IMG/VR virus record: IMGVR_UViG_3300046538_000303
Coordinates: 1 to 42,890 of that record
Strand: one strand, 5' to 3'
Origin: a virus
DNA: 42,890 nucleotides
Shown here in pieces: positions 1 through 42,890 of the stretch. The notes beneath the pieces were generated by a model. The model was not told the origin of the DNA. It was given only the letters and a program-made list of their open reading frames with translations, and made no database searches. How positions within the stretch are numbered: the first letter of the stretch is position 1; each line of letters opens with the position of its first letter. The translations under genes were made by a program, and so were the position numbers.

Positions 1-936
1 ATGTCGACCAAAGCCGAGGCGATCGCATGGGCGACGGCACGCGAGGCCGAGATCAGGGCCGGCAAGGCGACCGGAATTCAAGCTGGCCGAACGGTCGGCG
101 ACGCGTTCGATCGCTATGAAAAGGAAGTGTCAGCCACCAAACGCGGGCATCGCTTCGAGTCTCTCAGGCTTGCGGCGATCGGCAAATGGGAGGTCAATGG
201 GAAGCCGTTCCGCGACATGAGGCTGGCGGAAGCTTCGTCGGAGGTGCTCGGCAAATGGCGTGACCACCGCCTCAACACGGACAAGATGAGCGGGTCGACC
301 GTCAATCGCGAGCTGAATCTATTGTCCAACGTCTTTGCGATCGCCGCCAAAGAGTGGAAATGGATCGCTAGCAGCCCGACCACGGACGTGCGGCGCCCGA
401 AGGAATCGGAGCCGCGCGACCGGCTTTACACCGATGACGAGATCGAGCGCATCTGCCTTGCGCTTGGCTTTGACCTAGACGGCGACGAGCATGTCGAAAC
501 GATTAGCCAGCGGGTAGCAGTGGCGTACCTGTTCGCGATCGAGACCGCCATGCGCGCCGGCGAGATCTGCGGTCTGGTGCCCCGCGACGTGTCCGGCCGC
601 GTGGCCACCCTTACCGAAACGAAGAACGGCACCAAGAGGAAGGTGCCGCTATCGAAGCGTGCCGTGGAGCTGCTCGAGCTACTGCCGCTGCCTGAGGAAG
701 ACGGCACGCTGTTCGGTGTTACGGCGAAGTCGCTCGATGCGCTATTTCGCAAGGCCAGAATCAGGGCCGGCGTCGACGACGCCACCTTTCACGATACGCG
801 CCACCTGGCCATCACCAGGTTGGCGAAAAAGCTCAATGTGCTCGACCTGGCTCGCATGGTCGGTCACCGCGACCTCAAGCAGCTGCAGGTCTACTACAAC
901 GAGACAGCTGAGGCGATGGCTGAACGGCTGGACTGA
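1..936 (+). CDS. int: Tyrosine recombinase / phage integrase, N-terminus probably missing
   Basis: A site-specific recombinase that would integrate and excise a phage or island. The 311 residues visible contain a SAM-like core-binding region (about 30-130) and the catalytic domain (about 140-311). Family residues seen: Arg185 in MRAGEICGL, His264-x-x-Arg267 in HDTRH, His289 in GHRD, and the nucleophile Tyr298 or Tyr299 in VYYNE. Related phage integrases carry a further 25-30 residue arm-binding N-terminus before the STKAEA.AWA segment; here the window begins at that point, so the gene probably starts upstream of base 1. The last 43 bases overlap the 3' end of imuA on the other strand. The gene reads away from the left window edge. 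If the window is circular it would follow directly after the excisionase-like gene ending at 42890. Confidence 0.93.
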   Translation: MSTKAEAIAWATAREAEIRAGKATGIQAGRTVGDAFDRYEKEVSATKRGHRFESLRLAAIGKWEVNGKPFRDMRLAEASSEVLGKWRDHRLNTDKMSGSTVNRELNLLSNVFAIAAKEWKWIASSPTTDVRRPKESEPRDRLYTDDEIERICLALGFDLDGDEHVETISQRVAVAYLFAIETAMRAGEICGLVPRDVSGRVATLTETKNGTKRKVPLSKRAVELLELLPLPEEDGTLFGVTAKSLDALFRKARIRAGVDDATFHDTRHLAITRLAKKLNVLDLARMVGHRDLKQLQVYYNETAEAMAERLD

Positions 937-1664
937 TCAAGCGTACCAGTCGGTTCGCCAACCAACCGCTCTGGAATACTTTGAGGCTGCGGCTGCGCCG
1001 GCCGCATTGGATCGACCCGCATAGGCAAGAACAACGGCTCATCGCGCCGCGGGCCTTGTCGCTTGACGAAGCCGATGTCGATTCCACCGGGTGCTGGCGT
1101 CAAACTCAAGCGCAGCGGGGCTGGTGAGGAATCGACGGCAGCGGCAAGCGACCGCATCATGAAGAACAGTGTCTCGCCGTGCTGCGCAGCTAGATGCAGG
1201 CGACGAAGGCTTTGACTGCGCACGTGCCTATGCCGGGCGCTGCCGGACCCAATGTTGTCCGGCCAAAATAAGAGGGCTCCGCAGCTGCCACTGCGCAGTA
1301 CCTGCTCGGCCGCCCAAAGCGCGTCCTCTGTTCGCTTGGCACGAAGCCATACTATCGCCGCCGGCGGGACCCCCAGCGCGGCGAGGGCCAGAGTCTGGGG
1401 CGCGTGAGGCGGCAGGAGGAGCACGACACGGCGCTCGGCGACCGTTGCCAGAGCAGGCGCGAGAAAGCGAATCTCACCAATCCCTGGCTGCTGTAACAAT
1501 AGATCGACCAACGTTCCCATCGGCCAGCCCCGGCCGGGAAGCTGGTTCGACAGCGCCAAGTATCCCGTGTCAACGCAACGGGTTGCGCTGCGCGCCAGTT
1601 GGGAGGCAAGCCAGAGTGATGGATGCAGCGCTTCGGGCGGTCGAGAGTCGGTCGGAAGGATCAT
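894..1664 (-). CDS. imuA: ImuA, SOS mutagenesis (translesion synthesis) accessory protein
   Basis: A 256-aa RecA/SulA-like protein of the imuA-imuB-dnaE2 damage-tolerance cassette, where ImuA works with ImuB and the DnaE2 polymerase in error-prone bypass. Recognisable family stretches are HPSLWLASQLAR near residue 15, LVDLLLQQPGIGEIRFL (about 53-69), LWAAEQVLRSGSCGALLFW (about 115-133), LRRLHLAAQ and FFMMR (about 153-169), and a final KRQGPRRDEPL segment. The ATG at 1664 lies 17 bases after a LexA box, as expected for SOS control. The normal partner imuB should follow in the same direction, but that space is taken by the integrase gene on the opposite strand. The last 14 codons overlap the integrase. 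Whether this is a host gene beside an insertion or phage cargo is unresolved. Confidence 0.9.
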   Translation of the reverse strand: MILPTDSRPPEALHPSLWLASQLARSATRCVDTGYLALSNQLPGRGWPMGTLVDLLLQQPGIGEIRFLAPALATVAERRVVLLLPPHAPQTLALAALGVPPAAIVWLRAKRTEDALWAAEQVLRSGSCGALLFWPDNIGSGSARHRHVRSQSLRRLHLAAQHGETLFFMMRSLAAAVDSSPAPLRLSLTPAPGGIDIGFVKRQGPRRDEPLFLPMRVDPMRPAQPQPQSIPERLVGEPTGTLDQSSRSAIASAVSL

Positions 1665-1680
1665 AATTACAAATTAGAAA

Positions 1681-1726
1681 TACTGTATGTTTGTACAGTA
1701 TAACTCGTGCAATTGACCCGCCTCAA
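1681..1726 (-). promoter_or_regulatory. LexA box and imuA promoter
   Basis: TACTGTATGTTTGTACAGTA at 1681-1700 differs from the classic enterobacterial LexA site at only two central positions and keeps the CTG-N10-CAG core. On the - strand a -35 like TTGAGG (1721-1726) and a -10 TATACT (1697-1702) are 18 bases apart, with the -10 overlapping the LexA box, so bound LexA would block imuA transcription. The box also lies upstream of the small + gene at 1760, which it may control too. Confidence 0.88.
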
Positions 1727-1759
1727 ACTGTAGTTTGGAAGCCGTGCGAACATCCACCA

Positions 1760-1993
1760 ATGAACCGACGAATCGACCGCCTTAGGCAGCTTTATATCGA
1801 TGCCGTACTCAATAGCATAGCGAGCATCGGACAACGCGAAGCTGCCTATGCCCTGCGCGAGCTCGGAATACCTGTAGAGACGGCGCTACGCGTGCTCACG
1901 CGGCCTGAAGAGCGTCGGCGCCGTACTCAACTGGCCGTGAATCAGGTGGCGTCGCCCATACTTGCAACACCCGGCCTTCTTCCATCTCCATGA
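1760..1993 (+). CDS. Small hypothetical protein divergent from imuA
   Basis: A 77-aa protein starting MNRRIDRLRQLYIDAVLN. I chose the ATG at 1760; an upstream TTG in the same frame (1691) falls inside the LexA box and is unlikely. The first about 57 residues are helix-rich and charged, with REAAYALRELGIPVETALR looking like a compact helical or HTH-type unit and an Arg-rich end (PEERRRRT). The last about 20 residues are Pro/Ala-rich and overlap 98 bases with the 3' end of the phage gene on the other strand, so the C-terminus may be an artefact of a junction. I do not recognise a function. Its position facing imuA across a LexA box suggests SOS-linked expression. Confidence 0.55.
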   Translation: MNRRIDRLRQLYIDAVLNSIASIGQREAAYALRELGIPVETALRVLTRPEERRRRTQLAVNQVASPILATPGLLPSP

Positions 1994-2033
1994 CCAGGTA
2001 CGTGCCGCTGGGCGTGATGACGTGAAAATCCAT
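1896..2033 (-). CDS. Small phage protein downstream of the DUF1353 gene
   Basis: A 45-aa ORF beginning MDFHVITPSGTYLVMEMEEG. The ATG (2033) overlaps the stop codon of the DUF1353 gene by one base (TGATG), a sign of translational coupling, and this decides the start over the longer in-frame possibility at 2132, which would run through its neighbour. The sequence looks like a small beta-strand protein with an acidic turn (EMEEGRVLQVW). It is the last gene of the leftward late transcript and probably marks the end of phage DNA on this side. Function unknown. Confidence 0.55.
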   Translation of the reverse strand: MDFHVITPSGTYLVMEMEEGRVLQVWATPPDSRPVEYGADALQAA

Positions 2034-2416
2034 CACGACACCGCCCGAGCCGCTGGCGTCCAGTGAGACCCGCCGAACAACCGCACGCCTGCCCACATCA
2101 ACCAGCGGCGCCAGGCGGGCACCCCGGTACATGCGCTGGCCTCACGCAACACGGCATCGGCCGTCCCGCGCTCGACCAAATGCGTGCTGTACAGGTAGTC
2201 GTGCACGACGGCCGCCTCGCGCGCGCAGTCGCCGGCAAGCAGAAACACCAGAGGCAAGCGCGGGACGCTGGCTAGATCGGTCTGGAACCCGGCCGGCACC
2301 GTGATCGTAATGCCGGCTACATCCGACTCGTAGGCCAGTGCTACGGCCAGGATCCATTGGCCGTCGTCCTCGTCATCGGCGATCTCGAGCACGCACCGAC
2401 TGAGGAATCGGCTCAT
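2033..2416 (-). CDS. DUF1353 family phage protein
   Basis: A 127-aa protein with the DUF1353 signatures FQTDLASVPR (about 43-52) and VVHDYLYSTH (about 69-78), both conserved in small proteins found near the lysis genes of many phages and tailocins. The biochemical role of DUF1353 is not established; the conserved Asp and His residues suggest metal binding or a hydrolase-like fold. It overlaps the upstream 91-aa gene by four bases and is coupled to the 45-aa gene downstream. Confidence 0.85.
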   Translation of the reverse strand: MSRFLSRCVLEIADDEDDGQWILAVALAYESDVAGITITVPAGFQTDLASVPRLPLVFLLAGDCAREAAVVHDYLYSTHLVERGTADAVLREASACTGVPAWRRWLMWAGVRLFGGSHWTPAARAVS

Positions 2417-2688
2417 GTCGCCGCTGCGGCATCAGCCGCGTTCATCGCCGCCCATTGATCATGCGTCGACCTGACGCTCTGACCGATACTCGCGAACAAG
2501 TCAGCCAGCGCTTCCGGCGTCAGGCTCCCGGCCCTCTGCATAGCCTCGACCTCGTTCAGCAATTCGGCAACGAGCGGCGCCAGGGCCATGGCTGCTGCAA
2601 TCTTCGGATCGGTGGTGGCGAGCGCCTGGGCGACCGCCAAGGAGGTTTGAAGTGCAGTACTGGCGAGATTCTGTGCTTCGGTCCCCAT
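2413..2688 (-). CDS. Hypothetical alpha-helical phage protein
   Basis: A 91-aa Ala-rich, almost entirely helical protein (MGTEAQNLASTALQTSLAVA...) ending in an Ala run. No signal peptide or clear membrane segment: the Ala/Leu stretch at about 31-44 is interrupted by Pro and acidic residues. It sits in the lysis/accessory cluster, with a four-base start/stop overlap to the DUF1353 gene, so the two are probably co-translated. I do not recognise the family. Confidence 0.7.
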   Translation of the reverse strand: MGTEAQNLASTALQTSLAVAQALATTDPKIAAAMALAPLVAELLNEVEAMQRAGSLTPEALADLFASIGQSVRSTHDQWAAMNAADAAAAT

Positions 2689-2689
2689 A

Positions 2690-3220
2690 TCAGTTTCCTT
2701 TCTGTGCGACTTCGAGGATGGTCAAGGTGGTCACTGCGGTGGTGACCTGCTGCGTAGCTGTGCTGGAGTCAGCCGGTAACGCACCAGTACAGATCGGCGT
2801 GATCTGGCTGTCGAGCAGGGTTACCTGGTCGATCTGCGTGCGGTTCAGCTTCCCGGCCCGACGCAATTCGAGCGCGCCGGCGAACGCCGCGCCGTAGGCA
2901 GCGCAGGCCTGCGTATAGCTGACCTGGGCGCTTTGGACAGAGGAGTTGGTCTGCGCGGTCGACGCGCAGCCGGTCAGCAGCACCGCCGATCCGATGGCCA
3001 GCATCAGGAGCAAGCCCAAATGGGCGAATCCACCTTGCCGATCAGGTGCGGTAGACGCCGCGCTGGCAACGTCCTTGATGTGGTAAACCCCCAGACCGGC
3101 CAGCGCGAGTTTGATGCTGCCGATGATGTCGTCGGTGCCGGGCACCTTGAACACCACGAGAGCAATCCACGTCGCAAAGAGCAAAACGCCGATGAACAGT
3201 TTGATGTATGTCGAATTCAC
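2690..3220 (-). CDS. Membrane protein with an internal lipobox, candidate fused spanin or lysis accessory protein
   Basis: A 176-aa ORF with two parts. Residues 5-25 (IKLFIGVLLFATWIALVVF) are a transmembrane helix, followed by a weaker hydrophobic stretch (about 33-47). A second hydrophobic segment at about 66-84 ends in LLTGC, a lipobox with Cys85, followed by a Ser/Thr/Gln-rich periplasmic-type tail with helices. In related phages I would expect a small membrane protein and a separate lipoprotein here; in this sequence they are one reading frame. The internal Met73 would leave only a 12-residue signal, too short to work alone. The gene follows the endolysin, the usual place for spanins, but no sequence match to a spanin family is visible. 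Confidence 0.65.
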   Translation of the reverse strand: MNSTYIKLFIGVLLFATWIALVVFKVPGTDDIIGSIKLALAGLGVYHIKDVASAASTAPDRQGGFAHLGLLLMLAIGSAVLLTGCASTAQTNSSVQSAQVSYTQACAAYGAAFAGALELRRAGKLNRTQIDQVTLLDSQITPICTGALPADSSTATQQVTTAVTTLTILEVAQKGN

Positions 3221-3231
3221 TTCTTTCTCCT

Positions 3232-3687
3232 TCAGGGTTGGTCAAAACGTTTGAGGTTGCGGCCGTCCATGACGGCAATCACCTTGTCGGCGTACTTCGG
3301 GTCGGTGGCCCAGCCGGCCGCCGCGGCCGCGCGCGCCCAGCCGGCGCCGGTCTTCTCCGCGAAGCATTTGGCGTAGCGCGGGTTCTGCAGGAAGAACTGC
3401 GCCCGGTCCTGCACGCATGCCGCCCAGCTCGGATAGGCGCGGAAGGTGCCCACTGGGTGGATGTCGGCGCAAGCGACGTGTTCGGTCGTCCGGAACGCGA
3501 CAGTCGGCCCGCTCCAGGATCGATCAGCCTTGATACCGAACAGGTTGTTGCCCAGGGCGAGCTTGCCCCAGCTCGATTCGAGCGCGGCCTGCGCCAGCGT
3601 GAACGACGCCGGGATGCCGCTCGTGCGCTGGCAAGCCAGAGCAGCCGGCAGCAGCTGGTCGAGAAACTCAGCGGGAGTCATGTTCAC
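3232..3687 (-). CDS. Endolysin, glucosaminidase (FlgJ/LysM-associated) type
   Basis: A 151-aa peptidoglycan hydrolase of the glucosaminidase superfamily. Family features: LPAALACQRTSGIPASFTLA then QAALESSWG (about 33-41, with the catalytic Glu in ALESSWG), NLFGIKA (about 48-54), and the later TFRAYPSWAACVQDRAQFF segment. No signal peptide is seen, so export would depend on a holin. The start at 3687 (MNM) overlaps the upstream membrane-protein gene by 20 bases; the second Met at 3681 is equally possible. It forms the lysis cassette with the membrane genes on both sides. Confidence 0.88.
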   Translation of the reverse strand: MNMTPAEFLDQLLPAALACQRTSGIPASFTLAQAALESSWGKLALGNNLFGIKADRSWSGPTVAFRTTEHVACADIHPVGTFRAYPSWAACVQDRAQFFLQNPRYAKCFAEKTGAGWARAAAAAGWATDPKYADKVIAVMDGRNLKRFDQP

Positions 3688-4036
3688 CTCCGGTAATAGC
3701 CGGTGCCGGGATATCGGCAGACAAATTGAACCTCGCGTTCGCCACGCTCTCGAGCTTGAACAGCGCGCGGCTGCCCATGTGGGCCATGATGCCGACGAGG
3801 GCGTACTTCAGGGACGTGGGGGCTCCGATGTAATCGCACAGGTTCGCAACGACAATGCCGGTGAATCCGGAGATGACCAGCTCGCCGATAAACTCGGTGA
3901 CGTTCCAGGCGCGGACGTGGCCCTCCTTCATCTTGCGCATGAAGGAGGCGAGGCCACCCAGGAGCGACAAGCCGATGAGTAGGGCCCAGCTCAGGATCAC
4001 GTCGAGGCTGAAACTTGGGTTCGGAGATTGATTCAT
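3668..4036 (-). CDS. Holin-like phage membrane protein
   Basis: A 122-aa protein with a hydrophobic helix at about 10-33 (VILSWALLIGLSLLGGLASF), a second hydrophobic region at about 47-68 (FIGELVISGFTGIVVANLC), and a third at about 74-90. The pattern, size and wording resemble the LydA/phage_holin_3-like family. It directly precedes and overlaps the endolysin gene, the normal holin place. A holin would form lesions in the inner membrane to release the signal-less endolysin. The assignment rests on topology and context. Confidence 0.75.
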   Translation of the reverse strand: MNQSPNPSFSLDVILSWALLIGLSLLGGLASFMRKMKEGHVRAWNVTEFIGELVISGFTGIVVANLCDYIGAPTSLKYALVGIMAHMGSRALFKLESVANARFNLSADIPAPAITGGEHDSR

Positions 4037-4045
4037 ATTTTCCTT

Positions 4046-6265
4046 TTATGAGGCAACAGATCCGTACGTCTTGAAGGTGCCGGGCGAGCCGGCCGTGGTG
4101 CATACCCAGCCGATATTCCCGCCTGGGGTCGGCGCGGTGTTCAGCACCTTGTCTCCGACTCCCCACGTACCGCTCGTGGTTGTCGAAAAGCCGCCCCATA
4201 CGGTCCTGGGGTTCCAGCTGTTGAACTCTTCGCGCAAGGCCACGGCAGTCACAGCGAACAACGGCGTTGTCACGCCCGTGCCAGCGATATTCCCGAGCAT
4301 GGCCGCAGTGCCGCCAGCGTTGTAGAAGCCACGCGAGAGGCCGGAGATGTTCGATACCGTGACGTTCTGGACATACGCATTGCCGGTCGCCTGGTTGAAG
4401 ACGCCGTAGTCGACGGCGCCATTAACGCGACCGTTGGTGATACTGATATCGGTCATCCCAGCCAGCACATAGATGCCTTGCGCGCCGCAGTTGCGGATGT
4501 CGAACCTACTCAGCGCGAACTGCCCTGTGCCTGACACGCGCACGCCGGCCGCAGTATTCGTGTTGATGATGAGGTCTTCAATCAGCGTTCGATCGACGTC
4601 GGCCACGGTGACGCCATTGCTCGGCGAACCAATCGCGGCGATCGTGCGAGCGGTGAACTTGGCTGAGTTGGCGATCCTGATGTTGCCCTGGTTGACCAGT
4701 GCTTCTGAATTGGTCTGCGTGCCGAAGCAGTAGGCGCTGTCGATGTCAACGCTGTACAGCTGGTCCGCCGGTGAGGTGCCGGCGAATTCCAGTTGCGGCA
4801 TCACGCCGTCGCGGCAGGTGACGGCACCGACGTTAACGACGGTTTGGCATGGCCCCGTGCTGGATGGCCCGACCTGAAGGGCGCGCCAGCAGCTCTGAAA
4901 ATCGCCTTTCTGAACCGTGTACAAGCGGCACGAGCCCTTCACGCGAACGACGCAGAACTGGCTGTTCTTGGCCTTGATGTCCTCGATGAAGATTTCGTCG
5001 ATGTTGCCGTATCCGTCGACGCATCCGATGCCGTTGTTAAGGGCGAAGTTCGTCTGGTCGTTGTACGCGTAACTCGCGCGCCCCATGCCGTCGATGTTGG
5101 TGTGGCCGTACATGAAAATCGAGGCATTGCCCGATGTCGTATAGTCCGCCCCAGCAAACGTGCCCCAAATGGCCACGGGCGCATACAGTCCAAGCGACAG
5201 CGGTCGATCGAAGCTGGCCTTGAAGTCGTACGTGCGCAGGAGGACGTAGTCCAGCACGCGGACATACGATGGCGTGTACCCCAATGCCGTCGGCGTGGAC
5301 GGGTCGCCCTTACCCTTGCCGTAGACGCCACCAGTGAATGTCGGGTTCGCCAGCGTCACACGCGTGATGTAACGGCGCAGCGACGAGTCACCGCGAATCA
5401 TCAGGTAGTCGGATGTGCCGTTGATGAATGTGCCGTTCTCGATGTACAACTCGATCGGCGCAGTGCCCACGACGTCCGGGATGGTGATCTTGAAGGCAGC
5501 GCCGCCAGGCTCTGTCGCGGTCTGATTCGTGTAGTTGCCGTCAAAGGTCGGTGAGCCGATGAAGCTGAGCGTGACGCCATTGGTTTTCACCGTGAACATG
5601 CCCGTGAGGGTGTTGTAGCCGGCCGACGAGATGTCGGCGCCGGCCTTGCGCCGGAAGACTGCGCCCGGCTCGCAGTCGAACGTCACGGTGCTGGCGATGT
5701 TGATCGTGTCGATGACGTATATTCCGGCTGGAACGCGCACAAGCTTGTATGCAGCAGCCGTGGCAATCGCGACGGTAGCGTCCGAGCCGTCGCCCAGGGC
5801 GCCGAAGTCGCGTACATTCACGTTGTCACGCAGCTTGTCGCGCACCGTGCGCACATAGGTCGATCCCGCCGCGACAAAGCCGATCAGCGATGAGCCCACC
5901 GCTGTCACAAGCTGGGCAATGTATGCCATGGCCGAAGCGAACCCATTCATTTCTGAGGACGTCAGTGCGATCGCGACCTGAGCCATTGGCCCTGCGAGCG
6001 CAACAGCGTTCCCACCGTTGCTGGATTCGGTGATCGTGGTGCGCTGGATGGTATTGGCCCCGACATACGTGCCAGTACCGATCTCATACGGGCCCGTTGG
6101 CACGCCCAGCGCGTCCACGCTGCGCAGCGTGTAGCTAAACGTGTCGCCAACACTGCACACGTCGGAGAATGGGCGGCTGCCCACCATTGCCCCTGCAAGG
6201 ATGAGGTTTCCAGTGCCGGTGCTATATGTCGTTTCTTTGATGAGGTCTGCGCGGATAAATGGCAT
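4046..6265 (-). CDS. Tail spike with pectate-lyase-like beta-helix
   Basis: A 739-aa receptor-binding or depolymerase protein. The N-terminal 150 residues (MPFIRADLIKETTYSTGTG...) look like a baseplate-attachment and stem region. VNVRDFGALGDGSDAT at about 150-165 is the typical entry to a tailspike beta-helix, and the remainder is repetitive, Asn/Gly/Thr-rich, right-handed beta-helix sequence. Such spikes often cleave capsule or O-antigen; no specific catalytic residues can be assigned by eye. I chose the ATG at 6265 over an in-frame TTG at 6274, but neither has a clear Shine-Dalgarno, and a terminator-like hairpin ends only 13 bases upstream. Confidence 0.87.
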   Translation of the reverse strand: MPFIRADLIKETTYSTGTGNLILAGAMVGSRPFSDVCSVGDTFSYTLRSVDALGVPTGPYEIGTGTYVGANTIQRTTITESSNGGNAVALAGPMAQVAIALTSSEMNGFASAMAYIAQLVTAVGSSLIGFVAAGSTYVRTVRDKLRDNVNVRDFGALGDGSDATVAIATAAAYKLVRVPAGIYVIDTINIASTVTFDCEPGAVFRRKAGADISSAGYNTLTGMFTVKTNGVTLSFIGSPTFDGNYTNQTATEPGGAAFKITIPDVVGTAPIELYIENGTFINGTSDYLMIRGDSSLRRYITRVTLANPTFTGGVYGKGKGDPSTPTALGYTPSYVRVLDYVLLRTYDFKASFDRPLSLGLYAPVAIWGTFAGADYTTSGNASIFMYGHTNIDGMGRASYAYNDQTNFALNNGIGCVDGYGNIDEIFIEDIKAKNSQFCVVRVKGSCRLYTVQKGDFQSCWRALQVGPSSTGPCQTVVNVGAVTCRDGVMPQLEFAGTSPADQLYSVDIDSAYCFGTQTNSEALVNQGNIRIANSAKFTARTIAAIGSPSNGVTVADVDRTLIEDLIINTNTAAGVRVSGTGQFALSRFDIRNCGAQGIYVLAGMTDISITNGRVNGAVDYGVFNQATGNAYVQNVTVSNISGLSRGFYNAGGTAAMLGNIAGTGVTTPLFAVTAVALREEFNSWNPRTVWGGFSTTTSGTWGVGDKVLNTAPTPGGNIGWVCTTAGSPGTFKTYGSVAS

Positions 6266-6278
6266 GTGGTTCAACCAT

Positions 6279-6302
6279 AAAAAAAGCCGCCCGAAGGCGG
6301 CT
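6279..6302 (-). terminator. Rho-independent terminator or attenuator before the tail spike
   Basis: On the - strand AGCCGCC-TTCG-GGCGGCT forms a perfect 7-bp stem with a stable tetraloop, followed by a run of seven T. It lies between the fibre-assembly gene and the tail-spike start, leaving no room for a promoter after it. Confidence 0.85.
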
Positions 6303-6336
6303 CATCAAGTTCAGAAATGGTCCTACAAGACAATGT

Positions 6337-6876
6337 CTAGTCCTGCCAGGTGATCGCGGCGACCGCTGTAGTATTGGCAGCGGCGTTTACCTCATCCTCA
6401 TACTTCTGTCGATTCCCAATTAGTGATCCGGCTGCCACGCTGTACACGTCAGCATTGGCAATCACGCGCCCCGCAAGGTCATCGATGCTGATCCCTCGCG
6501 CTCTGGCCATCGCCGCGAGCAGCGGCGTTGCCGCAGTGTTGTCGGCCACATATGCCTTGGCCTCGGCCTCCTGTTTGAACCAGCTTTGAATTTCATCCTC
6601 GGGATACGCCGCCTTGAGGGTTGCGATACGTGTCGCAAACGCCGCGCTCAGCTCCGCCAGCTTGCGGAGCTTGAGCTCGTCGAGTGATAACGACGACAGC
6701 GGGTCGACCACGGAAGGCACGCCCAACATATCGTGAGCGATGCCGCCACCAAGCTGGCCATTCATGAGAGCGTTGTACTGGTCATCGGTAAGGCCGACCG
6801 CGTCTCCCGGCATTGCATCGCCAAGAATGCTTGGGTCGACAAAACCGCCGACCGATTGTGAGTAGAATTTGGTCAC
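6337..6876 (-). CDS. Tail fibre assembly-like protein
   Basis: A 179-aa protein beginning MTKFYSQSVGGFVDPSILG, with the arrangement seen in many phage fibre-assembly proteins: a short N-terminal segment naming a ...TDDQYNALMNGQ... unit (about 30-45) and a helical C-terminal half with LKAAYPEDEIQSWFKQEAEA (about 88-107), similar to DUF4376-type domains. Such proteins help fold or trimerise the fibre, or form its tip. It lies one base after the 181-aa fibre gene, which is the expected partner. Confidence 0.72.
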   Translation of the reverse strand: MTKFYSQSVGGFVDPSILGDAMPGDAVGLTDDQYNALMNGQLGGGIAHDMLGVPSVVDPLSSLSLDELKLRKLAELSAAFATRIATLKAAYPEDEIQSWFKQEAEAKAYVADNTAATPLLAAMARARGISIDDLAGRVIANADVYSVAAGSLIGNRQKYEDEVNAAANTTAVAAITWQD

Positions 6877-6877
6877 G

Positions 6878-7423
6878 TCAATATCCGATCACTAAGATTC
6901 GCCAGATGCGGTTGATGGTGTCAGGGCTGTACACATAGCCCGTGCAATTCGCCGGGCCGAACCCTTCGACAGAACCGACGACAGGCTGGGATGCCGTTGC
7001 GATGTTATTGCCGGGACTTATCCACCCCTGCAACATTGCGTTCGGAAATGCTGTCGGGAAGGTGAACGTGTAGTTCGTCGAAATGCCGCCCGTGTGGTTA
7101 ACGTTCAACTGTCCCCACTGCAGGATCAGTCCCCCAGGCAGCGGCACCCAATCGCTCCCGGTAAACACGTGACCAGCTCGACCGCTGCCGTACAGCTTCT
7201 GAAGCGCCGTCAGGATCTGGTTATAGCTTGTCTTCGACGGCACCAGCCCGCCCGCCACGACGATGGCTCGCAGTTCTTCCTGGATCATGTTGAACCAGGA
7301 CGCGCGCTCCACCGTAGCCGGAACACCAGATGCCGGGTTGCCTTCCGTCCAATATCCCTCCGGTCCAGCAGCTTCTGGAACCGGCAGGGTTGCCGACGCC
7401 GATAGATCATCAATGCGATACAT
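6878..7423 (-). CDS. Tail fibre protein with gp53-like C-terminal domain
   Basis: A 181-aa short fibre. The N-terminus (MYRIDDLSASATLPVPEAAG) and the ERASWFNMIQEELRAIV segment (about 40-55) are typical of phage fibre attachment regions. From about residue 95, LPGGLILQWGQ, TFTFPTAFPNA and a final RILVIGY match the tip domain common in short tail fibres (gp53-like C-terminal domain), which trimerises and binds surface sugars. It follows the Mu gp48-like baseplate gene, as fibre genes do in Mu-like tails. Confidence 0.82.
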   Translation of the reverse strand: MYRIDDLSASATLPVPEAAGPEGYWTEGNPASGVPATVERASWFNMIQEELRAIVVAGGLVPSKTSYNQILTALQKLYGSGRAGHVFTGSDWVPLPGGLILQWGQLNVNHTGGISTNYTFTFPTAFPNAMLQGWISPGNNIATASQPVVGSVEGFGPANCTGYVYSPDTINRIWRILVIGY

Positions 7424-7432
7424 GGTTGTCCT

Positions 7433-8113
7433 TTATGTAAAATTGAAAAGCAATGTCGTGTGGGCAGGTGCGATAGCCTGCAGCTCACAACGCAAAACTT
7501 CATTGCCCCACGTAGCGAGAGGCTCACCTGCAGCCGACTGTCCAACACGCGCGGGCGTTACCGTGTTGTTCCTCGTTGTCACGGTCCACACAGTTGCCCA
7601 GGCCTCGCTATTCATCCGCTGCCCGACGCGGCTTTGGCCGACACGGGAAACCGAATACTGCTCGATCGTGATGAGATAGCCGAGGCTCTTGGCGTAGGTG
7701 ACGATCTGCTGCGCAGACTGGCCGCCGATGCCGGCGAAGCGCGCAAGGACTTGGCCGCGCCGCTGCTGTATCGTTGGCGCCGCGCCGGCGCACGGATCGG
7801 GCAAGCCGAGTGTCCATTCCCACTCAGGCAGAAGCTGGGACGTCGTTGCTGGGAATCCCTCCGCTATCGCGTCATTCGCACGCACGTTGGTACGAGCGTA
7901 AATCTGAGACAGACCCGATGCGACAGAGGTCATCGTGGCATCCGGATCACGTGGCCAGATGCGGCCACGAGGCAGGAGGGCCTGCAGCGCCGCGAGGTAG
8001 TCCGCCGCGCTGTAGATATACGCCGGCTGCGATGCATAACGAACGACTTGGCCGGGCCTGGCGTACTGGATGGATGCGATGGCATAGGCGCCGATTTGGT
8101 CGCTACCGTACAT
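7433..8113 (-). CDS. Baseplate wedge protein, Mu gp48-like (DUF2313)
   Basis: A 226-aa protein with the family segments YLAALQALLPRGRIWPRDPDA (split at about 38-58), LLPEWEWTLGLPDPC (about 95-109), and QRRGQVLARFAGIGGQSAQ (about 118-136). These match the YmfQ/DUF2313 tail family represented by Mu gp48, a baseplate component that connects gp47 (J) to the fibres. The gene order J, 48, fibre is exactly that of Mu and SfV-like tails. Confidence 0.9.
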   Translation of the reverse strand: MYGSDQIGAYAIASIQYARPGQVVRYASQPAYIYSAADYLAALQALLPRGRIWPRDPDATMTSVASGLSQIYARTNVRANDAIAEGFPATTSQLLPEWEWTLGLPDPCAGAAPTIQQRRGQVLARFAGIGGQSAQQIVTYAKSLGYLITIEQYSVSRVGQSRVGQRMNSEAWATVWTVTTRNNTVTPARVGQSAAGEPLATWGNEVLRCELQAIAPAHTTLLFNFT

Positions 8114-8122
8114 AGCAATTCC

Positions 8123-9241
8123 TTACGTCGTGTACGTGATTGAGCCAACGGTCGGCAGTCGGCCGGTACCGCTCGCTACGTCCGCAGTCGGCGATGTGAT
8201 GATGAAATTGTCGACGCCAGCGACTCCAGCGATCGCAGCCCAGATGTGAGCCAGCGGGATCGTCCCGCCGGGCGCGCCAACGGCCTGGAACACGCTGGCG
8301 ATCGCTCCTGGAATAGCGCTTTGCGCCGCGGAGGGAATCCCCTGCAGTACAAAGTTAATCGGGTTGGCGATCGGTGAGACCACATAGACCAGCGTGGTCA
8401 CGGGCTGCAACAGAAAAATGTGGTCGGCCACCAGCAATTGATCGCCGGTCGCGGTCGCGCCGCGCGACTCGCTTGCCGACACGCCGTCCCCACCCTGCGG
8501 GAATCCTCCAGACGCAGAACGAACGGTGTCGAGCATGATATAGACGACGACGCTACCGGCGCCGAACCCATTGCCATTCACCCACGCGCGCGTTACGCCC
8601 GGCACCTGCCGTGCCCACCGGATGTAATCTGAGGCCGATCCGCCCTGTGCCGGATTCTGGTACGCGAACAACATGCGCGACCTGAGCGCATCGTCCTTCT
8701 CCAAATCGGCGCCGCCAGTGAACGCGGTTGATACGGATCCTGTCGACTGCACGCCCGCGATTGGCTGCGCGAGAGTCATCATCGTGCCGGTCGCGCAGTT
8801 CCCGAACGCACCGGCCGCACCGGTCGGGTCGGCGTCGGCCGCCGCGGCAACAACTGCCTGGCCAGAGCCGTCGATCATTGCGCCCGTTGTAACCGTGTAC
8901 GTGACGCCATCGCTGCGCACTAGTTGCGCACCGGCCTGAATGCTCGAACCAGCGGAGCCACTGAAAGTGACTGCACCGCTTGCCGATGTCGCGGGCGTAC
9001 GCGTGACGCCGATGAGGCCAGCCCAGCCCTCGAGGAATTCGTCAGTAGCCGTGAATGGGACGGACTGCTTGGCGATCCAGTCCAGGTAGCCATAGTGGAG
9101 ATTCGCAAGACCGGCCTGCGCGTCACCCATGATGGCGAGGTTGGAAAACCGCAACAGCGGATCGGAGCCTGGCAACGCCGAGGCGATATCCTGCGCGACC
9201 TGTTTGCGCAGGTCGGACAATGACGGTCGGGGAAAAGGCAT
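8123..9241 (-). CDS. Baseplate J-like protein (Mu gp47-like)
   Basis: A 372-aa baseplate wedge protein. Family cues: PSLSDLRKQVAQDIASALPG at the N-terminus, FLEGWAGLIGVTRTPATSASG (interrupted at about 68-88), GGADLEKDDALRSRMLFAYQNP (about 176-197), and YIRWARQVPGVTRAWVNGNG (about 205-224). These are standard for the Baseplate_J family in contractile-tail phages. It lies between gp46- and gp48-like genes. Confidence 0.94.
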   Translation of the reverse strand: MPFPRPSLSDLRKQVAQDIASALPGSDPLLRFSNLAIMGDAQAGLANLHYGYLDWIAKQSVPFTATDEFLEGWAGLIGVTRTPATSASGAVTFSGSAGSSIQAGAQLVRSDGVTYTVTTGAMIDGSGQAVVAAAADADPTGAAGAFGNCATGTMMTLAQPIAGVQSTGSVSTAFTGGADLEKDDALRSRMLFAYQNPAQGGSASDYIRWARQVPGVTRAWVNGNGFGAGSVVVYIMLDTVRSASGGFPQGGDGVSASESRGATATGDQLLVADHIFLLQPVTTLVYVVSPIANPINFVLQGIPSAAQSAIPGAIASVFQAVGAPGGTIPLAHIWAAIAGVAGVDNFIITSPTADVASGTGRLPTVGSITYTT

Positions 9242-9248
9242 GGGTATC

Positions 9249-9722
9249 CTAAATCGTGATTTTCAGACCCGCTGGGGCAGCATTCAGGCCAGTCCACACG
9301 GACGACGAGTTGAGCGCGATGACTGCGCCACTTTGTTCATAGGCGACGATGTGGGCGCCGAGCATCCCCGAATGCGTCCATTCGGTCACGATGTCGAACT
9401 TGGCCACCACCCCGTCATCGATCAGCCACTTGAGCGCTTCCGCGATGTAGTCCTGCGCGCGCGACAGGGTCTCCGTCGTTTGCTTGGCGCGCCCCAGCAG
9501 CCACAGGCGCGAGCCGATCGGATAGTCCCGATCGTCGCCCCACCATCCACGGGGATCGTTTGTACCGTCCGGGATGTCGTCATCGGCGGCGGCAATACGG
9601 TCTGTGAATAGGCTGACGAGAATGGCCGTCGCGAGGTCACTGCCACTCGCCAGTGAAGGGCCGCGCAAGGCCCAGTCCCCACGGCTCAGCGTCGGAGACC
9701 AGATGATGGAAATGTCGCTCAT
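9249..9722 (-). CDS. Mu gp46-like tail/baseplate protein
   Basis: A 157-aa protein with the GP46 family core: LATAILVSLFTDRIAAADDD (about 30-49), GWWGDDRDYPIGSRLWLLGR (about 59-78), and AQDYIAEALKWLIDDGVVA (about 89-107). Gp46-family proteins sit in the baseplate next to the spike and probably join it to the wedges. The start overlaps the stop of the gp45-like gene by four bases. Confidence 0.92.
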   Translation of the reverse strand: MSDISIIWSPTLSRGDWALRGPSLASGSDLATAILVSLFTDRIAAADDDIPDGTNDPRGWWGDDRDYPIGSRLWLLGRAKQTTETLSRAQDYIAEALKWLIDDGVVAKFDIVTEWTHSGMLGAHIVAYEQSGAVIALNSSSVWTGLNAAPAGLKITI

Positions 9723-10309
9723 TCAGTTTGCGTTGTTGTCTTTGAGGTTACAGTGCCGGTGCCCGCTGCTACACCTGACACGTCGTGCTTGTGGCCGTTG
9801 TAGATCGAGCGCATCTGCGCCATGTTGTGCTGGTTCGCACCGACGTTATCGATGATGTCGCCAGTCACCTCCAGGAGCGGCGTGACCATCCGGACCTTGC
9901 CACTGGCATTGATCGTCACGTTGGTCGCTTCGTTGACGACCACGGCCTGCCCTTTCGCGTCGACCACAATGCCGCTGTCAGCAGTCAGGTAAATCGACTT
10001 ACCGTCCTGCGTATAGATCATTGCCTCCCCAGCTTTCAATCCCTTCGGCCGCGATGCCTGATGGCCAGTTGCCACAATGGCGCCGTTCGAGCGGTCTCCA
10101 CCGATGAAGACAAGCACCGCGTCCGATCCTACTGGCGGCATCGACGTGAAACCGAACTCGGCCAGGCGCGGCACGTCGTCCTTGATTTCGTCGGCGCCAA
10201 GCTTGATCTGCTGGGTTTGAACGGATCCGGTGTCGTTCCCAGTAGTGACGCGACCGCGCCCGATCGCGTGCAGGATCCTCTGGTGGAGGCGTTGAATTGC
10301 ATCGATCAT
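9719..10309 (-). CDS. Baseplate spike / assembly protein, Mu gp45-like (GpV family)
   Basis: A 196-aa central-spike protein that caps the tail tube and pierces the outer membrane. The segments FGFTSMPPVGSDAVLVFIGG (about 55-74) and RPKGLKAGEAMIYTQDGKSI (about 88-107) are typical of Mu gp45, and the C-terminal half is a repetitive beta-strand region ending with NMAQMRSIYNGHKHDV (about 165-180), a spike-tip motif with possible metal-binding His residues. I chose the ATG at 10309 because it overlaps the stop of the gpP gene by four bases; the longer frame upstream lies within that gene. Confidence 0.9.
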   Translation of the reverse strand: MIDAIQRLHQRILHAIGRGRVTTGNDTGSVQTQQIKLGADEIKDDVPRLAEFGFTSMPPVGSDAVLVFIGGDRSNGAIVATGHQASRPKGLKAGEAMIYTQDGKSIYLTADSGIVVDAKGQAVVVNEATNVTINASGKVRMVTPLLEVTGDIIDNVGANQHNMAQMRSIYNGHKHDVSGVAAGTGTVTSKTTTQTE

Positions 10310-11412
10310 TTGGGCTCCACTGGATTGACGTCGGCGAAGCCCGGCAACAACACAACTGGCTGCGGCAGGAAGGCCTCTTTCGGCATGAGCACTAGGTCCG
10401 CGTTCGTGCCGCCGTGCATATTGCGGCTGTACGTGACTTCGCTGATGATCCACGTTGCGTTAGCGATCCTCAGCGCTGGAATGCTGATCGGCGCCAGGCT
10501 ACCCGGTGACCAGAGGCGACCACTCTCGTCACGCCAGCTGTCCGCGGTCACGCGAACTGCCTGCGATCGGCCGAGCCTGCGCGCCATTTCCCACTGCACA
10601 CGCTTTTGCAAAACCGGAAAGCCGAGGCTGTCGCCGGCCTCCGCGATGACGGCCATTCGACGGTGACGGGTCACGTTCGGGTCGGTACCAGTCACCTGCA
10701 GATTGCCGATGTCGCCGAGATCCCGGAACATGTCGAAGGACTGGATATACCCGTTCACCTCCGAATACCTCTGATCCATGCTGTACTCGACACGCGCGCG
10801 CTCGATGTTCTTGCCCTGTTCGAAACCGCTCGCCATCGTGTCGGTTCCGACACGATCTAGGCAGAGATCGCCGTTGGCGTCCTCGTACGCTAGCAGCGCC
10901 GCAAACCGGCAGATACGCTCGATGACGCTAAATGCGCTCTCGCCGAGGATCAGGTTCTGCACGGGGATTCGTGGGCCGAGATCGTTCACCTTCGCATACA
11001 CCTTGATCGGCCGAGCCGTGGCACCATTCGAGAACACACCGTAGGGCTTGGCGAGCTTCTGCGCGATCTCCAGCGCATTTGCGCCGACCATCTGCCCTCC
11101 CGGCCATTCCGCAGCGCAGTCGACCAGGTCCGCGCATTTGCCGCGGCCCATGACCGTAATCGTGTGCTGTCGGGGGTCGATGGCCGGGGCGTAGCGATCC
11201 ACGTAGCCGGTCACCACGACGTCGCCCCCAAGCTTTACCACGCACGGATCGCCAGGCGTGACGACAAAGGAATTGGCCTCGTCTGGATACAGCTCCGTCA
11301 TCTCGATTTCAAAGTCCGACGGTACGCGCTCAATACCACGTGTTACGCGCACGCCGGTCCAACCGGACAGCGCACGACCGCCCAGTTCCAGCGTCAAATC
11401 GTCATCTATCAT
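10306..11412 (-). CDS. Baseplate hub protein, Mu gpP-like
   Basis: A 368-aa hub protein of the Mu P / gp44 (43 kDa tail protein) family: LTLELGGRALSGWTGVRVTR near the start, then ERVPSDFEIEMTELYP, PCVVKLGGDVVVTGYVDRY (about 58-76) and the long GRGKCADLVDCAA segment (about 89-101). It forms the trimeric hub to which the spike attaches. Four-base overlaps on both sides (gpN and gp45) fit tight co-translation within the tail operon. Confidence 0.93.
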   Translation of the reverse strand: MIDDDLTLELGGRALSGWTGVRVTRGIERVPSDFEIEMTELYPDEANSFVVTPGDPCVVKLGGDVVVTGYVDRYAPAIDPRQHTITVMGRGKCADLVDCAAEWPGGQMVGANALEIAQKLAKPYGVFSNGATARPIKVYAKVNDLGPRIPVQNLILGESAFSVIERICRFAALLAYEDANGDLCLDRVGTDTMASGFEQGKNIERARVEYSMDQRYSEVNGYIQSFDMFRDLGDIGNLQVTGTDPNVTRHRRMAVIAEAGDSLGFPVLQKRVQWEMARRLGRSQAVRVTADSWRDESGRLWSPGSLAPISIPALRIANATWIISEVTYSRNMHGGTNADLVLMPKEAFLPQPVVLLPGFADVNPVEPK

Positions 11413-12854
11413 TTGGACAAAGCCTTAAACGAAGTCGGCATGAACGCCGGGTGAACGCAATTCGATTGCGTCACAAGTTCATCGGCCCGCGAGCTGTTGC
11501 GGTACAGGCGCTGCGCGAGCGCCAGTGCCGGTAGCGGCAAGGAGCTCCCCACCGTCATCGTCGTTGGGAGGCCGGCGCCGCGCGCCGCCAGGTCGGCGGC
11601 GACGACGGTTCGCAGGGCACGCAACGCGTTGTACACGTCGTCCGCCCCCTGATCGCCCGCCACGGTAATTTCCTCATCCAACTTCGCGCATAGCGTCGTG
11701 CGCAGTGCTGCCGCGTCGTCGACGGACGCTGGCTGGTAGGCCAATGACACGCGCGCCATCTGCACCACGGCGGCTCGACGCAAGAGATCGTCCGTCGCCA
11801 CCAGGGCCGACTGCTGCGCTGCGCCCGAATCCGCCACCGTCGTCGACGATTCGGAAAGGTTAGTCATCAGGCGTACCGCATCTGCTGGCTCGCTTGCCGA
11901 GGCTGCGACGGCCTGTACCAGGGACTGGGCGATTGTGGCAAAGCTCGATGTCGTACTCGAGCTCAGGTTACCCGCCCCCGCGGTCGCGCTGGTCACGAGC
12001 GAACTGACAGCGGCCCGTGCTGCGGACCCTCGTGCGACGAGGCCGGAGACAGACACCGAGCTATTCGCGGCGAGCGACGTGTTCGAGTTCAGCCCCCCCA
12101 CGTTGCGTCCGTTGGCGAATCGCCCAACCTGGCCGCCAATAGTCGACACCAGGTTGACGAGGTTGGTCGCATCGTTCGTGATGCGTTGCGCGGTCGAGGT
12201 CCATGCCTTCGTCACGTTGACGGCCCGCTGTACCGCGGATGCGCCAACCTTCAATGCGCCTGCGATGGTGCGCGAAAAGCTGCTTGCGGAAGCCGAATCA
12301 GCAGCCGATGCCGCATCTGTGACGGCCGATCCGGTCGGCTGGCCTGCGCTCGGGAACAGACGTTTGCCGGACTCGATGAACGAGAAGTAAATCTCGAACA
12401 TGCGCCCCCTGTCCCACCGCTCGGTGACCTTCAGCCGGCCGAGCAGAGTGACGTTCATCTCGCCGTACGTCGGGTGCACGAGCTTCGAGTCGCCATCGTC
12501 CTTACGCTCGCACGCAGCGATCATCGCATCACGCTGTGCAATGCAATCGTCACCAACGAGAAAGCCCTGGATATCCAACCGGCGCGCCGATCGCCCCAGG
12601 TCCTCGACCCACACCGTATCGCGGTACGGGTACTCGTGCACCACGTTGCGCCGGCCAAAACTCGAATCGCCTATTTGTACCTCGAACGGCACGCCACGGA
12701 ACGATGCCACCTGAAGGCGACTCATCCATGGGGCGCGGTCGCTGCGAAGCGCGGTCAATCCCAGGTCCGCGCCCGCCTTGGTTACGGTGCCGATACCAGA
12801 TTGCATCTGGTTCGTGAGCGACATGATGTCACTCTGGATGTTGTCGATATTCAT
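11409..12854 (-). CDS. DNA circularisation / tail protein, Mu gpN-like
   Basis: A 481-aa protein with the DNA_circ_N domain: WMSRLQVASFRGVPFEVQIG (about 43-62), GRRNVVHEYPYRDTVWVEDL (about 67-86) and RLDIQGFLVGDDC (about 92-104). In Mu the N protein is a tail/baseplate component also linked to circularisation of injected DNA. The middle of the protein is low-complexity Ala/Ser/Thr-rich helix, and the C-terminus returns to globular sequence. It overlaps the tape-measure stop and the gpP start by four bases each. Confidence 0.92.
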   Translation of the reverse strand: MNIDNIQSDIMSLTNQMQSGIGTVTKAGADLGLTALRSDRAPWMSRLQVASFRGVPFEVQIGDSSFGRRNVVHEYPYRDTVWVEDLGRSARRLDIQGFLVGDDCIAQRDAMIAACERKDDGDSKLVHPTYGEMNVTLLGRLKVTERWDRGRMFEIYFSFIESGKRLFPSAGQPTGSAVTDAASAADSASASSFSRTIAGALKVGASAVQRAVNVTKAWTSTAQRITNDATNLVNLVSTIGGQVGRFANGRNVGGLNSNTSLAANSSVSVSGLVARGSAARAAVSSLVTSATAGAGNLSSSTTSSFATIAQSLVQAVAASASEPADAVRLMTNLSESSTTVADSGAAQQSALVATDDLLRRAAVVQMARVSLAYQPASVDDAAALRTTLCAKLDEEITVAGDQGADDVYNALRALRTVVAADLAARGAGLPTTMTVGSSLPLPALALAQRLYRNSSRADELVTQSNCVHPAFMPTSFKALSK

Positions 12855-14299
12855 GGACCTCCCACATCGGTCGACATGGCCTGAACAATACGCACAGGCA
12901 TATTCTTACCGCTCGCGCCACGCGCCGTGGCGGTCATGCCAGACGGGGCATTCTTGAACTCGATCAGGACATGTTTGATCGTCTCGTCCATTTTCGACGG
13001 GTCGTACGAGCCAGCGCCATTCTCTTGGCGGATCATCGCAGAGAGCAGTTTTGCCATCGTGCTAGGGTCGTTGGCGTTCAAGTGACCGGTACCGACCTCA
13101 CTTTGCACGGCCGAGATGTAATTCGCGGTCTTCTGCACGCTGTTGCCGGGCGCGTTCGCCGGCGACCAGCGGCTGACGATGCCCGCGACCGTGTCATTGC
13201 CACCACCGAAGTAGGCGCTCCCCATCAGGTTTTTGACTGCCGCTGCGATACCGGCCTCCATCGTCGAGAAGACGGCCTCCCTGCCTTTCGGCTGGAGGTT
13301 TAGTGGATTATTGCTGCGGATACCGAGAGGAGAATTGATGCGAAGTGGCGCACTTTTTGCGGCTGGCTTTTCGATGATTTCCGGGCGATCTTCGTTTGGA
13401 TCATCCCCGAAGAGCCGCCCAAATTCTCGGACGACCGCGTCCGCCCACGGATAGCTCTTCTTCGTCGTGAACCTATTGAGCCAGTCGAGGCTCGACTGCG
13501 ACGCCGAAATCAAGCTATCACCGACCTGGCTCTTCATCCCGTCTAACGTCAGCTTCAACTTGGATATGGACTCTGCGAATTTCTCGGCCCGCTTGATGGC
13601 CGCGTCATTCGGCACAGCACCGAGTTTTTCGGCGCTAGCCTGATAGTCCTCGATGGCCTTCTTTCCCTTGATCAGCAACGGGTAGAGTGCGTCCACGCCA
13701 AAGGCCTGCGCAACCGTATGCTTTGCGCCGACGTCTGGTTGAGCAGCCATCGCATCAGCGATGTCCTTCAGGCTCGCGATGGCATCGATCGAGCCGTCCT
13801 TCGTGTAGCGGAATGTCATGCCCAGCTTGGTCATCAGCGCGACGAGCGGCTGATTCCGGCCCCAGCGCGCGTCTTGCATCGTCTGTCGCACTGACTCCAG
13901 ACTGCCGTCCATGGCCTCCGCTGACAACCCGGCCAGGCGGGCGGCACCACGCATCGTCACAAGACCTTTGCTGGTCGTGCCGAGCGACACGCTCGTGTTG
14001 TCGATCTCGCGTGCAAGCCGCGCCCACTGCGCCGTCATTTCCGCCACACCGGCGACGGCACCGATCGCGGTAATGCCGGCCATGGAGCCGGAGACAATGC
14101 CGAGGCCCTTTGCTACGGTACCCACGGCGCCGCCCATCCTGCGCAGGCTATCGATGACGGGGTTCTTGGCGACCTCGCTGCCTATCCGCTGGATATTACG
14201 GACCGGCGCGACGGCACGATTCATCGAGTCGTTAATCCGCTTGATGGTCGCGGTAGCCTTGTCGACAGCGCTGATTGTGACGGTCAGGTTATTGGCCAT
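12851..14299 (-). CDS. Tape measure protein with C-terminal muralytic-like domain
   Basis: A 482-aa tail-length protein. The N-terminus LTVTISAVDKATATIKRIND and the Gly/Ala-rich amphipathic helices up to about 125 are typical of short tape measures in Mu-like tails, which run through the tube lumen. From about 325 to 445 the sequence GIRSNNPLNLQPKGREAVF, then AGIAAAVKNLMGSAYFGGG, GIVSRWSP and MIRQENG resembles phage structural lysozyme/transglycosylase-like modules that open peptidoglycan during DNA entry. The ATG lies inside the end of the frameshifted chaperone frame. Confidence 0.9.
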   Translation of the reverse strand: MANNLTVTISAVDKATATIKRINDSMNRAVAPVRNIQRIGSEVAKNPVIDSLRRMGGAVGTVAKGLGIVSGSMAGITAIGAVAGVAEMTAQWARLAREIDNTSVSLGTTSKGLVTMRGAARLAGLSAEAMDGSLESVRQTMQDARWGRNQPLVALMTKLGMTFRYTKDGSIDAIASLKDIADAMAAQPDVGAKHTVAQAFGVDALYPLLIKGKKAIEDYQASAEKLGAVPNDAAIKRAEKFAESISKLKLTLDGMKSQVGDSLISASQSSLDWLNRFTTKKSYPWADAVVREFGRLFGDDPNEDRPEIIEKPAAKSAPLRINSPLGIRSNNPLNLQPKGREAVFSTMEAGIAAAVKNLMGSAYFGGGNDTVAGIVSRWSPANAPGNSVQKTANYISAVQSEVGTGHLNANDPSTMAKLLSAMIRQENGAGSYDPSKMDETIKHVLIEFKNAPSGMTATARGASGKNMPVRIVQAMSTDVGGP

Positions 14300-14695
14300 T
14301 TGGTGCTTTCTTCATCATGCGTTCAGCTTGCTCGTTCCACCAACCTAATCCGCCCTCGCCACTCCATGGAAGCGACCACGCGTCGCGCGGCCCCCAGTGG
14401 TAGAACAGGGTCAGCTCTGCAACGACATCTCGCCAGTTTCGGGGCCAGCCGCTCCGAACCCGGACAAAAAATCGTTCGCCTCCGTAAAGTCGCGTTGGCC
14501 GAGGTTGTCCGCCACAGCCATCGGCACGCCAGCCACCTGGGAGATAAGGGAAATCGCAACAGCAACGTTGTTACTGCCGCCGTACGCAACCGCTTTGGAC
14601 ATCTCTTTGGCGACTGGTTCGCGCAGGTTGAGCTCGGCGAACGTCACGCCTCCGATCTCAATCGGCTTGCGCAGTACGATGGTCTTCTCTTCCAT
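14289..14695 (-). CDS. Tail assembly chaperone, -1 frameshift product (gp41-gp42 type fusion)
   Basis: The 94-aa gp41-like frame contains a perfect slippery heptamer T TTT TTG on the - strand at 14471-14465. A -1 slip there adds 58 residues that run through the gp41 stop codon and end at 14289, for a total of about 135 aa. The added part contains RNWRDVVAELTLFYHWGPRD and WSLPWSGEGGLGWWNEQAER, both hallmarks of the Mu-like tail chaperone extension. Coordinates span the joined product (14695-14465, then 14465-14289). The ratio of short to long chaperone is known to matter for loading the tape measure in lambda-type tails. Confidence 0.9.
14411..14695 (-). CDS. Tail assembly chaperone, unshifted product (Mu gp41-like)
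   Basis: A 94-aa protein beginning MEEKTIVLRKPIEIGGVTFA, with LNLREPVAKEMSKAVAYGG (about 23-41) and AISLISQVAGVPMAVADNL (about 47-65), typical of the phage tail assembly chaperone family (gp41 / gpE-like). It is the abundant, non-frameshifted form and lies directly after the tube gene and before the tape measure, where tail chaperones are found in nearly all long-tailed phages. Confidence 0.92.
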   Translation of the reverse strand: MEEKTIVLRKPIEIGGVTFAELNLREPVAKEMSKAVAYGGSNNVAVAISLISQVAGVPMAVADNLGQRDFTEANDFLSGFGAAGPETGEMSLQS

Positions 14696-15064
14696 TTACA
14701 CCTCCTCGACCGTCAGGCCTTCGAACTTCACTTCGAAGGTAGCTTCGGTGGCCTTCACCTCCTGGCTCTCGACGGTCCACATATTGCGGCCAACGACCAT
14801 CTTGCCGTTTGCCAGCTCGAGCATGACGGTCACATTCGTCATGGCATTGAAGTCGGCCACAGTGAGATTGCCGGCATCACGGAAGGTGCCGGAAATCGAT
14901 CCGGCGATCGGAGTTTCGCTGTAGCCGTGCACGCCGCTCTGCCCGGTCAGGGTCTCACGCTTGACCTTGGAGACGCTGTATGCCGCATCAGCAGCAAGCA
15001 TGTAGCTTTTCCCGTCGACGGTGATGTACGCAACACCCGCCAAACGGTTCGATGTATCAGCCAT
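14696..15064 (-). CDS. Tail tube protein, Mu gpM-like
   Basis: A 122-aa inner tube subunit. Family cues are RLAGVAYITVDGKSYMLAA (about 7-25), VKRETLTGQSGVHGYSETP (about 34-52) and GNLTVADFNAMTNVTVMLEL (about 66-85). Hexameric rings of this protein stack inside the sheath. A clear ribosome site (AAGGAGCC) precedes the ATG, and it follows the sheath gene after a short hairpin-containing gap. Confidence 0.94.
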   Translation of the reverse strand: MADTSNRLAGVAYITVDGKSYMLAADAAYSVSKVKRETLTGQSGVHGYSETPIAGSISGTFRDAGNLTVADFNAMTNVTVMLELANGKMVVGRNMWTVESQEVKATEATFEVKFEGLTVEEV

Positions 15065-15083
15065 AGAGGCTCCTTAATTTAAA

Positions 15084-15103
15084 GCGCCGCTCGAAGGCGG
15101 CGC
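15084..15103 (-). terminator. Hairpin between sheath and tube genes, possible attenuator
   Basis: On the - strand GCGCCGC and GCGGCGC form a perfect 7-bp stem around a 6-base loop, followed by an A/T-rich stretch (TTTAAATT) rather than a pure T run. It lies between the sheath stop (15113) and the tube start (15064). It is a weak terminator, or an mRNA end stabiliser. Confidence 0.55.
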
Positions 15104-15112
15104 ACTGGTCGA

Positions 15113-16603
15113 TTACTGCAGCCGGAACTGAGCCAGCAGCGCGAACACGCGAACCTGGGCGATGAGGGTCGCCGGGAACAGAACGTCGACGCGGTTCGGG
15201 TTGCTCGCATTCTGCGCAACCACAAGCGCGTCCTTGAATGCGTCACCCTTTTGCACCAGGCCAGCGTCTTCAAGCGTCCGGTACGCTGCGATCAGATCGG
15301 CGCGAATCACGTTCGGTGTGACCACATTCGAGCCTGGCGCGTAGCGCGTACCATTCGCTGCCAGCTTGACGCGCGCGTATTTGCTGGTCACGACCGCCCG
15401 CAGGGCCCGGAGCACGTAGGCCAGCGTGAACATCGTTTCGATTTCCAGGTAGCTGTTGTCGGCCGCACCGAAGGCATTCTTCTGGTACGTCGTGATGAGG
15501 TTCTCGATGTACACAGTGCCGTCATCGCCGACGCTGAAAGTCGAGATGCCGTCGTACAGCAGCACGTTGCGGTCGGTGAGCAGGAAGCGCGACTGCAGCG
15601 GCGGCGCCAGCACCCCCTGGATGGCTACGGTTTGCAACGGCGTCGCCGGATCGGCACGCAGGCTCGTCGCCGCGGCGCCCGCCAGAGCGGCGGCCCAGAT
15701 CCAGTTCGGCGTCGGGGAATCGTTGAAGCCCATGATGCTACCGTGCTGGTCATTCCGACCGGTGCCCAGCGTGGTCAGAGTGCCCACGGTGCCACGCGCC
15801 GCCGCGAAGAAGTGCCCGTACAACTGAGTGCTCCACGACCAGCGGCCGGTTGTGTCGTTCAGCAGGGTCTTGAGCGCGTCCAGGCTGGTCGTATCGGTGT
15901 ACGGACTGACGATGAAGTCGAACGTCAAGTTCGACAGGTTTGCCAGCGCCGTGGTCAGCGACGGAGCAGTCGCGCCGCTGCCCATCGACGCGATCGATAC
16001 AAGCAGGCCGACCGGGAGAACTTCGCCGCCGCGCGTGCCGAGGTAATTGAGGCGCAGATCGATATCGTTTCCGGTCGGGCCCTTGTTGATCGCCGTGAGG
16101 CTGACGGCGTTCGATGCGGCAACGGCGGTGACGGGCAGGCCGGACGTGGCGTTGATCGTCGCGGCCAGTGCGCTCGCCACCTGGGCGGCTGTTTGCGTGG
16201 ACAGCACCGGCTGTGCGATGCGCACGCCACCGATGTACAGGTACAGGGTACCGTTCGCGGTTGCCGCGGCCGTGATCGTGATGCTGCCGACCGCCGGGGT
16301 TGCACCCGCGTCGTCGGCCAGCGGCAGGTACCAGACTTCACCGAACGTGTCGTTCAGGCGGTAGGCCTGCGTCATCAGGTGCAGCAGCGAGCCTACGCCG
16401 CACACCGCCGCTGCATCGTTCACACCCTGCGACATGGTCGGCACATTCGGGACGGTGCCGGCCGCGATCGCGGCAGCGGTAACCTGGCCAATGATCAGGG
16501 CACGCTGACTTTGCTGCGAAGTGTTCGCCTGCGAGTTGTCCACCTCCGCGTAAAACAGCGGAACGCGCAAGGTGGACGGGATGTTTTTGAATGGGATCGT
16601 CAT
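15113..16603 (-). CDS. Contractile tail sheath protein, Mu gpL-like
   Basis: A 496-aa sheath protein. Cues: the start IPFKNIPSTLRVPLFYAEVD, QSQRALIIGQV (about 31-41), VAICG-type LLHLMTQAYRLNDTFGEVWY (about 75-95), and the middle NDQHGSIMGFNDSP (about 281-294), all seen in Mu gpL and SfV sheath proteins. Long Ala/Thr-rich regions form the variable outer domain. It is the defining gene of a myovirus tail, and its contraction drives the tube and spike into the cell. Confidence 0.95.
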   Translation of the reverse strand: MTIPFKNIPSTLRVPLFYAEVDNSQANTSQQSQRALIIGQVTAAAIAAGTVPNVPTMSQGVNDAAAVCGVGSLLHLMTQAYRLNDTFGEVWYLPLADDAGATPAVGSITITAAATANGTLYLYIGGVRIAQPVLSTQTAAQVASALAATINATSGLPVTAVAASNAVSLTAINKGPTGNDIDLRLNYLGTRGGEVLPVGLLVSIASMGSGATAPSLTTALANLSNLTFDFIVSPYTDTTSLDALKTLLNDTTGRWSWSTQLYGHFFAAARGTVGTLTTLGTGRNDQHGSIMGFNDSPTPNWIWAAALAGAAATSLRADPATPLQTVAIQGVLAPPLQSRFLLTDRNVLLYDGISTFSVGDDGTVYIENLITTYQKNAFGAADNSYLEIETMFTLAYVLRALRAVVTSKYARVKLAANGTRYAPGSNVVTPNVIRADLIAAYRTLEDAGLVQKGDAFKDALVVAQNASNPNRVDVLFPATLIAQVRVFALLAQFRLQ

Positions 16604-16765
16604 TTACGCTCCGATGTCTTGTTGCGGCTTCGCCAGCACCACGTCGCCGTCACGCAGGCGCCGGTTCCAGTATTCGGTGTTGGGCACTTCGCGGCCCTCT
16701 TCGGGCAACAGGTCGAGCAGGTCCGGGTCCCGGATCACGAGGCCCGGCGCGGGTTGAACGTACAT
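16604..16765 (-). CDS. DUF2635 small tail protein (Mu gp38-like)
   Basis: A 53-aa protein, MYVQPAPGLVIRDPDLLDLL, ending with NRRLRDGDVVLAKPQ, matching the DUF2635 family found just before the sheath gene in Mu-like phages. I chose the ATG at 16765 over an upstream in-frame start at 16813, which would overlap the preceding gene and adds residues unlike the family. Its role is unknown; it may help sheath assembly. Confidence 0.88.
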   Translation of the reverse strand: MYVQPAPGLVIRDPDLLDLLPEEGREVPNTEYWNRRLRDGDVVLAKPQQDIGA

Positions 16766-16775
16766 AGTGTTTTCC

Positions 16776-17324
16776 TTATTGCGGAAGGGGAATGTCGATG
16801 CCGACCACGCCACCGGCGCTAATGGTCACTTCGGCGAGCGGCACGGCGACAGGTTCCAGCGGGCCCGGGGCTTCGAAGACAGGGTCGAAGACCTCCACGA
16901 GCTCACACCGCACCGACCACTTCGTCCATGCGACGAAATTGCGCGCCTCCGACGTAATCTCCGTAGAGGTTTCGATCGTGATCCGCTGCGTCAGCCTCAC
17001 GAAGCCGGGGCTCGCCAGCAGCGCCTGCTCGATGTGAGCGTCAAGATCCTCGATCTCGTCCTGCGCAGCCTCGCCGGTTGCCGCAGCCAGCCGTGACTCC
17101 ATCTCCAGCGTGACCGCCGACGTGAAGTCAGGCCTCGACGCGGTCATCGTTTCCTTGCTCGTATAAGACACGCGGACGAGGAGCGACGGCATCGTTTCGG
17201 ATTGCGAAGGCAACACGCCAGGCGAGGCAAGCAGCCTGACGCGATTGGTCGAGCGCAGAACGGACAGCGCATCCATGGCGGCACGCCGGATCTGGCGACG
17301 CGCGGTTATGGGGAGATAGCTCAT
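16776..17324 (-). CDS. Tail terminator / completion-like protein
   Basis: A 182-aa protein placed between the head-tail joining gene and the Mu gp38-like gene, where tail completion or terminator proteins (Mu gp37-like) are encoded. It has an N-terminal helix rich in Arg (ARRQIRRAAMDALSVLRS), then alternating strands with LLVRVSYTSKETM and LTQRITIETSTEITSEA (about 110-126). An ATG at 17324 overlaps the previous stop by one base; a GTG three bases earlier is also possible. The function is inferred from position and fold-like pattern only. Confidence 0.72.
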   Translation of the reverse strand: MSYLPITARRQIRRAAMDALSVLRSTNRVRLLASPGVLPSQSETMPSLLVRVSYTSKETMTASRPDFTSAVTLEMESRLAAATGEAAQDEIEDLDAHIEQALLASPGFVRLTQRITIETSTEITSEARNFVAWTKWSVRCELVEVFDPVFEAPGPLEPVAVPLAEVTISAGGVVGIDIPLPQ

Positions 17325-17641
17325 CACGGGTCCAGGTTGAGGATCAGGTTCGCCCAGCCGTGACTGTCGTCGCGCACGTCGTTGACGGAATACGTCTCAC
17401 CAGTACGGAGGATCGTCAGGCGGTCACCCTGCAGGGGCTGCGTCGGGAACTGGGACAGCTGGACTCCGAGCATGGGCCGTGCGGTTGTCACACCCATGCC
17501 ACTCTGCGGATCGATCTCGACATATGCAGCAACGAAATTTCCGGCGATATTGAATGGCCGCGTCGTCGCCGGCATGTAGCGGACCGGCTCGCCAAACACA
17601 TTCACGATCGGGCCGGCTACCAGGCTGTCCCAGTCAATCAT
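17324..17641 (-). CDS. Head-tail joining protein (gpFII-like)
   Basis: A 105-aa beta-rich protein (MIDWDSLVAGPIVNVFGEPV) with the phrases PLQGDRLTILRTGETYSVND (about 74-93) and DSHGWANLILN near the end. This pattern of a small beta-barrel is typical of the gpFII/phage head-tail joining family in lambda-type heads. It overlaps the small upstream gene by one base (TAATG) and the downstream gene likewise, fitting a compact connector operon. Confidence 0.8.
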   Translation of the reverse strand: MIDWDSLVAGPIVNVFGEPVRYMPATTRPFNIAGNFVAAYVEIDPQSGMGVTTARPMLGVQLSQFPTQPLQGDRLTILRTGETYSVNDVRDDSHGWANLILNLDP

Positions 17642-17856
17642 TACGCGCCCTGGCCGTCGATCTGGATCGATGGGCCGACGCCGGCGTCGACAGCGTCGTC
17701 GTCGGGTTCGGCGATGAAACCCTTCTCGTACAGCGCCTTCGCTTCGCTCAACGGCAGAGTCAGCTTCGCGCCAGGGCCGTGCAGGACGCCGTCGACGTCG
17801 ACCGATTTGCGCTTTGCCACCATCACTTCGATGGTCTCTTCTTTATTATTTGCCAT
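17641..17856 (-). CDS. Small connector-region protein
   Basis: A 71-aa acidic protein (MANNKEETIEVMVAKRKSVD) with LPLSEAKALYEKGFIAEPDD in the second half. Small proteins of this type follow the major capsid gene in many lambda-like and Mu-like phages and may function like gpFI. It starts one base from the capsid stop and is coupled to the gpFII-like gene. I cannot give a firm family. Confidence 0.75.
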   Translation of the reverse strand: MANNKEETIEVMVAKRKSVDVDGVLHGPGAKLTLPLSEAKALYEKGFIAEPDDDAVDAGVGPSIQIDGQGA

Positions 17857-17857
17857 G

Positions 17858-18913
17858 TTAGATCACCTGTGCGGACATGGACGCGTTGACACGCGACGGG
17901 ATGACGATGGGAGCCGACTGCATCAGCAGGATGCGCTGCGCGGGATCGTTCTCGAGCCAGGTCTTCGGAGCGTAAGGCATCGCCTCGTAGTTGAATGCCG
18001 GATCCATGATCATGCCGAATGCGCGAGTCCCCAGCAGCTGGTCGCTGACGAGGGCAACGGAACCGTCAGGAATCATCGGCTGCTCGACGTTGTTGTCGTC
18101 GACGAACCAGTCGTTGTAGACCCACAGGTCCAGGTTGCCCCAGCGTCCCTTGTACTGAGCACCCAGCTTGACCTGCGCACCCGGGTTGATGTTGTTGCCG
18201 TTGTCCGACATCTTCGGGTAGATGATCGCGCCCTGCAGCGCCGGGTCGAGCTTGAAACCCTGCCAGGCACTTGTGCTGAACACGACGTCCGAGACGACGG
18301 CGCCCGACTTCTTGAGCACCTGTTGCGACCAGGTCTCGATGTCATTCGATGGCGATGCGGTATTGGCGGTGATGTTGGCTTGGATCCATTTCCCGCCGGA
18401 GGCCTTCGCGATCGTCAGGCTCGGGTCGCGACCGAAGTCGACCACGACGGTCGGGAAGCCGTCGCCGGTAATGGTGACGGTGCCGCTGATCAGCGCCGAT
18501 GCCGCCATCCATTCGAGGCGACGGTTCAGCATGTCCAGCTGGTCGGTCAGCTCGGCTTCCAGATTGGCCGCTTCGCGCTCGGCACCGGTCAGTGCGCCGC
18601 CGATGTGCTCGCCGATCATGCGGCGGACGGGCTTGCGCAGGTCGGGGGCGCGCTTGTCCTTGACGTAGGCTGGCTTGAACTGGTTGGTCTGGTAGCGGCG
18701 CTGTTCGACCAGCTTGCCTTCGACCAGCGGCGAGACGAACGGCGACATGCGACGCTTGCCGACATCGACGTCGATCGAGACATATTCGGTATCGCTCATC
18801 ACGACCGTGCCGAAGAAGCGGTCGAGCAGGAACTGCTGCGCCAGCTTCAGGTTCGGCACGACCTGGATCAGCGCGTTCGTGTCGTACATGAAGGTATTGT
18901 TTGCCAAAGGCAT
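17858..18913 (-). CDS. Major capsid protein, lambda gpE-like
   Basis: A 351-aa major head subunit of the lambda E family. Cues: FLLDRFFGTVVMSDTEYVSI (about 28-47), DVGKRRMSPFVSPLVEGKLV (about 50-69), the APDLRKPVRRMIGEHIGGAL segment (about 88-107), and DLWVYNDWFVDDN (about 260-272). The gene has a good ribosome site (TGGAGA eight bases before ATG) and is separated from the decoration-protein gene by a strong hairpin. Confidence 0.96.
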   Translation of the reverse strand: MPLANNTFMYDTNALIQVVPNLKLAQQFLLDRFFGTVVMSDTEYVSIDVDVGKRRMSPFVSPLVEGKLVEQRRYQTNQFKPAYVKDKRAPDLRKPVRRMIGEHIGGALTGAEREAANLEAELTDQLDMLNRRLEWMAASALISGTVTITGDGFPTVVVDFGRDPSLTIAKASGGKWIQANITANTASPSNDIETWSQQVLKKSGAVVSDVVFSTSAWQGFKLDPALQGAIIYPKMSDNGNNINPGAQVKLGAQYKGRWGNLDLWVYNDWFVDDNNVEQPMIPDGSVALVSDQLLGTRAFGMIMDPAFNYEAMPYAPKTWLENDPAQRILLMQSAPIVIPSRVNASMSAQVI

Positions 18914-18936
18914 TGATGTTCTCCAGTGGAAGGGGC

Positions 18937-18962
18937 AAAAAAAATTCCGCTCAAGGCGGAAT
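18937..18962 (-). terminator. Rho-independent terminator or attenuator before the capsid gene
   Basis: On the - strand ATTCCGC and GCGGAAT form a 7-bp stem with a 5-base loop followed by eight T. It lies between the decoration-protein stop (18987) and the capsid start (18913), only 24 bases before the capsid ATG. Confidence 0.82.
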
Positions 18963-18986
18963 CATTTGTTGGCCCAGGGATTACGG

Positions 18987-19400
18987 TTAGGTCGGGTCAG
19001 CAGCCGAGACGGCGGACTTGACGAAAATTCCGAGCGGACGAAGCGCATCCTTCAGTCCGGCCAGTGTCCAGGATGCGTCGAAGTTCAGTGCATTACCGTT
19101 CAGCTCACCGGTCAGGTAGACGCCGCACTGGACGGCGCCGCCGCTGGCATCAGCGACGTCGGCGAGGACAGCAACCGGGTTCTGGCTGCCGTCGCCCGCG
19201 GTTTTCACCGACAGGATGTAGTTGCCGCTGGCCGTGATCTTGCCCAGCACCGAGCCACGCGGCAGCGTGCCGGCGCCGAGCGTCACCGTGTCGGTGACGA
19301 TCTTCTGGTTGCCGGCGATCAGTTGGTCCGGCAGATAGACCTCGGCGGCAATGCCGGGAGCCTGGCCGTTGTCGCCAATCGAAGTGGTTGCGAGAGTCAT
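18987..19400 (-). CDS. Head decoration protein, lambda gpD-like
   Basis: A 137-aa capsid-stabilising protein. Family cues: LPDQLIAGNQKIVTDTVTLG (about 23-42), LPRGSVLGKITASGNYILSV (about 46-65) and GVYLTGELNGNALNFDASW (about 92-110). gpD trimers bind the expanded head at the three-fold positions. It lies between the scaffold and capsid genes, the lambda order C-Nu3-D-E. Confidence 0.94.
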   Translation of the reverse strand: MTLATTSIGDNGQAPGIAAEVYLPDQLIAGNQKIVTDTVTLGAGTLPRGSVLGKITASGNYILSVKTAGDGSQNPVAVLADVADASGGAVQCGVYLTGELNGNALNFDASWTLAGLKDALRPLGIFVKSAVSAADPT

Positions 19401-19432
19401 GCTTGCCTTTCAGGTTGTCTTGCGATGAAAAA

Positions 19433-19999
19433 TCAGGATTCGCCGCGACGCTTCTTGCCAGCGGCGAGGATCATGGCGGCAGCGCCCTGCGGACCATTCG
19501 GCGCGGCCGCGCTGCTCGCCCCGACGTTTTGATTCGGCACCTTGGCCATGCGGCTAGCCAGCGATTGTTGCGCCGCCGGCGCAGTGCTGCCTGCGGCAAA
19601 TGCGTCCAGCATGCCGATCGCGGCCTTAGCGCTCATGCTCGTGTTGAATGCCAGGTGAGCTGCGACATCCGGGCGAGTGCCCGAAGCCTTGCTGCCGAAG
19701 ATGGCGGCACAGCGTGCACGTTCCTTAGCTCGCGCGGCCTTTTCCTTATCGTTTTCACCGGCGGCGTCAGCATCCGGGTCTTCCTCATCCTCGGCGTCGG
19801 CGCCGTCCTTGTCGTCGTCGCCATCCTTCTTGTCCAGCTCTTCCATGCGTTTAGCGTAGTCGTCGTCGGATTCACCATCACGCTGCTTGCGCTCGTCGTC
19901 CTGGCCCGTGTCGTCGCCATCCTGGTCGTCTTCCGCGCGGATGCCCGCGCGGCCCAACAGGTGAGCGAACGAAAAGGCCTTGTTCGTTTTTTTAGCCAT
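19433..19999 (-). CDS. Capsid assembly scaffold-like protein
   Basis: A 188-aa protein with a very acidic middle (about 22-82, many Asp and Glu, e.g. KKDGDDDKDGADAEDEEDPD), followed by a helical Ala-rich C-terminus that ends in a basic patch (AGKKRRGES). An acidic, low-complexity body with a short basic tail is typical of scaffolding proteins, which bind the capsid protein electrostatically. Its position between protease and gpD equals lambda Nu3, but here it is an independent frame and not an internal start within the protease gene. Confidence 0.75.
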   Translation of the reverse strand: MAKKTNKAFSFAHLLGRAGIRAEDDQDGDDTGQDDERKQRDGESDDDYAKRMEELDKKDGDDDKDGADAEDEEDPDADAAGENDKEKAARAKERARCAAIFGSKASGTRPDVAAHLAFNTSMSAKAAIGMLDAFAAGSTAPAAQQSLASRMAKVPNQNVGASSAAAPNGPQGAAAMILAAGKKRRGES

Positions 20000-20011
20000 G
20001 CTTGACTCTTT

Positions 20012-20875
20012 CTATGATTGGTTGATTTCAGCGAGCAATGCCCGAAATGCCGCGTCCGGCGCCATGACGCCGTCCGCGAGCCCCTGCGAAACGCCTACTT
20101 CACCTAGGTAGGTGACAGCCTGCGTTGCCCGGACCTGCTCGGCCGGGATATTCCTGTTGCGGGCGACCGTCGTTACGAACAATTCACCCATCGTGTCGAT
20201 CTGCTCCTGGAATCGTGCCTTCGCTTCGGCAGACAGTTCGATCTCGGGATGGCCGTCGGCCTTGCGGTCGCCGTACGTGAGGATCGTCGCCTTGAAGCCG
20301 GCCCGGTCGAGCGCTTTGGACCAATCCATATGGATCCAGATCACGCCCACGCTCCCGGTACCGCCGGTCCTTGGGACGTAGATCCTGTCGGCCGCACTGG
20401 CGATCGCATACGCCGCGCTATAGGCGGCCTCGTTGAGGATTGCCCAAATCGGCTTGCTGCCACGTGCCTCGTAGATCGCGTCGACCAGGTCGAAGCAGCC
20501 TGCGACTTCACCACCTGGGCTGTCGATGTCCAGCACGATGGCGTCGACCTTCGAATCGCACAGCGCCGTCAGAAAATTTTGGCGGATGCCGTCATAGCCA
20601 GTCATGCCCGAGTACGGGCGCAGCGTGCCCAGTTTCTGCACCAAGGTGCCGGCGACTTGGATAATGGCGGCGCCACCGATCACGTCATAGCCCAGGCGAG
20701 GACTGTCACCAGGCGCGTTGTAGTCGTAATCGTCGTCCTCCATCATGCGCACGCCGCGCTGGATCTGCGCGATGCCCATGCGTTCCGCCAGGGCGGCCAT
20801 GACAACCTCGGCCTTGCCTGGCGTGATCGCCAGCGGCGTATTGAACAGTCGCTGGGCGAGGAATGGGAAATTCAT
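20012..20875 (-). CDS. Head maturation protease, S49 family (lambda gpC-like)
   Basis: A 287-aa signal-peptide-peptidase-type serine protease that trims the portal and scaffold during head maturation. The motifs IVLDIDSPGGEVAG (about 113-126), a catalytic Ser153 in AYSAAYAIAS, and Lys205 in YGDRKADGHP (the S49 Ser-Lys dyad) are visible. The ATG at 20875 overlaps the portal stop by one base (TAATG); a longer in-frame start at 20929 would lie inside the portal gene and adds unrelated residues. Confidence 0.93.
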   Translation of the reverse strand: MNFPFLAQRLFNTPLAITPGKAEVVMAALAERMGIAQIQRGVRMMEDDDYDYNAPGDSPRLGYDVIGGAAIIQVAGTLVQKLGTLRPYSGMTGYDGIRQNFLTALCDSKVDAIVLDIDSPGGEVAGCFDLVDAIYEARGSKPIWAILNEAAYSAAYAIASAADRIYVPRTGGTGSVGVIWIHMDWSKALDRAGFKATILTYGDRKADGHPEIELSAEAKARFQEQIDTMGELFVTTVARNRNIPAEQVRATQAVTYLGEVGVSQGLADGVMAPDAAFRALLAEINQS

Positions 20876-22506
20876 TAAGTCGGCTCCTGTGTCGTTGTGG
20901 CCTGGGTCGCATCTGCTCCCACTGCCCATTGCGGCAACGGCAGGCCGTGGTCCTTGAAGCGTTGGATCTCGATCGCGCGCTGCGCGACGGTCTCGCGCCA
21001 GTCGTTGCCGCCCAATTCGGCCGCTTCGTCCTCGAGCGTGGATAGGCCCGCGTCCATACCGAGTACGGAGCCCTGACGTTCCTTAACCGGATCGATCACA
21101 CCGCGGCCTGGCCCCATCCACTTGGCACGTGAATACGCACCTCGGAATTCGTGGTACGGCGGCGCGCCAGCGGGCAATGGCAGGTTGTCGACCTCCATCG
21201 CTTCCTCTGTGAATGCGGCGACGACGGGCTGCCCAAAGCCGGTGGCGAACGATGCGCGCCGGCGTGACAGGGTTTTCCAGGCCTCGAGCAGAGCACCGCG
21301 CGCGGAGCTGTAGTTCACGTCCGACCAGTCATTGCTCACCTGCTGGGCGGACAGGCCTGCCGCCGAGGCGACGTTACGCAAAACCGCTGCCTCGAAGTCG
21401 CGGAAATTGGGGTTCGGACGCGTCGCGGTGACGGCATTGATCTTCTCGCCCGGATACAGGATGGGCATGCGCGCGCCATTCAGCTTGAGCTGCGCTTCCC
21501 CGTGATAGGCCTCACGGTCTTTCTGATACGCGCCGACGTCATCCTCGCCGGCCAGCGCACCCTCGACCATCGCGTGATCGTATGGCGACTCGATGTATGC
21601 GGCGAAAATCGCATTGATGACTGCAGCATCCAGCTCGGCCACGTCGTACTTGACCAGCATCTTGAGCCGCTGCAGCACCGGCGTAAATATGCCAGCGCCG
21701 CCGCGGTGCTGCCCGGCACGTTCGTGCTCGAAATCGTGCACGATGACCGGGCGTCCCCACTCGGTTTCGCGCGGAATCCGCTCCCAGGTCATCGAGTCGG
21801 CCGCACTGAAGTAGTCGCCCTGGTGGGCTCGGCGGATGTGGTAGAACGCCGCGGCGCCGTATTCGTCAATCTCGACGCCGCCGCGCAGCTGCTGTGAGTC
21901 GAACCGCAGCTGAGGATTCGATAGCCGGTCGGGATCGATGATCTGCAGTGCAGTAGCGTAGCGCGCCCGACCAGGCGCGACACGTTCCGGCAGCCAGCAC
22001 AGCTTGCCGAGCGCATCGCCGTCGATCAGTTTGTGACGGAACGCCAGGTACCACATCTGCGGCATGGTCATGTTCCGCTGCGCATCGCAGTAGTGACCGA
22101 TGTCGAGTGCCCACGTGCGGTAACTCGCGCCAAGCGCCTCGCTGAACTCGTCGGCCCACACGTGGTCGAACCCCTTGATGCCCGTGTGCCGCGCGAGCGC
22201 CAAGTAATCCGGCTTGAAGATCGGCCGGAAGTTCGCGCCGATGACGTTGTCCAGCGTGCGTGTGACCGCGCCGGATGCCCAGCCGTCGTTGCGCACCAGG
22301 TCGCGAACGCGGGCGACGATCGTGTCGCGGTAGATGTTGAGGTCGCCGTCGACAGAACCCAGGTACGGGGTCCACGACGACATGTGCTGGCCGGTCCGGT
22401 CGGCAGCGTCATAAGGCACCCGGCTGCCGCCGACCAGCATCGATGCGCGGCGCGACCGGATCGGATTGCCGCTCGCGTCGAGAATAGTGACGGGACGGCT
22501 CATCAA
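20875..22506 (-). CDS. Portal protein, lambda gpB family
   Basis: A 543-aa portal subunit; twelve copies form the DNA entry ring of the head. Family cues: RDTIVARVRDLVRNDGWASG (about 61-80), NVIGANFRPIFKPDYLAL (about 87-104), DGDALGKLCWLPERV (about 162-176), and NPNFRDFEAAVLRNVASAAG (about 361-380). The C-terminal Gln/Thr-rich tail is typical. It overlaps the gpW gene by four bases. Confidence 0.95.
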   Translation of the reverse strand: MMSRPVTILDASGNPIRSRRASMLVGGSRVPYDAADRTGQHMSSWTPYLGSVDGDLNIYRDTIVARVRDLVRNDGWASGAVTRTLDNVIGANFRPIFKPDYLALARHTGIKGFDHVWADEFSEALGASYRTWALDIGHYCDAQRNMTMPQMWYLAFRHKLIDGDALGKLCWLPERVAPGRARYATALQIIDPDRLSNPQLRFDSQQLRGGVEIDEYGAAAFYHIRRAHQGDYFSAADSMTWERIPRETEWGRPVIVHDFEHERAGQHRGGAGIFTPVLQRLKMLVKYDVAELDAAVINAIFAAYIESPYDHAMVEGALAGEDDVGAYQKDREAYHGEAQLKLNGARMPILYPGEKINAVTATRPNPNFRDFEAAVLRNVASAAGLSAQQVSNDWSDVNYSSARGALLEAWKTLSRRRASFATGFGQPVVAAFTEEAMEVDNLPLPAGAPPYHEFRGAYSRAKWMGPGRGVIDPVKERQGSVLGMDAGLSTLEDEAAELGGNDWRETVAQRAIEIQRFKDHGLPLPQWAVGADATQATTTQEPT

Positions 22507-22766
22507 TACCTCATCGTCATCGCGCGGCGCGGACGGGCAACGATGCCCAGTTGCGCCTGCAGGGTTTGGATCAATGCTGCGAGGTCGGCGATATTCGCCT
22601 TCGTGTACGTAACCGACTTCGAGCCGTCACCTTGCGTGTATGAGTAGGACTCGCCCTTTGCCCCGGTCGACAGGTCGATATACGCCTGCTGGGCATTTGC
22701 CAGCGCCGTGCGGAGTGCAGACGTCTGCACACCCGCGAGCAGGCCGCGGCTGGGGTTGAAAGACAT
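22503..22766 (-). CDS. Head completion protein, gpW family
   Basis: An 87-aa protein with the gpW pattern: LRTALANAQQAYIDLSTGAK (about 18-37), then SYTQGDGSKSVTYTKANIAD (about 42-61) and LAALIQTLQAQLGI. gpW binds the portal after packaging and prepares it for tail attachment. It lies between terminase and portal exactly as in lambda. Confidence 0.93.
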   Translation of the reverse strand: MSFNPSRGLLAGVQTSALRTALANAQQAYIDLSTGAKGESYSYTQGDGSKSVTYTKANIADLAALIQTLQAQLGIVARPRRAMTMRY

Positions 22767-22769
22767 GAT

Positions 22770-24827
22770 TTATCCTTTGCTTAAGAGGCCGGCAAGCCGG
22801 CTGCGCTTCTGTTGTATGCCAACGGTAGCAACGACGGGCGCCAGTGTGACGCGTGCCGATCGCAGCTTTTCAAGCGCGCTGCCCGCCTGTGCCGCAGCGG
22901 GCACGGGCTCCGCGACGTTCTCCGGCTGGGCCAGCGGCAGATCGAACAGGTCGGAGATCGGCGGGTTGACCGCAGCCTCGAGCTTTGCCCACATCTTGTC
23001 GGTGTAGCGATGCAGGTCGAGGCTATGCGCCGAGAACATCGCGTAGACCGTGCAGTCCAGCACCTCGTTGCGCTGCCGGCGCTTGACCCAGCGGTACTGC
23101 TCGCCGGTCGCGGTTCGCTGCAGCACGCGCACCTCGGCCGTCAGCTGCTCGTAGAACTCGTCGCCCAGGCCGGCCGAGAAGTGCACACAGCCCGGGCCCG
23201 GCGTCGTGACCTGCAGGCGACCATGCATCAGATCTTTCGCCGTGTCGGTACCGACCATCCACAGCTTGACGCCGCGCTGGATGACCTTTCCGCGATGGTT
23301 CACGTCCTGCAGGCTGCTGCGACCCTTGACGGGCTGGCCCTGCTTCGTGTCGCCCTTGACCGCGAAGATCTTGCGGCGCGCGCGCATGCGGCAGAAGTTG
23401 TACGCCTGGTGCGTGAAGTGGCCGCCGGTATCGATGGCGGCCGCTTCGATCGACAGGTATTGGCCGCCCTCGTGACGGAGCTGCAGCTGCAGGTACGGGT
23501 CGAGCTTTTCCTCCCACTCGCGCTCGTCCGCCGGATTTGCATCGATGACGTGATGGTCGACCACCCACATCTCCTCGCCGCGGCCGAATGCCCACAGGAC
23601 GATCTCGAAGCGGTTGCCCTGCACGTCGATCCCGGCCACTAACACCAGGCCTCCGCGCGGCACCGTCCGTAGCGCATACTTTTCCGCGCGCTGCTTCAGC
23701 GCGTCGGCTTCGGTCTGCTCGACTTCTTCCTGCCAGGTCTCGCCCAGCGTCGTATTCACGAACGTTTTCAGTTCGCTGGTGTCGCCGGTGCGCGCCTTGT
23801 CGACGGCGGCCAGGTAGTCCCTGACGATCTGCTCCCAAGTCGCCTGAGGGCTGTATGCGGTCCAGACGTGGAACGCGATCGCGCGCGGCGTCGCAACCAG
23901 GTCGCCGTCGACGTTGCGGAAACGTGACTGCTCGTCGATCCACGTTCCGTCCTCGGCCACCCAACGCCCGAGGTGCCACACACGCAGATAGTCGGCCTGG
24001 TTGTACAACACGCCGCAATGTGGACACGCGTGGCCGACGGTCGACGGGTCCCGGTTGACCCACTTGAAGCCGTACGGCTTGCCCTTCCCGCCCCATTCGA
24101 TGGGGTGACGCTCGCCGCAGGTCGGACACGGCACATGGAAGCGGAAGCGCAGATCGCATGTTTCCTCGCGCGCCTCGGTACGACTGAAGCCCTTGAGCTT
24201 CGGCGTCGACCCCATGATTTGCTTCGGGAAGACGGCACCTTCCGTGCGCTTGCCTGCCAGCTTGTCCGGGCTTCCCTCCTTTTCGATGTCCTGGTCGAAG
24301 CCGTCCAGCTCGTCCAGAATCGCCACATCGACCGAGATCCGGCGATAGCTGCGCGCGGCCTTGCCACCCTTGATGTACAGGCGGGATCCAAGGAAGACCT
24401 TGCTGCTGAGCGTGTCACGCTTGTCGTTGCCTTTCCCCTTCGGGAAGACGTCCTCCATCGCCTTCACGTCGCGCAGCATCGTGTCGACCTCGACCTTCAC
24501 GAACTCGTCGGCATCGTCGTCGGTAGGCTGCCACACGGCCTGGTTACGGCGCTTGTGATGCGCGAAGTAAGCGATTGCAGCAACCAGCATCTTCGTGTAG
24601 CCGACCCGGGCCGACTTCTTCACGACGACGACTTCGATGTCGTCGTTACTGAAGGCGTCCATGATCGCGGGCTGAAACGGGTACGCGATCCATGCCCCCT
24701 CGACGTACGACGACTCGGCGCTCAGATAGAAGTGCTTGGCCGCCCACTCCGACAGCCGCAGCGGCTCGGGCGCCTCAAGGCTCTTCAACCCCCGGCGAAT
24801 CGCCTTCTGAATCTCCGTCATGTCCAT
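22770..24827 (-). CDS. terL: Terminase large subunit, GpA family
   Basis: A 685-aa packaging motor and nuclease. An N-terminal ATPase domain has the variant P-loop VVVVKKSARVGYTK (about 67-80), and VDVAILDELDGFD (about 147-159) is the Walker B region with Asp-Glu. A zinc-like cluster CPTCGERHP...CPHCG spans about 236-275. The nuclease domain begins near 390 with LVLVAGIDVQGNRFEIVLW, whose Asp is expected to bind metal. The length fits GpA proteins. Its start overlaps the small subunit gene by 53 bases. The family usually makes cohesive ends. Confidence 0.96.
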   Translation of the reverse strand: MDMTEIQKAIRRGLKSLEAPEPLRLSEWAAKHFYLSAESSYVEGAWIAYPFQPAIMDAFSNDDIEVVVVKKSARVGYTKMLVAAIAYFAHHKRRNQAVWQPTDDDADEFVKVEVDTMLRDVKAMEDVFPKGKGNDKRDTLSSKVFLGSRLYIKGGKAARSYRRISVDVAILDELDGFDQDIEKEGSPDKLAGKRTEGAVFPKQIMGSTPKLKGFSRTEAREETCDLRFRFHVPCPTCGERHPIEWGGKGKPYGFKWVNRDPSTVGHACPHCGVLYNQADYLRVWHLGRWVAEDGTWIDEQSRFRNVDGDLVATPRAIAFHVWTAYSPQATWEQIVRDYLAAVDKARTGDTSELKTFVNTTLGETWQEEVEQTEADALKQRAEKYALRTVPRGGLVLVAGIDVQGNRFEIVLWAFGRGEEMWVVDHHVIDANPADEREWEEKLDPYLQLQLRHEGGQYLSIEAAAIDTGGHFTHQAYNFCRMRARRKIFAVKGDTKQGQPVKGRSSLQDVNHRGKVIQRGVKLWMVGTDTAKDLMHGRLQVTTPGPGCVHFSAGLGDEFYEQLTAEVRVLQRTATGEQYRWVKRRQRNEVLDCTVYAMFSAHSLDLHRYTDKMWAKLEAAVNPPISDLFDLPLAQPENVAEPVPAAAQAGSALEKLRSARVTLAPVVATVGIQQKRSRLAGLLSKG

Positions 24828-25287
24828 CGTCTTCCTCCAGCTGCGCAGCCGCGGCGATGTTGCGTGCGCGGTTGATTTCGCCGGTGATGATGGCGATGTC
24901 CTCGGCGGTTAAATTCTTCGATCGACGTTTGATGTTGACGGGGATGGATTCCAGCACGGCGGCGACCTTGCGCCCCATCGTGGCCAGTGCCATCTCCAGC
25001 GCTGCCACCGGCGCGAGCTCGCGACGGGTCACGGCGTTCTGCATTGCGATGCGGTCGCGCTGTTCGCGCGCCAGGGCGGCGCGTTCTGCCGCGAGATCCA
25101 GTTCGCCGGCGGCAGCCCGGCCGGCGGCCTGCTCACGCAGGTGCGCGCAGTAGCACTCCAGCCAGATCCCGGCCGGCTGGCCCTGCCGCAGCACTTCGCG
25201 GCGCAGCAGATCGCTTACGGCCTGCTGGCTGATGCCGACCAGCCGGCCGAAAGCGGACTGCGTCACCGAAGACTGCAGGTCCACCAT
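24775..25287 (-). CDS. Terminase small subunit, Nu1-like / DUF1441
   Basis: A 170-aa DNA-recognition subunit. An N-terminal winged-helix-type segment (SVTQSAFGRLVGISQQAVSD, about 6-25) reads cos DNA. It is followed by a long charged helix (about 60-90, AERAALAREQRDRIAMQNA) and a C-terminal part that binds the large subunit and ends in an acidic tail (EEDDGHDGDSEGD). It lies directly upstream of the large subunit and overlaps it. Confidence 0.88.
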   Translation of the reverse strand: MVDLQSSVTQSAFGRLVGISQQAVSDLLRREVLRQGQPAGIWLECYCAHLREQAAGRAAAGELDLAAERAALAREQRDRIAMQNAVTRRELAPVAALEMALATMGRKVAAVLESIPVNIKRRSKNLTAEDIAIITGEINRARNIAAAAQLEEDDGHDGDSEGDSPGVEEP

Positions 25288-25386
25288 ACAACCCCCTTAG
25301 AAAATTTCTCGAAGTAGCGAAAGATCGGGGCGCGCAATGCCCTCGATACCGGATCCCCGGGGAAGGACCCATCCGACCATCCAGCC

Positions 25387-26058
25387 CTACCGCGCGATGC
25401 TCAAGGCAGCGGCCAGGGCGTCCGCGAAGTCCCCCTGCAGGTGCGCGTCGACCACCCGCTGCCCGGTCGCGCCGAACTCCAGGCACTTGTTCACCGGAAG
25501 CGCATCGCCGAAGCGGATCAGCAACTTGAGGGTTGCTGTCGGCCCCTGGTTCAATCCTCGGAGCCGTCGGCCATTCGCGGCTACCAGCTTGCGACCTGGT
25601 GCGGTCACGCGCTGCCACACGCCATTGACCGGGCCAGCCTTCGTCTTGACGATGCCGATGAAGATGTCCGGCCGGGCCTTCAGCTTCGCGAGCGTCGCGC
25701 GCGGCAGTTGCCCGTACTGGTTGAGCCTGATGTCCTTGGGGTTCAGCAGCGCGCGACTACTCAGGAAGTGCTTGCCGCCGTCCTCATACGGCTGCAGGTA
25801 CTTCGCAGCGATGTCCTTCACGAACACCGCAGCCGTCAGGCTAGCCTTGTTCGCACGGCTGACGCCGATCGAGTTCTGCGTGAACGGCGTCGGCTTAGTG
25901 AACTTGTCGCGGATGTTCTGCTGCTCGGCCGGCTTCACACGGCCAGCGACCTTGTTCAAGGCCTGGGCCGTCGCGTACGGCAGCTGCTTTTGTGCGAGAC
26001 GGTCCAGGCTTGCACTCAGCCGCTTGATGTTCGAACTGACGTCGATCTTTATCATCAC
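25387..26058 (-). CDS. Minor tail protein, gpZ-like
   Basis: A 223-aa protein with LAQKQLPYATAQALNKVAGR (about 21-40), the typical opening of the prophage minor tail protein Z family, and a basic, strand-rich remainder ending in a helix (LQGDFADALAAALSIAR). gpZ-type proteins help tail-to-head joining in lambda. Here the gene lies upstream of terminase and not among tail genes. The start overlaps the 102-aa gene by four bases; two adjacent ATG codons are possible. About 100 bases without a gene separate it from the small terminase gene. Confidence 0.75.
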   Translation of the reverse strand: MMIKIDVSSNIKRLSASLDRLAQKQLPYATAQALNKVAGRVKPAEQQNIRDKFTKPTPFTQNSIGVSRANKASLTAAVFVKDIAAKYLQPYEDGGKHFLSSRALLNPKDIRLNQYGQLPRATLAKLKARPDIFIGIVKTKAGPVNGVWQRVTAPGRKLVAANGRRLRGLNQGPTATLKLLIRFGDALPVNKCLEFGATGQRVVDAHLQGDFADALAAALSIAR

Positions 26059-26363
26059 TCACTAACGTACAGATGACCATCGCCCGCCTCAGGCCATATC
26101 AAAGTCTGATTGTCACTGGTCTGCGCAATGCAAACCGGTGCGTACGTGACACCAGCCACGCCCCCACCGATCATCTGGCTGACCTTATTGCCGCTGATCG
26201 ATGTTCCTCCAATGAGCATGTCGGATGGAGATGGGTCCACGCCATCGACTACCCTGACCTCCCACACCGCGCTCTCGATGGTCACACCTGGAGATAACAG
26301 CGGGGTGAGGTCGGTCGTAAACACCTCCTTCTCTATCGATCGCTTCGGGCTGAAATTTGTCAT
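26055..26363 (-). CDS. Fibre-adaptor-like small structural protein
   Basis: A 102-aa, beta-rich protein (MTNFSPKRSIEKEVFTTDLT) with the phrases IESAVWEVRVVDGVDPSPSD (about 29-48) and YAPVCIAQTSDNQTLIWPEA. The pattern resembles phage fibre-tail adaptor or Ig-like proteins that start with a Lys-rich strand and contain a W.V...G.D unit. It is coupled on both sides by ATGA overlaps, so it belongs with the 551-aa fibre-like gene and the gpZ-like gene. The function is inferred from context. Confidence 0.65.
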   Translation of the reverse strand: MTNFSPKRSIEKEVFTTDLTPLLSPGVTIESAVWEVRVVDGVDPSPSDMLIGGTSISGNKVSQMIGGGVAGVTYAPVCIAQTSDNQTLIWPEAGDGHLYVSE

Positions 26364-28015
26364 AGCGTTCGTACTCTTTTCTGTCCTATGTATGCACGGA
26401 TGCGCGACCTAGCCAGATATGTCCGGTTCGGATTCGGGACGAGCGGCCTTGCCGAAACCAAATCGACAGCACTGCTCACCCGCGTTGTCGACATGCATGC
26501 AACGCGAATTGAAGTCGTCAGCGCACATGTGCTTGCGGACGGCATGCTGGCCCAGGCCGCGATCGGGATCAACGTGTCCAGCGCGGCCGATGCACCGCAC
26601 GGGTTCACACTTGACGCTATCCAGGCTCCCGCCGCAGTCGACAGCGTGGCGCCGGCGTTGGATCGTGAAGTGCTGCCCACTGCGCACGTGATCGCCATGC
26701 TGACCACGGCGCCGGCCTGCGCCGCCGATATTGCTTGTGCTGCGACCTGGACAGCTGTGTTCAGCGTGGCGCCGCTGCTGCAGCGTGTCGCGCTGGACGC
26801 CGACCAGGCCGAACCGAGCGCCGACAGGTTGGTGGCCGCACTCGATGCGCTGGCGCCGCCGGCGGAAAGCTTGATCGCAGTGGACAGGACCGCGCTCACG
26901 CCACTCGTACTGCTGGACGAAGCCGACCACGCCGAACCTGTCGACAGGCTCGCGCCGCTGGTTGATGGCGTCGCACCGGCCGCGCCGATCCGCACGGTGG
27001 TTGTCAGAGTGGCGCCGGACGTTGACGGTGAGGTGGCGCCGGCGGCAAGATTGATCGTGGCGGTCAGTGCCGCACTGGCCATGCTGGGGATCGTGCCGGC
27101 ACCGGCCAGTTTGATCACGGCATTCAGCGCGGCGGACGTGGCGGAAGTGCTCGCGCCGGCCGCCGCGATCTGCACGCCAGCGGACAGGGCGGCGGCCGAC
27201 GTCGACGACGATGTCCCGAATGCGCCGCCGAGGTCGAGCGTTGCGGGTGCCGCGCTGTAGGCCAACCACAGCCGCCGCGGCGCGGGCTTGAACAGTTGCC
27301 ACGGGTTGTCGGCGAGTGACACATGTTCTGCGTCAGTTAGTGGACGATTCCATATCGCCACCAGCATCAAACCGCCAACCAGCCAATTTTGGGTATTGCC
27401 AGTTTTGCGCGCGCCGATTGATATGCTGGCGTTCGGCGTGAGGGCCGTACTTGCGAGGGCGGCGCCGGCCGTTTTTACGCCCTTTTGATAAATCGCGTAT
27501 GCCGTGCTGTTGACCGTCGCTCCCATAGCGAAGCCAGTTGCAAGGTCGGATGCCGAAAGTGCTAACGGGGATACCACACTTCCGTTGCCGCCGGAGTAGA
27601 ACGGGATTAGTTCGGCCTTACCCGCGTTGAGACGGAATTGAAAACGGCGATTTGTCCCGTCGTCGTCGTCCAGTGCGCTTTGAATACCACTCGATGGGCC
27701 TGTACCAAATGCGAACAGGCTATACACGCCTGTTTTAATCGACGTCTGGTTAGATGGCGCAAACAAATAACCGGAGCTTGTCGACAAGAGCTGCCCGCCC
27801 GTTCCGGCGAGTGTATTAACCGCGCGGCCATACAGTGCACCATCGCTGCTTCGCACGTACGGAATACCGTTGCGTCCATCTTCACCCCAGCCTTGCGCCT
27901 CGTTACCCATCGTATAGGCGAACACAAGACCCGCCGTGATTGGATTACTCCAATCGATCAATGGGTTTTGCTGGGGTTGCGAATTGCGGACGCGCTTGCC
28001 GACGATAGCAGCCAT
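26360..28015 (-). CDS. LamG-like phage protein with about twelve Ala/Ser-rich repeats
   Basis: A 551-aa protein. Residues 1-250 look like the phage LamG/concanavalin-like family (GLVFAYTMGN, YGRAVNTLAG, then ADNPWQLFKPAPRRLWLAYS at about 235-254). Residues about 255-510 consist of around twelve degenerate repeats of 20-22 residues with the pattern [S/T]-x-A-x-L-[S/T]-x-x-[I/V]-x-[I/L]-A-A-x-[A/G], rich in Ala and Ser. The final 40 residues are basic (RTYLARSRIRAYIGQKRVRT). A sugar-binding head plus a repetitive stem suggests a host-binding appendage. The region's GC bias creates long unreal frames on the + strand. Confidence 0.75.
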   Translation of the reverse strand: MAAIVGKRVRNSQPQQNPLIDWSNPITAGLVFAYTMGNEAQGWGEDGRNGIPYVRSSDGALYGRAVNTLAGTGGQLLSTSSGYLFAPSNQTSIKTGVYSLFAFGTGPSSGIQSALDDDDGTNRRFQFRLNAGKAELIPFYSGGNGSVVSPLALSASDLATGFAMGATVNSTAYAIYQKGVKTAGAALASTALTPNASISIGARKTGNTQNWLVGGLMLVAIWNRPLTDAEHVSLADNPWQLFKPAPRRLWLAYSAAPATLDLGGAFGTSSSTSAAALSAGVQIAAAGASTSATSAALNAVIKLAGAGTIPSMASAALTATINLAAGATSPSTSGATLTTTVRIGAAGATPSTSGASLSTGSAWSASSSSTSGVSAVLSTAIKLSAGGASASSAATNLSALGSAWSASSATRCSSGATLNTAVQVAAQAISAAQAGAVVSMAITCAVGSTSRSNAGATLSTAAGAWIASSVNPCGASAALDTLIPIAAWASMPSASTCALTTSIRVACMSTTRVSSAVDLVSARPLVPNPNRTYLARSRIRAYIGQKRVRTL

Positions 28016-28491
28016 TACGTGTACTGAACCGCCGTTGCCGCCACCTTCATCGTCCAGTTCGCATTAATCGTCTGACCGGAACGGTTGATGATGTAGACGT
28101 TGTACAGATACGGCAGCAGTTCCACCGATCCCGATTGCAACAACAGCGCCGACCCGGCAGTCGGGACGCGCGCAAAAACGAACGATCCGACTCGCATGGG
28201 GTATGGGATATAGCTCGACCCCGCGGTCGTATCAAAGTCCGGGTAGCTGCTGCCATCGATGGCCGGGATGAGGTACAGGTCGGCGCATGTCGTACCGGCG
28301 ACAATGCCGGTATTTGCGGCCACAGCGGCGGATAGCGAGAACTGCGCCACGAGTGCGTCAATTGCGCCAGCCGTGCCGCCGGACCGGCAGTCCAGCGTCG
28401 CGGCCTGCCCTGCAGAACCCGTCGTCAGGGATGCGCCTGTCGTCGTCAGGGTTATCGGTGAACCCTCTTGCCACTTGATCGTGCCGGCCAT
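28015..28491 (-). CDS. Phage appendage/capsid-fibre-like structural protein
   Basis: A 158-aa beta-rich protein (MAGTIKWQEGSPITLTTTGA) with TCADLYLIPAIDGSSYPDFD (about 68-87), YPMRVGSFVFARVP (about 96-109) and a final strand NVYIINRSGQTINANWTMKV (about 131-150). This pattern matches a widespread but uncharacterised phage structural family usually found next to LamG or fibre proteins. It overlaps its neighbours by one base on each side and is probably coupled to them. Confidence 0.68.
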   Translation of the reverse strand: MAGTIKWQEGSPITLTTTGASLTTGSAGQAATLDCRSGGTAGAIDALVAQFSLSAAVAANTGIVAGTTCADLYLIPAIDGSSYPDFDTTAGSSYIPYPMRVGSFVFARVPTAGSALLLQSGSVELLPYLYNVYIINRSGQTINANWTMKVAATAVQYT

Positions 28492-28946
28492 TATTGCTTA
28501 CTCCATGCGTCAACGATGTCTCGCGCGGTCGGCGCCGGGACGTTGATAATTTCAGCCCGGCTGGCCGGCTGGAGCGCGATGTTCTTCAGTTCAGCGCCGA
28601 ACGCAGACGACAGCATGCCGGCCGCGACGAGCTCGTCGATATTGGCCTGCGTTTTCGGATGGCCCGCATCCATACCCGAATCCTGCTGCAGGAACGTCAT
28701 CATCCATTTCACGGCGCTGACGTTTGCGGCGGCGGCCTGGAGCGCGTCGAGGAGCGCGGCCCCATCGGCACACTCGGCCAGGATGGTGCGCGCCGTGACA
28801 TAGCGCGTCTTGAGCATCGTGTACGTCGGCATGTTGATCAGATCGACCACGCGCACGGGATCGAACGGCAGGTGCGCGGCATACCCGAGCCCGGCAGGAT
28901 CGTTTTTGATCTCGGCGGCCAGCGCCGACAGTTCAGCCGGCGTCAT
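28491..28946 (-). CDS. Hypothetical helical phage protein near fibre-like genes
   Basis: A 151-aa helical protein (MTPAELSALAAEIKNDPAGL) with VRVVDLINMPTYTMLKTRYV (about 32-51) and VSAVKWMMTFLQQDSGMDAG (about 76-95). I recognise the general type from the fibre-proximal region of betaproteobacterial phages but know no function. It is coupled to the 158-aa gene and follows the 217-aa fibre-like gene with a gap of three bases. Confidence 0.7.
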   Translation of the reverse strand: MTPAELSALAAEIKNDPAGLGYAAHLPFDPVRVVDLINMPTYTMLKTRYVTARTILAECADGAALLDALQAAAANVSAVKWMMTFLQQDSGMDAGHPKTQANIDELVAAGMLSSAFGAELKNIALQPASRAEIINVPAPTARDIVDAWSKQ

Positions 28947-28949
28947 GGC

Positions 28950-29603
28950 TTAGGCGCCGAGTTGCGAGGAGAACGCAGCGGCCGCGATGGATGGCGCGGC
29001 GTCGCCCGCATTGACCGACTTCGGGGTGGACAGCATGGCCCATTCCCACGGATTGCCGCCGGTCGATGCGTCATAAGCGACCACGCCGACGACCTGGCCG
29101 CCGGTGGGGTGCCACTGCCCGGTCGGCGACGGGAACGTGATTGCCGCGTTGTTCGACGTGGTACCAGTGGTACCCGTCGACGCGACCGTCGTGGCCGCCC
29201 CCTGCGTTCCAGCGAAATTGGCGAGCGTCGCGGTCAGGCTGGCGCGGGTATAGCCGGTGCCGCTGGTCGATACTTCGGCGTAGGTGCCGGCGTCGAGCGC
29301 GACACTTTGCTCGGTGAACACCGCGCCGCCGTCCGTGATGGCCTCGCCCCGCGCGCCCGCGAATGCCGGAGCACTCGGTACCGACGCTCCGGTGGTGCCC
29401 GCTGTGGTGCACTTGTACAGGTAGTAGGCGCCGCCGACTTGGAACACGACGGTGTCGTTCAAGGCGTATGCGGTCGAACGTGCCAGCGTGCCCTTGCTCG
29501 CCGTGATCAGGGCAAAATAGTAGGTCGCCGGCGCGCCGAGCGCCTGGCCACGCCAGCGTGCGTCGGTGATTTTGTTCTGTGCATAGTCGGTAAGTCCGGA
29601 CAT
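28950..29603 (-). CDS. Tail-fibre-like protein with an inserted module
   Basis: A 217-aa protein. The outer parts, MSGLTDYAQNKITDARWRGQ (1-20) and the second half with LTATLANFAGTQGAATTVAS (about 124-143), NNAAITFPSPTG and STPKSVNAGDAAPS (about 190-203), match a common phage tail-fibre-like family. Between about residues 42 and 102 an extra unit is inserted, STAYALNDTVVFQVGGAYYL followed by YKCTTAGTTG, which looks like the small beta module seen repeated in many phage fibres. It is the first large gene of the leftward late transcript. Confidence 0.78.
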   Translation of the reverse strand: MSGLTDYAQNKITDARWRGQALGAPATYYFALITASKGTLARSTAYALNDTVVFQVGGAYYLYKCTTAGTTGASVPSAPAFAGARGEAITDGGAVFTEQSVALDAGTYAEVSTSGTGYTRASLTATLANFAGTQGAATTVASTGTTGTTSNNAAITFPSPTGQWHPTGGQVVGVVAYDASTGGNPWEWAMLSTPKSVNAGDAAPSIAAAAFSSQLGA

Positions 29604-29630
29604 GATGTTCCTGTTCGAGAAGTGGTTTTT

Positions 29631-29774
29631 TCAGACGGCGTTGCCACTGTTTCGCCGTACGTGATGCATGCGCTTAAGATCGCGCCGCCTTTGGTCGACC
29701 GAAAGAGCGACAGCGAGCAATGCAAGCGGAACCAAGGCCAGCGCCGAGCCGAAGAGGTAGGCCCAGCACATCAT
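29631..29774 (-). CDS. Small single-pass membrane protein
   Basis: A 47-aa ORF starting MMCWAYLFGSALALVPLALL. One hydrophobic helix (about 4-25) is followed by a basic tail (DQRRRDLKRMHHVRRN), so N-out/C-in topology is expected. The first ATG (29774) overlaps the stop of the 23-aa ORF in an ATGA arrangement. Function unknown. Confidence 0.5.
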   Translation of the reverse strand: MMCWAYLFGSALALVPLALLAVALSVDQRRRDLKRMHHVRRNSGNAV

Positions 29775-29842
29775 CGACGCGGGCCGAGAGCCGCACGGAT
29801 GACCTGGTCGCGGTAGATGAGATTGAGGTCGCGCGTATTCAT
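29771..29842 (-). CDS. Very small ORF coupled to its neighbours
   Basis: A 23-aa ORF, MNTRDLNLIYRDQVIRAALG plus PRR. The start overlaps the stop of the 63-aa gene (ATGA), the stop overlaps the start of the 47-aa gene (ATGA), and GGAGG lies eight bases before the ATG. It could be a real micro-protein or simply a coupling device that passes ribosomes between its neighbours. Confidence 0.42.
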   Translation of the reverse strand: MNTRDLNLIYRDQVIRAALGPRR

Positions 29843-30030
29843 ACGGCCTCCATGACGATCATCGGGATCTGCCCTGCGCGTTCCATCAGCTGTTCGCCAG
29901 GAAGCAGTTGCGGCCGCACGTGTGCGACTAGCGCGCGGCCTGCCACATCGCGCACCAGGACATCGACTTCACCAGGCCGGCGCACGACCGCGCCGGCCAC
30001 TTCGACTCTCAGCATCGGGGCAACACGCAT
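29839..30030 (-). CDS. Small protein, first gene of the late transcript
   Basis: A 63-aa basic, strand-rich protein (MRVAPMLRVEVAGAVVRRPG) ending QLMERAGQIPMIVMEAV. I chose the ATG at 30030 because GAGG lies seven bases upstream and because the longer frame upstream runs through a terminator hairpin. It is the first coding sequence after the proposed late promoter and the two terminators, and is coupled to the 23-aa ORF. No family recognised. Confidence 0.55.
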   Translation of the reverse strand: MRVAPMLRVEVAGAVVRRPGEVDVLVRDVAGRALVAHVRPQLLPGEQLMERAGQIPMIVMEAV

Positions 30031-30045
30031 CACGCACCTCGGAAT

Positions 30046-30076
30046 AAAAAAACCGCCTGCCAGTGACGGCAGACGG
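30046..30076 (-). terminator. Second terminator in the late leader
   Basis: On the - strand CCGTCTGCC (30076-30068) pairs with GGCAGGCGG (30061-30053) with one G-T pair around a six-base loop, followed by seven T. It lies 16 bases before the first late gene. Confidence 0.82.
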
Positions 30077-30126
30077 CGAAGTCCAAGTCGGAACTTGGGA
30101 GGAGACACTGGATGTGTTCGGAAATG

Positions 30127-30165
30127 AAAAAGCCCTGTCGGGCGTACACCGGACAGGGCTTTTTT
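30127..30165. terminator. Bidirectional terminator between the 334-aa gene and the late operon
   Basis: AGCCCTGTC (30131-30139) and GACAGGGCT (30152-30160) form a perfect 9-bp stem with a 12-base loop, with four A before and five or more T after, so it works as a terminator on either strand. It ends the leftward early transcript or interrupts the late leader. Confidence 0.88.
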
Positions 30166-30205
30166 GAATTCTTTCTCAAATCGCAATTACTGCGAGATTA
30201 GAGAA

Positions 30206-30235
30206 AATATACATGAGTTACGACATTTCCGTCAA
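30206..30235 (-). promoter_or_regulatory. Candidate late promoter (pR'-like)
   Basis: On the - strand TTGACG (30235-30230), an 18-base spacer, and TATATT (30211-30206) form a good sigma-70 promoter just over the stop of the 334-aa gene. A start near 30199 gives a leader that meets two terminators before the first late gene. A small hairpin (TCGCA-ATTAC-TGCGA, 30181-30195) lies at the start of the leader. Confidence 0.6.
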
Positions 30236-31236
30236 TCACTTTCTGTCGGCAATGCAACACCATCCCTTACCAGTCGCTCTTCTAGGTGCTGGAGTGCCCG
30301 TTCCTCCAGTTGACGAAGATGATTGCGCATCTTGAAAGAGGCTCGCTCATAGAGCTTGGCGTTGCCGCCAAATGACTTGGCAATGTCCTCAAACGAGATG
30401 CCGACCTTCTTGTGGTTTGCGAATAGGCGCCCAAGCATACAATCGATCGCGAACGACGGAATCCTCGGGAAGATCGGACGGAACCAATTCGACAGCCCTT
30501 TGATGGCATCGATGCGCTCAGCGGAGAAGGCAAAGCGCCGGCCGCCCTGGCCAACTGCCGGGCTACCGCCCTCCATACCGGAGCGACCGTTTGCCCGATC
30601 AGCGGCGATCTGGATCGTGCGCGCAGTAGACTCCGCCCGGGCGAGCGCGGCGCCGGCATCGCGCACATCGTCCCGCGCGGCGTAATATTGCTCCTTCACG
30701 GATGCCGCAGTCGACGCCGGAGCAATTCGCCCCTCGTAGGCAAGGTGCTGCTCGCGCGCTGCATCGAGAGCCTTGCGCGCCTGGAGCAGCTTCTCGCGCA
30801 GCGCGTCGACGTCGGCCGCCGCGCGCTCGAGCGCGTCCACCAGCTGCTGGCCGACCAGGTCGCCATCGCCCACGTCCTCAAATTCCACGTAGCCGTACTT
30901 CGCCTGCAAAGTCCACATCTCAGCCGGCGGCAGGTGCTTGACGGCCTGCGTGATCATCACGCATTGCGCGCGCACCTCGTCGCCGCTCAGGCCGCCGAAG
31001 TTGATCGTCTCCGACGGCGCGCCGCGCAGCTGCTCGAGCCACTCGTACTGCTGGCCGTCGAGACGAATCGACTCCATCGCGCGCATCAACGCCTTTCGCA
31101 GCGGCGCATCCTGCATCGCCGGCTGGCTCATCACCATGAAAGCCACATGCACGGCTTGGCCTGTGCTGGCGAAGATCGTTTCCATTTTCTGACCCACTAC
31201 TCCCATCGCTGCCCTTTCAGTTATCCCGTTCGCCAC
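30232..31236 (-). CDS. Unknown 334-aa protein, candidate late-gene regulator
   Basis: The N-terminal part (about 1-60) has MGVVGQKMETIFASTGQAVH and RALMRAMESIRL-like helices. The middle (about 130-200) is a long charged helix likely to form a coiled coil (ADVDALREKLLQARKALDAA). The C-terminal 100 residues contain FAIDCMLGRLFANHKKVGIS and FEDIAKSFGGNAKLYERASF (about 276-295), which resemble a sigma-region-4 or HTH DNA-binding unit. It ends directly over the proposed late promoter, the place where lambda Q is encoded. No Q family match is visible, so the role is inferred. The start is a GTG with an AGAGG site upstream. Confidence 0.6.
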   Translation of the reverse strand: MANGITERAAMGVVGQKMETIFASTGQAVHVAFMVMSQPAMQDAPLRKALMRAMESIRLDGQQYEWLEQLRGAPSETINFGGLSGDEVRAQCVMITQAVKHLPPAEMWTLQAKYGYVEFEDVGDGDLVGQQLVDALERAAADVDALREKLLQARKALDAAREQHLAYEGRIAPASTAASVKEQYYAARDDVRDAGAALARAESTARTIQIAADRANGRSGMEGGSPAVGQGGRRFAFSAERIDAIKGLSNWFRPIFPRIPSFAIDCMLGRLFANHKKVGISFEDIAKSFGGNAKLYERASFKMRNHLRQLEERALQHLEERLVRDGVALPTESD

Positions 31237-31277
31237 GAAAACCTCTTACTTCCCCGATTTTGTTTCTCTTATGCAAA

Positions 31278-31479
31278 CCCTCAACATCCTCAACATACCC
31301 TCAACACATCTAACCTTTTGTTTTCATTATCTTTATTGACGGTATTGAGACTATTGAGGGTTAAATTGAAATTGAGTTGAATTCAATTCGCCGCTTCCTT
31401 CCTTGGCTTGCCCTTCTTTGCCCACCACGCGTGCGCGTGGAGCCTCAAAAAACCATCAACACCCTCAACACCCTCAACA
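31278..31479. repeat. Three clusters of three 9-bp repeats, candidate replication origin
   Basis: In the roughly 300-bp gap between the 334-aa gene and the large helicase gene lie nine related 9-mers. Cluster 1: CCCTCAACA 31278-31286, TCCTCAACA 31287-31295, CCCTCAACA 31298-31306. Cluster 2, opposite orientation: TATTGACGG 31334-31342, TATTGAGAC 31343-31351, TATTGAGGG 31352-31360. Cluster 3: CCATCAACA 31453-31461, CCCTCAACA 31462-31470 and 31471-31479. The common form is TRTTGAGGG. Between clusters 2 and 3 there is a perfect inverted repeat CCACGCG-TG-CGCGTGG (31425-31440), and near 31503-31528 CACATGT-N12-ACATGTG. The A/T-rich stretch at 31310-31390 could unwind. Iterons next to an initiator-type helicase gene suggest an origin. 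Confidence 0.62.
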
Positions 31480-31533
31480 TTGCCTTAATATTCAATCACT
31501 TACACATGTTGACACTTGACGACATGTGGACGG

Positions 31534-34500
31534 TTAACCCTCCATAACTGGCTCGCCTCGATGTCGGTATGCCTTCAAGTCCTTCTCGAACAGCGCACTG
31601 GCGGACTCGGCCCATTCGCGCAGGGTCTGGCCGGGCGGGTGATCACCCACCAGGAACACAAACCTCTGCTTCACCTTCTCGCCGTATTCGTACAGGATTG
31701 CCTTCTTGCGTAGCGCATCGCCGGCATAGCGCTCAACCGAGGGACTGAATATAGTCAGCGAGGTGTACTTCGATTCGCCGGACCGGTTGCACCACACCTG
31801 GAAGGCGTCATACAGCTGCTGCACCGCGCAGGTAACGAAAGGCAAAGGCAACAGCCCGCGCGACCATTCACGATAGAAGCGCTCGGCGGGCGCCAAGCTC
31901 TTCTCGATCAGGTTGTCTTTTGCCTCGTTGTAGAGGGGCTTGGTGTGCTCGTTGAAGTCGCCCATGTCCAGCTCGTACATGAGGTAGTGATAGAACGCCT
32001 GGATGCCCCCGGCCTCGATCTCCTTCCAGACGCCTTTGTAGAAGTCGGCGCCAAGGGCCGGCGGCGTCCACACCACCAGGTAGCGCCGATCGGTCTTGTC
32101 GAGCGCGAGCGGCTGCAGCTCGTTGGAGAGGAACACGAAGTTCATCTGGTTCTTCTCCGCGTGCTCCGGCAGCCCCTTCGGGTTGACGATAACGGTGTCG
32201 CCGGCCACCAGGTACTTGAGCTTGCCCTTCATCTGCTTGAGCTCGGCGCGCGTGACCACCTCGTCGGCCACCATAAAGAGCTTCATCGAGGCCCAGTCGT
32301 TGAAGTTCGACTCCAGCTGGGCGTTGCCAATGACATAGCCATATTCCCCGTAGATGGCCTTGACCACCTTCTCGAAGAAGAAGTTCTTACCGGAACCCTC
32401 GTCGCCGTGCATGATGATGGAGGTTTCCATCTTCGCGCCAGGGTTGCGCAGTGGGAAGGCCAGCCAACGCAGAATCCAGGTCTCCAGCTCGTGGTTGCCG
32501 TCGCACAGGTGCAGCAGCAGGACGCGGATCTGGAAGCAAATTCCCGCCTTCGGTTTCATGGGCCAACCGCTGAACAGATTGACAGTCGCGGTCGGGCCGC
32601 TCTCGGCAGGCGACGGCGTGTCCTTCGGATCGAACACGATGTTCTTCTTCAGCACCCATTTGCGCGAGTCTCCGGACCAGAACTTCATCACGTCGCTGTT
32701 CGCGACGATCGTGCGCATCGCCGACACCTTCATCAACATACGCTGCCGGCAGTCCCACACCAGGTCCTCGCCGTAGATCAGGATGAAGTTCTCGAGCACG
32801 TCGTCGACTGCGTCCCAATGCGCTTGCCCGTAGACCTTCTTGGGCTTTTCTTTCCGCGCCTTCTCGCCGTCATCCGTCTCATCCCCCTCCCCCCGCGCGG
32901 GAGCGGAGCCGGGTGCCATCGGCGGATACATCTTCGCCTGCACCGGCACCGCGTTCGGCAGGACATCATCCGCACCAAATCGCTCATCAAAATCCGTCGG
33001 CATTTCCTCAGCCGCCCCCTCCTCTGGCCGCTCCGCACCGAGGGGGGCGGGGGGAACGCCGCCGGCGCCGGCCGCCGCCGCTGGAGGGGTGAGGGGAGAT
33101 GGCGCAGCTGGCTGCTCGTCGACCGTGACCGCTTGCGCGGGTGGGGCGGGAGGGAAGGATGTGCGCTGCTCCGCAGCGAGGAGAGGTTCGCCGGCATCCG
33201 CCGGCTCCAGGATCTCCCGGTTACCGTTCGACTGCATCGACGACACGACGCCTGCCTGCTCCATCTGTTCGAGCAGACGAGCTGCCCGGTTGTAACCGAT
33301 ACGAAGATGACGCTGAACCAGGGAGATCGATGCCCGACGATGCGTAAGGATGATGTCGACTGCTTGACCGTAAAGCGCATCGGACTCGTCGTCGTCCTTG
33401 GCCGCTTGCGCGGGTTCCGGGGTGGCGATGAATGTGCGCTGCTGCGCAGCGAGGATGGCACAACGAACTTGCTCCGCTACGGACTCCGACCCTTCCTCAA
33501 TCTGCAAATCGTTGTAGTCGGTGAGCTTGCGGCCGGCGCGGTCGACGGCGAACACAGGCACGACCACGGACGCGTTGCCGACTTCGGCCGCGGCCGCATG
33601 GCTGCTGGCGACGCCAGCGTTCTTGAACGTCGGCGTGCGAACCAGGCGGCCCTTGCGCATATCCGCCTCGATGAAGCGGATGCCTTGGGCGTCCGTACGC
33701 CAGCTCGCCAGGACCTCGACCGTCTCGCCGTCATCTGCCAGCACCGTGTGCGAGGCGCCGTCGATCGGCACCTGGACCGAGACGCCGAAGTCCTCGAGCA
33801 GCCGCTCGGCGAACCGCTCGACGAGCAAGTAGTCGTCGTCAGCCAGGAAGAGCAGGTGGGCGTTCGGGTATCGCTTGCGCAGCAGCCGCGCGACGTGCAC
33901 CAGGTTGCCGGCATTCAGAGCCATGGCGACTGGCAGGTCGTACGAGCCCGCGACAGCCTGCCGTGCACTGGCGCACGTTGCGTAGCCCTCGCCGACCGCG
34001 ATGATCGGCGCGCCGGCCAGCGTGCCCAGCACATGGGCGACACCAATCGCGTCCATGCCGCTGTTGAGCTTCTTCTCACCATCGGGATCGATCTTCTGCA
34101 GGCCCAGCAACTGGCCATCGCGCACGAGCGGGATCATCAGCAGTTTGCCATCGGGGCTGACACGCAGGCCTTCGGCCGCTACCTGTTTGCGTGCCAGGTA
34201 CGGATGCTCGACTGGGACGCCCGCTGCCTTGCTCCACTGGTCGCGTGCACGATTTGCCGCGAGCCGCACTTCCTCGGCACGCTTTTCCTCTTCGGCCTTC
34301 TCAGCCGCACGCTGCTGACGGACGTACTCGGCACGTTCATCGGCCGACATCGCCTCGACGTCGACCTTGACCGGCACCGTATTGCGGTTTTCGCCTTGAA
34401 AGAAGCCGAAGGCACCGGTGACGACCTCACGACCGGAGCGCAGCGTCATCCTTCGAAGGATGTACCAGCCCTTTTTCTGCGGGCCAAATCGTTTGAACTT

Positions 34501-34584
34501 CCCGTCAAGGACGGGGTGATTCGCTGGCAGCTGCGGCATGCCGTATTCCGCCATCTGTGCTACTACCTGACCTACGTCGCTCAT
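31534..34584 (-). CDS. Primase/helicase-type replication protein with Toprim, FtsK-gamma and SF3 helicase parts
   Basis: A 1016-aa replication protein. Residues about 190-280 form a Toprim-like domain ([26 protein letters not shown]). About 398-458 is a clear FtsK gamma winged helix: [20 protein letters not shown] followed by [12 protein letters not shown] Pro/Ala-rich linker (about 465-560) leads to a superfamily 3 (DUF5906-like) helicase with Walker [12 protein letters not shown] (Lys about 732), Walker [10 protein letters not shown] (about 773), sensor FVFLSN, and an Arg finger in DRRYLVVW (about 831). No obvious polymerase-type primase motif is seen. The start overlaps the 146-aa gene (ATGA). 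It probably opens and unwinds the phage origin. Confidence 0.92.
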
Positions 34585-35021
34585 TCGGTATCGCCCTCGT
34601 GTTGCACCGTAATGCTGCTGCGGTATGCAACCGGTTTGCCGGCATGCACCGACGGGATATCCCGGTAGTCGAACGCGCCCGGCCGCATTACACGCTGCAC
34701 AGGACGATGCCGGGTCGACAAATCCTGACGCGGCGGAACGTAACGCCCGGGCGTTGGCGCGCCTGGCACCTCTTCCTTGATCACGAAGCCCAGGAATCGA
34801 AGCCCGGCCTCAAGAATGCGATGTCCATCGCCGTGCGGCGCGATCAGCTTCCAGCGAAGCAGCTGCTGCACAACATCCCGCTTGAATTCGAAACGCGACT
34901 GCAGAAAGGAAGACATTTCCATCCATTCGGCCTCGCCCATCGCTCCGCATTGGTACAGAGCCACGAGCGCGCGGTAAGCCCGGCTGCCGTGGCGCGGGCC
35001 GCTGAGATTACCGCGCGCCAT
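34581..35021 (-). CDS. Hypothetical early protein upstream of the helicase
   Basis: A 146-aa protein ([20 protein letters not shown]) with a helical N-terminal half ([20 protein letters not shown], about 32-51; [10 protein letters not shown]) that resembles a winged-helix fold, and a basic Pro/Arg-rich C-terminus. It overlaps the CII-like gene by 14 bases and the helicase gene by four. Its position suggests a replication accessory or helicase-loader role, but no family can be named. Confidence 0.68.
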
Positions 35022-35478
35022 GGTTGCCCCCCACTTGGCTGACGCCGTAGACGCGGATCATGAGTGCAAACACTTCGGCAACCGCTTTCTGCAGCTGCTG
35101 CACATCGTGTTCGAGGATGACTTCTTCGCGCTTGTCGATCACGCCGTCGTTGCTCAGTGCGTCATCGAAGTCGCGCGAGAAATTCCCCAGGAAGACATAC
35201 AACTCATTGAATTTGCGCATGAGGTCTTCGTTCTCGCACTCGACGTCGGGCAGGCGAACAAACACGCCGCCAGTGGCCTGCGCGATCGCGTCCGCATAGT
35301 GCGTCGTCTTCGACAGCTGCTGCAGTGCGAGTGACTTTTCATCGGACAGCTTCTGGTCCTTGACCTCGTAAATCCGGTTACGCAGGGCGTTCGTGGACAT
35401 GCCCAAGTAGGCAGCGGCCACGTCCCATCCACCGGTCACCGCTTCGATCATTTGCAGTTTGGCTTGGCGCAACTCCAT
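35008..35478 (-). CDS. CII/YmfL-like phage regulatory protein
   Basis: A 156-aa protein starting MELRQAKLQMIEAVTGGWDV. An N-terminal HTH (AAAYLGMSTNALRNRIYEVK, about 21-40) is followed by helices ending in REEVILEHDVQQLQKAVAEV. This is the pattern of the phage CII-like/YmfL regulatory family, which activates lysogeny or replication genes. I chose the ATG at 35478 because GAGGGA lies five bases upstream; the TTG at 35508 is less likely. It is divergent from the mini-WYL gene across a palindrome. Confidence 0.82.
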   Translation of the reverse strand: MELRQAKLQMIEAVTGGWDVAAAYLGMSTNALRNRIYEVKDQKLSDEKSLALQQLSKTTHYADAIAQATGGVFVRLPDVECENEDLMRKFNELYVFLGNFSRDFDDALSNDGVIDKREEVILEHDVQQLQKAVAEVFALMIRVYGVSQVGGNHGAR

Positions 35479-35511
35479 ACATCCCTCTGGTTTGTTTTGG
35501 TTTTGCAAACA

Positions 35512-35527
35512 TTTACTTGGAAGTAAA
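35512..35527. promoter_or_regulatory. Palindrome between the CII-like and mini-WYL genes, candidate operator
   Basis: TTTACTT-GG-AAGTAAA is a perfect 7-bp inverted repeat with a 2-base centre, flanked by TGCAA and TTGCA half-sites. It lies 34 bases before the CII-like start and 41 before the mini-WYL start, so one bound regulator could control both. Confidence 0.5.
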
Positions 35528-35567
35528 GTTGCATCGTTGAAAAAACTGATGACTAGGAAATCTGCTG

Positions 35568-35876
35568 ATGAATCTTGCTGAGGCAGTCCGGAAGCGGCAT
35601 CTGGTGCAGTGGCATGACAACGGATTCATCCGAACCATCGAGCCGCACTTGCTTGCCCAATTGCGTGGGCAGCGCCTGGTTGTGATCGCGCTGCAAATAG
35701 CTGGCGGCCCATCTAACGAAACCCAGGGATGCTGGAAGGTAATCGATGTCAATGGCGGCCTAAACGTCGACCTGCGACAGCGGTTTGACCAGAAGAAGGA
35801 TGTTCCGCCACATCTATTGGATCTTGTGCAGTGGATCTACGCGTCCGCCGAGCCATTAAGGTCGCTGCCATCCTGA
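35568..35876 (+). CDS. Stand-alone mini-WYL domain protein
   Basis: A 102-aa protein (MNLAEAVRKRHLVQWHDNGF) with the short WYL-like pattern: RTIEPHLLAQLRGQRLVVIA (about 22-41), GCWKVIDVNGGLNV (about 55-68), as in small WYL-related proteins that lack an HTH. WYL domains bind ligands, often nucleic acid or nucleotides, and regulate transcription or phage defence. AGGAAA lies seven bases before the ATG. The gene is read against the cro-to-CII transcript and its end overlaps the cro end by 40 bases. Confidence 0.65.
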   Translation: MNLAEAVRKRHLVQWHDNGFIRTIEPHLLAQLRGQRLVVIALQIAGGPSNETQGCWKVIDVNGGLNVDLRQRFDQKKDVPPHLLDLVQWIYASAEPLRSLPS

Positions 35877-36079
35877 CTACCCTCCTGACGGCACTCAGCA
35901 TGACAACGATCTCGATGCAGTTCCAATAATCGACTCGCAATCGCGAAGGAAGGATCCTTGCCCCTTGTCCCATTGAGGAACGAGCTGATAGTTGATTGAC
36001 TGCAACCGACGAGCTTCGCAAGCTCGTGCTGAGTTAAGCCGCTTTTGAGAAGTTCCCGGGTGATCTGTTGTGTGTTCAT
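35837..36079 (-). CDS. Cro-like HTH repressor
   Basis: An 80-aa protein, MNTQQITRELLKSGLTQHEL followed by AKLVGCSQSTISSFLNGTRG (about 21-40), a clear HTH_3/XRE type. The longer frame back to 36121 would begin with TTG over the operators, so the ATG at 36079 is preferred. No Shine-Dalgarno lies upstream; the -10 ends six bases before the ATG, so the mRNA is probably leaderless. It is the first gene of the leftward early transcript and is divergent from cI. It should compete with CI for the shared operators. Confidence 0.85.
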   Translation of the reverse strand: MNTQQITRELLKSGLTQHELAKLVGCSQSTISSFLNGTRGKDPSFAIASRLLELHRDRCHAECRQEGSQDGSDLNGSADA

Positions 36080-36085
36080 GAGGAA

Positions 36086-36129
36086 ATTATCACGTACGCG
36101 ATCAATCTTGTCAATCGCCAACGCGATTG
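36086..36129 (-). promoter_or_regulatory. cro promoter with two operators
   Basis: On the - strand TTGACA (36114-36109), a 17-base spacer and GATAAT (36091-36086) form a near-consensus promoter. Operator A, ATCGCGTACGTGAT (36102-36089), overlaps the -10. Operator B, ATCGCGTTGGCGAT (36127-36114), lies exactly 25 bp upstream and sits inside a perfect palindrome CAATCGC-CAAC-GCGATTG (36112-36129). A further palindrome ATTAC-ATTT-GTAAT (36138-36151) lies directly before the cI start. Confidence 0.8.
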
Positions 36130-36152
36130 GCTTTTCTATTACATTTGTAATA

Positions 36153-36860
36153 ATGAAGACACTTGCAGAACGCCTTACCTGGGCAAGAACTCAGGCAAAC
36201 ATGACTCAGCAAGAGCTAGCCAAAGCTACCGGGGTGGCCCAGTCGACTATTGCAAGCTGGGAATCCGGAGCGCGCGAGACTGGACGCAAGATCATGATCG
36301 TGGCCGATTATTTGAATATGAGCCCGATGTGGCTGGCGGAAGGGAAAGGTGAGCCGTATCCGTACTCAGAGCGCACAGTCAACCATCCACTTATCCCAGG
36401 CGCACAAGCGGTAACTGTCGTAGATAACGATTCGCCGGAGGTCTACCACATACCTAAGGTGAAGCTACGCCTGCGCGCTGGCGTCACCGGATTTCAGACA
36501 GAACCTGATACAGGCCACGGCGCCAGCACTACAGGTATTTTTCGCAGTTGGGTAGATCGCAAGGGGTACAACCCAGGGCAGCTAATATCGGTTGAAGTCC
36601 ATGGCGAGAGCATGGAACCCACTTTTTACGAAGGTGATATCGTCGTAGTCAACCTGGCCGATAAGCAGCCGCAGGACAATGGTGTTTACGCGATCAACTA
36701 TGAAGGTGAAGCCGTTATCAAACGGATGTCGCGCGACATCGGCCAGTGGTGGCTGATGTCGGACAATCCGGACCAGCGGAAATACTATCGTCGCCGCTGC
36801 GCTGGCACGGAATGCATCGTTATCGGTCGAGTCGTGTATCGACAAGGCGAAAACTTCTGA
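36153..36860 (+). CDS. CI-like phage repressor with S24 (LexA-type) protease domain
   Basis: A 235-aa lysogeny repressor. An N-terminal HTH_3 (about 17-37, TQQELAKATGVAQSTIASWE) binds the operators. The C-terminal S24 domain has Ala109-Gly110 as the probable self-cleavage site (LRAGVTGF), nucleophile Ser153 in HGESMEP and general base Lys190 in EAVIKRM. RecA-stimulated cleavage would induce the phage, matching the LexA box elsewhere in the window. The ATG at 36153 is preferred over longer in-frame starts in the operator region; there is no Shine-Dalgarno, so translation may be leaderless. Confidence 0.93.
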   Translation: MKTLAERLTWARTQANMTQQELAKATGVAQSTIASWESGARETGRKIMIVADYLNMSPMWLAEGKGEPYPYSERTVNHPLIPGAQAVTVVDNDSPEVYHIPKVKLRLRAGVTGFQTEPDTGHGASTTGIFRSWVDRKGYNPGQLISVEVHGESMEPTFYEGDIVVVNLADKQPQDNGVYAINYEGEAVIKRMSRDIGQWWLMSDNPDQRKYYRRRCAGTECIVIGRVVYRQGENF

Positions 36861-37158
36861 TCCTAAGCGCGGGCGCTCAACAGCCACGTACCTTCTCTGC
36901 CTATCCAGACCCGAAGTCTACATAGGCACTGCCTCCCCTATCTAGAGTCCTAGAGTCGAAGCCTAATTGGGCTCTTATCATTAATGTTGTTGTTACGCTA
37001 CATTCTCGGTGAAATGTAGCTGCGACCTACTCCGCCTTATCCGCTTTATCGCAAGGGCTGGCTCACAGGCCAAGCTCAACTCATGGATATCGCGAACGCG
37101 CTTGACACGACACATCGCGTTCGTGATAATTGCCTCAGTTCAAATAACCGAGGGAATC
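36861..37158 (+). promoter_or_regulatory. Intergenic region with the rightward early promoter and two operators
   Basis: No gene is seen here. TTGACA (37102-37107), 17 bases, GATAAT (37125-37130) is a near-consensus promoter. Operator C, ATCGCGTTCGTGAT (37114-37127), overlaps its -10, and operator D, ATCGCGAACGCGCT (37089-37102), lies 25 bp upstream, the same spacing as at cro. From the operator through the start site it agrees with the cro promoter at 21 of 23 positions. Upstream, GCTACATT-N8-AATGTAGC (36997-37020) is a perfect 8-bp inverted repeat without a T run, and TAGAGTC is repeated near 36944-36957. Confidence 0.78.
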
Positions 37159-37326
37159 ATGAAGAGAACGGTGATGGTCTTTCAGGTTTGCGCGTTCAAT
37201 GGGCTGGTGCGCATTCAGTACAGCGTTATCGCACACTCAAGCTTCGATGCAGCAATCGGCGCAGTCGTACTGTTCGGCGATGAACCCTGCAAAGTCAACG
37301 TAACACCGCTGAAGGTCTCGCAATGA
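37159..37326 (+). CDS. Small early protein, first gene of the rightward operon
   Basis: A 55-aa protein (MKRTVMVFQVCAFNGLVRIQ). GAGGGA precedes the ATG by about three to five bases, and the start lies 29 bases after the promoter -10. It is a mixed strand/helix sequence with two Cys and no membrane segment. Its stop overlaps the next start (ATGA). First genes after an early promoter are often host-takeover or regulatory peptides, but nothing specific can be recognised. Confidence 0.65.
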   Translation: MKRTVMVFQVCAFNGLVRIQYSVIAHSSFDAAIGAVVLFGDEPCKVNVTPLKVSQ

Positions 37327-37721
37327 CGTCCGCGACTCGCACGCGTGCACCGAACGCCCGAGCTCGCACGACGCCGATCGGCACCGGGGAGCTGCATCAG
37401 GCATTGGAGACAGCACGCGACCGCGTTGAGCTCGCGCGATTCTGCGATGCACACGTCTGCACTCCGGACGAGGTCTCGGCAGACGGCACGCGCCTCCACC
37501 TGCCGCGCGTGCTTCAACTCATGCGCGACCGCGGCTACCAGGTCGCCAACCCTGTTCAGGCACCGATGCAGCCGAAGCGTGGCCTCACGGCCTGGATCGT
37601 CCATATCCGCATGCCCAAGGTCGAGTTCGACATGGGCTTCTACACCCCCGACGCGCCCGCAAAAAATCCCCTACCCCTCACATGGAGCCAGCATGAGCAC
37701 CACCGATATCGCATTGGCTGA
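37323..37721 (+). CDS. Hypothetical early protein
   Basis: A 132-aa protein beginning MTSATRTRAPNARARTTPIG, basic and disordered at first. ALETARDRVELARFCDAHVC (about 27-46) and HLPRVLQLMRDRGYQVANPV (about 59-78) are helical, and the end is strand-like (TAWIVHIRMPKVEFDMGFYT). The middle could be a small HTH-type domain. It is coupled to the 55-aa gene by ATGA. No family recognised. Confidence 0.68.
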   Translation: MTSATRTRAPNARARTTPIGTGELHQALETARDRVELARFCDAHVCTPDEVSADGTRLHLPRVLQLMRDRGYQVANPVQAPMQPKRGLTAWIVHIRMPKVEFDMGFYTPDAPAKNPLPLTWSQHEHHRYRIG

Positions 37722-37755
37722 CACGTCATCCACTAGCAACCAAGACGATGAGAAT

Positions 37756-38067
37756 TTACGCCCTACCGCCCGGACTACGCTGTTCTTCCATAAGGACGCG
37801 GTAGGCCTCTGCGGAGGCAAATTTCATACGACCGCTGGCGTCGACATTGCAGCCGTTGGCGGCACACCAGGCGGGGAACGTGTCGGGGTCGATATACGCT
37901 TTGACGACCACTGCCCCCTCCCGGACATATCGCTTGCGGCCTTGTTCCGCCTGATCCTGCCATTGCAAGAAGGTACGGGGCAGCCGGTCGCCGTCGACGA
38001 ACAGGGCACGCAATTTGTCGTAGTCCGCTTCGCGATACCACGCCATGCCGAGGGCCTGGACCTTCAT
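37756..38067 (-). CDS. Hypothetical protein read against the early operon
   Basis: A 103-aa protein with MAWYREADYDKLRALFVDGD (about 8-27), FLQWQDQAEQGRKRY, and VVVKAYIDPDTFPAWCAANG (about 55-74), a pattern I associate with small proteins of plasmids and phages of unknown function. The ATG at 38067 (MKVQALG) is used; Met8 (38046) is the family-like start and is equally possible. It is the only leftward gene between cI and the right end. It is divergent from the ParB-like gene, with 125 bases between them. Confidence 0.68.
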   Translation of the reverse strand: MKVQALGMAWYREADYDKLRALFVDGDRLPRTFLQWQDQAEQGRKRYVREGAVVVKAYIDPDTFPAWCAANGCNVDASGRMKFASAEAYRVLMEEQRSPGGRA

Positions 38068-38192
38068 CGGTGAATTCGCCAATTCATTCTCCCAAGAATT
38101 TTTATTGAAACTCAAACAATAGCAGCAGCCAGAGCGGCAAGCAATTACGTGCCACCTCATCCTAGCTCTGCTACACCTGAACAGGAGCAAAC

Positions 38193-40349
38193 ATGGCACT
38201 CCCCCCGCCGCTTTCTGCACACGACCTGGCAATCGCTGACGCCCAGGCACAGCACACCTTCGATGACGGCTACTACGGTCACTTCGAGATTGCCAAGCTG
38301 CGCGCCTCACCCGACAACCGCAAGCGCTTTAATGAGCAGGCCCTGCAGGAACTGGCCGAGAGCATCAAGGCCATGGGCGTCGCTCAAGCCATCCTGATCC
38401 GCCCGGTGACGCCCACCGAAGAAGCGCCCCAGGAGTTCGAGATCGTCGCCGGCGAGCGCCGCTTCCGCGCATCGAAGATCGCCGGCAAGACCCATATTCC
38501 GGCGCTGTGCCGGAAGCTCAGCGACCTGGACGCGGCCAAGATCCGTATCCTCGAGAACCTGCAGCGCGAAGACCCGCATCCGATGGAAGAGGCCGAGGGC
38601 TACCAGCTGCTCATGCTGCAGCACGGCTTTACGGCCGACCAACTGGTGGACGAGGTGAAGAAAAGTCGTGCCTACATTTATGGGCGCTTGAAGCTGTGCG
38701 CGTTGGCAAGCGAGGTCCGCGAGCAGTTCCTCGACAACAAGCTGTCCGCGTCCACTGCACTGTTGGTCGCCCGCATCCCCGTCCCCGCCCTGCAGGTCAA
38801 GGCCGCACAAGAAATCCTCTCCCCGACTTATGGCGAACCGATGTCCCACCGGGCCGCGGCATCCCATATTCAAAACCGCTACATGCTAAAGCTGAATGCG
38901 GCCGTCTTTTCCGTCACCGATGCAAAGCTGTTGTCCGCGGCCGGCGCGTGCACAAAATGCCCGAAACGGACCGGGAACCAGCCCGAAATTTTCGACGGCA
39001 TCGACGCAAACGTCTGCACAGATCCGGACTGCTTCGCGGAAAAGCGAGCGGCACATAGCGCGGCAGTACTTGTTCAGGCCAATAAAGAAGGCATCCCCGT
39101 CCTCGAGGGCGACGAGGCGAACCAAACGCTCTCGCGCCGTTTCAGCCAGGACAGTGAACTTGTGACGCCCGACATGAACCTCTGGTATTTCAAGCGTAAC
39201 GCTCCGTCCACTCAGAATAACGGCTACGTCAAAGACTTCCTGACCGACGACGTCATGCCGACTGTCGCAGGCTATGTGAAAAAGGACGACGTCAACCTGA
39301 CCCCGCTCTATAAGCGCGTTGATATGCAAGCGGCCCTCGAGAAGGTCGGTGCCTGCGAAACGGTGGAAGCCTACACCGAACGGATGGCAACGGTACAGAC
39401 TACGACACCCATATCCGCCAAGGCCGAAGCCGAGAGGAAGAAGCAGGCGGAGTTCGAAAAGCAGGCGACCGAGGTGACGAAGTTCCGCGTCGCGCTCTAT
39501 ATGAAGTTGCGCATCCGCGCCGCTGAGAACGGCTTCAGCTTGCAATCGCTTCGCGAGATCACCAAGGTTCTGCTGAATGAGTTCGGCCTGCCGCGTGAGC
39601 TACGTGACGCGTATGCTTTCGATCCCCAGAGCGGCGATGAGGTAAACAAATATGTCGACCAGGCTGGCCTCCCGGAGATCCAGCTGCTCATGGTCGACTC
39701 CATTTTTGGCGGCGCTTTTGACGTCAGCGCTTATGACATCAAGAACGGTCACGCCGACGAGGACGACTTCTCGGTGCTCCTGAATATCGCCCAAAACGAA
39801 GGCATCGACGCCAATCAGATCCGCGAGGAATTGTTCCCGCAGCCGATCGACGTTACCAACATGCAGTACAGCGCCCTGGTCGACTTTATCAGGTCGAAGC
39901 CGAACCGCATCAACGAACTGAAAGACGCTGTGCTGCACTGTGGACCGCGCGGCGATCTCGTCGGCCCGCTCGAGCAAGCTGCGACCAGCTTGGGCTACGT
40001 CTACAGGGAGCGCGCTTTTGTTCTCGCCGACGCTGATGCGTCCCCTCCAGCAGTTGATCAGGTCGAGCATGCTCCGGCCCCGGCCGACGAAACAACTACT
40101 GCAGTGCGACAGGCCGAAGAGGCACAGCCAGCGGCTAACCAGGTCGACGGCGAACAGCTGGCCGAGCAGATGGCCGAGGTGACGCCGGCGACGGCCGATA
40201 GCGACGTGCAGACGTCTGTACTCGACAAGAAGGCCAAAGCGAAGCCGCCCGCAAAAACCAGCACGAGCAAAAAGGCCGCGACGCCGGCGCCGTCGAAGAA
40301 GCCTGTGCCGGCGGCCTCGACGTCGCGCAGCAAAGCCAAGGCAGCGTAA
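38193..40349 (+). CDS. ParB-like protein (no ParA partner seen)
   Basis: A 718-aa protein. The N-terminal ParB/Srx fold has the CTP-binding motifs GERRFRA (87-93) and ENLQRED (121-127), followed by an HTH-like region (about 145-170, FTADQLVDEVKKSRAYIYGR). A Cys cluster, CTKCPKRTGN then CTDPDCF (about 250-275), is probably a zinc site. A large middle region is helical, and the last 130 residues are disordered Ala/Lys/Pro-rich. ParB proteins load on DNA as CTP-driven clamps. AGGAG precedes the ATG. There is no parA nearby, so a role in DNA organisation, replication control or transcription is more likely than partition. Confidence 0.87.
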   Translation: MALPPPLSAHDLAIADAQAQHTFDDGYYGHFEIAKLRASPDNRKRFNEQALQELAESIKAMGVAQAILIRPVTPTEEAPQEFEIVAGERRFRASKIAGKTHIPALCRKLSDLDAAKIRILENLQREDPHPMEEAEGYQLLMLQHGFTADQLVDEVKKSRAYIYGRLKLCALASEVREQFLDNKLSASTALLVARIPVPALQVKAAQEILSPTYGEPMSHRAAASHIQNRYMLKLNAAVFSVTDAKLLSAAGACTKCPKRTGNQPEIFDGIDANVCTDPDCFAEKRAAHSAAVLVQANKEGIPVLEGDEANQTLSRRFSQDSELVTPDMNLWYFKRNAPSTQNNGYVKDFLTDDVMPTVAGYVKKDDVNLTPLYKRVDMQAALEKVGACETVEAYTERMATVQTTTPISAKAEAERKKQAEFEKQATEVTKFRVALYMKLRIRAAENGFSLQSLREITKVLLNEFGLPRELRDAYAFDPQSGDEVNKYVDQAGLPEIQLLMVDSIFGGAFDVSAYDIKNGHADEDDFSVLLNIAQNEGIDANQIREELFPQPIDVTNMQYSALVDFIRSKPNRINELKDAVLHCGPRGDLVGPLEQAATSLGYVYRERAFVLADADASPPAVDQVEHAPAPADETTTAVRQAEEAQPAANQVDGEQLAEQMAEVTPATADSDVQTSVLDKKAKAKPPAKTSTSKKAATPAPSKKPVPAASTSRSKAKAA

Positions 40350-40600
40350 TGAGCCTGAGCCAACCGGCCATCAGCGCGATCGTCTCGGCGCTGCTCCACG
40401 AACGGAAGACCCTTGCGGCCGACCTGGCGTTCTGGAGTGCGCGAGCACGACGCGCTGGCAAGACGTCCTACTGCCAGCAGATCAGCCAGTCGCTGCAGGA
40501 GAACACGACAGCACTGGTCGAGCTCGCGAACGGTATGGCCCCCTGGCTCAGACAACATCCCGAATACGTACTCATCAATAAAGAGAAAGACACGGCATGA
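40349..40600 (+). CDS. Hypothetical early protein
   Basis: An 83-aa, mainly helical protein (MSLSQPAISAIVSALLHERK) with ADLAFWSARARRAGKTSYCQ (about 24-43). The start overlaps the ParB-like stop by one base (TAATG) and the stop overlaps the helicase start (ATGA), so it is expressed with both. The charge pattern suggests a nucleic-acid or protein adaptor, but no family is recognised. Confidence 0.65.
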   Translation: MSLSQPAISAIVSALLHERKTLAADLAFWSARARRAGKTSYCQQISQSLQENTTALVELANGMAPWLRQHPEYVLINKEKDTA

Positions 40601-41346
40601 ACCCGCTCACTCAATTCCTGAAAGCTCGGCTGGCTGCGCTCGCTGAGACCTCTACCCGCTTCGGCAAGCTGGTCAAGCGTGCGCAACCGCCAGTCGCCGT
40701 CCACGCGCGGCCCGGGCACTGCGGCAATATCCTTACCCTGCTCGCCCACCTGTGCGACATGGACGACGACATGCAGCTGTACGTCCTGCGCTGGCTAGCC
40801 TACCCGCTTCGCAACCCTGGCGCGAAGATGTCGGCTGCGCTCGTTTTCAACGGCGGACAGGGCTCGGGCAAGAGCTTGTTTTTCACCCACATCGCAGCGG
40901 CCCTGTTTGGGGAAAATGCTGTAAAGATCAGGCCCAGCGACCTGTACAGCAAGTTCAACTACTGGGCGGTGGGCGCTAACCTGGTCGTCGTCGACGGCGA
41001 CTTCGTTCCGCAGCATCTGGAGCGCATCAAGGCCTATCAGTCCGCAGGGACCTTTGAGATCACGCTCAAGGGCCACGAAGCTCGATCCGTCGTCAATCGC
41101 TTAAGCTTTGTTTATCTGTCGAACCGTGACGACTTCCTGCCGGCAGACACCGGCAACCGACGTTTTGTCGTCGTAGAAGTCCCGCCAGCACGTCCTCGGG
41201 GCTTCTATCAAGCGATAGTGCATGAGATCGCCAATGGCGGCATCGACGCCTTCCGCGAATACCTGATGCACGGTCTCGACATGGGTGACTTCAACGAGAA
41301 CACGTTGCCGCCGCCGGCGCAGCACGAAGGCCGGAGGGCCGCGTGA
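40597..41346 (+). CDS. Stand-alone SF3 helicase core (paralogue of the large helicase)
   Basis: A 249-aa protein that corresponds to the helicase part of the 1016-aa protein: [15 protein letters not shown] (64-78) parallels [15 protein letters not shown] there, Walker A GGQGSGKS (86-93, Lys92), Walker B-like VVVDGD (131-135) where the larger protein has VADE, sensor FVYLSN (Asn176), and Arg finger NRRFVVV (188-194). Both end the core with MGDFNE. It lacks Toprim, FtsK-gamma and the C-terminal extension. Loss of the Walker B Glu may reduce ATP hydrolysis. Confidence 0.88.
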   Translation: MNPLTQFLKARLAALAETSTRFGKLVKRAQPPVAVHARPGHCGNILTLLAHLCDMDDDMQLYVLRWLAYPLRNPGAKMSAALVFNGGQGSGKSLFFTHIAAALFGENAVKIRPSDLYSKFNYWAVGANLVVVDGDFVPQHLERIKAYQSAGTFEITLKGHEARSVVNRLSFVYLSNRDDFLPADTGNRRFVVVEVPPARPRGFYQAIVHEIANGGIDAFREYLMHGLDMGDFNENTLPPPAQHEGRRAA

Positions 41347-41612
41347 CCGGCCCGGTCGAAGCGGACCAGGTCGAGCCGCTCGATCCGACTGCCTACAAAC
41401 ACCAGGCGCGGCTGCTGAAGTCTGCCCACTGCGCCCGGCCAGTCGTGCACCAGGGTCTGCACCAGTTCATCAACGGACTGACGCTCTACCACGATGGCGG
41501 CCGGGTCGCGATGCTGGTCTACCTGGCCGGAATCCGCGACGGCATCGACAGCAATGACATCCGGATCAAGAGTACGAAACACGAAGCAAGCGAGGAGAAT
41601 CGAAGTGAATAA
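41343..41612 (+). CDS. Hypothetical early protein
   Basis: An 89-aa protein with a GTG start overlapping the helicase stop (GTGA). After an acidic beginning it has YKHQARLLKSAHCARPVVHQ (about 18-37) and GLTLYHDGGRVAMLVYLAGI (about 45-64), and a charged tail. The stop overlaps the exonuclease start by eight bases. Coupling suggests it works with the helicase or exonuclease; the sequence itself suggests no function. Confidence 0.65.
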   Translation: MTGPVEADQVEPLDPTAYKHQARLLKSAHCARPVVHQGLHQFINGLTLYHDGGRVAMLVYLAGIRDGIDSNDIRIKSTKHEASEENRSE

Positions 41613-42621
41613 CGATCAACAAAAACGACGTGACGATAACCACCCAACCGGCGCCCTGACCTGGACCGAGCCGGCACCAGCTGCGGTGCAACTGGTCGAC
41701 GTCATGGTTGACATCGAGACGCTCGGCACAGCTCCTGGATCCGCGATCCTGAGCATCGGCGCGGTGATGTTCGGCTCGGCTGGGATGGGCGAGGAGTTCT
41801 ACGCGCCGATCTCGCTGGCTTCGTGCACGGAGGCCGGCCTCACGATCGATCCGGACACGGTGGCATGGTGGATGAAACAGAGCGACGCAGCGCGCAACGC
41901 AGCGTTCCGCGACGACGCACTCTCGCTCGCTGTCGTGCTCGGCAAGTTCAGGGATTGGTTCTTGGAACAAGGCGCCGAGAAGCCGTGGTGCCAAGGCGCG
42001 AACTTTGACGCTCCACTTCTTGAGGCCGCGTACCGCGCCTGCGGCATGACACCGCCGTGGAAGTACTGGAACGTGCGCGACACCCGTACGCTGTACGACT
42101 TGCTCGGCGTGAAGGTAGACCGCGCGCGTGGCACGCACCATAACGCGCTGGACGACGCACGGGCCCAGGCAGAGACCGCAGTGGCCGCGCTGCAGCGTCT
42201 GCAGCACGCGCGCGAACCGTTGTCCGAACGCCCCGCCCACCACTTCGCGTGCGAGCGGAAGGGATACAACCCGCTGTGCGCCGGATGCGAAGCTGAAGCA
42301 GCGCCGACGCAGGCCGCGCGCGACGTGCTTGCCGAGCGTTGCCGGCAGGTTGAGGCTGAAGGCTGGACGCCAAAGCACGACGACGCGAACGGGTTCGGCG
42401 AAATGGCCCGAGCCGCCGCATGCTATGCGCTGCATGATCGAATCAGCGTCAACGGCTGGGAGGCGTGGCCGTGGGCGACAGAGTGGTGGAAGCCGGACTT
42501 CGGCCGCCGCGACCTTGTGAAAGCCGGCGCGCTCATCGTCGCCGAAATCGAGCGCCTGGACCGCGCAGCAATAGCCGCCGCTCCGTCCAGCGCAGCAGAT
42601 AAGGAAGGGGGCAACCGATGA
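41605..42621 (+). CDS. DEDDh 3'-5' exonuclease fused to a second phage domain
   Basis: A 338-aa protein. Residues about 30-200 form a DEDDh exonuclease: Asp36 and Glu38 in VDIETLG, Asp135 in GANFDAPLL, and His178 or His179 with Asp183 in HHNALDDA. A short Cys region (Cys216, Cys225, Cys228) leads to a separate C-terminal domain (about 238-322), with AARDVLAERCRQVEAEGWTP and WWKPDFGRRDLVKAGALIVA, which is found alone or fused in other phage proteins and has no known activity. I chose the GTG at 41605 with GAGGAGA upstream; the longer frame would lie within the preceding gene. Confidence 0.9.
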   Translation: MNNDQQKRRDDNHPTGALTWTEPAPAAVQLVDVMVDIETLGTAPGSAILSIGAVMFGSAGMGEEFYAPISLASCTEAGLTIDPDTVAWWMKQSDAARNAAFRDDALSLAVVLGKFRDWFLEQGAEKPWCQGANFDAPLLEAAYRACGMTPPWKYWNVRDTRTLYDLLGVKVDRARGTHHNALDDARAQAETAVAALQRLQHAREPLSERPAHHFACERKGYNPLCAGCEAEAAPTQAARDVLAERCRQVEAEGWTPKHDDANGFGEMARAAACYALHDRISVNGWEAWPWATEWWKPDFGRRDLVKAGALIVAEIERLDRAAIAAAPSSAADKEGGNR

Positions 42622-42890
42622 CCGATGAAACCGACCTGATCAACCGGCTGGCCGCCGCTGTCGCCGATCGTATCCGGCCGCAGATCCCTTTCGACTACGA
42701 GATGTGGGACATCGCCACAATCGCGGCATGCTTGAAGCTCAGCGAAGCTCAGGTGCGCGAGCGCCTTGCGCCGCAGCCAGACTTCCCGAAGGCAGTCCGC
42801 CTGCCGACGACTAGCGGGGCCAGAGGGCACGCTCGCTATCGCGCGAAGGAAGTGTTCGCCTGGATGATGAAGTATCAGGACAAGCACTAA
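42618..42890 (+). CDS. AlpA/excisionase-like DNA-binding protein
   Basis: A 90-aa protein. WDIATIAACLKLSEAQVRER (about 34-53) then FPKAVRLP and ARYRAKEVFAWMMKYQ match the MerR-like winged helix of AlpA/excisionase proteins, with the typical pattern of an HTH followed by a two-stranded wing ending in R.....V.AW. It would bend attachment-site DNA and turn integrase toward excision. It overlaps the exonuclease stop (ATGA) and ends the window; an integrase gene would normally follow it. Confidence 0.75.
   Translation: MTDETDLINRLAAAVADRIRPQIPFDYEMWDIATIAACLKLSEAQVRERLAPQPDFPKAVRLPTTSGARGHARYRAKEVFAWMMKYQDKH

Follow-up and report, generated by a model that had tools for sequence, protein, structure and literature searches.

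The window analyzed here (42,890 nucleotides of the viral record IMGVR_UViG_3300046538_000303) encodes an integrase, terminase, portal, protease, contractile-tail sheath, tape measure and CI-like repressor. The integrase, the CI-like repressor, and the sheath and other structural genes indicate a temperate, contractile-tailed phage, for which no exact DNA similarity to known phages was found. A gene on the minus strand (31534-34584) encodes a 1016-aa protein comprising a Toprim primase, an FtsK-gamma insert, a DUF5906/SF3 helicase and a C-terminal winged helix, and an array of 9-bp repeats (31278-31533, 256 bp) starts right behind its stop codon. The far end of the array lies approximately 40-70 bp ahead of the start of the next gene, according to the start codon chosen. 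Elsewhere in the window, a shorter helicase-like protein (249 aa, 40597-41346, plus strand; matches to PHROGs 1156 and 2249), possibly a helicase-only paralogue of the primase-helicase, is encoded near genes for an exonuclease and a 718-aa ParB-like protein (38193-40349, plus strand). The ParB-like protein occurs at roughly 700-850 aa in the records of 13 out of 15 close relatives and is absent from three distant relatives with the same kind of iteron array.

The 1016-aa protein matched PHROG 2249 (DNA primase, 1.7e-119) and the Pfam families DUF5906 (9.3e-19) and FtsK_gamma (1.7e-25), and its Toprim-type primase region is 32% identical to P4 alpha over residues 149-251 (E 9e-11). An AlphaFold2 model of residues 581-1016 (mean pLDDT 88), based on an alignment of 38 sequences from which the rows of one phage collection were left out, predicts a winged helix of helix-helix-strand-strand topology at residues 921-979 (31648-31824, minus strand), the proposed iteron reader. 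In a fold search, the helicase region of NrS-1 was the closest neighbor (6k9c, TM 0.65-0.68) and the SaPI5 primase-helicase the second best, with PriRep1 with dsDNA also listed. The FtsK gamma domain (residues 400-459; 33208-33387, minus strand), a KOPS-binding winged helix, is located in a variable linker and closely matches FtsK domains of known structure. Fewer than half of the relatives have it (L003, L005, L007, L010-L013, L020 and L027), at shifting positions, and it possibly serves to target host FtsK/XerCD sites. No Pfam match to a RepA/pi-type initiator was obtained in the adjacent genes scanned.

An earlier note on this DNA had described nine repeats of the form TRTTGAGGG at 31278-31479, in three groups of three with the middle group inverted, and had read them as an initiator-binding origin next to the replication gene. 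The nine copies and their grouping were recovered here: the middle triplet (31334, 31343 and 31352) lies on the plus strand and both outer triplets on the minus strand, so that the strand of the gene reads +++ --- +++. The array does adjoin the replication gene, but on its 3' (downstream) side and not upstream. The count of nine was too low, as two additional copies on the plus strand, i1 (31525-31533, TGTGGACGG) and i2 (31507-31515, TGTTGACAC), had been missed; these are counted as members because in relatives both switch type along with the other copies. The array thus comprises eleven iterons in a 2+3+3+3 layout (-- +++ --- +++ on the gene strand), in which i1 and i2 are followed by a minus-strand triplet (i3, 31471-31479, TGTTGAGGG; i4, 31462-31470, TGTTGAGGG; i5, 31453-31461, TGTTGATGG), a plus-strand triplet (i6, 31352-31360, TATTGAGGG; i7, 31343-31351, TATTGAGAC; i8, 31334-31342, TATTGACGG) and a second minus-strand triplet (i9, 31298-31306, TGTTGAGGG; i10, 31287-31295, TGTTGAGGA; i11, 31278-31286, TGTTGAGGG). 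Spacing inside the triplets is 9 bp, with one 11-bp step. A further possible copy, i0 (TATGGAGGG, 31538-31546, minus strand, one mismatch), overlaps the primase stop and 3' end; it is doubtful and tracks locus type less well than i1-i11.

Clustering of the repeats is far above background. All five perfect copies of TRTTGAGGG in the 42.9-kb record are inside the array region, and nine of the 19 copies with one mismatch fall within 281 bp, where 0.066 would be expected from the rest of the record (Poisson p 6e-17). The best 8-mer reaches 10 copies in the array, compared with at most seven in any other 281-bp interval of the record (mean 4.1). A word search detected no second iteron cluster in the record, and its cumulative GC skew has no turning point at the array.

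Rather than the single A/T-rich stretch noted before, two are present, at 31361-31388 (82% AT, with relatives AT-rich at the same offset) and 31307-31333 (78% AT), against a genome-wide AT content of 38%. The latter lies between the inverted triplets --- and +++ and is a candidate unwinding element. No promoter-like or terminator-like sites were found in the array region, which agrees with the earlier view that this is not a promoter, and a terminator reading was rejected on the same grounds.

Related loci were assembled from a viral scan that used the full protein as query (47 loci), from helicase/C-terminal alignment and from annotated phages. The best 8-mer in the 420 bp past the primase gene had a median of 9 copies (162 distinct loci), and its count exceeded all 20 dinucleotide shuffles in 153/162 loci, although these share descent and do not represent independent events. 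At least eight copies of one 8-mer occurred in 78% of origins versus 1.9% of random 420-bp windows from the same loci. At L170, L070 and L049, no array after the gene beats the shuffles; L049 is a distant match with a possibly miscalled stop codon. Among named genomes, those of Massilia, Duganella and Janthinobacterium hold the closest relatives, and the array is retained at 33-42% protein identity in Halomonas H4907, Pseudomonas PG1 and Turba, Moraxella Mcat5 and Stenotrophomonas S1.

The repeat word itself differs among loci (TGTTGAGGG, TGTGAANGG, TGTGATGGG, TCAGACAG, TGTCGGGT), with TGTTGAGGG, TGTGAACGG and TGTGATGGG as array types and lineage words that also include TGTTGAGG, TGTGAACG, TGTGATGG, TGTTGGCG, TCAGACAG, TTCCGACA, TGTCGGGT, TGTGCGGG and CTAGGGTT. 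Despite these differences, the clustered layout with inverted groups is retained, and same-strand neighbors across all relatives are mostly spaced 9, 11 or 12 bp apart. A search of related phages for the same repeats had been proposed, with their absence in close relatives to count against an origin. Exact TRTTGAGGG is indeed absent near the gene in about one-third of close relatives, but a de novo word search showed that these carry an equivalent array with another word. Hence, literal absence of the repeats is misleading as a refutation, since arrays of other words replace TRTTGAGGG. The gene behind the array belongs to at least four unrelated (non-homologous) groups among 25 loci examined (the ORF picked behind the L017 array is a spurious frame). 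This change of downstream gene while the array stays put indicates that the array belongs to the primase.

To follow the repeats individually, orthologous iteron positions were aligned in the close group, and each copy was scored against its own and the other locus types. At diverged positions, each of i1-i11 agreed with its own locus in 71-84% of cases and with the other locus in 10-23%. Such concerted change of all copies is as expected if one protein domain reads every copy and, together with the fixed layout in well over 100 related viruses and prophages, points to a matched lock-and-key origin family. We then correlated protein distance in sliding windows with the distance between iterons, using the remainder of the helicase half as a control. 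The partial correlation was positive over a sustained stretch only at C-terminal residues 889-1009, where it was modest in size (peak 0.21 at residues 925-949), and none was found in the N-terminal half. The C-terminal winged helix is therefore the predicted iteron-reading domain, an assignment we consider probable.

Just ahead of the predicted recognition helix, residues 938 and 941 sort with iteron type. Ser/Thr at these positions accompanies TTGA-like iterons (24/26 GA-class and 4/4 GG-class loci), Pro/Thr accompanies TGAA and Ser/Ile accompanies TGAT; L028 is an exception (Pro938 with GGA/TTGA iterons), and the divergent L064-L067 fall outside the scheme. At L059 (a Formivibrio MAG), the helicase sequence groups with the TGTGATGGG-type (TGAT) set, yet its iterons are of the TGAA type (TGTGAAGGG) and it carries the Pro938 of the TGAA class, in the manner of a natural specificity swap. 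A test of the residue code on independent pairs was consistent in direction, with three usable pairs, a number at which a sign test cannot reach 0.05. The code is treated as a hypothesis here, given that independent iteron-type switches, on which the partial correlation also depends, are few (three on well-supported branches).

Taken together, these comparisons suggest that the 256-bp array is very probably a phage replication origin matched to the adjoining 1016-aa primase-helicase, its predicted binder. The initiator-binding origin proposed in the earlier note is supported by the position of the array 3' of the same primase-helicase gene at 162 loci, whichever gene follows, by the joint change of the repeats, and by the agreement of position and module with P4 crr and the origins of PICIs.

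Other roles for the array were weighed against this reading. Iteron-like centromeres exist in plasmids, and a ParB_N/HTH_ParB protein is encoded in the window as well as in 13/15 close relatives' records, so the repeats could be a partition (centromere) site for the phage ParB-like protein. The array adjoins the primase, however, and not parB, and the full records of Turba, H4907 and PG1, all with the same kind of array, lack a ParB_N protein, which makes a ParB centromere very unlikely. An operator or promoter array controlling the primase or the downstream gene would fit the intergenic position and the resemblance of TTGA-type repeats to -35 boxes. We regard such a role as comparably improbable, because there is no promoter-like site in the region, TTGA is gone in TGTGAANGG, TGTGATGGG and other types, and the downstream gene switches identity while the array remains constant.

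The strong FtsK_gamma match inside the initiator raises another explanation, namely that this embedded domain reads the iterons as KOPS-like sites: AGGG is common to TTGAGGG and KOPS, and TGAGGG resembles part of GGGNAGGG. KOPS-like GGGNAGGG words number only three in the window, and TGTGAANGG has no KOPS likeness. Iteron type is tracked by C-terminal residues instead, and TTGA-type as well as TGAA-type loci include some with the gamma domain and some without it. The domain is therefore rejected as the general reader of the iterons, and we judge this explanation the least probable of the three.

Initiator-bound short repeats beside an A/T-rich element are familiar from iteron plasmids (RepA/pi) and the lambda ori, although the lambda iterons lie inside the O gene and the RepA/pi and lambda initiators are unrelated to that of the window. 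The best reading of the array is as an iteron origin of the P4 alpha-crr or PICI PriRep-ori kind in full-size temperate phages. P4 alpha likewise combines a Toprim primase, a DUF5906 helicase and a C-terminal wing domain, and crr is annotated directly 3' of its gene, as the array is directly 3' of the primase gene here. In crr, inverted iterons surround an A/T-rich core with the same 9-bp spacing, and the --- A/T +++ half of the window array is the same module; the P4 word GTGAACAGT also resembles the TGTGAACGGT type of relatives. In contrast, P4 is a satellite whose sites are split between crr (two 120-bp repeats) and a distant, separately required ori1, whereas the window record is a full phage with one compact array and no ori1 seen. 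The N-terminal Zn ribbon of P4 alpha, a clear match there, had no match in the 1016-aa protein.

In PICIs, the origin directly follows pri-rep on its 3' side and has an A/T-rich region with iteron sets on either side; in EcCICFT073, a segment with pri-rep and ori supports replication of a plasmid (PMC6092414). The window shares this position immediately 3' of the initiator gene and the flanked A/T-rich core, but PICIs, including SaPIs, are helper-dependent islands, while the window represents a full-size tailed temperate phage with a larger 2+3+3+3 layout. P4 and PICIs, as satellites, have no capsid and tail genes of their own, but terminase, portal, protease, sheath and tape measure genes are all present here. 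Given these structural genes and the lack of ori1 and a Zn ribbon, we class the locus as a P4/PICI variant in mechanism and organization and not as a P4/PICI element. NrS-1, the closest helicase fold, is an AEP PrimPol and not a Toprim enzyme (PMC8718748); it recognizes a template word of 8 nt that its genome contains twice (PMC7102993), and there is no room for an array 3' of its gene.

A 16-bp palindrome reported at 31425-31440 (CCACGCGTGCGCGTGG) is present, but it is imperfect and is not kept as a palindrome in relatives. Inside it lies an alternating purine-pyrimidine, Z-DNA-prone tract (31426-31439, CACGCGTGCGCGTG), and it is this alternation, rather than palindromicity, that is conserved in relatives' origins. 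Of 163 origins, 79% have an alternating run of 14 nt or more, versus 3% of random 300-bp windows from the same loci, and the longest run averages 17.5 nt across these origins versus 9.1 in dinucleotide shuffles. The tracts are mostly centered 90-140 bp past the primase gene, in the close group between the first +++ triplet and the --- triplet. Very long runs occur in the corresponding place of distant origins (about +90 to +160 past the primase stop in L051, L054, L075, L085 and others), reaching 34 nt in L085. Their letters vary, with 83 distinct 12-mers among 146 tracts. Differences between tracts were 60% transitions versus 37-41% in the flanks when one partner was selected for alternation, although the pairs are not independent; selecting both partners makes the comparison circular. 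A palindrome or cruciform reading was rejected, as palindromicity is no higher than alternation alone implies. P4 crr and ori1 lack such a tract (longest run, 7). Under negative supercoiling, alternating CG/CA tracts are prone to adopt the Z form. The theory of Z-DNA is treated elsewhere (PMC3024258). In the open-access literature, we found no description of an alternating tract as a conserved origin feature, and no phage-origin paper dealing with FtsK-gamma primases, DUF5906 origins or Z-DNA at origins of this type.

Under the proposed mechanism, the primase-helicase would bind the eleven 9-bp iterons via its C-terminal winged helix and form SF3 rings on the triplets that face in opposite directions. 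The A/T-rich stretch between those triplets would be opened, and the initiator would unwind and prime in cis. Placed 3' of its own initiator gene, the array would evolve with it as a matched pair, as for P4 alpha/crr and PICI PriRep/ori. The repeats, with their arrangement, conservation, joint change and linkage to the gene, are observed directly. Binding, melting, origin activity and the identity of the reading domain are what we infer for this locus, and the helicase and winged-helix folds are predicted. More tentatively, the conserved alternating tract that separates the first iteron triplet from the second might be functional in the origin, either as a B-to-Z switch driven by supercoiling or as a flexible hinge, and iteron specificity might be fixed by two or three residues (929, 938 and 941) at the recognition helix or ahead of it; this combined proposal is possible but doubtful at present.

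In 2018, this origin organization was presented as restricted to PICIs (PMC6092414). From the sequence comparisons presented here, we argue that full-size phages share it. In Beta- and Gammaproteobacteria, such origins appear to adjoin the initiators of many full-size phages and prophages, a distribution relevant to the source of satellite replicons. The matched iteron and winged-helix variants may amount to a natural experiment in the specificity of initiators for origins, and could supply candidate orthogonal origins. If true, a residue code for iterons would allow orthogonal origins to be read across phages.
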